Below the pieces are notes generated by a model. That model had not been told where the DNA came from and ran no database searches. It saw nothing but the letters and a program-made list of their open reading frames with translations. A stretch of 41,406 bases of DNA from a virus. Where the stretch lies: IMG/VR virus record IMGVR_UViG_3300031654_000010, positions 1 through 41,406 of that record, one strand, 5' to 3'. Position 1 is the first letter of the stretch, and each line of letters begins with the position of its first letter. The translations under genes were made by a program, and so were the position numbers. This document shows, piece by piece, positions 1 through 41,406 of the stretch.

Positions 1-127
1 GGGGTCCTGCTGCCCCGTGAAGTAGCCTACTATATGAGCTATCTCAGCAAGGTCAGCGACCATGAGCTGGCGGACACTCTGGGCAGGAGCATGTTGAACT
101 ACAAGAAAGCCCTTGAGTTTGACGCTA
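1..127. repeat. Direct terminal repeat, left copy (circular junction)
   Basis: These 127 bases recur exactly at 41280-41406. One reading frame (41223 onward) runs through the repeat and ends at 144, so the repeat behaves as an assembly overlap of a circular molecule. A length of 127 is also a common assembler k-mer, which favours circular closure over real terminal redundancy. The unique genome would be 41,279 bases. Confidence 0.9.
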
Positions 128-144
128 TGATAAGAAGGAACTAA
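1..144 (+). CDS. C-terminal part of junction-spanning small protein
   Basis: This is the downstream end of the gene that starts with GTG at 41223. Codons continue in frame from base 1 and stop with TAA at 142-144. The joined protein has about 66 residues and is mostly helical, with the stretch LPREVAYYMSYLSKVSDHEL near the middle. No family is recognised. It is followed 14 bases later by the next plus-strand gene with a strong AGGAGG site, so it belongs to the same short operon. Confidence 0.7.
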   Translation, partial: GVLLPREVAYYMSYLSKVSDHELADTLGRSMLNYKKALEFDAMIRRN

Positions 145-158
145 GAGGAGGTAGTAAT

Positions 159-323
159 ATGAGCGAGAAAAAAATAAGATGTGAGAAATGCCCCTTAATT
201 GAAGTCTGCCCTAACACAAAAAATTACGGCATGATGCAAACTTCAGTGAACTACAAGCCCATGTGTCCTTTATGGCGTTTAATACGTGATGAAGCACAGA
301 AGCAACAGACACCGGATTATTAG
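159..323 (+). CDS. Small cysteine-rich protein (54 aa)
   Basis: ATG at 159 follows GAGGAGGT with ideal spacing. The 54-residue product has four cysteines as CEKC, a fifth-position Cys (EVC) and a later MCP, the pattern of a small metal-binding protein (zinc or iron-sulphur). No family can be named. It is the second gene of the plus-strand cluster that wraps the junction, and the next gene begins 10 bases after its stop. Confidence 0.6.
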   Translation: MSEKKIRCEKCPLIEVCPNTKNYGMMQTSVNYKPMCPLWRLIRDEAQKQQTPDY

Positions 324-333
324 GAGAAGCTAA

Positions 334-507
334 ATGCAAGAGCCTATATGCGGTTGGCAGTGGTACTGGCAGCACCGGCAAGAACACACCCAGCAGGAGA
401 TAGACAGCCTGACAATAGAGGTATCAAACGGCAAGTCTAAAATCATAATGCCTAATAATAATGAAGGGCAAGAGATACTGAAGTCTTACAGGGAGGTTAA
501 GAAATGA
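334..507 (+). CDS. Hypothetical protein (57 aa)
   Basis: ATG at 334 lies behind TAGGAGAAGC, a good ribosome-binding site, 10 bases after the preceding stop. The product is 57 residues with an aromatic N-terminus (CGWQWYWQHRQEH), followed by a short beta-like segment and a lysine-rich end. No family is recognised. It is probably co-transcribed with its neighbours from the promoter at 40646. Confidence 0.55.
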   Translation: MQEPICGWQWYWQHRQEHTQQEIDSLTIEVSNGKSKIIMPNNNEGQEILKSYREVKK

Positions 508-534
508 GTGAATATACTAAAGTAAGGGGGAGAA

Positions 535-747
535 GTGAAAAAGAAAAAAGGTTTTTATGAAGGTGAAACAGTAAGAGTAGATGAAGATACTCCGTCTTTT
601 GGCGCTACTGACCATGCTGGTGAAATCGGGTTCATCACAGAAATTATTCCATATCTTGATGGTTTTTTACCCCCATTCATGGTTGATTTTGGGAATAGGG
701 AAATCGAGGCTTACTACGATTATGAACTAGAGAAAGTTTATCCCTAG
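535..747 (+). CDS. Small SH3/KOW-like beta protein (70 aa)
   Basis: The start is GTG at 535 after AAGGGGGAG. The 70-residue product begins with a lysine run, then shows GETVRVDEDTP, HAGEIGFITEI and a valine/phenylalanine strand followed by an acidic-aromatic end. That order (VRV, G-x-I-G-x-I, strand) resembles small KOW/SH3-barrel proteins, but no family is certain. It is the last gene of the plus-strand cluster, and the terminator at 799-848 follows within 52 bases. Confidence 0.6.
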   Translation: MKKKKGFYEGETVRVDEDTPSFGATDHAGEIGFITEIIPYLDGFLPPFMVDFGNREIEAYYDYELEKVYP

Positions 748-798
748 CCAAAGCAGAAGGCAAGTAGACGCTCTGTAATCGAAATCTAGCCGACTTTG

Positions 799-848
799 AG
801 CCAGCCCGATACATTTTTTACCTCTTCAATCAGGCTGGCTTTTTCTTT
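799..848 (+). terminator. Rho-independent terminator of the plus-strand cluster
   Basis: AGCCAGCC at 799-806 pairs with GGCTGGCT at 833-840, and TTTTTCTTTT follows on the plus strand. It ends the plus-strand gene cluster where it meets the minus-strand early genes. The stop codon of the convergent gene (826-828) lies inside the loop, so the two transcription units share this DNA. Confidence 0.8.
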
Positions 849-1320
849 TGGATTTTCTATAGCTGTCGAAGTCCCTGTAAGATACAGCTTCCCGCTTCTT
901 CAACTTGCAGGTCTTAAACTCACTGCACTTCTCGCAACTAACCCACCGCCGGCACTTCCCTGATATGTAGTTTAACGCCTTCTTTATCTTCCTGTCTACG
1001 GTCCTGATGTTTAGCTTCAATGCGCTGGCTATGTGCTGCTCTAATGCTTGCTTGTCCTCTGAAGATGCCGAGTATACCAGCTCTAATAGAATACCGTCTA
1101 AACCACATCTTTCAATTCGCTCCTCGAGTTCTCCCAGTATGCAGGCTGGCGTGTCGAATGGAGCTCGCCTGACTATTCTCTTGTTACCACCGATGTAGCC
1201 ACTTTCTTTATAATCTAGCGGCCAGGTAAAGTCTCGTAGAATGTCGAGGTTGCGTAAAAGGAAAAATACCTGAGAGCGGGTGAAGGATATCTCATTCGGT
1301 GAATAGTAGTCATTAGTCAT
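826..1320 (-). CDS. Sigma-region-4-like / ArpU-RinA-type transcription regulator
   Basis: The 164-residue protein has a C-terminal helix-turn-helix (ALKLNIRTVDRKIKKALNYI, about residues 102-121) like sigma70 region 4 and like the phage late regulators of the ArpU/RinA type. A cysteine cluster follows (CRRWVSCEKCSEFKTCKL), which may bind metal. It is the last gene of the leftward early block, a usual place for a late-gene activator. Its ATG overlaps the methyltransferase stop by four bases (ATGA). Activation of the TerS-virion block is inferred from position; family membership is judged only from the HTH pattern. Confidence 0.55.
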   Translation of the reverse strand: MTNDYYSPNEISFTRSQVFFLLRNLDILRDFTWPLDYKESGYIGGNKRIVRRAPFDTPACILGELEERIERCGLDGILLELVYSASSEDKQALEQHIASALKLNIRTVDRKIKKALNYISGKCRRWVSCEKCSEFKTCKLKKREAVSYRDFDSYRKSKRKSQPD

Positions 1321-1766
1321 ACTGAAACTTCAAATAGTCGGCTTTTCACTTTAATTAAAACCCAAATCAATGCTATGTTGTGAAATGTGAATAGTTGCCA
1401 TGTTGGGCACCAAATCTCCTCGAGCTCAATGCCTGGACACTTAGGACACCAAGGACTATTTATAATAATTTGTCCCCCCAGTTTCGTAATTCGCCTGATT
1501 TCCTTCATAAACCCATTTTTTAGTATATCGGACATATCCCAAGGTGGGTCTGCAATTGCAGTGTCAGCGACTTCAGCTTTTATAGGAAGATATAAAGCAT
1601 CAGCCTTTATATCAGTATTATCAGTAAATTTGTCTATGCGGATATCCCCAAATTGGCTGGTTCCATTCATAATATGAATAGTAAAACCTCGAGCTCTTGA
1701 AATAATAAAATCTTCTACCTGCTCAGGCCATGACCATGCTTTTCTGTACTTTAATTTGTTTGCCAT
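1317..1766 (-). CDS. Compact DNA N6-adenine methyltransferase-like protein (DPPW)
   Basis: The product has 149 residues. It carries DPPW (D73-W76), the catalytic motif IV of amino-methyltransferases acting on adenine, followed by helix and strand (GGQIIINSPW) as expected of a Rossmann-fold methyltransferase. Upstream, NGTSQFGD (residues 34-41) may stand in for the S-adenosylmethionine-binding motif. A CPKCPG and a further WCP suggest a metal knob. At 149 residues it is short for the family and has no visible target-recognition domain. A likely role is methylation of phage DNA against host restriction, or of host DNA. A duplicated 15-base stretch flanks it (1288-1302 and 1768-1782), suggesting it was inserted here. 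Confidence 0.65.
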   Translation of the reverse strand: MANKLKYRKAWSWPEQVEDFIISRARGFTIHIMNGTSQFGDIRIDKFTDNTDIKADALYLPIKAEVADTAIADPPWDMSDILKNGFMKEIRRITKLGGQIIINSPWCPKCPGIELEEIWCPTWQLFTFHNIALIWVLIKVKSRLFEVSV

Positions 1767-1803
1767 TTATCTCATTCGGTGAGTAATAGTCTTTGGCACT
1801 CAT
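1723..1803 (-). pseudogene. Remnant duplicate of the downstream regulator's N-terminus
   Basis: A 26-codon frame starts with ATG at 1803, overlapping the stop of the upstream gene (ATGA). It reads MSAKDYYSPNEI before diverging, nearly the same as the start of the regulator at 1320 (MTNDYYSPNEI). The DNA is alike over about 35 bases, 15 of them identical. It then runs across the methyltransferase start. I read it as the original regulator start, cut off when the methyltransferase segment came in. Confidence 0.5.
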
Positions 1804-2000
1804 CTTATTTTAGCTGGCTTATACGGTCTCTGTCTCATTATCTGCTCAACCTGACCGATATCTGGCAGGACTAATGGCTCCGGCGGAATCTCAAGTTCAT
1901 AACCATAGTTCTCTCTCTGGTACTCAGACAGAGCAACTTTAGTTTGAATATCCAGCCTGTACCAGAGCGGATATACTGATACTGGGTAGCGTTGTTTCAT
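1800..2000 (-). CDS. Hypothetical protein (66 aa)
   Basis: A 66-residue protein rich in tyrosine and proline, with a C-terminal basic tail (RQRPYKPAKIR). No domain is recognised. It sits between a cysteine-rich small gene and the methyltransferase in the leftward early block. Its stop overlaps by ATGA the remnant start at 1803, so translation was coupled to the original downstream gene. Confidence 0.55.
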   Translation of the reverse strand: MKQRYPVSVYPLWYRLDIQTKVALSEYQRENYGYELEIPPEPLVLPDIGQVEQIMRQRPYKPAKIR

Positions 2001-2032
2001 CTTAATATAGCCTAATCTTCTAACTCCTAATC

Positions 2033-2272
2033 TTATGTCCTTAAATGTGAGGGTAATTCATTGTAATAAGCAAATCTGCCAGTTTCGGTATGGCATTGAT
2101 GAGTTAAAATTCTACTAAAATTTTCGACTTTATCTTGTGGAACCCACCAGCCTATTCGATAACGCTCAATCGCTTTAGCAGTTTTGAAATGCCAGCACTC
2201 CTTTACTCCTTGAGGGTTATCGTGGTTATAATAATCTTGTTCACAACCAATACAATATTTTTTATCTCGCAT
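2033..2272 (-). CDS. Small Cys/His-rich hypothetical protein (79 aa)
   Basis: The 79-residue protein begins with CIGCEQDYYNHDN and continues to KECWHF and a late HQCH, giving four cysteines and several histidines in the spacing of a small zinc-binding fold. Its function is unknown. It overlaps the end of the VRR-NUC gene by 11 bases, so the two are probably translated together. Confidence 0.6.
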   Translation of the reverse strand: MRDKKYCIGCEQDYYNHDNPQGVKECWHFKTAKAIERYRIGWWVPQDKVENFSRILTHQCHTETGRFAYYNELPSHLRT

Positions 2273-2738
2273 TCTCCATCTCCTTTATTTTCTCTTGATT
2301 ATATCTTAGTATCTCCACTATCCCATCAGAATCAGAAGGTCTGAAAAGGTAGCACTCAACGAATGGAATATGCTGAAGTATATAAAGCCACATCCACTGG
2401 TCAATAGATGGCTGGCTGTTTTTCAGGTCATCGGTTTTCAGCTCTGCGAATATCAGGCGTGGCTCTGGCTCAAGGCGCACCAGAACATCGTCGGGAAAGC
2501 CACTAGGAGAAAATTGAGACCGGTGTGTATGATAAAAGAGATAGCCATAACTTAATGCTTTCTTTCTAAACCACTCCTGAAAATCCTTTTCCGAGGTAAA
2601 ACTTTGCTGTCGAGGCTTCACAGAATCGAAATTTAGCCTATCTTTTTGACTGGCAAGTATTTTTATACCTCTGTTTGCCTGCTCCAGGTCAGGATTATGG
2701 TCAAGCAAAGTTTCAAGCTCTTCTTCACTGATGTTCAT
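2262..2738 (-). CDS. VRR-NUC domain nuclease
   Basis: The 158-residue protein ends in a VRR-NUC fold. SGFPDDVLVR (79-88) holds the acidic residue after Gly-Phe-Pro, and AELKTDD (98-104) supplies the E-x-K of PD-(D/E)xK nucleases. The Gln-Trp around 114-115 follows at the usual distance. Phage VRR-NUC proteins are structure-specific DNA nucleases thought to act in replication, recombination or junction processing. The first 45 residues form a separate helical N-terminus. It overlaps the DnaA-like gene upstream by 14 bases, a replication-related neighbourhood. Metal-dependent catalysis is inferred from the motifs. Confidence 0.85.
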   Translation of the reverse strand: MNISEEELETLLDHNPDLEQANRGIKILASQKDRLNFDSVKPRQQSFTSEKDFQEWFRKKALSYGYLFYHTHRSQFSPSGFPDDVLVRLEPEPRLIFAELKTDDLKNSQPSIDQWMWLYILQHIPFVECYLFRPSDSDGIVEILRYNQEKIKEMENAR

Positions 2739-3027
2739 TCAATTGATTCCTTATGCTGGATACTTTTTCCCTGAATCTATCGTCATACCACATTCTGAAT
2801 GCCGTTCTCTGAAATCCATGACTTATTGTGGCTGGTGTCCTACCACCTAGAGCATCGCCAATCTGCTGTAATGTGTAATCAGTAGTCATCCATAAAAGGT
2901 ACATTGCAACCTGGCGAGCTTTTGCAGTCTCCTTGTCCATCTTATAAGAAATCAAGTCTGAGACTTTTAAGCTGAAACTTCTGGCTACCAGCTCAAGGCA
3001 GTTCCTTTCAGTTATCTGAAGTGTCAT
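2725..3027 (-). CDS. Stand-alone DnaA domain IV-like DNA-binding protein
   Basis: This 100-residue protein corresponds to the C-terminal DNA-binding domain of the replication initiator DnaA, without the AAA+ part. VARSFSLKVSDLIS (14-27), ARQVAMYLLW (37-46), the helix-turn-helix TLQQIGDALGGRTPATISHG (52-71) and the end follow the DnaA order. The DnaA signature GGRDHTTVxHA appears as GGRTPATISHG. Such a protein could bind DnaA-box-like sites to start or steer phage replication, or block host initiation. Which of these applies is not visible. It overlaps the nuclease gene downstream and abuts the gene upstream by ATGA. Confidence 0.85.
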   Translation of the reverse strand: MTLQITERNCLELVARSFSLKVSDLISYKMDKETAKARQVAMYLLWMTTDYTLQQIGDALGGRTPATISHGFQRTAFRMWYDDRFREKVSSIRNQLNEHQ

Positions 3028-3275
3028 TCAGAAATCACCTCTTCCCAGAAGGATTGCCACTCTTCAGGAAATAAATCGACACCATCTAATTTATTTAGTC
3101 CTCTATCTTCAATCCCTTTCTTTATCTCACCCAATATGAGGGGGAGTATATCTTTAGCCTGCGCCCTGCGCCTTTCTTTAATTTCATCATTACCAGCCAC
3201 ATTCCAGTCAATGTAAGAATCAGAATTACCATACCAATTTAATTCTTCAGCTACTTTCTCAATCAGTTCGTTCAT
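3024..3275 (-). CDS. Hypothetical acidic protein (83 aa)
   Basis: An 83-residue helical protein rich in Glu, Trp and Lys (ELIEKVAEELNWYG at the start, FPEEWQSFWEEVISE at the end). No family is recognised. It is coupled on both sides: its stop overlaps the DnaA-like gene and its start overlaps the stop of the 57-residue gene upstream, each by four bases. Confidence 0.6.
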   Translation of the reverse strand: MNELIEKVAEELNWYGNSDSYIDWNVAGNDEIKERRRAQAKDILPLILGEIKKGIEDRGLNKLDGVDLFPEEWQSFWEEVISE

Positions 3276-3445
3276 TCTTGAGCCTCCTTTGGATTTATAG
3301 GGGTTATGGTTATCTTTGACGTTGGGTATTCAATTAGAATTTTTGTTGCACCATTGTTTATTAAGGCAGGAATAGAATAATCGTATCTTTCAATTTTAGC
3401 TTCATAAATAACCTTTTTACCGATTGTCTGTTTAATCTTTATCAT
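3272..3445 (-). CDS. Small beta-rich hypothetical protein (57 aa)
   Basis: A 57-residue product starts with ATG at 3445 behind AAGGAGGGTGAAGGG. Its segments MIKIKQTIGKKVIYEA and ATKILIEYPTSKITITPI look like strands of a small beta fold. No family is recognised. Its leader is a 31-base sequence identical to the leader of the gene at 3739, so the ribosome-binding region was copied between the two. Confidence 0.6.
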   Translation of the reverse strand: MIKIKQTIGKKVIYEAKIERYDYSIPALINNGATKILIEYPTSKITITPINPKEAQE

Positions 3446-3473
3446 CCCTTCACCCTCCTTTGGCTTGGGCTAA
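3443..3473 (-). repeat. 31-base duplicated gene leader, copy 1
   Basis: These 31 bases, covering a start codon, the AAGGAGGGTG site and the preceding TAG stop region, are identical to 3737-3767. The copies sit in front of two successive genes, 294 bases apart. They look like a duplicated intergenic cassette rather than chance similarity of ribosome-binding sites. Confidence 0.85.
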
Positions 3474-3739
3474 CCTAAATATTTATCCCACGCCTTTATT
3501 ACTTCCTCAAATGAAGCACCAAAGATATCCCAGCAAAAATCTTCCAAAATATCAGCCAATGGCATCTCAATGGCTTCATCATGTGGTTTGCCATCCCATT
3601 TTGCGTGATAAAGTCTATCCGCAATAAAAGCTCTAACTTCCAATTTTGAACCTCTTGGGCAACCGCCATTAAATACTTGTGAGATACGATATTCGCTCGC
3701 CTCCTTTTCTTCTTTGGCTAGTTCAAATATATTTTTCAT
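3470..3739 (-). CDS. Hypothetical protein (89 aa)
   Basis: An 89-residue protein with an amphipathic start (MKNIFELAKEEKEASEYRIS), a GGCPRGSK turn and an acidic C-terminal half ending in a Trp-rich helix. No recognised family. Its leader is the second copy of the 31-base repeat, and its TAG stop lies within the first copy. Confidence 0.6.
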   Translation of the reverse strand: MKNIFELAKEEKEASEYRISQVFNGGCPRGSKLEVRAFIADRLYHAKWDGKPHDEAIEMPLADILEDFCWDIFGASFEEVIKAWDKYLG

Positions 3740-3767
3740 CCCTTCACCCTCCTTTGGCTTGGGCTAA
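3737..3767 (-). repeat. 31-base duplicated gene leader, copy 2
   Basis: Identical to 3443-3473. It carries the start codon and ribosome-binding site of the 89-residue gene and the TAG stop of the small membrane protein upstream. Confidence 0.85.
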
Positions 3768-3892
3768 ATACATTTTACAGAAATCAGCATTACTCCAGCT
3801 ATGATACTAGCGAGTAACAGTCCCGTTATTACTCCGAGGGCAAACATCTGCCAGAATAAGTGCTTTCTAAATTTTTCAAAATCATCTTTCAC
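3764..3892 (-). CDS. Small single-pass membrane protein (42 aa)
   Basis: The frame opens with GTG at 3892 right after a G-rich ribosome-binding stretch (GGGGGGGGAGAA). A charged N-terminus (KDDFEKFRKH) is followed by one long hydrophobic helix (LGVITGLLLASIIAGVMLIS). The protein ends four residues after the helix with a cysteine. No function can be assigned. Small membrane proteins are common in phage early regions. Its stop codon lies in the duplicated 31-base leader. Confidence 0.5.
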   Translation of the reverse strand: MKDDFEKFRKHLFWQMFALGVITGLLLASIIAGVMLISVKCI

Positions 3893-3906
3893 TTCTCCCC
3901 CCCCTT

Positions 3907-3926
3907 TTAATATCAGCTAGTTGTTT
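3907..3926 (-). repeat. Partial third copy of the QLADIK end-module, out of frame
   Basis: These 20 bases match the start of the 45-base repeats at 4465 and 4829. Here the codons for KQLADIK are read in another frame, so the upstream gene stops at once (KTTS-stop). An eight-base G run (C on the plus strand, 3897-3904) follows. It appears to be a decayed or frame-shifted copy of the shared C-terminal module. Confidence 0.6.
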
Positions 3927-4449
3927 TAAATTTTTCATAATAATCGGAAGTAACTCCAAAGCCTGCCCACTTAGAATAATTGCAAGTTGTCCTCCCGATA
4001 GCATCATCGCTGACTTTTCCTACTGCGTTAATATAAACATCACGTACATTAGTAGGCGTTAAGAGGTCTTTCATTGATTGCTTTAAGGCAGGTTCTATTT
4101 CTATTCTGATAGCTTCAACTTCATCGTGGCTATAATAATCATAGACTCTAGTATCAACTACGTAGCCAAAACTGTAGCGTAAACCACTAGGTCTAGGACT
4201 AACCATTAATACTACAGCAGGGTCGGGGGTAGTTAGATACCAACAAACTATCTCTTTATATGGGTCTGAACCATACTCCGAAATACCAAATCTGCGATAC
4301 ATATAGACAAATAAAGAAGCATAATCCCCATTTGGCAATATATCATCAGCATGTTTCCCGGGGTCAGCAATTCCTGCCATTGCACCATGCCAATGTTCGG
4401 CATTCCCCTTCATTTTCCATGATTTAGCATGCCATTTTCTAGCCATCAT
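3913..4449 (-). CDS. Hypothetical protein (178 aa)
   Basis: A 178-residue protein rich in Tyr, Trp and His. It starts KWHAKSWKMKGNAEHWHGAM, with a mixed alpha/beta middle (VCWYLTTPDPAVVLMVSP, GYVVDTRVYDYYS). No domain is recognised. Its end runs into a damaged copy of a module that closes the next two genes upstream, which suggests its original C-terminus was a few residues longer. It overlaps the upstream gene by four bases. Confidence 0.6.
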   Translation of the reverse strand: MMARKWHAKSWKMKGNAEHWHGAMAGIADPGKHADDILPNGDYASLFVYMYRRFGISEYGSDPYKEIVCWYLTTPDPAVVLMVSPRPSGLRYSFGYVVDTRVYDYYSHDEVEAIRIEIEPALKQSMKDLLTPTNVRDVYINAVGKVSDDAIGRTTCNYSKWAGFGVTSDYYEKFKTTS

Positions 4450-4808
4450 TCTCCTTTTACAGTTTTAATATCAGCTAGTTGTTTATTACAGGAGTCTAGC
4501 TGGGCTTGGGCTACTATTGTAATAATTCTCTCCCAATGACCTCTGCCTTCTACAAAGTGTTCCAATAACGCATCCTTTTTAAATGCTTCACGCACAATCG
4601 AAATTATCTCCTCATCCCCTATCAACTTCAAGTCGGGGGAAGTTGTATTCCTTACTTTCTTTATAATTGAATTAGATATACTCTCAATACCTTTATTATG
4701 CAGTCTTGCCGAATATCCTATATCATGGGCAGGACTTTTTAATTCGCCAGTTGTAAATCCCTCTATAATTCCCATGACTTCTCTTAGTAGTATCTCTTCT
4801 TCAGCCAT
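4446..4808 (-). CDS. Hypothetical protein with repeated C-terminal module (120 aa)
   Basis: A 120-residue, mostly helical protein of unknown function. The final residues AQLDSCNKQLADIKTVKG repeat almost exactly the end of the neighbouring 181-residue protein; the DNA is 44 of 45 identical. Start and stop overlap the neighbours, so it lies in a tightly coupled string. The same ending on two otherwise different proteins suggests the module was copied by recombination at gene ends. It may be a short coiled interaction tail. Confidence 0.6.
   Translation of the reverse strand: MAEEEILLREVMGIIEGFTTGELKSPAHDIGYSARLHNKGIESISNSIIKKVRNTTSPDLKLIGDEEIISIVREAFKKDALLEHFVEGRGHWERIITIVAQAQLDSCNKQLADIKTVKGE
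4465..4509 (-). repeat. 45-base C-terminal module repeat, copy 1
   Basis: This differs at one base from 4829-4873. It encodes the ending QAQLDSCNKQLADIK of the 120-residue protein. Confidence 0.85.
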
Positions 4809-5346
4809 TTTGTGCCTCCTTAATCATCTTAATATCAGCTAGTTGTTTATTACAGGAGTCTAACTGGGCTTGGCAAAATGTCTCCTCATATTCCCAGTTT
4901 GAATTACCATTCCTATCAATAACTGAAGGTTTTGACTTAATATATGCTTCTTCTATCTCCCCCTCCTCTATCAAATTCAAGGTGGGGAGTTTATCTGGTA
5001 TATAAGACTCAAGATGCGACTCACACCTTTGCCCTTTCCTGTGCGGATGCGATTTACAATCATGCCCCCAAACCGCTTGATTGTTCTCTATATCCTTTCT
5101 GATTTCAGTATCGGTAAATATATGCTTACAATCTTCACATACCCATATTCGATATTCATTTGGTTGAGCATTTTCTACACTGTGAGGGTGTTTATGTTCA
5201 GGATATTTTATTTCCTCTTCCCTTTCAGCCATCATTAAATCTCCTTTTATTTGATGTGGACATTCTGGACTCTGATATGCATAGGGAAGGTATTCTTTAC
5301 CGCATTTTCCACAGGTACTCTCAATCGCCATAAAATTGTCAGCCAT
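4801..5346 (-). CDS. Multi-zinc-ribbon hypothetical protein (181 aa)
   Basis: The protein has several cysteine pairs: CGKCGKEY (12-19) with a later PECPH, then WVCEDCKHIF (about 69-78) with a later GHDCKSHPH and RCESH. These fit two small zinc-binding units. The C-terminal third is acidic and ends in the shared QLDSCNKQLADIK module. No enzyme motif is seen, so nucleic-acid or protein binding is the most that can be inferred. The leader just upstream (5366-5438) folds into a strong branched hairpin, which may control its expression. Confidence 0.6.
   Translation of the reverse strand: MADNFMAIESTCGKCGKEYLPYAYQSPECPHQIKGDLMMAEREEEIKYPEHKHPHSVENAQPNEYRIWVCEDCKHIFTDTEIRKDIENNQAVWGHDCKSHPHRKGQRCESHLESYIPDKLPTLNLIEEGEIEEAYIKSKPSVIDRNGNSNWEYEETFCQAQLDSCNKQLADIKMIKEAQNG
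4829..4873 (-). repeat. 45-base C-terminal module repeat, copy 2
   Basis: This is the partner of 4465-4509 with a single base change. It encodes the end of the 181-residue zinc-ribbon protein. A shorter, out-of-frame third copy lies at 3907-3926. Confidence 0.85.
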
Positions 5347-5365
5347 TTTGTGCCTCCTTATTTGG

Positions 5366-5623
5366 CTCTGGTGGGGCTACCATCTGAAACTCCCCAGTTA
5401 AGGTGTTTAGGCAATCACACCCTTTCACCCCACCAGAGTTTTTGCCAGCTAGTCATCTGGTCGAACTCATCTATTTAAGATATGACACCTTTATTACCCC
5501 GTCCCTTTCGGTAGCTGGCTATTCTTGCTGGACGGGGATTTGCGCCTTGCCTTTTATAACTGGGCGTTGAAAGTATCCCAGCCCCGTTAGTTTCCCTTTC
5601 TTATGGGACTCTATACCCATAAG
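5366..5623 (-). ncRNA. Highly structured non-coding stretch (candidate RNA element)
   Basis: The 314 bases between 5347 and 5660 hold no convincing gene but four perfect hairpins. CTCTGGTGGGG (5428-5438, read leftward) pairs with CCCCACCAGAG (5366-5376) around two inner hairpins (GGTGT/ACACC and AACT/AGTT with a GGGG loop), a 73-base three-way junction. Others are CCCCGTCC/GGACGGGG (5497-5537), CTGGG/CCCAG (5560-5581) and CTTATGGG/CCCATAAG (5600-5623). A 33-codon frame (5519-5620) exists, but its start codon is buried in the last stem and lacks a ribosome-binding site. It could be a phage small RNA or a 5-prime leader controlling the gene at 5346. The strand is assumed from its neighbours. 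Confidence 0.5.
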
Positions 5624-5660
5624 CCGAGTTCGGACACCAGCAAGCTATACTGTTAATGTG

Positions 5661-6872
5661 CTATTTCGGATTTTCCTTTATATGCTCAATCAGTTCGGCT
5701 AACTTCTCTTCATCCAGGTCATTATAGTCCTTGATATTCCACTTCATTGTGGCATTGCAGTATTGACCGACATCGGTTGCCGACCAGTTGCAGTCCTGCA
5801 TTGTCTCTTTCAAAGACTTGACCGAGTTTTGCAATTTAAGTTCTTTACCACTGCCGTCAGGTGGATAATCTAGCTTAGGTGGGTAGTCTTCTTTAGGCTC
5901 TGGCTTGGACTTGGCTGTAGCCTCTCGTTCCATTTGTCTGAGCTCCTCATCAGTGGCACAAGTCTCGTCCGGTGGCTCAAGTTTTTCCTCTTCTTCTTTG
6001 GCTCCCTCAATCTCTTCAGGTGTCATTCTTTCGGCAGCCTCTTCCTTTGTCAGCATCCTGTCCTTTTCATCAGCTGGCCACTGTTTGATATCACCATACA
6101 ACAATTCTGTGTCTGCCTCGACCTGTGCCATATCAGGCGGTCCCGCAATGAGTTCAAGCGGTGGCTTCCTGGCTTTTATCGCAGCCTCTATCATATTGTC
6201 ATTGCTTCGGATATTGAGGACAAAAACATTCTTCTTAGTGCCACCCGGGGGAATTACCTCCATCTTCTCAAGGGTAAGCAGAAGCGGTACAATACTCACT
6301 CGACCGTAGATTGATCTGACCAGCTTTAAGCAATTATTGATATTAGTAATACTGTTTACGCTTGATGTGTCAATCTGCCAGATACCCAGTCCGCTTATCT
6401 CTGGGAGTATAAACTGAAGGTTCATAATCTCCCGGCAGTTGCCGGATTGATAGTCGGGACATTCCCTACCCTGGCAAGCCATCTCCCGCATTTCCGTGTT
6501 CTTGGAGTCTTTTGACGGCAGGTCGCCAGTTACTTTGTCAACTAACCTCATGCAGATTTCGCCATCACCGCGACAGACCAGCCCCCGGGTCCTTGTGTAG
6601 CACCGGTAATACTGGCTGGCTATTGTCTCTTCATCCTCAAGAGGGAAGATTATCCTGAGTTCCTTTGGCTGCTCACCGAATGTCTCAATGAGCTGTTCCA
6701 GTAGTTCACCACCAGGGGCATCCGGAGCCGGGTAAACGAAGTAGTCAACAGCAGACGGATATGTGGTTATTACCTGACCTTGCTTGTTTTTCTTTTCCTT
6801 CTTTATACCCAGATGTATCTTGCCTATTCGTGGCAGGCGGTTTCTTTCAGTTAGTCCTTTGATTGGTGACAT
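5661..6872 (-). CDS. Gp3-like recombination-directionality-factor family protein
   Basis: The 403-residue protein matches the pattern of the phiC31 gp3-like (RDF-like) family. It has an N-terminal IGKIHLGIKK, YPSAVDYFV (39-46) and PKELRIIFPLEDEETIASQYY (69-89). A cysteine set follows as CYTRTRGLVCRGDGEIC (91-107) and CQGRECPDYQSGNC (133-146), likely metal-binding. The region from about 265 to 345 is low-complexity and acidic, and a small helical domain closes the protein. In phiC31, gp3 binds the serine integrase and reverses its direction. No integrase is seen in this genome, so a different DNA-metabolism role is possible. Confidence 0.65.
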   Translation of the reverse strand: MSPIKGLTERNRLPRIGKIHLGIKKEKKNKQGQVITTYPSAVDYFVYPAPDAPGGELLEQLIETFGEQPKELRIIFPLEDEETIASQYYRCYTRTRGLVCRGDGEICMRLVDKVTGDLPSKDSKNTEMREMACQGRECPDYQSGNCREIMNLQFILPEISGLGIWQIDTSSVNSITNINNCLKLVRSIYGRVSIVPLLLTLEKMEVIPPGGTKKNVFVLNIRSNDNMIEAAIKARKPPLELIAGPPDMAQVEADTELLYGDIKQWPADEKDRMLTKEEAAERMTPEEIEGAKEEEEKLEPPDETCATDEELRQMEREATAKSKPEPKEDYPPKLDYPPDGSGKELKLQNSVKSLKETMQDCNWSATDVGQYCNATMKWNIKDYNDLDEEKLAELIEHIKENPK

Positions 6873-6875
6873 ATT

Positions 6876-7136
6876 TCACTCTCCCTTAATAGCATACCCA
6901 TATTGATTTGAAAACTCAGCCAGTGGATACGCTTTATTAAATTGCTTAACTTCATCTTCTGAATATTCTATACTTTGTGGGCTTAGAACAAGAGAGAAAG
7001 CATCAAGTATATCCCAGATTTCTTCTTCAGTATGCGGTGCATCATCTTTAGCAAAGGCACTCCCATTTGAGAGATTGCAGAATATACCCCGCTTGCCTTG
7101 ATTACACCAATCCACAGTAAGAAAATATCTATTCAT
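6876..7136 (-). CDS. Hypothetical protein (86 aa)
   Basis: An 86-residue protein with an alpha/beta feel (MNRYFLTVDWCNQGKRGIFC, then an acidic helix HTEEEIWDILDAFSLVL). No family is recognised. It ends three bases before the RDF-like gene, whose ribosome-binding site overlaps its 3-prime end, so the two are probably made together. Confidence 0.6.
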   Translation of the reverse strand: MNRYFLTVDWCNQGKRGIFCNLSNGSAFAKDDAPHTEEEIWDILDAFSLVLSPQSIEYSEDEVKQFNKAYPLAEFSNQYGYAIKGE

Positions 7137-7164
7137 TACTTAAAACAATCTCCTGTCCTGCAAT

Positions 7165-7350
7165 TTAAGACATCCCCGGCATATTTCTGGCATGATGCCA
7201 TGATGGTTCGCAATATGGTGGATGCTCATGACCGAATAGCTCCATAACTTCGTCAATCGTATCTTCAGAGACCTCTTTCTTGGGAAGTAAAGTAGACTCA
7301 GGCTCTTCCAGTATGAGTCTCAATAGCCTTCTTTTTTCTTTATCGTCCAT
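7165..7350 (-). CDS. Hypothetical protein (61 aa)
   Basis: A 61-residue acidic helical protein (MDDKEKRRLLRLILEEPEST) with a C-terminal His/Pro-rich end (FGHEHPPYCEPSWHHARN) that could bind metal. Unknown function. It follows the zinc-ribbon gene with no gap, stop to start. Confidence 0.55.
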   Translation of the reverse strand: MDDKEKRRLLRLILEEPESTLLPKKEVSEDTIDEVMELFGHEHPPYCEPSWHHARNMPGMS

Positions 7351-7596
7351 TTATATTATTTCCTTTTGAAGTTTAAGAATTCTTCTCTTGGCTGTTCCAG
7401 TGTGATGAGCCATTACGCTTTGTATCTTTTTAAATTCTGCCATCCCTATTATTTCTCTGTTTTCAAGCAACCATCCTCTGCGCTCCCAACAATCATCGCA
7501 GATACTTTCACGTTTAGATACTTTGCGTTCTTCAATAGCTCCGCCACAATCACCACATCTAGGATAGTAATGTCCATCTTTTTCTACAAAACCCAT
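7351..7596 (-). CDS. Zinc-ribbon protein with basic helical tail (81 aa)
   Basis: Residues 14-38 form a ribbon with CGDCGG and CDDCWERRG, two Cys-x2-Cys pairs about 15 apart. The C-terminal half is a basic helix (HHTGTAKRRILKLQKEII). This resembles small nucleic-acid-binding or TraR/DksA-like zinc proteins, but the acidic coiled coil of DksA is absent. It starts two bases after the stop of the upstream gene. Confidence 0.65.
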   Translation of the reverse strand: MGFVEKDGHYYPRCGDCGGAIEERKVSKRESICDDCWERRGWLLENREIIGMAEFKKIQSVMAHHTGTAKRRILKLQKEII

Positions 7597-7598
7597 AT

Positions 7599-7808
7599 CT
7601 ATTTACCTTCCTCTGGCGGTGGGTATCTCTTGTCCAGCTCGGCTACAAGGGCATCTGATTCTTGAAGCATCATCTCTCTTATTCGCTCGGGGGGTGCAAG
7701 TTCTCCTACTTCCTCACCGCTATCTCGCAACTCAACCGTGCAGTCATAGCTCTTGACACCCTTTACGCTAGTTCCAACATTAACCCTGTATCTTCTGCTT
7801 ATCTCCAT
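7599..7808 (-). CDS. Hypothetical protein (69 aa)
   Basis: A 69-residue protein: an N-terminal beta segment (RRYRVNVGTSVKGVKSYDCTVE), then a helix (PERIREMMLQESDALVAELD). No family is recognised. The start follows directly on the stop of the 27-residue membrane peptide, whose 3-prime end supplies the AGGAGGAG ribosome-binding site. Confidence 0.6.
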   Translation of the reverse strand: MEISRRYRVNVGTSVKGVKSYDCTVELRDSGEEVGELAPPERIREMMLQESDALVAELDKRYPPPEEGK

Positions 7809-7892
7809 TTATCTCCTCCTAATCCTGTATACAAAATCTAAGATACACAGGATTAAAACTATTACAAAGAACACTATTACTACCGGACTCAT
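7809..7892 (-). CDS. Tiny membrane peptide (27 aa)
   Basis: ATG at 7892, with an upstream AAAGGAA, opens a 27-residue peptide that is nearly all membrane helix (VVIVFFVIVLILCILDFVY), closed by the positive tail RIRRR. This is the pattern of small phage membrane peptides with the C-terminus in the cytoplasm. Its TAA touches the ATG of the next gene. The perfect junction and clear hydrophobic core support it despite its size; function unknown. Confidence 0.5.
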   Translation of the reverse strand: MSPVVIVFFVIVLILCILDFVYRIRRR

Positions 7893-7897
7893 CCAAG

Positions 7898-8116
7898 TTA
7901 TTCCTTTATTATTGAGTTCTTTTCAAACGTAGGTTTTAATTTAATATCAACTGGCACTCCACCAGTATGAAAAATTGCTGGCGGTATGCTGAGACTATTT
8001 AAAATCTTATCGTGCATCTCTAAGATTAGCTTTTGTTGCTCAAGTATCTCTTTAATTATTGGTGGCGTTATAAACTCAATTTCAGGCACTATATTCTCCT
8101 TTATACTTCGTGCCAT
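7898..8116 (-). CDS. Hypothetical helical protein (72 aa)
   Basis: A 72-residue protein with a long central helix (PPIIKEILEQQKLILEMHDKIL), probably a short coiled coil, and a mixed C-terminal part. It overlaps the upstream gene by 16 bases, in line with the dense packing of this block. No function is known. Confidence 0.55.
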   Translation of the reverse strand: MARSIKENIVPEIEFITPPIIKEILEQQKLILEMHDKILNSLSIPPAIFHTGGVPVDIKLKPTFEKNSIIKE

Positions 8117-8301
8117 ACGACTGGTGTTTCAGGCACTTCGCAGTAGGATATCATCATTAAGACATAGACCTTTTTACCTCTGTTATAAGGCAGTCTTGCC
8201 AGCCTCTCGGCTTCGACCCTGGCATCTTCAGGAGTATCGTGCCTGTAGTGATATCCCCCATCTGTCCCTTCTACCAGGCAGTTATAAAATCTCTCAACCA
8301 T
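8101..8301 (-). CDS. Hypothetical alpha/beta protein (66 aa)
   Basis: A 66-residue protein (MVERFYNCLVEGTDGGYHYR, then DTPEDARVEAERLARLPYN and strands VYVLMMISY). The layout is strand, helix, strand. No family can be named. It begins with a good ribosome-binding site (AGGAGAAAAG). Confidence 0.6.
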   Translation of the reverse strand: MVERFYNCLVEGTDGGYHYRHDTPEDARVEAERLARLPYNRGKKVYVLMMISYCEVPETPVVWHEV

Positions 8302-8328
8302 TTCTTTTCTCCTCCTTGGGGCAATCCT

Positions 8329-8679
8329 TCAGACTTGCCCCACATTCATATTCCTTTGCCTCCACATTCTCTTGAGTTCTTTAATATCGTTGGGTAGCCG
8401 ATTCCCTCCGTTATTATTATTTCCAGCCTCAAGAGAATGTCGCTGCCTTATCTCGTCAAGTGTCTGGAGTTTAGGTCTGCCACCGGTGGCGTGTGGGACC
8501 TCGTGGCAATTTATGTCCTCAGCCACCGGGTCTATGAGCTTTACCAGCTCACCGTTTTCGTCATGCTCGCGATTGCAAATCAAGCAACGGACTTCTCCCC
8601 AGTCGTTAATCAGGATGCCGTTACAGCCTGGGTGCTTGCAGTCGTGAATTGACTTTTTGATTACTGGCTTAGCTGGCAT
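8329..8679 (-). CDS. Zinc-ribbon hypothetical protein (116 aa)
   Basis: The N-terminal third has CKHPGCNGILINDWGEVRC followed by LICNREHDENG, which is a four-cysteine ribbon. The middle contains a polar TGGRPKLQTLDEIRQRHSLEAG segment and an asparagine-rich linker (NNNNGGN). The C-terminus is a basic helix (KELKRMWRQRN), fitting nucleic-acid binding. Exact function unknown. Confidence 0.65.
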   Translation of the reverse strand: MPAKPVIKKSIHDCKHPGCNGILINDWGEVRCLICNREHDENGELVKLIDPVAEDINCHEVPHATGGRPKLQTLDEIRQRHSLEAGNNNNGGNRLPNDIKELKRMWRQRNMNVGQV

Positions 8680-8692
8680 TCTCTAATCCTTT

Positions 8693-8887
8693 TTAAGCAC
8701 CTTCATGCACATTTCCACATTTTGAACATATGCCATATACTTCCCACCAAGCCCCGTCTAATCCATAGCCAGATGCAGCGTGTGTTATCTTTATAAACCT
8801 TCCGCAATGAGGGCATTGAAATGGATGAAAGGCTTTTCTCTTTTCTTCATCAATTTGCTGGTAGATTATTTCTAAATCCTCAGCCAC
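8693..8887 (-). CDS. Small zinc-ribbon protein (64 aa)
   Basis: After an acidic helix (LEIIYQQIDEEKRKAF), residues 24-60 form a ribbon: CPHCGRFIKI ... GICSKCGNVHEG. It overlaps the Cro-like gene by 16 bases and so is probably the first protein made after it. No specific role can be given. Confidence 0.65.
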   Translation of the reverse strand: MAEDLEIIYQQIDEEKRKAFHPFQCPHCGRFIKITHAASGYGLDGAWWEVYGICSKCGNVHEGA

Positions 8888-9207
8888 CTGAATCTCCTGA
8901 CCAATTCTACGTAAAAACGCTTACAGAGGCTTATTTTTCTATCCTGGGGCTTCTCAGGGGCGTTTGTGGTGTTATCCGCATAGCTGGTTACTTTACTCAC
9001 ATCAAAGCCCAAAAAAAATAGCACATCAAGTGCCATATCCGGGTAAGTCCTGCCGATTGCTTTTAGTAATGTAATACCAACATTCTTCTTTTCAGTGCGG
9101 ATTTGCTGCCATAACTGCTGTGAGATACCCAACTGTTCTGAATATGCGTAGTCTGATAAATTCCCCTGCCTCTCCTTCAACTTAACTAATATCGCCTTCT
9201 CAACCAT
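8872..9207 (-). CDS. Cro-like helix-turn-helix regulator of the leftward early operon
   Basis: The 111-residue protein has an HTH fold at about 12-50 (RQGNLSDYAYSEQLGISQQL, then QIRTEKKNVGITLLKAIGRT). It is the first gene of the leftward early operon and is transcribed divergently from the XRE/CI-like gene at 9354, as Cro is in lambdoid switches. Its promoter (9234-9262) is a perfect consensus and an inverted repeat (9217-9231) covers the start of transcription. It has a normal leader with GAGGGAT. Self-repression and competition with the divergent regulator are inference from the layout. Confidence 0.7.
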   Translation of the reverse strand: MVEKAILVKLKERQGNLSDYAYSEQLGISQQLWQQIRTEKKNVGITLLKAIGRTYPDMALDVLFFLGFDVSKVTSYADNTTNAPEKPQDRKISLCKRFYVELVRRFRWLRI

Positions 9208-9216
9208 TCAAATCCC

Positions 9217-9231
9217 TCACAACTTTTGTGA
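9217..9231. promoter_or_regulatory. Operator 1: TCACAA-CTT-TTGTGA palindrome
   Basis: A perfect 6-3-6 inverted repeat lies just downstream of the leftward -10 box, over the expected start point. The core ACAACTTTTGT recurs at 9327-9337. A weaker relative (11 of 15 matching) is at 9270-9284. Likely binding site of one or both flanking HTH proteins. Confidence 0.75.
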
Positions 9232-9233
9232 AG

Positions 9234-9262
9234 ATTATAACAATTAAAGTTCCTTTTGTCAA
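9234..9262 (-). promoter_or_regulatory. Leftward early promoter (perfect sigma70 consensus)
   Basis: Read leftward: TTGACA at 9262-9257, a 17-base spacer and TATAAT at 9239-9234. It drives the Cro-like gene and the early block behind it. The operator palindrome sits 2 bases downstream of the -10. Confidence 0.9.
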
Positions 9263-9315
9263 TACCTTTTCAAAACTTTTTTTGCCAGTAATACGAAACT
9301 CACACTTTAGTACTA

Positions 9316-9343
9316 TTGACAGACTGACAACTTTTGTTATAAT
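9316..9343 (+). promoter_or_regulatory. Rightward promoter of the CI-like gene with overlapping operator 2
   Basis: TTGACA at 9316-9321 and TATAAT at 9338-9343 are separated by 16 bases. TGACAA-CTT-TTGTTA (9325-9339), an imperfect match to operator 1, covers the spacer and the edge of the -10. The expected start point is only a few bases before the ATG at 9354, so the message would have almost no leader. Confidence 0.85.
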
Positions 9344-9353
9344 TTTAAGCACT

Positions 9354-9638
9354 ATGGTTGGAAAACTTGCCAACAAACTAAAGGAATTGAGAGAGGAGAG
9401 GGGGTGGTCTCAGCAAGAGCTGGCTAAACACTCTGGCATAGACCGAAGCACCATTGCCTATCTTGAAACTGACCGAATCGCCAGTCCTTCTGCTGAGACA
9501 TTTATCAAGTTGGCGCAGGCATTTAATATCCACATAAATGAGCTGTTCATAGCTGCCGGTTACCTGAAAGAATTGAGTGCAAGTTACTACTATGAAGAGA
9601 CCCCGGAGAAGATAGTAGAAGACCTGAAACTGAAATAA
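9354..9638 (+). CDS. XRE/CI-like HTH repressor
   Basis: The 94-residue protein is a classic XRE-family HTH: LANKLKELREERGWSQQELA (5-24), recognition helix around GIDRSTIAYLE, then SPSAETFIKLAQAFNIHINE. There is no peptidase or dimerisation domain, only a short tail. I chose ATG 9354 because the longer upstream frame would start inside the promoter. The start has no Shine-Dalgarno site and lies about 10 bases after the -10 box, so it is probably read from a leaderless message. It faces the Cro-like gene and likely represses the leftward early operon and itself through the two operators. Confidence 0.85.
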   Translation: MVGKLANKLKELREERGWSQQELAKHSGIDRSTIAYLETDRIASPSAETFIKLAQAFNIHINELFIAAGYLKELSASYYYEETPEKIVEDLKLK

Positions 9639-9651
9639 AAGAACGGGGGTT

Positions 9652-9740
9652 TGCTGGGGCTGGTGTATCTCAGACGGGGTATGCTCTTGTACGGCACCAA
9701 AGGCTCCATCACCCCTTTAAACCTTGGAGTCACCCCAGCA
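9652..9740. other. Structured gap after the repressor gene
   Basis: Between the repressor and the late terminator, TGCTGGGG (9652-9659) pairs perfectly with CCCCAGCA (9733-9740). Inside, TGGTG/CACCA (9661-9665 with 9695-9699) and CTCC/GGAG (9704-9707 with 9726-9729) can form two arms. The acceptor-like stem recalls a tRNA, but no T-arm or anticodon arm fits. It may be a small RNA or the 3-prime end of the repressor message. No gene is seen in the gap 9639-9849. Confidence 0.4.
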
Positions 9741-9780
9741 CTCACACACTACCAAATCTTGATAATTTTGTCAAGAAATG

Positions 9781-9817
9781 AAAAGAAAAGCCCCCTCTCC
9801 TTCATAGGAGAGGGGGA
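9781..9817 (-). terminator. Terminator of the late operon
   Basis: CCCCCTCTCC (9792-9801) and GGAGAGGGGG (9808-9817) form a perfect 10-base stem with a 6-base loop. Leftward the stem is followed by CTTTTCTTTTC. It lies 33 bases beyond the last late gene and separates it from the convergent repressor gene. Confidence 0.85.
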
Positions 9818-9849
9818 AATCAACCGAAAGAATACCCTTCCTCTTTATT

Positions 9850-10110
9850 TTAAGAGGGCTTATTTTCGCTCTCAGAGCGTCCTGTTTTGGCTATTGACTT
9901 ATGGTAGTAAGCCGTACCCTCACGGAGAAGGATATCAGCTATTGTTCTATCGGTCATACCGAGTTTTATTTTTCCGTCAGAAAGCATCTGAGAAAGCCAC
10001 TGCTCGAACTTTCGAGCATCTTCGACTATGTATTCTATGTGCCCATTGGGGCAGATTTTCTTTCCGTCTTCTATTTTAACCCAGGGTGCTCCGCAAGTAA
10101 GGCATCCCAT
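9850..10110 (-). CDS. Zinc-ribbon protein at the end of the late operon (86 aa)
   Basis: The N-terminal 25 residues form a ribbon (CLTCGAPWVKIEDGKKICPN, ending CPNGH). A helical segment follows with a possible helix-turn-helix (MTDRTIADILLREGTAYYHK). It is the last gene of the late operon, four bases after the holin-like gene. It might be a small DNA- or RNA-binding protein; no lysis motif is visible. Confidence 0.6.
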   Translation of the reverse strand: MGCLTCGAPWVKIEDGKKICPNGHIEYIVEDARKFEQWLSQMLSDGKIKLGMTDRTIADILLREGTAYYHKSIAKTGRSESENKPS

Positions 10111-10114
10111 TTTA

Positions 10115-10360
10115 TTAACTTCCGTTCTTGGCTTTAAGCCAGGTTATTAGCTCGGTCAAGACCTGACTGTGCTTCATCATTACGTCATTTCGCTCTCGAA
10201 TAACATCATTGTATTCGTCAATAATGTGAGTAAGCCTGTCCTCCATGAACTTCCTGTCCTCACGCATCTGGTTTACCAGATACCTGTAAGCCCAGAATAT
10301 AAGAAAGGCAAGAACCCCAGCTATGCCTCCTATACTACCTATATACTCTAAGACGCTCAT
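10115..10360 (-). CDS. Holin-like / XhlA-type membrane coiled-coil protein
   Basis: The 81-residue protein has one N-terminal membrane helix (IGSIGGIAGVLAFLIFWAYRY, about 7-27), then a charged coiled coil (MREDRKFMEDRLTHIIDEYN onwards) and a basic end. This is the build of haemolysin XhlA and BhlA/UviB-type phage lysis proteins. Its place at the end of the late operon agrees with a lysis role. Its start overlaps the upstream stop by ATGA. No endolysin is recognised next to it, so the assignment rests on topology and position. Confidence 0.55.
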   Translation of the reverse strand: MSVLEYIGSIGGIAGVLAFLIFWAYRYLVNQMREDRKFMEDRLTHIIDEYNDVIRERNDVMMKHSQVLTELITWLKAKNGS

Positions 10361-10533
10361 TGTTCATCTCCCTCGGTTTTATCCTCTTTCTTTGCATCCA
10401 AAGCCATTTTAACAGCATTAGATATTGCGATTTTCGTTAGAATTTGGAGAGCTACTTCAGGTTCTACATTACCACTGAAATCAGCAGCCTGAGTCTCAGA
10501 ATTGAAAGCAAAAGTAAACAGGATTAACGCCAT
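10357..10533 (-). CDS. Small hypothetical protein, possible secreted or membrane peptide (58 aa)
   Basis: ATG at 10533 lies inside the end of the upstream gene (overlap 10 bases) and the TGA overlaps the holin-like start (ATGA). The 58-residue product opens with a short hydrophobic stretch (MALILFTFAFNSETQAAD) that could be a weak signal sequence, and ends in a charged tail. The tight overlaps on both sides support translation. It may be a lysis accessory; no family is recognised. Confidence 0.55.
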   Translation of the reverse strand: MALILFTFAFNSETQAADFSGNVEPEVALQILTKIAISNAVKMALDAKKEDKTEGDEQ

Positions 10534-11264
10534 TTGATTACTCTCTGTTTATCTAAGGGAAATGTATGAGTCAGCCCCAAGAAGTTCGGAGTGTCAACCT
10601 CTACCACGCCATGATAGCTGTCCCAAGTCATCGGTGAAGCCAGATATTCCAGCAACCAGCCTGTTGTAGCGGAGTCCAGCTTCTTCATAATCTCTACCCT
10701 TTCATCGGCTATTTTCAGCGTAGCCTCACAATCAGGTGAACATGAAAGGTGACTGTAAATCCTGATGCCGAAGTACCGCAAGAGGTTGTTTGCTAAAGGG
10801 TTTCCGTCCGGAGCCTCGTTGTTGTTCAGCCATACCGGGTCATAGTTCTTGGAGAAGTTCTCTTTGAAGTATTTTGAGCAACATTCTGGATAACCCAGCA
10901 TTTCACCCATTGTTAGATGGTCACCGGTAAGGTCGGCCTCCTTGAACTTCTGGCCGTCCTCTACCGACCTCGTTATGCAGCCAAACCAGTAATAAGGGTC
11001 ACCAGGCTTGACTTCCTTGTGCTGGTGAGCGAACCCTTGATAGTATCCACTCCTTCTCAAGGGCGTAAATACCAGCTTGTCTCTATTCAGTTTCTCAAGC
11101 AGTCTAGGCATATTCTCAAGGGACATGTGTTCCGTGCAGGCTTGCCTCTGACCTTCAATAACGGTCTTATACTCACATTCGGCAAACAGTCTTGAAGCAG
11201 ATGTCAACTGCCGGCTGAGTTTTTCCTTGCCTACCTTCCAGATTATCCTTGTAAATCCTTCCAT
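10524..11264 (-). CDS. DUF483-like cysteine protein, partner of the radical SAM gene
   Basis: The 246-residue protein carries LGYPECCSKYF (123-133) and SHLSCSPDCEAT (171-182). These are the paired-cysteine signatures I associate with DUF483-type proteins of archaea, bacteria and phages; the family call is from motif memory. The four cysteines (C128, C129, C175, C179) and nearby histidines could bind a metal or a cluster. It starts one base after the radical SAM stop, so the two are translated as a pair. A role as partner in modifying the His/Asp-rich protein encoded just upstream is inferred. Biochemistry of the family is unknown to me. Confidence 0.6.
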   Translation of the reverse strand: MEGFTRIIWKVGKEKLSRQLTSASRLFAECEYKTVIEGQRQACTEHMSLENMPRLLEKLNRDKLVFTPLRRSGYYQGFAHQHKEVKPGDPYYWFGCITRSVEDGQKFKEADLTGDHLTMGEMLGYPECCSKYFKENFSKNYDPVWLNNNEAPDGNPLANNLLRYFGIRIYSHLSCSPDCEATLKIADERVEIMKKLDSATTGWLLEYLASPMTWDSYHGVVEVDTPNFLGLTHTFPLDKQRVIKWR

Positions 11265-11265
11265 G

Positions 11266-12387
11266 CTAACCGTCCAGATGCCTTATAGTTCCGTCTATAT
11301 GCTCGATGCCGTCATAATGACCTTGCACTCTCTCCTTACCCCCACCACCGTTATCCCCCTCTCCCTTTCTCAAAGGGAGAGGTTTACATTCTTCCTGGTT
11401 AAAAGACTGGATGTTCTTTATCACCTGAAAGATAGCCTTATACATCGGGCAGAGATAAGTTCTTTCACGCCAGTCTTTTGTCTGGCTGGGGCAGCCACCG
11501 TAACATGCTTCCCAGAACTCACACCCTTTGCAACCTCCGTAAGCCTGTTCAACCTCTTGGAGTATCTCTCCCCTTGTCTTGTATTCTGAGGGATATCTGA
11601 CAAACATCCCCTTTGAAGATACCCTCATGCAGTTGGTTATGCTGCCATCTCCCAGAACTACCCTTGCCGAATGAGTGCAGAATATATCGCACTCTTTATA
11701 GACACAGACTACTTTTTCTGAGCCTCTCAAGCTGTCCCACATATCATAGAAAGGACTCCACCGCCAGCCGTGAGAGAAAACGAACCAGGCTAATTCCTTA
11801 TAGACTTCAATAAGCCTGCCGTTCTCAAGCGAGCATTCGCCGTCATCATAGCAGGGGTTTATCCGACCGGTAATCCTGAGATTGGAAAGCGTGGCTATGA
11901 ACTGTTTGAACTCACTGAGTAAATTGTCATTCTCGGCATTGGCTTTGCTAATCACAGCTATGAAACTGAGGTTAAGACCTCTCTGGTGCATCTCCAAGAT
12001 ACTGTTGAAAATCTTTTCGGTGGTCTTAACATCACATCTGTAGCTGTTAAGCTCTCCGAGACCGTCAAGGCTCACACCTACTGAAGTCTTATAGCGCGAG
12101 AAAATATCCATGTATTCACCGTCAATATTGAGCCCGTTTGTCTGGATGCCACTCTTACCGTTTTTCTGGTAGATAGCCGAAAGTATTGCCTCTACATCTC
12201 TTTTCGGCATCATAAGGGGTTCACCGCCGTGAAGTGCTATCTGCTCTCCGTCAGGTGCTTCATAGATAACCTTGAGGACTTTTTCAAGGTCGTATTCCAT
12301 CTTCGGGTGATTTTCTGAACGCCACTTATTTTCGTAGCAATAAGTGCAGTTCATATTGCAGGTCAGGTTCGGTTTAACTAAAAGCAT
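11266..12387 (-). CDS. Radical SAM/SPASM enzyme, probable peptide or protein maturase
   Basis: The 373-residue enzyme has the radical SAM cluster C10-x3-C14-x2-C17, the SAM-binding HGGEP (53-57), GIQTNG (80-85) and GVSLDG (104-109). A C-terminal SPASM-type cysteine set follows (C228, C233, C237, C253, C286, C289, C295, C299, C313) for extra Fe-S clusters. SPASM enzymes modify peptides and proteins: sulfatase maturases, thioether and carbon-carbon cross-linkers. The gene follows the fibre-like His/Asp-rich gene by 8 bases (AAGGAG site) and is paired with the DUF483-like gene. Its C-terminal 40 residues are odd: a palindromic-repeat-derived stretch (about 334-352), then three H-x-D-G units resembling the neighbour's motif. 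Modification of that neighbour is inferred. Confidence 0.9.
   Translation of the reverse strand: MLLVKPNLTCNMNCTYCYENKWRSENHPKMEYDLEKVLKVIYEAPDGEQIALHGGEPLMMPKRDVEAILSAIYQKNGKSGIQTNGLNIDGEYMDIFSRYKTSVGVSLDGLGELNSYRCDVKTTEKIFNSILEMHQRGLNLSFIAVISKANAENDNLLSEFKQFIATLSNLRITGRINPCYDDGECSLENGRLIEVYKELAWFVFSHGWRWSPFYDMWDSLRGSEKVVCVYKECDIFCTHSARVVLGDGSITNCMRVSSKGMFVRYPSEYKTRGEILQEVEQAYGGCKGCEFWEACYGGCPSQTKDWRERTYLCPMYKAIFQVIKNIQSFNQEECKPLPLRKGEGDNGGGGKERVQGHYDGIEHIDGTIRHLDG
11335..11395. repeat. Palindromic intergenic-type repeat inserted in the radical SAM gene
   Basis: CCTCTCCCTTT (11358-11368) and AAAGGGAGAGG (11372-11382) form a perfect 11-base hairpin with a CTC loop, flanked by a C/A-rich stretch. 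It is read in frame as CKPLPLRKGEGDNGGGGKER. The sequence type resembles palindromic repeats common between bacterial genes, and the late terminator at 9792 has a related stem. Confidence 0.65.
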
Positions 12388-12395
12388 AATTCTCC

Positions 12396-12968
12396 TTAAA
12401 CGAGAGCAGGTTCGTCTGTGTGAGAGTCTGTGTGAGAATCTGCATGGGCATCGTAATCCGAATGTAAGGTATTCTGGTGAGCACCGTCATCGTGGTCTTG
12501 ATAAGGTCCCTCGTCAAGATGGTCAGTCCAGTCCCCGTGTCCGATTGTGATTACATAGTCGGTATAGTCCTGATGTCCCTCGTCAGTCCAGTCCACATGG
12601 TAGTCGTCATGGTCGTCCCAATCGGTATGTGGTGCATCATAGTGTTGGGTTAGGTCTCCGTGAGAGTCGCCGTGAGTGTCTTCGTGCCAGTATTTTTCAT
12701 CTGCGTCCGTTTCAGCAGAGTAGTGAACCCAATCTCCCTCAATCCAGAGATAACCCTCTAATGTGGGGGCAGTTCCAATGTGTGAAGTCGGCAGATATCT
12801 CTCATCACCACCAGAGTCAATATAATGTATATTATCTCCCTCAATCCAGAGATAGCCCGGGTCTCCTGTGGCTGAGGTAATAGTGCCAATCTGTGACCTT
12901 TCATTACCACTACTATCAATATAATGAAGCCTGACACCCTCTATCCATATATATCCTGCTGTTGGCAT
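12396..12968 (-). CDS. Fibre-like protein with dense aromatic-X-Asp motifs; likely radical SAM substrate
   Basis: From ATG 12968 (behind GGGGATAAA) the protein has 190 residues; a TTG at 12983 is an alternative. Residues 5-94 hold three fibre-type repeats (GYIWIEG...LHYIDSSG, GYLWIEG...IHYIDSGG, GYLWIEG...VHYSAET) like those in phage tail fibres. Residues 95-185 hold 21 motifs of His, Trp or Tyr, any residue, then Asp (20) or Asn (1), for example HTDWDDHDD, HVDWTD, HQDYTD and HADSHTDSHTD. The next gene is a SPASM radical SAM enzyme. Aromatic-X-Asp/Asn is the target pattern of three-residue cyclophane-forming SPASM enzymes, so serial cross-linking is a fair hypothesis. Metal binding by His/Asp is the main alternative. 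Confidence 0.8.
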   Translation of the reverse strand: MPTAGYIWIEGVRLHYIDSSGNERSQIGTITSATGDPGYLWIEGDNIHYIDSGGDERYLPTSHIGTAPTLEGYLWIEGDWVHYSAETDADEKYWHEDTHGDSHGDLTQHYDAPHTDWDDHDDYHVDWTDEGHQDYTDYVITIGHGDWTDHLDEGPYQDHDDGAHQNTLHSDYDAHADSHTDSHTDEPALV

Positions 12969-12977
12969 TTTATCCCC

Positions 12978-13005
12978 AAACAAAAACCCCGATAAAATCG
13001 GGGTT
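12978..13005 (-). terminator. Hairpin terminator in front of the radical SAM cassette
   Basis: AACCCCGAT/ATCGGGGTT (12985-12993 with 12997-13005, AAA loop) is followed leftward by TTTTTGTTT. It would end or weaken transcripts coming from the lipoprotein and virion genes, so the cassette downstream may have its own expression level. The T-run merges with the leader of the gene at 12968. Confidence 0.7.
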
Positions 13006-13007
13006 AC

Positions 13008-13037
13008 TTGACAAAATTTTAGTATTATGTTTTTAAT
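13008..13037 (+). promoter_or_regulatory. Rightward promoter of the small membrane gene
   Basis: TTGACA at 13008-13013, then 18 bases, then TTTAAT at 13032-13037 (five of six consensus). The gene's ATG follows four bases after the -10 box and no Shine-Dalgarno site is present, another case of a probable leaderless message. Confidence 0.6.
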
Positions 13038-13040
13038 ATT

Positions 13041-13217
13041 ATGAGATTAGAAATGGAAACATCTGATGTATGGATATTGCTTTATTTTCTAGTACCTATA
13101 ATTTTCGGTGCTGGCTGGTACTTTGGTGCCAAATGGCAAGAGAAAGAAGATAAAAAGAAAGAAAAGCAGAATCAAAAAGACCGTGAATTCAGAGAACTAA
13201 TTGATAATATTAAATAA
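13041..13217 (+). CDS. Small membrane protein on the opposite strand (58 aa)
   Basis: A 58-residue product with one membrane helix (WILLYFLVPIIFGAGWYFG) and a long, strongly charged tail (KEDKKKEKQNQKDREFRE). It is the only plus-strand gene inside the leftward late block. Its stop touches the stop of the lipoprotein gene (13217/13218) and it has its own promoter. This is the typical arrangement of a moron gene, expressed apart from the late operon. A second in-frame ATG at 13053 is possible. Function unknown. Confidence 0.6.
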   Translation: MRLEMETSDVWILLYFLVPIIFGAGWYFGAKWQEKEDKKKEKQNQKDREFRELIDNIK

Positions 13218-13721
13218 TTATTCTCTTACAACTACCTTCAGATGACTTCCCTGTATTCTTATGATTCCGTTATCATAGCCTGTGAAATTGCCAGTTACAG
13301 TAACAAAATCACCTATTTTAATCCAGTCATTCCATCTGACATCTGAAGACCCTTTCGGGGTTATGAACATATCCCTTACTTCAACGCCTCCGTCCATTCC
13401 ACCTATACTGTCCTTAACAAAAGCAAACTGCAAATGAGCAGCCCAAACATCCGTTACATATCCACTGACGGTTACTTCATTTCCTTCGTATTTCAGGAGT
13501 GTCTCGGAAGCTTTATCCCTGAATTCTTCATAGATTTTGTTTGCGGTTGTATTCTCTGTGATATTCAAGTTTTCCTCTACCTGTTCAATTTCCTCTAAAA
13601 TCTTCACATCAGCTTTTACTGTAACAACTTCTTCTTGTTCATCAGCTAGACTTACAACAGAACATGATGTCAAGGATAGTGCTAAAAGCAAGGCTGAAAT
13701 GATTACTATTAACTTTACCAT
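13218..13721 (-). CDS. Phage-encoded lipoprotein with OB-fold-like domain
   Basis: From ATG 13721 (TAGGAGGTCTGTT in front) the 167-residue protein has a lipoprotein signal peptide: VKLIVIISALLLALSLTSC with lipobox LTSC and Cys20 as lipid site. After an acidic linker, about 60-165 look like an OB-fold of the tRNA-anti-like type (YEGNEVTVSGYVTDV, IKIGDFVTVTGNFTGYDNG). It would be anchored outside the cytoplasmic membrane. Phage lipoproteins often change the infected cell, for example by blocking superinfection; that role is inferred. It sits after the tail hub gene and tail-to-tail with the opposite-strand membrane gene. Confidence 0.75.
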   Translation of the reverse strand: MVKLIVIISALLLALSLTSCSVVSLADEQEEVVTVKADVKILEEIEQVEENLNITENTTANKIYEEFRDKASETLLKYEGNEVTVSGYVTDVWAAHLQFAFVKDSIGGMDGGVEVRDMFITPKGSSDVRWNDWIKIGDFVTVTGNFTGYDNGIIRIQGSHLKVVVRE

Positions 13722-13731
13722 AACAGACCTC

Positions 13732-15996
13732 CTATTGGTACATGTTAGCCCCAACAGGAATCTTTGTCAAGGTATCGGCATAAGTTCTCTTGATATACCC
13801 ATAGCCAAATTGCTTATCAGCCTGACCGATTGCTTCGCCACCATCTGCTGTGGGTTCAATCGGCACTTCAAGCATTACCGTATCACCTGCGTCTAAAACA
13901 ATGTTCTGGCCTGAATAGATATTGAAGTAACTCGCCCCACCGTAAATCAGTCCTCTTTGAGTGCCAGCATCATTCTTGAAATATATTACATTACCCTTGA
14001 AAGTCAGACCGCCACTGTCAAGAATAACAGCTCCGGCACCAGCGTATATCTTCCCATCAGCTCCTACATAACACTGAATTGTGCCAGTTTTGGTCGGTCT
14101 GGTAGTTAGAGCGTTTGCAGTCCCGTATATATTTATTCCGTGAGTAGCATCTATTTCAACGCCCGACTCGTCATACCATTCTCCAACTACAGCAGTAGAA
14201 CTTGTCAGTTTAATATGACCGGATGATATATCGGTTAGCAGGAGCTTTCCATAGCTAGTTCCATCGGTTATATCATCAAGGTCGCCAGTAACCTCTGTTA
14301 AAAGTACATGACCTGCCGATATGTCAGTAGCTAAAACCTTTGCATAGTTAGAGCCATCATCTATATCGTCAAGGTCGCCAGTAACCTCTGTTAAAAGTAC
14401 ATGACCTGCCGATATGTCAGTAGCTAAAACCTTTGCATAGTTAGAGCCATCATCTATATCGTCAAGGTCGCCACTGAGTGAAGTAAGCAGTACAGAACCC
14501 GGGATAAGACCGAGGTTTAAGAAATCAACAAGCATTTCCCAATTCTCAAACAGAGCAAGAATGTCATCGGATTGTGTGTTTATTATGTCTATAATCCACT
14601 GAGGAATACCTGCACCATAGGCTTCGTCTGCTAATGCCCCGATTGTCTGAGAATTAACCCTGCCGAAGCGGATTGTCATGTTGAAAGCACCGACACCATC
14701 TATCTCAGGGGCTTTGCAATTTCTCTGGATATACTGGACATTTCCTATCCTGGTATCTTCCTGGCGACCATCAGTGAACTTAACATAGTCCCATATTTCC
14801 TGACCGCAGTTCATAGGTACAACACCTAGACCCCTTTCAGCATCAAGCTCATATCGCTCAATTATTGCTGCCGCGATATCTGCTGCCTGCTCATTAGAAG
14901 TCAATCTCCTAATAGTGGTATGGATTTTAGGAGATAGCGCATAACTCGTAGCACTCGTAGCACTACCGGAGTATGCAGGTGAATGTGAGGAGTGGGACTT
15001 GACCACCTCTTTGTTCGGATTGATAAAGCGATTCCTTAAAGCCTTATTGAAGAAGGTGTGGTATGTTGCTACGGCCAGCCTGTATTCGTAGTCGTAAGTC
15101 TCGCCGGTAGTTGTCGGTTGAAGGATGTGAATAGCACCATCGTACTCAGTCCTTCTTTTGCAACCGGTAAGGTTCAATAGCTCCTTTATCTTGTTATCCC
15201 TGTTCTCATTAACACCAACCGAGAAATAGTCAGCCGGTATAAAGTCATCTATTATGCCGTCATCGTAGCCTGTATCGTATGTTACCGTTACGGCCGAATA
15301 ATTGGAGTAAGGAGTATTAGTCCCATCAGTTAGAGAAGTATCTCCAACATCCGTTAATAAATCCTTTACAGTCTCCGTGTCATCACTGGCCAGAACCATT
15401 GCCGATTCAGCCTTATCCTGCCTCAACTGGTTGGGTATTCCGATAAGATAAAGTCGGCAAACTAACTTGGTCTCGGAAGATATGAACTCCTGGGAATCTA
15501 CCTTTAGCGGAGCTGTAGGAGAATACTCATCGCCATCATAACCATCCATCTCCCAGGTTACAGTCCCGTCATCCTGCTGGACTCCAAGAGCAGTTCCCCA
15601 GGTCGGCTCGGTAGAAGCGTGGCTTGTTCCGGCAGTAACGCAGCGATACTGGTATCCATTGGCAGTAGTAGGAATAACAACATCGTCAACGGCATATTCG
15701 GTATCTGCTACCCATGCAGAGCGAGTTACTCCCGTATGATAGCCGGTTGAGATAATGCCCTGATATTGCTCAAAGTTAATATCGTTAAGAGCCAGGTCGC
15801 TGTTTTGAAGCAGAACCTCAGATATACCATTATCATCCTGCTCTGTGTGCTGGATTTGCTTTACACGGCTTCGGTCATAGCCACTGGTAGTTTGCCCTGA
15901 CCTTGACAGGACTATCTTCCATAATGCCTCGTAAGCAGCACCGGTAACACCTGCTCCCTTTTGAGCAGCTAAAAGCGTGGCTGACAGTTTTCTCAA
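13732..15996 (-). CDS. Tail tip / hub-like protein with tandem repeats (754 aa)
   Basis: The 754-residue protein looks like a tail-tip or baseplate-hub protein. The first 460 residues are beta-rich with a carbohydrate-binding-like insert (ADTEYAVDDVVIPTTANGYQ). Three 31-residue repeats of the type GDLDDIDDGSNYAKVLATDI follow (about 505-595), two of them identical at DNA level. The end resembles a fibre head domain (YVGADGKIYAGAGAVILDSG, then YIKRTYADTLTKIPVGANMY). Similar repeats occur in the C-terminal parts of phage tail-tip proteins. A role in host contact is likely. It begins 10 bases after the 371-residue gene, with which it is probably co-translated. Confidence 0.6.
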   Translation of the reverse strand: MRKLSATLLAAQKGAGVTGAAYEALWKIVLSRSGQTTSGYDRSRVKQIQHTEQDDNGISEVLLQNSDLALNDINFEQYQGIISTGYHTGVTRSAWVADTEYAVDDVVIPTTANGYQYRCVTAGTSHASTEPTWGTALGVQQDDGTVTWEMDGYDGDEYSPTAPLKVDSQEFISSETKLVCRLYLIGIPNQLRQDKAESAMVLASDDTETVKDLLTDVGDTSLTDGTNTPYSNYSAVTVTYDTGYDDGIIDDFIPADYFSVGVNENRDNKIKELLNLTGCKRRTEYDGAIHILQPTTTGETYDYEYRLAVATYHTFFNKALRNRFINPNKEVVKSHSSHSPAYSGSATSATSYALSPKIHTTIRRLTSNEQAADIAAAIIERYELDAERGLGVVPMNCGQEIWDYVKFTDGRQEDTRIGNVQYIQRNCKAPEIDGVGAFNMTIRFGRVNSQTIGALADEAYGAGIPQWIIDIINTQSDDILALFENWEMLVDFLNLGLIPGSVLLTSLSGDLDDIDDGSNYAKVLATDISAGHVLLTEVTGDLDDIDDGSNYAKVLATDISAGHVLLTEVTGDLDDITDGTSYGKLLLTDISSGHIKLTSSTAVVGEWYDESGVEIDATHGINIYGTANALTTRPTKTGTIQCYVGADGKIYAGAGAVILDSGGLTFKGNVIYFKNDAGTQRGLIYGGASYFNIYSGQNIVLDAGDTVMLEVPIEPTADGGEAIGQADKQFGYGYIKRTYADTLTKIPVGANMYQ
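14281..14466. repeat. Perfect 93-base tandem duplication in the tail hub gene
   Basis: 14281-14373 and 14374-14466 are identical, encoding a 31-residue unit twice. A more diverged third and partial units flank it. Identity without synonymous change points to a recent duplication, or to an active length-variable repeat. Confidence 0.9.
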
Positions 15997-16006
15997 TATA
16001 TTCTCC

Positions 16007-17122
16007 TTATGGCAATGCTATACAAGGAGCTACATCATCTATCTTTTTTAGCTCTCTCAAAGCATCCTCATACTTAAGCTTTCCCCATTCATACATATAT
16101 CGGTAGGGATTGGGACCGTAGTTTATCTTGTTAATATAGCTCCTAGCCTTGCTCATTGCAGCCTTACCAGCAGCCAGGTCGGCGAATGTACCCTCATGGC
16201 TGTATGACAGGGTGCTCAATTTGAACCTGACTGTCTCATTATCAACAACAGCATCCTTTAATGGAGGCCAGAATGAAACAGGGTCGCAGGCATTACTGGC
16301 TATTGTTCTCTGGTAATCCACAATGTATATACCGCGACAATTATCAATCGTAAACTCCTGACCTTTGTAGAGTGTGCCAATTGATTGAAGGTCATCCATA
16401 GCAACACTTGTCGAACCGGCAGCATAGCCAGCTTCCAGATTTATCTTACCGAGTAGCGTAGTTAGCTGAGATAGTTTATGGCGTAGAGCAAAATAGACCC
16501 AGACCTCATCGGCAGCATCCGAATCCTTTGTATCGGGTGGTTCATCGGTTATCTTGAGGCGAATGATATTATTCTCCTGAAGTTCCCACTCACCTCTTTT
16601 AAGGAATCTCGGAGGGTCTTGTAGTATCGGGTACTCTATCTTGTCAATTTTAAGCCAGTCAAATGTTCTCCTGCCTAAAGCCCCATCCGGCTGCTGCGGG
16701 GCATCTATGCTGAACTCTTTGCTATCAGTGCAGCCCTCATTGAATATCTGGTAAGGTTCATTTCCATCGGGGAAAGCATCTTTATTGAGAGTAAGTTGTG
16801 TCTCATCAACATAGGCAGTAACCTGCGCCCATGTTCTATCCTCGGAATTGTAAACCCACTTGCCAACATCGGTTGATAGGAACTGGTCTTTAACAGTGTC
16901 AACAAGAGCAGAGGCAGTATCGGTATCGGCAGTACCAGTTCTGCTCTCAAGATTGAACTCAGCCTTATAGATGTAGGGGTGATAGGTAGAGTATTCCCTC
17001 GATGCTTCTTCAATAGCATAATCCAACTCCGTTGTAGAGAAAACAGCATTGCCGGTATCCTGGAGTTTCTGCTCGATGACATCACGCATATTTGAATAGG
17101 TCAAACCTTCTGGATAACCCAT
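16007..17122 (-). CDS. Structural protein, likely head-tail or tail-hub component (371 aa)
   Basis: The 371-residue protein begins with a helical part (YSNMRDVIEQKLQDTGNAVF, TTELDYAIEEASREYSTYHP) typical of head-completion or adaptor proteins. A beta-rich middle and a helical end follow (AAGKAAMSKARSYINKINYG). Its position between an unknown 121-residue virion gene and the tail hub fits a connector or tail role. No firm family match. Confidence 0.5.
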   Translation of the reverse strand: MGYPEGLTYSNMRDVIEQKLQDTGNAVFSTTELDYAIEEASREYSTYHPYIYKAEFNLESRTGTADTDTASALVDTVKDQFLSTDVGKWVYNSEDRTWAQVTAYVDETQLTLNKDAFPDGNEPYQIFNEGCTDSKEFSIDAPQQPDGALGRRTFDWLKIDKIEYPILQDPPRFLKRGEWELQENNIIRLKITDEPPDTKDSDAADEVWVYFALRHKLSQLTTLLGKINLEAGYAAGSTSVAMDDLQSIGTLYKGQEFTIDNCRGIYIVDYQRTIASNACDPVSFWPPLKDAVVDNETVRFKLSTLSYSHEGTFADLAAGKAAMSKARSYINKINYGPNPYRYMYEWGKLKYEDALRELKKIDDVAPCIALP

Positions 17123-17134
17123 ATATCACCGCCT

Positions 17135-17500
17135 TTATAGATTTACGCCGCGAACCTTGAAATCCTTATCGGTACTCGTTTGAGCATTGCTCGCATATAG
17201 CTTGATATGCCTTGCACCGCCTATCTTGAGGACTATTGCCTTGCTGGTTGTCTCAGCCGCGGTAATCTGAAGAATATCTGTATCGCCATCTTTATCACCG
17301 AAGTCATAGAAGGGATAGAATGTCCCGCCCTTCTCATCTGATACCCTTACACTGATGCCGGCAGATGTAATTGTCGGGATAAGAACAACAAGGTGAGTGT
17401 AACTATCCTCTAAGTCTACTTCATCTGATAGCTGGTCATCTACCGAAATGTCTATCTGGCAATCATACCATTTACTGAACTTGTATTTCTCTGGATACAT
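17135..17500 (-). CDS. Hypothetical virion protein (121 aa)
   Basis: A beta-rich protein of 121 residues (HLVVLIPTITSAGISVRVSD, ETTSKAIVLKIGGARHIKLY), the look of a small beta-sandwich of the kind used in virion decoration or adaptor proteins. It sits directly upstream of the 371-residue structural gene. No family is recognised. Confidence 0.55.
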   Translation of the reverse strand: MYPEKYKFSKWYDCQIDISVDDQLSDEVDLEDSYTHLVVLIPTITSAGISVRVSDEKGGTFYPFYDFGDKDGDTDILQITAAETTSKAIVLKIGGARHIKLYASNAQTSTDKDFKVRGVNL

Positions 17501-17514
17501 TGTTTAATTCCCCC

Positions 17515-17676
17515 TTATTTTTTCTTTTTACCCTCTGCAATCATTCTTCTCAGGTCTGACTGCGGTGTAGTTCTGGCTATCTTGGCAGCCGCTTCACTGT
17601 AAGAATAAGGCGTTTCACCCATCTGCATAGCCAGAGCTATCCCGAATAATTTAAGTTGCGCTGCTGTATAAGGCAT
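17515..17676 (-). CDS. Small hypothetical helical protein (53 aa)
   Basis: A 53-residue protein starts at ATG 17676, overlapping the stop of the zinc-ribbon gene by one base (TAATG). It is helical (TAAQLKLFGIALAMQMGETP) with a basic end of four lysines. This kind of short basic protein is often seen among tail genes; function unknown. Confidence 0.6.
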   Translation of the reverse strand: MPYTAAQLKLFGIALAMQMGETPYSYSEAAAKIARTTPQSDLRRMIAEGKKKK

Positions 17677-18122
17677 TACACTAACCCCTCCCTTTTTACT
17701 TTTTCCATAGTCTTAGCCCTTTGACCTTCAGGCTGGTTTTTGCCTATCTTAACGACATTACCAAGAGCCTCTTTGGTCATAGCATTTTCTTCATTCAAAG
17801 GCTTACTCTTGGCAACCCGCTCTCTTTCCTTTTCGGCAGCAGCTTCGGCAGTGTATTCAACCTCTTCCCTTTCCAGAGCACCGAAGCTGGGAACGAATAT
17901 TGACATACCGCCCGTCTCTTCCGCCGGTATAAACTTGCCCCTGCTACCTGAGCCGTAAGGCAATCTATCTCTGGTTTTAACTACTGCTGGTGCAGGAGCA
18001 GATATCGCCCTAACGCACTGAGAGCCACACAGAGGGCAAGATTCAAGAACTTCCCCACCAATAATAGGTCTTAATACCTGAAAAAGCCCGTGTATTCTAC
18101 ATCTGTGTTCGTAGATTGGCAT
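17676..18122 (-). CDS. FmdB-like zinc-ribbon protein, copy 1 (148 aa)
   Basis: The first 50 residues are an FmdB-type ribbon: MPIYEHRCRIHGLFQVLRP, then ESCPLCGSQCVRAISAPAPA. The rest is a charged, probably unfolded linker with helix (TAEAAAEKERERVAKSKPLN). A shorter relative lies at 20690-20965, sharing the ISAPA ending of the ribbon. FmdB-like ribbons in tail regions of phage genomes have no settled role. It overlaps the 215-residue gene by one base. Confidence 0.75.
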   Translation of the reverse strand: MPIYEHRCRIHGLFQVLRPIIGGEVLESCPLCGSQCVRAISAPAPAVVKTRDRLPYGSGSRGKFIPAEETGGMSIFVPSFGALEREEVEYTAEAAAEKERERVAKSKPLNEENAMTKEALGNVVKIGKNQPEGQRAKTMEKVKREGLV

Positions 18123-18769
18123 TATACTGGTACTCCACTTATTTTCGCTATATCAGCCACAGCAATAGAGCCAGTTCCCATTCGTATGTTAGCTATATCC
18201 GCAGAAGCTATCTCACCTGTTCCTTGTCTTAAACTGGCTATATTAGACCAGCCTTCACCAGTCGAATATTCAATGTGGAGCTTGGCAGCGTAAGTTGGGT
18301 CGCCATCATATTGATATACCCTGTTGTCGCCATCTGTAATCCACGATACCCGTATCGCTATATGGTCTCCCTGGTCGTAATCACCCCTGTCTATCTTGTC
18401 CTGGATGATTGTCTTTATCTCGGGAGATTGCCGTTCGTCGTACTGGTTGCCAGTTGCGACTTCCCAGTTGACAGTCGCACCAGTAACACTTCTATCCCAA
18501 GGACTGGTAGAGAAGTCTGCGGCATCATCTTCGTCTGTCTGTTGGAGTTGGGCAATTCCTGTGTACCTCGTTGAGTATATATAGACTTTTACATAGCAAC
18601 CATCTTCTACCGTAGCTCCTTTAGGCACATCAATGGGGAATCTTATGAATGATGCATAGTCCGCAGTAGAATGGGGAAAGTAAATAAAAGCAACGGCGGG
18701 ATAGTCGAAACCCACACTGCAGGTGGTATCATCGTTGCTGGAATCAACCTGCTCATCGACTGAAGCCAT
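18122..18769 (-). CDS. Receptor-binding-like beta protein with C-terminal repeats (215 aa)
   Basis: The N-terminal 160 residues look like a DNRLRE-type beta-sandwich (AFIYFPHSTADYASFIRFPI, then DHIAIRVSWITDGDNRVYQY, AAKLHIEYS). The last 40 residues contain repeats of the form IAS.RQGTGEIASADIANIR, MGTGSIAVADIAKI. Such proteins often lie beside tail fibres and may be fibre tips or virion adhesins. It is placed after the 501-residue fibre gene; role inferred. Confidence 0.55.
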   Translation of the reverse strand: MASVDEQVDSSNDDTTCSVGFDYPAVAFIYFPHSTADYASFIRFPIDVPKGATVEDGCYVKVYIYSTRYTGIAQLQQTDEDDAADFSTSPWDRSVTGATVNWEVATGNQYDERQSPEIKTIIQDKIDRGDYDQGDHIAIRVSWITDGDNRVYQYDGDPTYAAKLHIEYSTGEGWSNIASLRQGTGEIASADIANIRMGTGSIAVADIAKISGVPV

Positions 18770-18802
18770 AGTTCACTCCATCATTTGAATTCCTAAGTTT
18801 TA

Positions 18803-20308
18803 TCATGCGTACTCCACAACCACAGGACTCGGATTCCAGTAAATAGTATCTGTTGCTACGGCAATTCCCAAGACTTGAACTTGATTGCCTGTTACTTTTG
18901 TCGGCATTGTCTTGGTTATCAATCCTGCTGTTCCTACACTCAAATAAACCGATAATCCAGTATCCCAAGCCCAAGAATCGTCCTCTGAATGAACCTCACC
19001 TTGCTCCAAGAATAAACCAGTAGCATTCTCTTCTATAGAGACAGAAATGCATAAATGTGTAGCAGGGATAGTTACCGCAGCGTCATCGGCCAGGGCTTTC
19101 TCCATCTTTCCGTCAGTTCCTACATAACAAGCGTTCCCAAAGACAAGGGCAGCACCGGCGGTCTTAGTTTTAATAATCCCAGAGGCAGTTCGGCTTCCTG
19201 TCGGTGTAGTATATTCTACCGCTTTGCCGGCAGCCAGGACTAATCCAGCAGCCTCAGCAGCAGCTACCGCTTCAGCATTGGTGTATTTAACGTGGTGGTC
19301 TGAGGTTGATACATCTGCTAGACTGTCATGGCTTAAACCTAGAGCGTCAATATCATCCTTTGTCTGGTCAGCAGTTGCACTAGCTTCGATAGCAGCCAGC
19401 TTGGTTTTCTCGGCATCGGTATATGCGTTAGTATCGTCCTCAGCCTCGTAGGCTGTCTTTATCTCTGCGCCGGTCTGGTCGTCTTTTGCCTCTGATTCTA
19501 TCCCTGCTAGCTTTGTCTTCTCGGTTGCACTATATACTTTATTCGTTGTGCCGTCTTTATGGTTATCCACATCGAATACATCTGCTTCAACGCCAGTTGG
19601 GTCATAAGTCTCGGCGAGCATATCACCTGCACCACTGCCAGCAGGAGTCCCCCAAGTTCCATCATCCTTCAGATAATCTCCAACATTAGTCCCCTTTGGC
19701 ACAAGCCCATGCTTCGATGTATCGAAGTCCAAATCAGTGTTATCATCCGGTTCTGCGAAGTCATCCAGCTTGATTGCTTTCGCTTCAGCCAGACTTATAC
19801 CGCCACCGCCAACACTGATGTAGTCAGAAGACTTACCCGCTTTCTCGACTAAATCATTGAGCCTGTCTATCTCGCTTATAAGCCATTCGATATCCTCTTT
19901 GAACTTATTGATAGTCTTCTGGATAGAGTTCAAATCTTTGCTTACATTTTTGAATTGCTGACCATCAACAGTCTCAGCGATTCGGCTACTGATTTCTTTT
20001 ATCTTTTCATTCAGGTCATTCAGTTCGGAAATAACGGTCTGGCGTTCTGCAGATAATTCGTTTACGGTCCCGGCCGTTTCGGACTCAGTCTTTATTATTA
20101 TTTCAACAGCTTGCTGGAGCTGGTCAATCTTTTTCTGGACAGACTCTAGCTCGCCGGCAATATCACTTTTAGTCGCATCGGCATCTTCAACCGCTTTACT
20201 GATTAGAGTCAGGGCTTCTGAAAGAGCCTTCGTGTTAACCAGTAAATCTGCATCTACCTTCTTTTTCTTTGAAGTTAAATCAGGTGCTTGAATGAGTCTT
20301 TTCCGCAT
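18803..20308 (-). CDS. Tail fibre protein with coiled coil and fibre repeats (501 aa)
   Basis: Residues about 20-160 are a long coiled coil (LESVQKKIDQLQQAVEIIIK, LNEKIKEISSRIAETVDG). A glycine-rich hinge and a shaft follow, with repeats typical of phage fibres (YSATEKTKLAGIESEAKDDQ, YTDAEKTKLAAIEASATADQ). The end, after about residue 355, is a beta-rich domain (AGAALVFGNACYVGTDGKM). The fibre most likely forms a trimer and contacts the host surface. Its ATG overlaps by one base the stop of the 13-residue peptide gene. Confidence 0.8.
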   Translation of the reverse strand: MRKRLIQAPDLTSKKKKVDADLLVNTKALSEALTLISKAVEDADATKSDIAGELESVQKKIDQLQQAVEIIIKTESETAGTVNELSAERQTVISELNDLNEKIKEISSRIAETVDGQQFKNVSKDLNSIQKTINKFKEDIEWLISEIDRLNDLVEKAGKSSDYISVGGGGISLAEAKAIKLDDFAEPDDNTDLDFDTSKHGLVPKGTNVGDYLKDDGTWGTPAGSGAGDMLAETYDPTGVEADVFDVDNHKDGTTNKVYSATEKTKLAGIESEAKDDQTGAEIKTAYEAEDDTNAYTDAEKTKLAAIEASATADQTKDDIDALGLSHDSLADVSTSDHHVKYTNAEAVAAAEAAGLVLAAGKAVEYTTPTGSRTASGIIKTKTAGAALVFGNACYVGTDGKMEKALADDAAVTIPATHLCISVSIEENATGLFLEQGEVHSEDDSWAWDTGLSVYLSVGTAGLITKTMPTKVTGNQVQVLGIAVATDTIYWNPSPVVVEYA

Positions 20309-20349
20309 TACTTACGCCCCTTCTTTTTCTTCTTATGTGGATGTGGCAT
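20308..20349 (-). CDS. Possible 13-residue basic peptide
   Basis: ATG 20349 follows AAGGGGTGATTT and the frame runs MPHPHKKKKKGRK to a TAA that overlaps the fibre start (TAATG). The site and overlap are good, so ribosomes probably read it. It may exist only to couple translation to the fibre gene. Confidence 0.4.
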   Translation of the reverse strand: MPHPHKKKKKGRK

Positions 20350-20359
20350 AAATCACCCC

Positions 20360-20677
20360 TTATGGTGCTTGGTATCCTGTCAATATTCCGTTGGTAAAAG
20401 TCAGGGTATGACCGTCAATAGTTCTGGTTCCCGAGATACCTGTGAATGAATCAGCTTTACCAGCCAGAGCATCGGTCAATCCTGTTATCGCTGACATAAG
20501 ATGTTCGTGGAATTTAATCGGTATATCAATATCAAATGAACCGCTTGAAGTATTAAATTTCTTCAACTCACCAGTATCAGGATTAAGCCATATCCAATCA
20601 TCCATATTAGCATCGGACTTTACTTTGCCAGATGGACTAGATGCACCAACTACTAAAACTCCAACATCAATTGACAT
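20360..20677 (-). CDS. Small fibre-like protein (105 aa)
   Basis: The 105-residue protein resembles an N-terminal fibre or attachment segment: WIWLNPDTGELKKFNTSSGS followed by FHEHLMSAITGLTDALAGKA, and a beta ending (GTRTIDGHTLTFTNGILTGY). The IWLNPDTGEL pattern is common in phage tail proteins. It lies just upstream of the main fibre gene and may connect it to the tail. Inference only. Confidence 0.55.
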   Translation of the reverse strand: MSIDVGVLVVGASSPSGKVKSDANMDDWIWLNPDTGELKKFNTSSGSFDIDIPIKFHEHLMSAITGLTDALAGKADSFTGISGTRTIDGHTLTFTNGILTGYQAP

Positions 20678-20689
20678 TTCATCAACTCC

Positions 20690-20965
20690 CTACATATCTT
20701 CTGGTAATATTTGCTTTCCGCCTTGTCTTCTTAAAACTTCAGCATATTTATTGCGGTTTTTATCTTCTAATTTATTATGGACTCCTGAAGGAATACCGCT
20801 ATCGGTATGCACAGCTTCAGTTACTCTTATACTTGCAGGTGCGGATATAAGCCTACTGGCTATCTTCCCACACTCAGGGCATGGGATTGTTTGTATATCT
20901 CTTGAACTGCATAGCTTCTCTGTGCGATGACCGTTATTACATTCAAATTCATAAAGAGCCATCAC
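20690..20965 (-). CDS. FmdB-like zinc-ribbon protein, copy 2 (91 aa)
   Basis: MALYEFECNNGHRTEKLCSS and IPCPECGKIASRLISAPASI form an FmdB-type ribbon within the first 47 residues. The C-terminal half is polar (NKLEDKNRNKYAEVLRRQGG). It is a paralogue of the 148-residue protein at 17676-18122. It overlaps the 79-residue gene by four bases (ATGA). Confidence 0.75.
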   Translation of the reverse strand: MMALYEFECNNGHRTEKLCSSRDIQTIPCPECGKIASRLISAPASIRVTEAVHTDSGIPSGVHNKLEDKNRNKYAEVLRRQGGKQILPEDM

Positions 20966-21201
20966 ATATCCTCTGGTTCAATCAGTTTAATTGGCTCTGG
21001 TTCCTTGTCCATCTCTTCTGGTTCCATCCAATGAACATCAGGCTTCTCTGTCAGCATAGACGGATAATCCATCTCAGGTGCTTTAACTGGTTGTGGGAGT
21101 TGTAGCTTCTTGAGGTAAAAGGTTTTCTCCCATCTCCGTATTTTGACAGAGAAAGTAATACCGATACTCTCTTTTCTTAATGCAATCCCGAATAATACCA
21201 T
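20962..21201 (-). CDS. Hypothetical protein with Pro/Glu-rich tail (79 aa)
   Basis: The first 30 residues are basic with beta character (IGITFSVKIRRWEKTFYLKK). The rest is rich in Pro, Glu and Met (PDVHWMEPEEMDKEPEPIKL), as in flexible linkers of virion proteins. No family is recognised. It precedes the FmdB-like gene, with overlapping stop and start. Confidence 0.55.
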   Translation of the reverse strand: MVLFGIALRKESIGITFSVKIRRWEKTFYLKKLQLPQPVKAPEMDYPSMLTEKPDVHWMEPEEMDKEPEPIKLIEPEDM

Positions 21202-21217
21202 TTTAATCCTTTGGAGT

Positions 21218-21250
21218 GGGAGTGAGGGATTTCTCCCTCACTCCCTTTTT
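21218..21250 (+). terminator. Perfect 12-base hairpin with T-run toward the plus strand
   Basis: GGGAGTGAGGGA (21218-21229) and TCCCTCACTCCC (21234-21245) enclose a TTTC loop, and TTTTTT follows on the plus strand. The genes here run the other way and would meet the hairpin without a U-tract. It may stop antisense transcripts, or act as an RNA-stabilising or attenuating hairpin between the zinc-ribbon gene and the gene at 21201. Confidence 0.6.
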
Positions 21251-21254
21251 TGCC

Positions 21255-21350
21255 CTAGTCACTTGGTCGGAATGGATGCCCACACTTTGCACAGACACCC
21301 GTTCCCTTAGTTCCGCAGATAGGGCATTTCTGCTTCTTCTCTTCCGGCAT
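21255..21350 (-). CDS. Mini zinc-ribbon protein (31 aa)
   Basis: A 31-residue product starts with ATG 21350 behind AAGGAGGAGTGT. It contains CPICGTKGTGVCAKCGHPF, a complete four-cysteine ribbon and little else. It lies between the 252-residue virion gene and a strong hairpin. The clear ribosome-binding site and full motif support it. Its role may be protein or nucleic-acid binding in virion assembly. Confidence 0.6.
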   Translation of the reverse strand: MPEEKKQKCPICGTKGTGVCAKCGHPFRPSD

Positions 21351-21360
21351 ACACTCCTCC

Positions 21361-22119
21361 TTATTCTATTTGGATGTAGATTAGGGCATCGCCGTAGTTG
21401 TTGTAGTACATCAGGTAGCCAGCGTGCTGGTCAGAATAACCACTGCCCCATGACTCGTCAACTGGCACGATACAACCACCAGGGTAGAAAACAACCTCTC
21501 TATCCCGAACAGCAGCCCCAGGCCATGTGCCAGTAATCCAGCACCAGTGGGGACCATGAACCTTACCCCAGAAGTAGTATCCTGATGTGATATCAATGTT
21601 TGCCATGCAAGCTACCTGCTCGTATGAATCGGAAACACCTGCATCCCTGACGTTGTTATAAGGACTTGGGAAAACCTGAACTGTATTTCCCGCATCATCC
21701 GTAACTGTGAATGGCGTAGATACATGAATCGTGTATTTATCACTGTTCTCTGCATCACTCTTCCAGATGTGCATGGTGTTGTCCCCGGTTGACCTTGGCT
21801 GAATCAGGTAGCCACCCTTGTAGTAGTCCGCTGCCCTGTCATTAGTGGCATCTACGATTATGCAACTGGTATCACCAACTGCAATCGCACTTGACAGAGC
21901 ACATTCAAAGGCTTCGCCTCCAGCAGCAGCATCACCCAGGTATCTGTTGTAGTTCTGCTTAAACCTGTAGGGATAGGTCATAGCTGCACCGGCCTTGCAG
22001 AGCCGGTACTCACAACCGTCCTCGGTCATGCCCTTCATGCCAACATTGAATGTCTTGGTACTTAAGTACTCCGTGTTTACTGCTCTGTAACTAAGAGCAG
22101 CCAGATATGGGAAACTCAT
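21361..22119 (-). CDS. Hypothetical virion protein, possible decoration or head fibre (252 aa)
   Basis: A 252-residue beta-rich protein with many aromatic residues (TYPYRFKQNYNRYLGDAAAG, SGYYFWGKVHGPHWCWITGT). It has a hydration-like loop (CIIVDATNDRAADYYKGGYL) seen in phage virion proteins that carry a small beta domain. It is encoded after the coat and C2H2 genes, so a capsid-decoration or head-completion role is plausible. No firm match. Confidence 0.5.
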   Translation of the reverse strand: MSFPYLAALSYRAVNTEYLSTKTFNVGMKGMTEDGCEYRLCKAGAAMTYPYRFKQNYNRYLGDAAAGGEAFECALSSAIAVGDTSCIIVDATNDRAADYYKGGYLIQPRSTGDNTMHIWKSDAENSDKYTIHVSTPFTVTDDAGNTVQVFPSPYNNVRDAGVSDSYEQVACMANIDITSGYYFWGKVHGPHWCWITGTWPGAAVRDREVVFYPGGCIVPVDESWGSGYSDQHAGYLMYYNNYGDALIYIQIE

Positions 22120-22168
22120 TTTTTTTCCTCCTTTTCTTCTTTCCTCCCAAACCTCCCACGAAAGCCCT

Positions 22169-22705
22169 CTATTTAATCCCGTGGACTTTCGCCATGTGCC
22201 TTGCTAGCCCTATATAAGATTTGACTATCTTGGCACAGCCCTCAACTGGACAGGTTATGGCATTATCGTTTACCTCTATCTTTACTGACTCGATAGCGTC
22301 CCTCAAGGTTGCTGCCTGTTCATTAAGTCTTTTTACTTCCGCCTCAGCTTCAGCTTTAGCAGCTTCCGTTTCAGCAGTAGCCTCCTTTGTAGCAGCAACT
22401 TGAGCTTCGAGTTCGGTAAGTGTTGCCCTCATGGAATCTATCTCTTCTTGCCCTGGTTCATTCCCGGGAGGCCAGAGCTTAAAACCCTTTTTATTGACGT
22501 AGTAGTTCATGTGGTAAGGGTCGGAAGGCAACGGTAGTGTTGGGAAGTAGCCGATAAACTCGTTATCCTTGCCGTAGTGAGGGCGGTAGTATATTCGCCT
22601 TTCCCTTCTCCTGTTTACTGTCGGGTCGTTTAAATCTATAGGTAACCCTGAACCAGAAGTTTGTGGGGCGATTTGTTCTTGAACCATAATAGGTGAAACC
22701 TCCAT
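22169..22705 (-). CDS. Head-region protein with coiled coil and C2H2 zinc finger (178 aa)
   Basis: The protein has a proline/tyrosine-rich N-terminal part and an alanine/glutamate coiled coil (about 91-140). Its last 27 residues form a classical C2H2 finger: C152-x4-C157-x12-H170-x4-H175 (CPVEGC ... RHMAKVHG). Such fingers are rare in phage virion operons. An ATG at 22687 with GGAGG in front is an alternative start. It follows the coat gene directly, so it may act in head completion or bind DNA. Function is inferred only from domain and place. Confidence 0.6.
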   Translation of the reverse strand: MEVSPIMVQEQIAPQTSGSGLPIDLNDPTVNRRRERRIYYRPHYGKDNEFIGYFPTLPLPSDPYHMNYYVNKKGFKLWPPGNEPGQEEIDSMRATLTELEAQVAATKEATAETEAAKAEAEAEVKRLNEQAATLRDAIESVKIEVNDNAITCPVEGCAKIVKSYIGLARHMAKVHGIK

Positions 22706-22751
22706 TCTTTATTTTCTGGATTCTACCTACATCTAACTGGTAGGCGCAGTT

Positions 22752-24294
22752 CTAACTCGTGGGTGCCGTAGCATCAAATAACAAATATCTGCCGTATGTC
22801 CCATCCTCTTCAACCATTGCGTAGTCGTGGACTATGCCGATTTCCCAGCCTCTCAGCGAGTCATCGTAAACCACCCAGTTCTCTATCTCGTAGCCAGTGA
22901 CGTAGATGAAGGCAGCCTTTGAGTAGATTGCCCCGTAAGTGTCATCATCGGAGTCGATAGTGGCATTTGCATCCCTGAGAACTGGAACTCCGTAGAGCTT
23001 ATCAATTCCCATGAAATGCTGCCTGAGAACATTCCACTGGAATCCCTCTGGCATGGTAGCTGAACTGGCCGGAGTAGCGAGAGCATCAACCAGTGGATGC
23101 CACATATATGTATGTCCTACGGCAACCATCGGCATAGGACAGGGTTCAGCCTGACCCATACACTGAGTTACGCCAGCAGCCAGATAGCCGAGAGCGATTG
23201 AAGTATTGGCATGGCTCAAGCCGCTGTCAAGACCGGAGTATAGAGAAAGACCGTCCTGGTCAATCTTTTTCTGCATGGCATTTCCTATGACTTTGCCAGC
23301 AGCCCGGAAAGCATTTGCCTTCAGGTGGTTGCGAAGCCTCTTGGTGACGATGACCTTGCAGCCAGACTCATCGGTTGTATGGGTAGTTCCGGTGATGGTA
23401 AGTGTCTGGGAGTTTGCCATATCAACGCCATCAATCAGGTCCTCGGAAGTGACTGTCCCGAATTTTGGAATATAGATTGATTTCTCACCTTGCCCCATCT
23501 TCATCTTTGTGACTGTATTGGTGAACACGGCTTGGTGCTCGATTGTAACAGTTTTGTTACTCTTCCTTACGGAAGGGAATGGTCATTTCTGCCAGTCTCT
23601 GCATATCGCTATGCAGCTCGGACTATATCTTCTCTTAAAAGAGTTCGGCGTATAGTCTCTGAGGACTCAGCCCCGATAACCTCTTGCATTAAGTTGTTTT
23701 ATCTTAAAGATAAAATTTATTTCTTCTTCAGAATACAACCTATCAGCATTAGTTAATTTATTGATATTCCCTTTGGCATACCTGCTTTCACAGAACCTAT
23801 ACAAATATAGGGCCGCCTTCCCTTTTCTACCAGTCATATAAGGCAAAACAGCAGGTAGAATATTTAGCAGTTTCGCATGACCCAGTATGAGAATATCTTT
23901 GGCTTTGCTATGTTTCGGATTACTTCTTGGTTTTTCATGGACATGAGGGTTACCACCTATTCTTTGACATATCGAAACAGCCTTTTCAATCAACTCAAAA
24001 TCCGTATTCGTTATTGTCAATCTCGGTGATGGACTATTGTTTCTACCATTCGGGTAGCTACAAGTTATTGAACCCTCACCATCTATTAAACCCGCAAGCC
24101 AAGCCTTTTCAATTTCGGAGACTGTTGCCTGCTGGTTGTCTGCAACTTCGGATTTTTGCATATAAGCACCTCAGTATACTCAGATATTCCAGCATATAGC
24201 CGAATTTATGCACACCCTACTTAATTGAGCGTGCTTCACCAACCATAGCCACAGCGCCGGCAGCAAGGTCAGCAGCAGTTGTTGGTCCTGCCAT
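22752..24294 (-). CDS. Major capsid protein (P22-type coat), split by a group I intron
   Basis: Exon 1 is 24294-24228 (22 codons plus one base) and exon 2 is 23548-22752. Splicing at the sites set by P1 and P10 makes a Phe codon (T plus TT) and a 287-residue protein. The joint reads VGEAR-F-TIEHQAVFTNTV, followed by GEKSIYIPKFGTVTSEDLID and a C-terminal part with VAVGHTYMWHPLVDAL and YGAIYSKAAFIYVTGYEIE. This is the pattern of P22-like coat proteins as found in many phages. The scaffold-like gene lies just upstream. Exon 1 has a strong site (AAGGAGGTACAAGCAA). The GTG at 23528 is not the true start: without splicing the coat would lack its first 30 residues. The family call is from pattern. 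Confidence 0.8.
23549..24227 (-). other. Group I self-splicing intron in the capsid gene
   Basis: The 679-base intron follows a U (24228) and ends in G (23549). P1: exon GCACGCU (24234-24228) pairs with intron GGUGUGC (24216-24210), with the U-G pair at the splice site. P10: the first exon-2 bases UUAC (23548-23545) pair with intron GUAG just before that guide. P7: GACTATA (23657-23651) pairs with TATAGTC (23627-23621), the latter inside the conserved AAGATATAGTCC. P8 is CTCTT/AAGAG. P9 is CTGCATA-GCGA-TATGCAG (23616-23599), and a further CTTCC-GTAA-GGAAG hairpin lies at 23575-23562. Both loops are GNRA type. Confidence 0.9.
23667..24161 (-). CDS. LAGLIDADG homing endonuclease inside the intron
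   Basis: The 164-residue protein has one LAGLIDADG motif (WLAGLIDGEGSI, about 21-32), then LTITNTDFELIEKAVSICQR and VLPYMTGRKGKAALYLYRFC as in single-motif members that work as dimers. It starts with ATG behind GAGGTGC, inside the intron, and its stop falls just before the P7 strand, so its 3-prime end overlaps the folded core. It would cut intronless capsid genes at the insertion site and so spread the intron. Maturase help in splicing is possible but unproven. Confidence 0.9.
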   Translation of the reverse strand: MQKSEVADNQQATVSEIEKAWLAGLIDGEGSITCSYPNGRNNSPSPRLTITNTDFELIEKAVSICQRIGGNPHVHEKPRSNPKHSKAKDILILGHAKLLNILPAVLPYMTGRKGKAALYLYRFCESRYAKGNINKLTNADRLYSEEEINFIFKIKQLNARGYRG

Positions 24295-24313
24295 TTGCTT
24301 GTACCTCCTTGTT

Positions 24314-25099
24314 TTAGTAGGCTACTCCGAAGCGTTCACGGGCTTTAGCATATTCCTCCGTAGTTATGCGACCCTCATTATACGCTTTGTCGTAGTCCTC
24401 CATCGTGTTTAAACCCCTAGTGGCAGAACGAGAACCTAAGCCTGGAGCTCTTGTTGTCTGACCCTTTATTTCCTCTTCCTCCCCTTCTTCCTCCTCGCTC
24501 TTGGGTACAGTTTTCGCAATGTCCTCCATGCGCTTCAGGTTGTAAGTTACCCGGCCATCCTCAGCCGTATCAGAACCTATCTGGAGAATAAGGTCAGCAG
24601 TCAGACCGCTTGTTTTGGCAAGTTCACTGGCTTTATTTTCAGCCTCAGTTTTCAGTGCCTTGTCAATAGCAGCCTGATGTTGAGCTTTATCTGCATCAAG
24701 TTCTGAGCGTTCCCTGGCAGCCGCTTCCCTTTCATCTTCTGCCTGATGCTTGATTCTAACCGCATCCACAAGGTCTGGCTGTCCTTCAACGGATTTCAGT
24801 TCCCTCTCTCTTTCCTTGTCCTTTAGGGATTTAAGAGTCTCTCCAAGAGTATTAATCTGCTTACTCTGCGCATCGAAGTTTCGTTGTAGCACAGTATTAG
24901 CTTCAAGAGTGGTCTTGAGGCTCCTGCCTAATTCCGTTGCAGCCTTAGCCTGCTTGGTTAGTTCCTGGTGTTCCTTTGGAGTCAATGTTATTGGCTCTTC
25001 GGGTTCTGGCTCTGGTTCTGGAGTAGTTTCGGGTTCGACTTCCGGGGTCGTTACCTCGCCCTTCTCATCTCCGCCGATTTCGTCCTTTTTCTTAGCCAT
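24314..25099 (-). CDS. Scaffolding-like protein
   Basis: The 261-residue protein is low in hydrophobic residues. It has a Pro/Glu/Thr-rich start (TTPEVEPETTPEPEPEPEEP), a long charged coiled coil (about 43-165, LKDKERERELKSVEGQPDLV) and an acidic patch. It ends in a helical segment (NTMEDYDKAYNEGRITTEEY). Composition and position right upstream of the coat gene are typical of phage scaffolding proteins. It is expected to guide procapsid assembly and leave before maturation. Confidence 0.75.
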   Translation of the reverse strand: MAKKKDEIGGDEKGEVTTPEVEPETTPEPEPEPEEPITLTPKEHQELTKQAKAATELGRSLKTTLEANTVLQRNFDAQSKQINTLGETLKSLKDKERERELKSVEGQPDLVDAVRIKHQAEDEREAAARERSELDADKAQHQAAIDKALKTEAENKASELAKTSGLTADLILQIGSDTAEDGRVTYNLKRMEDIAKTVPKSEEEEGEEEEIKGQTTRAPGLGSRSATRGLNTMEDYDKAYNEGRITTEEYAKARERFGVAY

Positions 25100-25129
25100 A
25101 TTTTTGTTAAAACCTCCTATTAAAATTAA

Positions 25130-25567
25130 TTAGTTTTTTACCCAGTCCTCCCCATTCCAGACTTTGTTATGAAGCTCTTTCTGTGCGAAGGCGAGCCAGA
25201 GTTGTTCCATTGAGGCGAAACAGTTGGCATAATCATTTGGTGTGTAGGTTACGCTGGTGTTATTCTGCTTAAAGTCATAACAAAATAGAAAGAACCTTGG
25301 CATTATTGACCACTGGTCTGTTTCCTCTCTTAACCTAATCCCTCTTGGCAACTCAGTGAAGAACTCTCTACCATATACCATCTCCTGCAACTGGTCTTGG
25401 CGTTCTAATTGAAAACTTTTATGTTCGGTTGAGTAATACCAATCTCCCTTAACATCAACCCACACATCGTTTTCTATATAATTGCAAGGACATTCTATTG
25501 GCATACCCATCCCCAAATCTGGTATTGCTGCCAATCTCATCTTTATATAAGTCTCTGAAGTATCCAT
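25130..25567 (-). CDS. Hypothetical protein (145 aa)
   Basis: A 145-residue protein with mixed alpha/beta content and many aromatic residues (ENDVWVDVKGDWYYSTEHKS, DQWSIMPRFFLFCYDFKQNN). It lies between the giant protein and the scaffold in the head operon. No domain can be recognised. A virion-assembly role is only implied by place. Confidence 0.55.
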   Translation of the reverse strand: MDTSETYIKMRLAAIPDLGMGMPIECPCNYIENDVWVDVKGDWYYSTEHKSFQLERQDQLQEMVYGREFFTELPRGIRLREETDQWSIMPRFFLFCYDFKQNNTSVTYTPNDYANCFASMEQLWLAFAQKELHNKVWNGEDWVKN

Positions 25568-25599
25568 TATCTTTTCTCTCCCTCCTTTTTAACAAAAAG

Positions 25600-28500
25600 C
25601 TATTTCATAGCCTTGAGTCTCTTAGAAATCTCTTCCTTCAGCCTCTCTATCTCGGCCCTCTTTTTTGAATAATCTATTGCAAATTTCTCAGCAGTTGTCA
25701 TCCCGGCTTCCTTGTCGTACTGCTCTATTGTCTTTGACACTGCGCCGATAAGAAACAGCCAGGCATCCAACTTCGGATGGCTTCGCCTGAACTCACGCCT
25801 TGCTGCAATTTTACCCATTTCAGCAGAGCCGATGATTTGGTCATAAACCAGATACATTTTGTAGACATCTCTGGGAGGGACCTTACTGAAATCCTTTGGT
25901 TGCCATTCGCCTTTATCTACCATTTCTTTATAAAACTCAGGATGCTCCATGAGATACCAGTCATCTTCAAACCAGTATTTCTCCCATGATGGTTTGCCTT
26001 TAGCAGTGATTCCCTTATAACCGACATAATCTGGCACAAACTCTTCCTGACCTATAAAAAGTAAGTAAGCGTCCTGCTCCCATCTGGCTTTCTGAAAATC
26101 GGGATTACGTATCAGCAATCCCTCCCTTACTTCAGCCCTTCTTTCTTTATCAGAAATGTAGTTCGGCGATGTTCCCTGACCGTAAGATTCCCACTCTTCA
26201 AATAAGTCCTGAAACTCCATATAAATCTGGTCGTATCTTTTATCAGGTACTTTGGTCTGGTCAATCTCATCCCTTACGTTATCGCCCATAATTTCAGGGT
26301 CGGTTAAGATTGCATAGAGTTCCGGATTGTCAAGAAGATAATGTTCCTTGATATACCCCTTGCTTGATAGTTCATAGAAGTCCACGTATCTATCCCTAAC
26401 AGAATCGGTTTTTCTGGGAGAAGGTATATCTAAAAAATAGAAATCCCTCTGCCTTCTGGCTATACGGTAATCGGGATTATCTCTAAGGTAATTGGCTCTG
26501 GCATCGCCTTCTGCTGACAGCTCATTGTAGAATTTGTCCTGCTCTCGCCACTCGACATTGATTCTAAGAACATCCTCATTCCAGTCCTTGCCATCATCGG
26601 TGAGAATTCCATTATCCAGAGCCCACTGATGGACTTCAGGATTATCAATAAGCCAGACTTTAGCCTCTGAGCTACTACCTCCATACTCATCCACTATCCT
26701 ACCTCTCTCTACCCAAAGCTCAACCTGATTCTTAGCAGTTTGCCCACTCAACGACCTATTGAGGACATTAAGAACGTTAAAATAACCAGTTAAAGCGCTC
26801 CGAACTGCTACTGGCGATACCTCCATCTCCTCTTTAGAGGCAGTGCCCGATTCTAGTCTCCTCAGCCATGCTGTATCTGCCTTAATATTTTCTTCAATTA
26901 GAACAATAGAACTTTTAATATTCTCCTTATTTATAACGCCAGACTTTATCTCAGTCAGATTGGCAAGAATCTCATCATACCAACCCATCACTTTCTTATC
27001 CCATTCTTCGCCCCATTTTAGATTCTCGTGGGTCTTTCTTGAGCGTTGAATCTGGTCAATCGCATATTTAATCTTTACTTCTTTATACAAATCCCACTCA
27101 ATATCCGCTTGGCTCAATTCAGTAGTTAGACCATTCTCAAATGCATCAATCCTCCTCATATCATCAACCCACTGAGGGTTGTCAGCCTTTAATTTAGCCC
27201 TCTCTTCGTCTGTTTCAAGGGAATCATACTGCTCGAATAGCGGTCTGTGCTTTATTTTCAATTCCAGTGATTCTGGTGGCGTTTCTATGGGTTCTCTGCC
27301 AAGCCATTCCCTGAGTTCATTATCCTTAGACATAAGCAACTGGACTTCCCAACTGTTGTAGCCTGACTCCTCGCCTTTATCAAGGTAATCAAAGTAGTTC
27401 TTGACTGATGCTTCAGGAGGAAGTGTCATTTCAGGGACGGCATTATCTGGTATATCCAAATCATTGAGAATCCTGTTGAACTCGTTATAGGCTTCCATAG
27501 TGTAGATTTTAGCCTGTCCCCAGACAGCCAGTTGAGCATTTTCCTTCGGATGATTCCTGAGATAGTCCTGCTTGAGATTAACACCTATCTCGGATTTATG
27601 TTCCTCAAGAAATTCTGCCTGCTTTACCTCGTCAGTTATTGACCAGTATTCGTTTAGCAGGGCGAACTGTCTTTGGGTGAAGTTGCCGAGTTCCGCATCC
27701 CTGTATTTATTATCAAACTCCTTTAGAGCTTCTTCATCACCAGATTCGACAACTTTCTCCCTATCCTTCCACATCTGGTAATAGTCGGCAAAAGTAGTCC
27801 CTTTATCCGGGTCCGCATTGATGGAGGCCAGACTTTGATTCGGCAGAACTACCAAATCATCTCTGATTAACATTGCTTCAGCAATAGCTCTTATGTAAGG
27901 CGGATATCCCTTCTTTTCTGTCAGGGATTCCGGGTCAACATCTTTGAATTGCGAAGCGGTATCAGCCCAGAAGTCCGCCGTATCGTAATAAGGTTCGGTA
28001 ATACCATAAGCAAGATTATCAGTGTATTTAGGTATTCCGAGTTTATCGAAGTTTTCCTCCCAATCTCCGGTGTATGTCTGAACGCCCTCGCCATACCATC
28101 CAAGAGGAGTTGCTATCGCTGCACCCTTCCATCCTTCGCCTTCAAAGGCTTCCCAGACATCTTGAATCATAAAAGGCAAAACTCTATCAAGCCACTGTCT
28201 CGCATTAGTAACTTCAACAACTTCTCCTAAAAAGTTTCGACCAGTCCAGAAATCAATTAATGTGCTGAATAAAGGAGATAATGAACCTCTTGTAAAAGTT
28301 TCCTGTGCCCTTATTGGGTCAACATCGTATTCCGCCCCAGTTACAGAAGATATACCAGTACCATTACAAAGGCGGGCATATAGAACGACAAACTGTCGGT
28401 ATCCAGCCCAGGGGTCAATTCTAATCTTACCAATACGGGCACTCATAAACTCAGCATTGCGTGGGTCTGTCTCTAAGTCCCAAAGACCAAGCCAAGCACC

Positions 28501-31500
28501 GAGGAACATTATCCCGCCAATCTCAGCATTTATGAGTAGAAAGTCCTTCCATGCTTCTTTCATTACTCTGGGATTAAAACCAATCTTACCTTCACGAACA
28601 TGGATTCCAAGTAGATGTTTCGGCAAAAGAAATCTACCTAATTTAGACCTCATAGCAAAGAATATGGCATTCATAGCTGGTGCTAATCCTGAGAACTGTT
28701 TTAGGTTTGCCCTCTGAATAAAATCACCAAGCATGGATTGGTGGTCAGTCATCTCCTGAATAATATCAAATGCTTCACCTTCCTTGAGCTTTATCTCTCC
28801 AGAGGCTATCTTTTCAGCCCTACGCAGGGTCTCCGCATACTTGATATCAAGAACTCCAGCAACAATCTCATTCGTACCAGAAACAAATGCTCTTTCAAAT
28901 GGTTTAATATGCCACAACTTAGAGGTTATTCTCGGAATAAGTCTCTCGACTGTAGGGAAACCAAACTCCTCAGCACCTCTCCATTGCTCTGTTCCCTTTT
29001 CCATTTCCCAGCTAGGTACTCTTAGCGGGTCATGTCCAGTTTCAATTCTAATCTGCTCGTATATTGGAAACCATGGTCTCCTTTTTATCCGTTCCCTAGC
29101 TGCCTCAGCATCCTTCTGACTAAACATAGTCTGATAGGAAACAACTTGCCCTTTCCATGCCACAAAAGGATGACCAGCAGATAATACTTTAGATTGCCTC
29201 AAGAAAGAGTTATCCAGCGTTGCTTTAGTGGCTCTAAGAAAGTTACCAATATCTATTGGAGACCAAAGAATTTCCTTAAATATCCTGTTCAACATTCTTT
29301 GTTCCATAAAGTTGAACATTGGCGGTTTCTTAAAAGCATCAGAAATAGGTTTATCGAATCTTGTAGGAGGTACAGGCGGATACGCATCATCTCTGGCTTT
29401 CATCCGCTCTAACTGGTATTCATCAAATGTTAGTTCGCCTTTAGAAAACCTCTCGCCTAGTTCAAGTTCGGCTTTAGCAAACTGCAAATCGGCAGGATTT
29501 CTCAAATCAGTAACTTGTGGATTATTAAATTCTGGCTCAAGTAATGTTTTATAGCCTTGTGGGATGTCAGACAACTTTCTGAGATAATCTGCCGTTTCCT
29601 GGTCTATCGGTATCGGCTCCCTGCCTATCTCATGGTACAGACCTTCAACCACATCTTCCAAAGGCTTTTTCTCGGTAGCAATTTTATCTATGGCCTTGAG
29701 AACCTTCGGCTGGTCGCCGAAAACCCTCTGTAATCTGGTATAAGCAGACCTGCCAGTTACTCCGGGTTCTCTCGGTATAGTTCTACCAGTCAGAGCATTT
29801 GTCAGAGCCGTTACAGTCGAAGCCATCTCAAACGGTTCGTTCTTTGTTACATGGTAGACTTTAGCGAATAGCGCATCTCTTAAATCATTCGTCATACCCT
29901 CAAAATACTCAGTTGCAGCAGCAGGCAGTTCACCGGCAAGCGTATCGCTTATTGCCTGCTTCATTGCCTCTTCAGAATTTAATCCTTTGGTTACTATAAG
30001 CTCCTGCGCTCTTGACTTCAGATTTTCCGCCCTTCCAGCCCTTGTCTCTCGCCTTAATTCCCTTGTCAGTTCCCAAGCCCTGACTGTAGTAGGCTCATTG
30101 ATATAGTCAGCGAAGAATCCCACCAAAGCATTTATCTGCTTCATGTTATATTTTGGCTGTCCGGTAATAGCCTGGTTTTCAGCTACTTCCTGGCTTGATA
30201 ATTCAGTCTGCGGTTCTAATGGTTTCTCAGTAAAATGTCTTTTAATATCAGATTGAAGTTCGTTTATTTTCCTCTTTTCCTGCCTGATATCCATAACCCT
30301 ATCGGCAATCTCGTCAGGAGTCATATTAAAACGCTTTGTCAAATCGTCAAGAGCAACATCTCTTGGCACTCTGTTATACTGCGGAGTTCCCTTCTGAGTA
30401 TATTCGCTGAAATCATGTCCGGGGAATAAAGACTGAGCCTGTTTGAAAGTGAAGTATTCAGGGAATGTCTGTTCTCTGATGGAGATAAAAGCATCCAGCC
30501 CGACATTCTTACCGCCAAGTTTGAACTTTGCTTGAGCTACTGGGTCGGTCTTTTGAGTAACTTTCAATCCCTCAAGTTCAGCCTGCGCTTCGTAAGCCTC
30601 TTTAGCTTCTGCAGGTGCTTCTTCGGCAGACTGTCTAGCCTGCTGAAGTTTAAGCTGGTCTTCCATTGAAATCTGGACTATCTTACCCTTGCCAGCAGGT
30701 CTCACTTCCTTCTCGGTTACGCCTTCAATCATGGCAGGCTGATAGCCAGCTTCAGGATATCCAGCTTCGGCTTTGGGAGTAGGCGTTTTTAATTCGGTTA
30801 TTTCATTTGCTAGAGACGCTATTTCATCTTGGACAGCAGCTATCTCTTTATTAACTTTAGTTCTTTCAGCCCCTTTGAGTCCCTCAGCTTTACTAAAGAG
30901 GTCGGTTTGCTTTATTTTTAATTCTTTTATCTCTTGCTGTAAGACATCAACCCTATCAAATCTTTCCTTTACAGACATTCCAGTTGTTACTTCAGTTACA
31001 GCTTCAGGCATACCAGCTTCAGCTTTGGGGATTGCTGGAGATAGCTTAAATTCAGACTCATATGTTCTGGCATACTTAATAGCTTCTTCCATAGTATTTC
31101 TGGTGCCAGCTAGTTTACCATCTGGTCTATATACATCAAACTGACCTGATATCTCCTGAACTTTATATCCTTCTGGAATTTTCAGTTCTTCAGGTTTTTC
31201 CCCTAGTATTTCAAAAGCACCCCGTTCAGGTCTGACTCTGGCTTCCTCGATAGCTTCACTGATTTTCGTTTCTACATCTGCGCGGATTGAAGGTTTAATA
31301 CTTATGCCAGCACCAGTTAGACCAGGAAGGAGATTTGCAATGGCAGTCTTAACCGCAATGTCAGGCAGGTTTGCCAAGATGTCTCTATTCTCATCGTAGA
31401 CTTTCACCGCAGCGTTAGCCACGACTTCCTGCATTACTTCGGTCGCTGTCTCTGAAAACTCACTGATAGTAAAGTTCCTGCCGAACTTTTTTATAACTTC

Positions 31501-32796
31501 AAACAAAGTCCGCTTTACAAGCTGCTTTGATGCTTCCTGCTTAAATTTTCTGAAAAGCACAGGACTAGCCATTTTAAGCAATGGTATTCTACCGGCACTT
31601 TCAAGAAGCCCTATGATAGTACCTGCAAAAAGAGCAAGATATCGAGCTTTGTCTTTAGGAGCACCGGCAGCTATCAGGTCTTCATATACCTGCATTCCTT
31701 CTACGGGACCCATGATAGCCGTACTTCCGACTATAAAAGCACCCCCTGTCCCCCCTGTCAGAAGTGAAACACCAGCTATAGTAACTATAAACGGAATAAT
31801 GTTAGCCAGCTCATAGGCGTAATATCTTGGGTCTTTCAACAATTCAGGATGCTGGAAAGCACCTTCCTGGAATTTAATATCGGGTACTATCTGGGGATTA
31901 GCCTTAATCCATTCCCCTAACTCTTCCTTGTTTTCTGTATAAAGCCAGTGCATATCCTCCCGAGCTTGCCTGTTCTGCTCATTTATCGTCTCGCCGAACT
32001 CACCTAAAAATCCTTCAGGCAATTCCGGGTAAAGCATCGGTATTAAAACTTCCAGAACGAAGTTCTCTCCCGATTCCCACATAGTCCTCGATGTAAAGAC
32101 CACAGTATCCCAGAAGTCCTTGAATATGTTTTCCTCTGGCGTAACTTCAATCTGTTTCGTGACCTGATTATAAAAGCCAACCCTATCACCTTTATCGTCA
32201 TAAGCGATATTAGTGCTTGCGTCAAGGAAGCAGAGTTTTCTTACAGGAACTCCGTCCTCAATGACCGTTACGGTTGATATAGGAGTCTCAACAGGTGGCA
32301 ATTCTGCAAATACGAGGTCAATATCTCTTTCGTTCTCAAGCAGAAATCTAAGGACATTTTCGGTATCCTCATTCCTTCCCATTGCCTTGATATCCTCAAA
32401 GAAATCTTCTGGATGCTCAAGAGCGAAAGTATGTAAAGTTTCAGCAACCATCTGCGGTATTTCCAACTCTGAATAACCGTAACTGGCTTCAGGTCTGAAC
32501 ATCTCGGGGTAAAGTGTTTTTAGAGACTCCGATACTGGAACAGGCAACTCAAAAGGCTTTTCAGGCTCCTCTTCTTCGGGAACAGGAATCTCACCGTATC
32601 CGGTAATCCCAGGCACAACTGGTTCTAAAAGGAAGTCCTCACCTTCCGTAGTTTCAAAGCCAAGCTCTTTAGCCTGATAAGGTTTTAGCCATAGAGGTCT
32701 TGTTAGCTTTTTCTCGGCAAGCGTTCCCTCAGCCTTATAGCGTTTTAGTAGATTAAATTGAGTTTCGCTTATATATTCTCTAGTCTCTGAAACCAT
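25600..32796 (-). CDS. Giant virion/polyvalent-type protein (2,398 aa)
   Basis: This protein takes 17% of the genome. An acidic N-terminal part leads to hydrophobic segments at about 335-370 and 395-405 (IIPFIVTIAGVSLLTGGTGG), which could insert in a membrane. The middle (about 590-900) has coiled coils. A region at about 1150-1560 resembles the alpha-helical parts of large polyvalent or internal virion proteins, with another hydrophobic stretch (EIGGIMFLGAWLGLWDL). From about 1750 to 2345 there are at least eight degenerate repeats with NP or HP turns (for example DNPEVHQWAL, DNPDYRIARR, RNPDFQKARW). Its place right after the portal suggests it is packed in the head and injected with the DNA. 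No enzyme motif was found by eye. Confidence 0.7.
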   Translation of the reverse strand: MVSETREYISETQFNLLKRYKAEGTLAEKKLTRPLWLKPYQAKELGFETTEGEDFLLEPVVPGITGYGEIPVPEEEEPEKPFELPVPVSESLKTLYPEMFRPEASYGYSELEIPQMVAETLHTFALEHPEDFFEDIKAMGRNEDTENVLRFLLENERDIDLVFAELPPVETPISTVTVIEDGVPVRKLCFLDASTNIAYDDKGDRVGFYNQVTKQIEVTPEENIFKDFWDTVVFTSRTMWESGENFVLEVLIPMLYPELPEGFLGEFGETINEQNRQAREDMHWLYTENKEELGEWIKANPQIVPDIKFQEGAFQHPELLKDPRYYAYELANIIPFIVTIAGVSLLTGGTGGAFIVGSTAIMGPVEGMQVYEDLIAAGAPKDKARYLALFAGTIIGLLESAGRIPLLKMASPVLFRKFKQEASKQLVKRTLFEVIKKFGRNFTISEFSETATEVMQEVVANAAVKVYDENRDILANLPDIAVKTAIANLLPGLTGAGISIKPSIRADVETKISEAIEEARVRPERGAFEILGEKPEELKIPEGYKVQEISGQFDVYRPDGKLAGTRNTMEEAIKYARTYESEFKLSPAIPKAEAGMPEAVTEVTTGMSVKERFDRVDVLQQEIKELKIKQTDLFSKAEGLKGAERTKVNKEIAAVQDEIASLANEITELKTPTPKAEAGYPEAGYQPAMIEGVTEKEVRPAGKGKIVQISMEDQLKLQQARQSAEEAPAEAKEAYEAQAELEGLKVTQKTDPVAQAKFKLGGKNVGLDAFISIREQTFPEYFTFKQAQSLFPGHDFSEYTQKGTPQYNRVPRDVALDDLTKRFNMTPDEIADRVMDIRQEKRKINELQSDIKRHFTEKPLEPQTELSSQEVAENQAITGQPKYNMKQINALVGFFADYINEPTTVRAWELTRELRRETRAGRAENLKSRAQELIVTKGLNSEEAMKQAISDTLAGELPAAATEYFEGMTNDLRDALFAKVYHVTKNEPFEMASTVTALTNALTGRTIPREPGVTGRSAYTRLQRVFGDQPKVLKAIDKIATEKKPLEDVVEGLYHEIGREPIPIDQETADYLRKLSDIPQGYKTLLEPEFNNPQVTDLRNPADLQFAKAELELGERFSKGELTFDEYQLERMKARDDAYPPVPPTRFDKPISDAFKKPPMFNFMEQRMLNRIFKEILWSPIDIGNFLRATKATLDNSFLRQSKVLSAGHPFVAWKGQVVSYQTMFSQKDAEAARERIKRRPWFPIYEQIRIETGHDPLRVPSWEMEKGTEQWRGAEEFGFPTVERLIPRITSKLWHIKPFERAFVSGTNEIVAGVLDIKYAETLRRAEKIASGEIKLKEGEAFDIIQEMTDHQSMLGDFIQRANLKQFSGLAPAMNAIFFAMRSKLGRFLLPKHLLGIHVREGKIGFNPRVMKEAWKDFLLINAEIGGIMFLGAWLGLWDLETDPRNAEFMSARIGKIRIDPWAGYRQFVVLYARLCNGTGISSVTGAEYDVDPIRAQETFTRGSLSPLFSTLIDFWTGRNFLGEVVEVTNARQWLDRVLPFMIQDVWEAFEGEGWKGAAIATPLGWYGEGVQTYTGDWEENFDKLGIPKYTDNLAYGITEPYYDTADFWADTASQFKDVDPESLTEKKGYPPYIRAIAEAMLIRDDLVVLPNQSLASINADPDKGTTFADYYQMWKDREKVVESGDEEALKEFDNKYRDAELGNFTQRQFALLNEYWSITDEVKQAEFLEEHKSEIGVNLKQDYLRNHPKENAQLAVWGQAKIYTMEAYNEFNRILNDLDIPDNAVPEMTLPPEASVKNYFDYLDKGEESGYNSWEVQLLMSKDNELREWLGREPIETPPESLELKIKHRPLFEQYDSLETDEERAKLKADNPQWVDDMRRIDAFENGLTTELSQADIEWDLYKEVKIKYAIDQIQRSRKTHENLKWGEEWDKKVMGWYDEILANLTEIKSGVINKENIKSSIVLIEENIKADTAWLRRLESGTASKEEMEVSPVAVRSALTGYFNVLNVLNRSLSGQTAKNQVELWVERGRIVDEYGGSSSEAKVWLIDNPEVHQWALDNGILTDDGKDWNEDVLRINVEWREQDKFYNELSAEGDARANYLRDNPDYRIARRQRDFYFLDIPSPRKTDSVRDRYVDFYELSSKGYIKEHYLLDNPELYAILTDPEIMGDNVRDEIDQTKVPDKRYDQIYMEFQDLFEEWESYGQGTSPNYISDKERRAEVREGLLIRNPDFQKARWEQDAYLLFIGQEEFVPDYVGYKGITAKGKPSWEKYWFEDDWYLMEHPEFYKEMVDKGEWQPKDFSKVPPRDVYKMYLVYDQIIGSAEMGKIAARREFRRSHPKLDAWLFLIGAVSKTIEQYDKEAGMTTAEKFAIDYSKKRAEIERLKEEISKRLKAMK

Positions 32797-32949
32797 CTAC
32801 TTCCTCGGTAGTCTATTCTTCCTGTTCAAAATGGATTGCCTTAACGCTCCGGAGAGCAAATTACTGCTACCAATCGGCTTTTGCTTTACTAAAGCTCTAT
32901 TGATAATATCCTGAGATAGCTTCTGTAGTTCTTTATCAATGAATGGCAT
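32797..32949 (-). CDS. Small hypothetical protein (50 aa)
   Basis: ATG 32949 follows GGAAGAGGAGGTATAG. The 50-residue basic, helical product (ELQKLSQDIINRALVKQKPI) ends exactly where the giant gene begins (TAG then ATG), so the two are coupled. It lies between portal and giant gene. Function is unknown; it may be a small chaperone or linker of the head complex. Confidence 0.65.
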   Translation of the reverse strand: MPFIDKELQKLSQDIINRALVKQKPIGSSNLLSGALRQSILNRKNRLPRK

Positions 32950-32954
32950 TAAAT

Positions 32955-34733
32955 CTATACCTCCTCTTCCATTTCGCCGGCTCCAGGCGGTTCTTGTTTC
33001 CTGGTTGTTCTGACCGCCCCTTCAACCGGTGCGCCCTGACCTATCATTAAGGCATCGGCTTTCTGCTCCGGTGATGCTTCGGGAATTTCAACGCCACTCA
33101 ATCTGGCTACTTCTCTCTTTGCTGTTCCTTCAAGAGTCTGACCGACCTCAATCAGAAGAATCTTGGCTTCGTCTTTCCTGCCCTGTTTATCAAGAGCCTC
33201 AGCCTGCTGGAAAAGTGCCAGCGCCCTGCTGACTTTCTGAGCCGTCTGAATAAGGTACTTCTCATCAATGTCGTCATAGTCCCGATATCTCAGAATGTTC
33301 TTTCTGATAGACCTGTCATCCATCCATCTCTGAGCCATATTAGCCAAGCCGTAAGCTGCTGCCGTTTCCTCCGGCAGAGCTGTGAGATATTCAAAGTCCA
33401 TCGTATAATCGCCGGCCAAATCCTCCGCCGTATAAGTCCTCTTCTTGCCAGTCCTGCCAATGTCAGCAGTCATATTGAATGTCTCAAACTGCCAACGAGC
33501 TTCCTTGAAGCACATCCGCTTGAACCTCTCCATAGTCTTTATCCTTGGAGTAAACACCTGTCTGGATGCACCGGCCAGAGTAGCGATAGCTACCTGTGAT
33601 AGCTGGAACTGCAGGTTTCCCCAGTCTATATGGCTTATTGAACCTCGCTGAATAGCACCGCCCAGCATAGCCTGGAAGAATCTGGTTGAAGACTGAATAT
33701 CGGGACCCTCTATCTTCTGCAATCCTTCCTCAGTTTCAATAGCAAGAATACGACCCAGCCTGTAAAGCGGCTCGTCAGGAAGTTTCTTGCCCGATTTGCT
33801 TTTAAGAACCTGCGGCGGAGCCAGCGAAAGCATATTCATTGTCTCAAGTATGGAAGCTATACGGTTGGTTTCAGGGTACAATTCCCTGTTTGCCGAGAAT
33901 ATCGAGTCTCCCCTCATTCTCCTTGCTCTGTCTGAGGTGTCCAAAAATGTTCCCTGCTGGCATAACTGAATTACAAAAGGTGGGTGAAGCAATTTATTGG
34001 GAATCGAATCATAGTATTTACCGTCAAGGAATATGGTTTCATTAAAGCCGTCCCAAGAATCCCATCGTGTTATAGAATCTCCGATAGGCACATAGTCCGG
34101 GTATTCCTCCTTGCACATCGCTTTATCCAGAGTATCCCAGAAAGCTACTTTTGAAAGACCTCTTGAACCCACGCTGTAAATGCACTTCCGCATATCAATC
34201 GGAACTATATCAACATCGAAGCCGAATTTATCCTGTGATAAGAGAATCCTCGCTCCGACCCTGCCTCTGATTGCGATTTGCTCCCAGAGGTATGTATCTA
34301 AATCAGGCATAAGAACCTGGTTGAGATTTTCATTTGCAATATAAATCAGGTCTGTCCACCAGTCCTCGATAACCTTAGTCTCATGGCCGTCAAGCTCTCT
34401 GCCGTTTCGCTGACCGTTAATCTCTATAAGCTCTTCGGATTCATTAAGGACAGCCAGCACCCTTTCGCCGAATACCCGGGCATCGTTCATTGTTACGCTG
34501 ATAACGTCATCCAGTTCTTCTCCCTTAGCGTCCCTGAGAATATATGGGTCTTGAACCCACAGCTTCTCGTCCTCATCCATGCGCTGAAATATATGCTTGC
34601 CCCACTCAGCATTGACGGAGTTTATCCATTGCATAGTCTCATCATCAGATACAAGGGAAACAGGCATCTGAGCCGTTAAAGAAGTTGATTGCGGAACTGC
34701 TTTACTTCCTTTGAGGTCTTTGATTTTCGTCAT
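32955..34733 (-). CDS. Portal protein
   Basis: The 592-residue protein follows TerL with a one-base overlap, the usual portal position. The clip/wing-like parts include IAIRGRVGARILLSQDKFGF and ITRWDSWDGFNETIFLDGKY. A long helical stem is seen around LYPETNRIASILETMNMLSL and ATLAGASRQVFTPRIKTMER, followed by a charged helical C-terminus. Twelve copies would form the DNA channel at one capsid vertex. The length is in the range of podovirus and siphovirus portals. Assignment is by place and general pattern, with no single decisive motif. Confidence 0.75.
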   Translation of the reverse strand: MTKIKDLKGSKAVPQSTSLTAQMPVSLVSDDETMQWINSVNAEWGKHIFQRMDEDEKLWVQDPYILRDAKGEELDDVISVTMNDARVFGERVLAVLNESEELIEINGQRNGRELDGHETKVIEDWWTDLIYIANENLNQVLMPDLDTYLWEQIAIRGRVGARILLSQDKFGFDVDIVPIDMRKCIYSVGSRGLSKVAFWDTLDKAMCKEEYPDYVPIGDSITRWDSWDGFNETIFLDGKYYDSIPNKLLHPPFVIQLCQQGTFLDTSDRARRMRGDSIFSANRELYPETNRIASILETMNMLSLAPPQVLKSKSGKKLPDEPLYRLGRILAIETEEGLQKIEGPDIQSSTRFFQAMLGGAIQRGSISHIDWGNLQFQLSQVAIATLAGASRQVFTPRIKTMERFKRMCFKEARWQFETFNMTADIGRTGKKRTYTAEDLAGDYTMDFEYLTALPEETAAAYGLANMAQRWMDDRSIRKNILRYRDYDDIDEKYLIQTAQKVSRALALFQQAEALDKQGRKDEAKILLIEVGQTLEGTAKREVARLSGVEIPEASPEQKADALMIGQGAPVEGAVRTTRKQEPPGAGEMEEEV

Positions 34734-36073
34734 TAAACCCTCCTGCCCACGGGAGCCTTTTCGGTATCTCCTGGCACTGCCGATATCGGCCTGAACTGTG
34801 TCATCATATATCTCTCGGCCGCCATGAAATGAAATATCTGCTCGTCCTCAATCTTGTTCTCGATCGGATTGTAGTTTGTATCCAGCTCCCTTGAGAAAGT
34901 CTGCTTCTCCGATATATAGTTCTGGCAAGTCCTGAAGACCTTATGCCTGTGCAACTTCTCAAATCCGTAGACCCTATTTATTTGCGACCAGACATCTCTA
35001 TCAAGCGGTTTATCAATCCTCCACCCAGCCTGTGTAAAGTCTCCTCGCCAGCCATCTTCTGTTGGCGAACCGCCCATCCTGGAGGCAATCCTTTCGCCTT
35101 TAGAAAGTTCAATCCAGTTTGTCACATGCTCGAAGGTAGAAAGCTGCCCCATTGCGTAATCGCGGTAAGTATAGAAAGTCCCCGTACTCGGGTCGTAAGC
35201 TCTCCATAGAGCCACAGTATTAACCGGCCCGAAGTCATGTCCAACGTATCTCGGCCACCCCGTGGGGATTTCAAAAGGTTCGATAACATCATTCACGGAA
35301 TCAAAAGCGTCATAAATCAGACCGGCTGGCTTGGAGAAACGCCCTCTGTGGAACATATCGAACTTCCACGCCGGCATGAGTTTCTGCATCCTCTGATATT
35401 CATCAAGAGGAAATGCCGGGTTAGCCGTAGAGTCGAACTGGATTACATCAATATCGCCATTCGGGTTTTTAACCCACTCGTCATAGATATCGGTCTTGAG
35501 CCAGCCAAGTCCGTAGAGCGTTGTCGTCATCAGAATGCGAGCCTTATTTATCAATGTCCTGCGCCTTACGGCTTCCCAGGTCTCTCTCTTAAACTGTTTC
35601 TGACCGCACTCATCCAGCCAAACGCCCTTGACGGTAGCTGACTCCATAGACTCGGGGTTCTGAGCCGAACCGATAAAGACCTTGGTATCTATATCCGAAT
35701 CGGGAAACATCACATAGTCGTTCTTTTTCCTTACAGTCTTCTTGGTAAAGAAGGTAAATATCTTCTTGTTGTCGTTATAAGTCCCATAGTGAAACAAGTC
35801 CTGAAATACATATAGAAATTCAGGCAGTAGCTTCCTATCGAGCAGAGGGAAAGTCGAAGTCCCGACCAGGTAATCTCCCGGCCCCCTTGTCCTTATCTCC
35901 CTATCAAGCCAGTGAGGTCCGAGTACGGTCTTACCGCCCTGACTACCCGCTTGCATATCTATTATCCGCTTCTTTGAAAGCCATGTCCTAGTCTGACCCG
36001 GGTGGAAATTAACCTTCAACTTACCGTCAGAGCTTATCTCACGGAAATGCTTTATCTCAGTCGCTTGAACCAT
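34733..36073 (-). CDS. terL: Terminase large subunit
   Basis: The 446-residue protein has the ATPase Walker A AGSQGGKT (42-49), Walker B GVWLDE (150-155) and the following coupling region (ILMTTTLYGLGWLK). The nuclease domain begins with YVGHDFGPVNTVALW (276-290, D280 as first metal ligand). It pumps DNA into the prohead and cuts it. It starts inside the preceding gene (22-base overlap) with AAGGTTG in front and is followed by the portal (TAATG). Key residues of both active sites appear present. Confidence 0.95.
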   Translation of the reverse strand: MVQATEIKHFREISSDGKLKVNFHPGQTRTWLSKKRIIDMQAGSQGGKTVLGPHWLDREIRTRGPGDYLVGTSTFPLLDRKLLPEFLYVFQDLFHYGTYNDNKKIFTFFTKKTVRKKNDYVMFPDSDIDTKVFIGSAQNPESMESATVKGVWLDECGQKQFKRETWEAVRRRTLINKARILMTTTLYGLGWLKTDIYDEWVKNPNGDIDVIQFDSTANPAFPLDEYQRMQKLMPAWKFDMFHRGRFSKPAGLIYDAFDSVNDVIEPFEIPTGWPRYVGHDFGPVNTVALWRAYDPSTGTFYTYRDYAMGQLSTFEHVTNWIELSKGERIASRMGGSPTEDGWRGDFTQAGWRIDKPLDRDVWSQINRVYGFEKLHRHKVFRTCQNYISEKQTFSRELDTNYNPIENKIEDEQIFHFMAAERYMMTQFRPISAVPGDTEKAPVGRRV

Positions 36074-36453
36074 TTTACAACCTTAATAATTATTGCTAAT
36101 GGTGTGAAATAACTCCATGAAAATTCAACAGCAATAGGAATTTCTTGAAATATTCTGCCGTAACGATAGACCCACCAAATACCTCGCCAATACTTTCTAG
36201 CGAAAAACTCTAAAACAACAGCAATGATAGCAGGGTAGGTTTGTGTGTAGAAAAAGCTACGGTACTCAGGGGCATAAAAAACCCTCCTTAGCCCCAATAC
36301 TTTAAGGCGATTCTCAAATTCAGGTTCTCTATCTAGTAATCTTCGAGCAACCAGATGAACTCCCACGCCGTGCCATTTCATATCCGGCTCAAGGATTTTA
36401 AGAGTTTCAAGAAATGTCTTTCCGTCTACTGTTATCGATGTTGCCTCTATCAT
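36052..36453 (-). CDS. Hypothetical protein, possibly membrane-associated (133 aa)
   Basis: I choose ATG 36453 because AAAGGAGTAG precedes it; a longer frame to 36495 lacks a site. The C-terminal half is rich in Trp, Tyr, Phe and Arg (EFFARKYWRGIWWVYRYGRI, FSWSYFTPLAIIIKVVKWFK), with a short hydrophobic helix near the end. No family is recognised. It lies between a zinc-ribbon gene and TerL, overlapping TerL by 22 bases. Confidence 0.6.
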   Translation of the reverse strand: MIEATSITVDGKTFLETLKILEPDMKWHGVGVHLVARRLLDREPEFENRLKVLGLRRVFYAPEYRSFFYTQTYPAIIAVVLEFFARKYWRGIWWVYRYGRIFQEIPIAVEFSWSYFTPLAIIIKVVKWFKRLR

Positions 36454-36455
36454 TT

Positions 36456-36563
36456 CTACTCCTTTACCCATATCCTCATTAGCCACACCAGCCAATCTAT
36501 CTCTTCTATAATCTCCAGTATCTCAGGGTCTTCCCTTATATCGCATCGTTTAGTTTGAGCCAT
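36456..36563 (-). CDS. Possible small acidic protein (35 aa)
   Basis: ATG 36563 with GGTGAGAG in front opens 35 codons ending in TAG directly before the next start. The product is acidic and Ile/Trp-rich (EDPEILEIIEEIDWLVWLMR), an amphipathic helix. It overlaps the end of the zinc-ribbon gene in another frame. The exact join to the next gene is the main support. Confidence 0.4.
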   Translation of the reverse strand: MAQTKRCDIREDPEILEIIEEIDWLVWLMRIWVKE

Positions 36564-36751
36564 CTCTCACCCCATTTATCAATTATTGGAGTTGCTGGAA
36601 ATCTACTATCACAATTTCTGCAATACCATGTCCCACCATATATATCCATTGAACGATGCAAGCACTCAGGGCATAGACTGTTACCATCAAATATCATCGG
36701 TATACCGATTAGACCAGCCAAATATTCCCTTATCGCTTCCTGTTTGCTCAT
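36536..36751 (-). CDS. Zinc-ribbon protein next to terminase (71 aa)
   Basis: After an N-terminal helix, residues 27-48 form a ribbon with CPEC and CRNC (LCPECLHRSMDIYGGTWYCR). The C-terminus is basic and aromatic (DKWGERWLKL). Small zinc proteins and HNH proteins often lie near terminase genes, but this one lacks HNH residues. Role unknown. Confidence 0.65.
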   Translation of the reverse strand: MSKQEAIREYLAGLIGIPMIFDGNSLCPECLHRSMDIYGGTWYCRNCDSRFPATPIIDKWGERWLKLNDAI

Positions 36752-36780
36752 TTCTCTCCTTTCCCCAGGGAACTATATAC

Positions 36781-36809
36781 TTGACACAACTAGAATAGTA
36801 TGTTATAAT
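36781..36809 (+). promoter_or_regulatory. Consensus promoter pointing against the packaging operon
   Basis: TTGACA (36781-36786), 17 bases and TATAAT (36804-36809) match the sigma70 consensus perfectly. Its transcript would run rightward through 36812-37167 and then antisense to the TerS gene. No convincing protein gene follows on that strand, so an antisense or small RNA is the likely product. Confidence 0.75.
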
Positions 36810-36916
36810 GGTTGTATAAAGTAAAGATAAGGAAAAAACCAGAAAGGCATAAATCCCCACCGCTTTCTCGTTATAGGCATCTTACTTTTACACCTGCTAC
36901 AAGAACCTCTTTTCAT
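36803..36916 (-). CDS. Possible small protein with CxxC (37 aa)
   Basis: ATG 36916 behind AAAGGAGAAGAT opens 37 codons. The product has CSRCKSK, then a basic stretch and an aromatic end (WGFMPFWFFPYLYFI), fitting a small membrane-bound or zinc-linked peptide. Its stop overlaps the -10 box of the opposing promoter. The good ribosome-binding site supports it; no homologue is known to me. Confidence 0.4.
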   Translation of the reverse strand: MKRGSCSRCKSKMPITRKRWGFMPFWFFPYLYFIQPL

Positions 36917-37167
36917 ATCTTCTCCTTTTTCTACCTTAAAAAAATTACGGGTACCTATAGTAGCTCTCGCCTCTCAAGGATTTACACGCCCACCCCCTCT
37001 CCTTGCCTACAGGGATGGTACTTTAGCCAGGGCAGGACAGCGTGTTTATGCGGATGCGACCCCCGCTGCCTTCTGTCTTACTGGTGGGTTTCTCACGCCT
37101 GACAATCTGTCCACATCTGGCACGCTAAAAAGCTAGGCGTGAAATGGTTCGCACAATGGAACTTATG
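36917..37167. other. Gap between TerS and downstream genes
   Basis: I see no convincing gene here. A 96-codon plus-strand frame (36812-37102) has an unusual composition and only a TTG start. TCACGCCT (37093-37100) and AGGCGTGA (37135-37142) form an 8-base stem around a smaller GACA/TGTC hairpin. CCCCCTCTCCTT at 36993-37004 matches one arm of the terminator at 9792. The transcript from the promoter at 36781 would cover this stretch. Confidence 0.4.
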
Positions 37168-37725
37168 TTAACTACCAGCCTCAAGCTCTGGTATCTCTCT
37201 TACCTCTCCCTCGATGGTCGGCTCCTGCTCAGGCATACCCAGGTTATACTCGACATGGGTGATTGTGATTTCCTTAGTCTCGTTTATATCCACCCGAGTC
37301 CTGTCCTTCCTGCCCCACCGGTCAGGATGGCGACGTTCCAAATATGTAGCTGCTGATAGCCATTCTCCACCAGTCTCGGTTATTTCTATAGTCTGCTTGC
37401 CCTCATCATCAGTTCTGACAACACGCTTTCGTTCTCCTGGCATAGCGGCATCAACTAGGCGTGCCACAATTGTGGCCTCCTGTTCAGCTTCAGCTCTTTT
37501 TACTGCACAAAGAAAGGAAAAATACATACCACCGCCGTTTTTTTCTTCTTCCTGAGCTTTATCAAGCCAATTACTATAAGTAACTGGGGTAATACCTACG
37601 GCTTGGCAGGCTACAGAAAGATAGTTACCCTCGGCTATGTATTTACAGATATTCTCTTGGAGTTCTGGTGTCAGCTTGGTAGGTCTGCCGGTTCCCTTGT
37701 AGTTCGCTGGTTTACTGGTTGTCAT
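37168..37725 (-). CDS. terS: Terminase small subunit
   Basis: The 185-residue protein has the TerS N-terminal HTH: GRPTKLTPELQENICKYIAE (13-32), GNYLSVACQAVGITPVTYSN, WLDKAQEE. The central oligomerisation region follows (FLCAVKRAEAEQEATIVARL, WLSAATYLERRHPDRWGRKD), and then an acidic tail. The YLERRHPDRWG motif is very typical of this family. TerS recognises the packaging site and feeds DNA to TerL. TerL lies 1.1 kb further on, separated by small genes and a gap. The start follows GAGGAG. Confidence 0.9.
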   Translation of the reverse strand: MTTSKPANYKGTGRPTKLTPELQENICKYIAEGNYLSVACQAVGITPVTYSNWLDKAQEEEKNGGGMYFSFLCAVKRAEAEQEATIVARLVDAAMPGERKRVVRTDDEGKQTIEITETGGEWLSAATYLERRHPDRWGRKDRTRVDINETKEITITHVEYNLGMPEQEPTIEGEVREIPELEAGS

Positions 37726-37839
37726 TGTTGCTTACTCCTCGGTAGATAGATTTTTCTTTGGTTCTTTCTTTTTACGCACTCACACAAACACACTCAAAAA
37801 GAGGGGACATAGTTGCATAGTGTAGAGAGTAGGAAAATC

Positions 37840-37981
37840 TGTGAACTATTAGCTTTGCTCAAGCGTAGAGAAAGTTCACACGCAAAATTAAATTGTTCAC
37901 AGAAAAGCTCAAATAGTTCACAAGATAGTTCACAGATTTAGAAATGCTCAGGCGTAATAGTTCACAAGTCCAATTGTGAAC
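37840..37981. repeat. Seven-site GTTCACA array (candidate replication origin or operator)
   Basis: GTTCACA occurs at 37874, 37895, 37916, 37928 and 37960, and as its reverse complement TGTGAAC at 37840 and 37975, framing the array. The first direct copies are 21 bases apart, two helical turns. A second element, GCTCAAGCGTA (37857) or GCTCAGGCGTA (37946), accompanies it. The stretch is A/T-rich and free of genes, next to the DUF3987-like ATPase. Iterons of a replication origin fit best; sites for a regulator of terS are the alternative. Confidence 0.7.
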
Positions 37982-37984
37982 TAT

Positions 37985-39187
37985 TCAATTATCTTTATCG
38001 CCATCTAGCTTTTCAGAAACATAAAATAATGCCGTCTTCGTAGCACCCTTTTCCTTCAAAACTCTTACCTCTTCCCTCTCAACAGACGTCTGAACGATAA
38101 CATCGAACTCCCTAGCTGTTTTGTGCATTATTCTTATAGCGTCCTTTCGCTGAACCCCGCCATTTCTTCTAGCAAGATTTAAGAATTTCTGAACATCGAG
38201 TTCCAACTTTGACTTGATAAACCCAGTCTCAGCTAGGTTAACGGCCTGCTCGATAAGCCACATGCCGAGGGTGGTTGCATTTAACAGGTTATCTTCATTG
38301 AGTATGTACTTGCCTAACGGCTCCGGCTGCTCCGATACGCATAGCAGGACTGCTAACTTGAGAACATGGGAAGCCAGCCGGGACTGAAAGCCCAGCAGCT
38401 CGGGGTTATAGTCTTTCGCCAGCTCCTTTTCAGCTTTGCGTACCCATTCATTGTATTCGTCAAGTATCTGGCTGACATCTACCCACGACTGGTCAAGTTC
38501 TTTGATGCCCTTCAAGAACTCAACCAGCTCAGCCCGCTTCGCCTTGTCATAGCCCAGCTTTAAGCCCGTGTCCTCGCCCTTGGTGGCACCGGGTATAATA
38601 ATGAACCGCCCCATCAACCCGCCCCGCAGGTCCCCTTCGGTCAACTTCTCTTTCAACCAGTCAAGGGTACTAGCTGCCAGTATGTTCAAGGCCGGTCGGT
38701 GTATCGTCTGCTTGCCATCCCTCAATGTCTGCCGGCTGTACTCCTGCCGACAGTCGAAGAGGTCTACAACTATTTCCCTGAAGCCTTGGGCGTAGTCTCG
38801 GTTCCACATGGCTAATACTGCTGCAAACTCTGATATCGGGTACAAGACATTAGGGCTAGACTTCAGTACTGCTAAAAACTTCTCCCGCGACTGCTCGCCT
38901 GATAGTATCAGGTCGGTGTCAACATCGGCTATCAGGTCTTCAGCTATTCCGACTGCCGTTGACTTCCGGTAAAGCCCGGAAGGAGCTATCAACAGAGTGT
39001 AAAGGTTAGTCCACTGCCGGCGACCACCATAACCAGGATAGATAATGCGTGAACCGCAGATGGTAGCCAGTGCCGTCAGGCCAGCCCCAAGATGGAACTC
39101 CAGAGGCGCATCAGTAAGGCTAGAGGCATACTTTAGGTACTCGGCAAGGAAGCCGGTCAATTCAATCTTCTCTATTATGGACTTCAC
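37985..39187 (-). CDS. DUF3987-like replication ATPase (primase/helicase type)
   Basis: The 400-residue protein has an N-terminal helical part and a P-loop LIAPSGLYRKST (66-77), a variant Walker A. An acidic Walker-B-like segment follows (VLYPISEFAAVLAMW). The core is typical of the DUF3987 group of phage and plasmid primase-helicase-like proteins (TIHRPALNILAASTLDWLKE, LRGGLMGRFIIIPG). A C-terminal helical domain of about 60 residues ends it. There is no primase catalytic domain, so it may act with host primase. It is followed by the GTTCACA array, supporting a replication role. Confidence 0.75.
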   Translation of the reverse strand: MKSIIEKIELTGFLAEYLKYASSLTDAPLEFHLGAGLTALATICGSRIIYPGYGGRRQWTNLYTLLIAPSGLYRKSTAVGIAEDLIADVDTDLILSGEQSREKFLAVLKSSPNVLYPISEFAAVLAMWNRDYAQGFREIVVDLFDCRQEYSRQTLRDGKQTIHRPALNILAASTLDWLKEKLTEGDLRGGLMGRFIIIPGATKGEDTGLKLGYDKAKRAELVEFLKGIKELDQSWVDVSQILDEYNEWVRKAEKELAKDYNPELLGFQSRLASHVLKLAVLLCVSEQPEPLGKYILNEDNLLNATTLGMWLIEQAVNLAETGFIKSKLELDVQKFLNLARRNGGVQRKDAIRIMHKTAREFDVIVQTSVEREEVRVLKEKGATKTALFYVSEKLDGDKDN

Positions 39188-39639
39188 CGGCCACTCCTCA
39201 GAATACGGTCAGTAATGTCCTCCCTGCCTTGCTCACCTCCTGACTTTACTTCTTTGCCTTCTCTCTCTTTCTGGTATAGTAGCCTGTTTATACGATTGAC
39301 CTCAGCCCTGAGCTGGTCAATATCCTTGTCAACCGGGCGAGTTCTGAAAATAGGTGCGCGCGCACCTATTTGAGATTCAGGCTCCGGTTCTGGCAGTTCA
39401 TAACTCCCCGGGTCCGCCCAGCCGTGATAACTGCATAAAGCCCTGTAATAGCTGTATGAAATAGGGAAGTCAAAATCTTCCGGCCTTACCTGGTGGTAGT
39501 GCTCAGGCTGGTTGAACTCATGACACTTGCAGTAAACGAAAGCATGAGGCACCAGCCTGCCCGACTTACTCCAGAAAGGGATTAAACCAGAGCCGTCACA
39601 CTCAGAAAAAGGGCATCGTGAAGGGGCTTTCTCATTCAT
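39184..39639 (-). CDS. Zinc-binding replication-associated protein (151 aa)
   Basis: I choose ATG 39639, behind GAGGGGGTGG and overlapping the upstream stop. The N-terminal part has CPFSECDGSGLIPF and YCKCHEF, a four-cysteine zinc site like that of some helicase-loader and DnaJ-type knuckles. A disordered middle leads to a helical C-terminus (QLRAEVNRINRLLYQKEREG). It overlaps the ATPase gene by four bases, so it is likely its partner, perhaps a loader. A 24-base perfect palindrome lies within its coding sequence. Confidence 0.6.
   Translation of the reverse strand: MNEKAPSRCPFSECDGSGLIPFWSKSGRLVPHAFVYCKCHEFNQPEHYHQVRPEDFDFPISYSYYRALCSYHGWADPGSYELPEPEPESQIGARAPIFRTRPVDKDIDQLRAEVNRINRLLYQKEREGKEVKSGGEQGREDITDRILRSGR
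39348..39371. repeat. 24-base perfect palindrome with GCGCGC centre
   Basis: AAATAGGTGCGC is followed at once by its exact reverse complement, with no spacer. It lies inside a coding sequence and encodes IGARAPI. The unusually long perfect symmetry suggests a DNA site (protein binding, nicking or recombination) kept in the gene. Confidence 0.85.
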
Positions 39640-39832
39640 TGACCACCCCCTCACCGTCATTCAAGTGCTGGAAGTTCGGCCTGCGCCTGCTCGCTCTACA
39701 ATTCGGGCATCTCTTCGGCTCGGCAAGGAACCGATCCTTGAAATACTGCTGCTCGCCGGCAGTAAATATGAACTCAGCCCCGCAATCCTTACATATTAGA
39801 TGCTTGTCCTGGAACTCCTGTATATCTTCCAT
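39632..39832 (-). CDS. Zinc-ribbon protein of the zf-trcl type (66 aa)
   Basis: LICKDCGAEFIFTAGEQQYF (13-32) and EPKRCPNCRASRRR (38-51) match the small 'probable zinc ribbon' family with CxDCG, FTxGEQ and KRCPxCR. The family is widespread in bacteria and phages, with unknown biochemical function and probable nucleic-acid contact through the basic end. It is the first gene after the 39833-40063 gap and overlaps the next gene by 8 bases. Confidence 0.8.
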   Translation of the reverse strand: MEDIQEFQDKHLICKDCGAEFIFTAGEQQYFKDRFLAEPKRCPNCRASRRRPNFQHLNDGEGVVNE

Positions 39833-39866
39833 AGCTTACCCTCCCTTGTCTATCTGAAATGAAAGA

Positions 39867-39934
39867 GGACTACCGTTTTTTGTCGCAGTAGTCCCTTGGT
39901 GTTAGTATATGCACATTGTATGTGATAAAGTCAA
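39867..39934 (-). promoter_or_regulatory. Possible leftward promoter with operator and leader hairpin
   Basis: Leftward, TTGACT (39934-39929) and TATACT (39909-39904) are 19 bases apart, longer than ideal. A 13-base inverted repeat, CACAT-TGT-ATGTG (39912-39924), lies between them. The leader would then contain a GGACTAC/GTAGTCC hairpin (39867-39873 with 39888-39894). It could start the replication genes. The rest of the gap 39833-40063 shows no gene. Confidence 0.45.
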
Positions 39935-40063
39935 TAGATCAGGACAGACAATTTTTGTTTAAGAGTAAAATAAATTTTTGTAGTAAAACAGTGTTTAGGC
40001 TTAAATCTGAAATTTGAGCGTGGAGTTTTGCAGTGAATTTACGATATTAACAAATGTTTACAA

Positions 40064-40399
40064 CTATTTTTTGCGGTGCAAACTTGCATGTTCGCTAGGC
40101 GTAAGAAGCTCCAAGTTATCAGGTCTATCATCGTCCCTTATACCATTCTTGTGATGTACAACCATACCTTCAGGGATTGGCTCGCCAGTTATGCTTTCCA
40201 TCATTAGATTGCAAAGCTTAATATATCCCTGAGCATCCTGTCTCGGATGCCCTTTAGCAAATATGTAAATGTAACCATGCCTATGATGCTGACCATTTCG
40301 TCTATTTGGTCTTGGTCTCTTTTCATTATTAATGCGTATCCTTCCATATAGTACCATCCTGGCTCTCCAATATGTATGGTCAAATATCCCGGTTGGCAT
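40064..40399 (-). CDS. HNH homing-type endonuclease
   Basis: The 111-residue protein ends with an HNH motif: VVHHKNGIRDDDRPDNLELL (80-99) with His82-His83, Asn95 and a final SEHASLHRK. The front half is basic with GYIYIFAKGHPRQDAQGYIK, a fold common in phage HNH proteins. It overlaps the HTH gene upstream by one base (TAATG). It may be a free-standing homing nuclease or serve DNA processing. No interrupted gene lies next to it. Confidence 0.85.
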   Translation of the reverse strand: MPTGIFDHTYWRARMVLYGRIRINNEKRPRPNRRNGQHHRHGYIYIFAKGHPRQDAQGYIKLCNLMMESITGEPIPEGMVVHHKNGIRDDDRPDNLELLTPSEHASLHRKK

Positions 40400-40581
40400 T
40401 ACTCAATTCTCCGGGGTTGCTTTAATTTCTCTACATCTTCACGCCTTACTAACTTCTTTCGCTTGTCCAGTTCATCAGAGTATACCGGGAGGACTCCTTG
40501 TTTAACCAAGCGCCAGATTTTAGGCTTACTTACTTTCAGATATTCTCTCGCTTCTTTCAAAGTCAAGTATTCACTTTCCAT
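40399..40581 (-). CDS. Excisionase/MerR-type HTH protein (60 aa)
   Basis: The 60-residue protein is a winged-helix DNA-binding domain of the HTH_17 type: YLTLKEAREYLKVSKPKIWR, then LVKQGVLPVYSDELDKRKKL and VRREDVEKL. Such proteins act as excisionases or transcription regulators. It is the first gene of the leftward replication/late block. Its promoter's -10 ends at 40588, so transcription would begin at or next to the ATG (40581). No Shine-Dalgarno sequence is present, so it is probably leaderless. Confidence 0.85.
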   Translation of the reverse strand: MESEYLTLKEAREYLKVSKPKIWRLVKQGVLPVYSDELDKRKKLVRREDVEKLKQPRRIE

Positions 40582-40587
40582 GTTTTA

Positions 40588-40616
40588 ATTGTAACAAAGG
40601 ATTACTATTCTGTCAA
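40588..40616 (-). promoter_or_regulatory. Leftward promoter of the HTH gene and late block
   Basis: Read leftward: TTGACA (40616-40611), 17 bases, TACAAT (40593-40588). The start point would coincide with the ATG at 40581. It is divergent from the promoter at 40646, leaving 29 bases between the two -35 boxes. Confidence 0.85.
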
Positions 40617-40645
40617 GATAGGTTAAAATATTTTGCAAAAGGGTA

Positions 40646-40674
40646 TTGACAAAGGGTTAAACTGGATATATAAT
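40646..40674 (+). promoter_or_regulatory. Rightward promoter of the junction cluster
   Basis: TTGACA (40646-40651), 17 bases, TATAAT (40669-40674), a perfect consensus. The leader to the first ATG at 40708 contains AAAAGGAGG. It drives the six small plus-strand genes that wrap round to 747. Confidence 0.9.
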
Positions 40675-40707
40675 AGGTTACAGAAGGTAATGAAAAGGAG
40701 GCAATCA

Positions 40708-40956
40708 ATGGAGTACATCATCAAGAATCAGACAGTCACCACCTGCCGGGCAGTATGGGAACCCGATGAACCAGCAACATCACAGCTTATTGACCCTCTG
40801 CTTGCTGATATTTGCGGTCAAGAGGTTGATGGGGCATTTCTAGCCACCCGGGAGAGAGCGAAGGAAATCCTGACCTGGGGTCAAATGAAGATGGCAGACT
40901 TGGAAGTAATACTTACTTCCTACCATGATGGATACACATCAGCTCTCATGATATAA
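40708..40956 (+). CDS. First protein of the plus-strand cluster (82 aa)
   Basis: I use ATG 40708, preceded by AAAGGAGGCAATCA; the frame open upstream runs into the promoter. The 82-residue product is an alpha/beta protein (MEYIIKNQTVTTCRAVWEPD, then a helical ATRERAKEILTWGQMKMADL). No family is recognised. As the first gene behind a consensus promoter it should be made early and strongly. A short CCTCAC/GTGAGG hairpin (40967-40985) follows before the next gene. Confidence 0.65.
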   Translation: MEYIIKNQTVTTCRAVWEPDEPATSQLIDPLLADICGQEVDGAFLATRERAKEILTWGQMKMADLEVILTSYHDGYTSALMI

Positions 40957-41012
40957 TTGTTAGTAACCTCACGGAAATGGTGAGGAAATAAAAGAGAGGA
41001 GAGGTTAGATAA

Positions 41013-41210
41013 ATGAGTATATCTTTTGACCTTCGCCAGATTGTAGAAGGTAGTGATAAACAAACTAACTTTACAACCATGCTGTTGAAGCTAATATTTA
41101 AGGCTGATTTATCAAATCTTGAAAAGTTACGCAAGGGCTTCCCAAATGCTGTTCAAACAATAGAACATTATAAAGCCACTGGCGACATTTTAAATCTAGA
41201 ATCAGATTGA
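41013..41210 (+). CDS. Hypothetical helical protein (65 aa)
   Basis: ATG 41013 follows GAGAGGAGAGG. The 65-residue protein is helical throughout (TNFTTMLLKLIFKADLSNLE, KLRKGFPNAVQTIEHYKATG). No family is recognised. It lies in the plus-strand cluster 12 bases before the junction-spanning gene. Confidence 0.6.
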   Translation: MSISFDLRQIVEGSDKQTNFTTMLLKLIFKADLSNLEKLRKGFPNAVQTIEHYKATGDILNLESD

Positions 41211-41222
41211 GAGGTTAAGGAA

Positions 41223-41406
41223 GTGGAAACAGTAAGAGACAGTGCAATCTCAATGATCTGCGGGAACCTGGTAATGGCCGGGGTCCTGCTGCCCCGTGAA
41301 GTAGCCTACTATATGAGCTATCTCAGCAAGGTCAGCGACCATGAGCTGGCGGACACTCTGGGCAGGAGCATGTTGAACTACAAGAAAGCCCTTGAGTTTG
41401 ACGCTA
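41223..41406 (+). CDS. N-terminal part of junction-spanning small protein
   Basis: GTG 41223 follows AGGTTAAGGAA. The frame (VETVRDSAISMICGNLVMAG ...) stays open to the window's end and continues in the same frame at base 1 of the left repeat to a stop at 144. This gives about 66 residues. The unbroken frame across the repeat is good evidence that the molecule is circular. Function unknown. Confidence 0.7.
   Translation, partial: METVRDSAISMICGNLVMAGVLLPREVAYYMSYLSKVSDHELADTLGRSMLNYKKALEFDA
41280..41406. repeat. Direct terminal repeat, right copy
   Basis: Exact copy of bases 1-127. See the left copy: most likely the overlap of a circular assembly rather than a biological terminal repeat. 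Confidence 0.9.

Follow-up and report, generated by a model that had tools for sequence, protein, structure and literature searches.

In phages, the usual targets of introns are genes for DNA polymerase, ribonucleotide reductase and terminase, and the endonucleases that accompany them are mostly HNH, GIY-YIG and related enzymes (PMC3984707). An intron of about 0.8 kb has also been described in the major capsid gene of the mycobacteriophage LittleE; its authors considered it most likely to be a group I intron and demonstrated its splicing by RT-PCR and N-terminal sequencing, and they cite a capsid intron in the lactococcal phage Tuc2009 (PMC3706429). Here we analyze a 41,406-nucleotide stretch of viral DNA, the IMG/VR record IMGVR_UViG_3300031654_000010, which we call the window. 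Its major capsid gene is almost certainly interrupted at codon 23 by a mobile group I intron whose P6 loop carries a LAGLIDADG gene (Table 1). This reading draws on the sequence, its homologies, a structure backed by covariation and an empty allele that matches, and from these we infer splicing, the use of guanosine, DNA cleavage and homing.

Read without splicing from 24294 to 22752, the capsid ORF that begins at ATG 24294 stops after 25 codons at a UAG (24219-24217), and a second open frame resumes upstream of a GTG at 23528 and ends at 22752. The program-made ORF list starts the coat at this GTG, which is the mistake that an earlier note on this DNA, made from the letters alone, had expected of simple annotation. 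Removal of the 679 nucleotides from 24227 to 23549 on the minus strand joins 24228 to 23548 in one frame, with a phenylalanine at codon 23 (T^TT), and gives a capsid protein of 287 amino acids that contains ...VGEARFTIEHQAVFTNTV....

The evidence that decides the matter is a naturally empty site, from which the junction can be placed to the exact nucleotide. The IMG/VR phage contig L012, whose capsid is 82% identical to that of the window, has the same gene without an intron (GGTTGGTGAAGCACGATTTACAATAGAGCAT) and reads GAAGCACGAT/TTACAATAGAG with no insertion, where the spliced window reads GAAGCACGCT/TTACAATCGAG. The two sequences agree through T 24228, apart from a single silent difference two bases short of the junction, and agree again from T 23548 onward; since the adjoining intron base differs on either side, no other placement of the boundary is possible. 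The splice sites that the note had read from P1 and P10, and the phenylalanine codon that it had restored by joining them, are thereby confirmed, and exact removal of the intron restores a known intronless gene. The junction protein EAR-F-TIEHQAVFTNTV is exactly that of L012 (identical across E-A-R-F-T-I-E-H), as the note had anticipated for relatives, and the alignment score to L012 is 994.6 for the spliced window and 854.3 for the unspliced one. Taken alone, the complementarity in P1 is weak, with such a helix arising in about 6% of composition shuffles.

The identity of the interrupted gene comes mainly through its relatives. The capsid of L012 is homologous to the annotated major capsid protein of phage DSL-LC06 (E = 4e-12) and matches the annotated capsids of the cultured Pelagibacter phages HTVC111P and HTVC112P, and these phages share its scaffold–capsid gene order. 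These capsids align without gaps through the splice junction, so none of these relatives has a coat that begins near GTG 23528. Searched directly against phage records, the window capsid had no match, whereas intronless L012 as the query did; a search of bacterial and archaeal genomes for the capsid found none. In Pfam, the capsid of the sister contig L001 matches PF25209 (Phage_capsid_4; 30 bits, cut-off 27), that of the window stays below the cut-off at 21 bits, and that of L012 had no match. The note's suggestion of a P22-type coat found no support, as neither Pfam nor PHROG gave a match to such a family and the curated match is PF25209. We attribute to chance a match between the capsid profile and a periplasmic binding protein in the PDB (E = 0.014), and the predicted structure of the capsid was unusable (pLDDT 27). 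At the 3' end of the capsid gene (22735-22775, minus strand), the last codons, ACGGCACCCACGAGTTAG, are repeated immediately downstream in diverged form, AACTGCGCCTACCAGTTAG. This second version resembles the 3' end of intronless L012 more closely, and the arrangement suggests a gene end that was replaced or duplicated. Elsewhere the window has a 2398-aa ORF (25600-32796) that had no match in Pfam, with the scaffold region on one side and the large ORFs at 32955-36073 on the other, as well as a radical SAM protein (11266-12387) and a Gp3-like recombination directionality factor protein (5661-6872).

Table 1. Features of the interrupted capsid gene and of the compared region in L101. Positions are those of the window unless another contig is named.
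Feature	Position	Strand	Remarks
Exon 1, major capsid gene	24228..24294	minus	22 codons + 1 nt; ATG at 24294; Shine-Dalgarno AAGGAGGT upstream; contiguous in L012
Group I intron	23549..24227	minus	679 nt; terminal G at 23549
GUAG (P10)	24217..24220	minus	pairs with 3' exon UUAC 23548-23545; includes in-frame UAG 24219-24217
Internal guide sequence GGUGUGC	24210..24216	minus	P1 with GCACGCU 24234-24228; 7 bp, U.G at the cut
P3 5' strand UUCGGC	24199..24204	minus	pairs with GCCGAA 23649-23644; compensatory changes in relatives
P4	24131..24193	minus	GCUGG 24193-24189 / CCAGC 24135-24131, enclosing P5; holds endonuclease Shine-Dalgarno and start codon
P5	within P4	minus	UCUG 24184-24181 / CAGA 24142-24139
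LAGLIDADG homing endonuclease	23667..24161	minus	164 aa, single motif, in P6 loop
Catalytic 3' core	23621..23660	minus	P7 5' strand, P3 3' strand, P8 hairpin, P7 3' strand
P7	23657-23651 / 23627-23621	minus	GACUAUA / UAUAGUC
P8	23643-23632	minus	
P9 hairpin	23599..23616	minus	7 bp, GCGA tetraloop
P9.1 hairpin	23577..23597	minus	GACUGG/CCAUUC; imperfect, one C.U mismatch; perfect in L001
P9.2 hairpin	23562..23575	minus	5 bp, GUAA tetraloop
Exon 2, major capsid gene	22752..23548	minus	spliced product 287 aa
L101 intron region	L101 1-608	minus	compared with L001 3123-3774

The intron has the structural hallmarks of group I. P1, P10, P7, P8 and both GNRA-looped hairpins, all pointed out in the earlier note, were recovered at the same places on the minus strand, and beyond these we found P3, P4, P5, P6 and an imperfect P9.1. 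A U.G wobble in P1 lies at the 5' splice site, the last intron nucleotide is a G, and the P3–P7–P8 core and P9 have covariation support. A covariance model of the 3' core finds window positions 23660-23575 at 87.8 bits (E = 2.8e-17), and it also finds the related introns of L001 and L101, but not intronless L012. The model was trained on 15 unrelated phage introns found by one 18-base motif, with the window, L001 and L101 left out; because the window also has this motif, part of the 87.8-bit score is built in, but the covarying helices are not. Counted as cells across introns, pairing holds in 54 of 54 for P3, 35 of 35 for P8, 25 of 25 for P9.2 and 29 of 30 for P9.1 (L032 and L068, in which the automated P3/P4 search was spurious, are excluded), and when strands are swapped between introns the paired fractions fall to 0.75, 0.48, 0.42 and 0.50, respectively. 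P3, for example, is UUCGGC/GCCGAA in the window, UCUAGC/GCUAGA in L001 and L101, ACUGGC/GCCAGU in L083 and UUCCAC/GUGGAA in L066, and P8, P9.1 and P9.2 covary in the same way. The covarying helices, the covariance model and the empty site together bear out the note's claim of a group I intron in the capsid gene.

In the search that the note had proposed, with the group I model, Rfam RF00028 reached only 27.5 bits (E = 8.9e-5 on a 1-kb stretch) against a gathering threshold of 50, and nothing in the window matched Rfam at that threshold. Weak Rfam matches in the window to SNORD19B, mir-31 and U6 (E = 1.7-9) are due to chance. Relatives that share this 3' core but lack an ORF pass RF00028 at 84-87 bits, and it is likely that the endonuclease gene in P6 breaks the alignment, so that Rfam misses the window intron. 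The RF00028 threshold belongs to the library and does not define group I introns biologically.

The ORF in the P6 loop encodes a LAGLIDADG endonuclease, as proposed in the note. It matches Pfam LAGLIDADG_3 above the curated cut-off (26.3 bits), its nearest relative by sequence is I-MsoI, and its predicted fold (mean pLDDT 81) has its best PDB matches in I-MsoI, I-CreI and I-CvuI, which are homing endonucleases of algal organelle group I introns. It has a LAGLIDADG motif with the acidic residue (AWLAGLIDGEGSI) and the alpha-beta-beta-alpha-beta-beta-alpha fold; with only one motif, it is expected to act as a homodimer. Its start codon and its own Shine-Dalgarno sequence sit between the two strands of P4, and two bases separate its stop codon, UGA, from the 3' strand of P6. 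The eleven N-terminal residues, which are the disordered part of the model, overlap the 3' strand of P5/P4, so ribosomes making the endonuclease and the folding ribozyme would have to compete for the same RNA. A search of IMG/VR for the endonuclease with back-translated peptides yielded no confirmed match.

A related intron of 652 nt is present in the same capsid gene of contig L001 (3123-3774), at a junction two codons, or 6 nt, downstream of the window site (T^AT; AUAUACCU with GGGUAUGU). It has a terminal G, a UAG directly at its 5' splice site and a P1 of 8 bp, and the window and L001 introns each have their own matching guide sequence. It is unlikely that the 6-nt difference is an artefact of wrongly chosen splice sites in L001. 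L001 has no exact empty allele and its protein around the site differs (YTYEH versus FTIEH), but among the gap-free registers, read by eye from about 8 nt upstream to 5 nt downstream, the chosen one is the only one with both a U at the exon end and a G at the intron end, and it gives the 8-bp P1 and keeps the conserved threonine. A second contig, L006, is 99.7% identical to L001 upstream; its IMG/VR record (G003) also contains a second LAGLIDADG-like gene (16561-16692). L101, of the same phage type as L001, is 97.3% identical to it upstream and has its intron at the identical site with the same first 26 intron bases, yet the L101 and L001 endonucleases are only 50% identical. The interior was thus exchanged after L001 and L101 parted, and the histories of site and interior are distinct. 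In rDNA, endonuclease genes are described as moving from one intron to another at a neighbouring site (PMC1299323). The L001 and window endonucleases are 55% identical, and those of the window, L001 and L101 form a group apart, the others that we found being at most 36% identical over most of their length.

If the intron works as its structure suggests, the capsid pre-mRNA would fold into P1–P9, and an exogenous guanosine held in P7 would attack after the U of the U.G pair in P1. Exon 1, once released, would then attack after the terminal G 23549, with P10 as a guide, joining 24228 to 23548 and yielding the mRNA for the 287-aa capsid protein. On unspliced mRNA, ribosomes translating the capsid would stop at UAG 24219-24217 and so halt before the ribozyme core, and the endonuclease would be translated from its own Shine-Dalgarno sequence inside P5. 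Where a relative whose capsid gene lacks the intron co-infects the cell, the endonuclease is expected to cleave that gene at the junction, for which L012 provides the target sequence, and repair would copy the intron in.

The C.U mismatch in P9.1 might point instead to a degenerate intron that no longer splices, with only the ORF from GTG 23528, or nothing, being made. This is very improbable: the core helices are all intact, as are the U.G in P1, the terminal G, P10 and the endonuclease; exon 1 is conserved and has a Shine-Dalgarno sequence, but GTG 23528 has none and falls within sequence that is contiguous in all relatives; and, the capsid being essential, an intron that had lost splicing would kill the phage. 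We give almost no credence to the idea that there is no RNA element here and that a free-standing homing endonuclease, with its intact ORF and own Shine-Dalgarno sequence, lies between two separately translated capsid pieces, because a covarying group I core flanks the ORF on both sides, the insertion is exact and frame-restoring relative to L012, and the split falls inside an N-terminal arm that is in one piece in relatives.

Introns with the same 3' core as this mobile group I intron tend to be found beside capsid genes. The motif GATATAGTCCRARCTGCA occurs in 104 IMG/VR stretches, most of which have further intron signals. When the ORFs on the 3' side of the non-redundant cases were compared to PHROGs, 19 of them, together with the window-type capsid, were major head proteins of several families; the other assigned ORFs were one DNA polymerase and one helicase, and the remainder were unassigned or endonucleases. 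Thus in about 20 of the 22 functionally assignable cases the intron flanks a major capsid gene, a count in which some capsid families recur and in which a position inside the gene was checked by eye for a few cases. This capsid preference is a strong lead rather than a measured rate. At a capsid gene, two Rfam-positive group I introns lie no more than a few hundred bases apart (L008 1308-1892 and L028 7812-8375). We tentatively suggest, as a possibility that we consider less probable than its negation, that these introns are a phage lineage specialized on major capsid genes, which moves by steps of a few nucleotides and in which the interior, made up of core and endonuclease, recombines independently of the 5' address formed by P1 and the guide. 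If true, this would account for related introns 6 nt apart in one capsid gene (the window and L001) and for identical addresses with different endonucleases (L001 and L101).

The locus corrects the annotation of an essential structural gene, for which Rfam reports nothing and ORF callers begin the coat at GTG 23528, depriving it of 29 residues at the N-terminus, and it adds a LAGLIDADG case in phages. The empty site, the filled site, the filled site 6 nt away and the same site with an exchanged endonuclease form a small natural series, so that a single gene offers a means of testing both intron homing and the shift of site.

Compared with known systems, the window intron shares with RF00028 the P3–P9 core, the P7/P3/P8 order, the P9 hairpins and the terminal G, but has its P6 filled by an endonuclease gene. 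Like I-MsoI, I-CreI and I-CvuI, its endonuclease has one LAGLIDADG motif per chain, is expected to be a homodimer and has the same predicted fold (TM about 0.65); unlike them, it has N-terminal residues that overlap the ribozyme core, and its identity to them is about 20%. T4, SPO1, Bastillevirinae and Jug phages also have group I introns that lie in essential genes and encode endonucleases in their loops (PMC11878797, PMC12363816), and the window differs from the usual phage introns in its capsid gene target and its LAGLIDADG endonuclease. LittleE, whose host is Mycobacterium, is a close precedent: the combination of a capsid-gene intron with a LAGLIDADG endonuclease related to I-CreI is already known from that phage (PMC3706429), the likeness of the capsids being by description. 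In LittleE the endonuclease is encoded on the opposite strand; in the window its gene runs in the sense direction and overlaps with the P4/P5 core. Beyond the capsid intron itself, the analysis adds the sister site 6 nt away, the exchanged interior and the capsid-flanking pattern.
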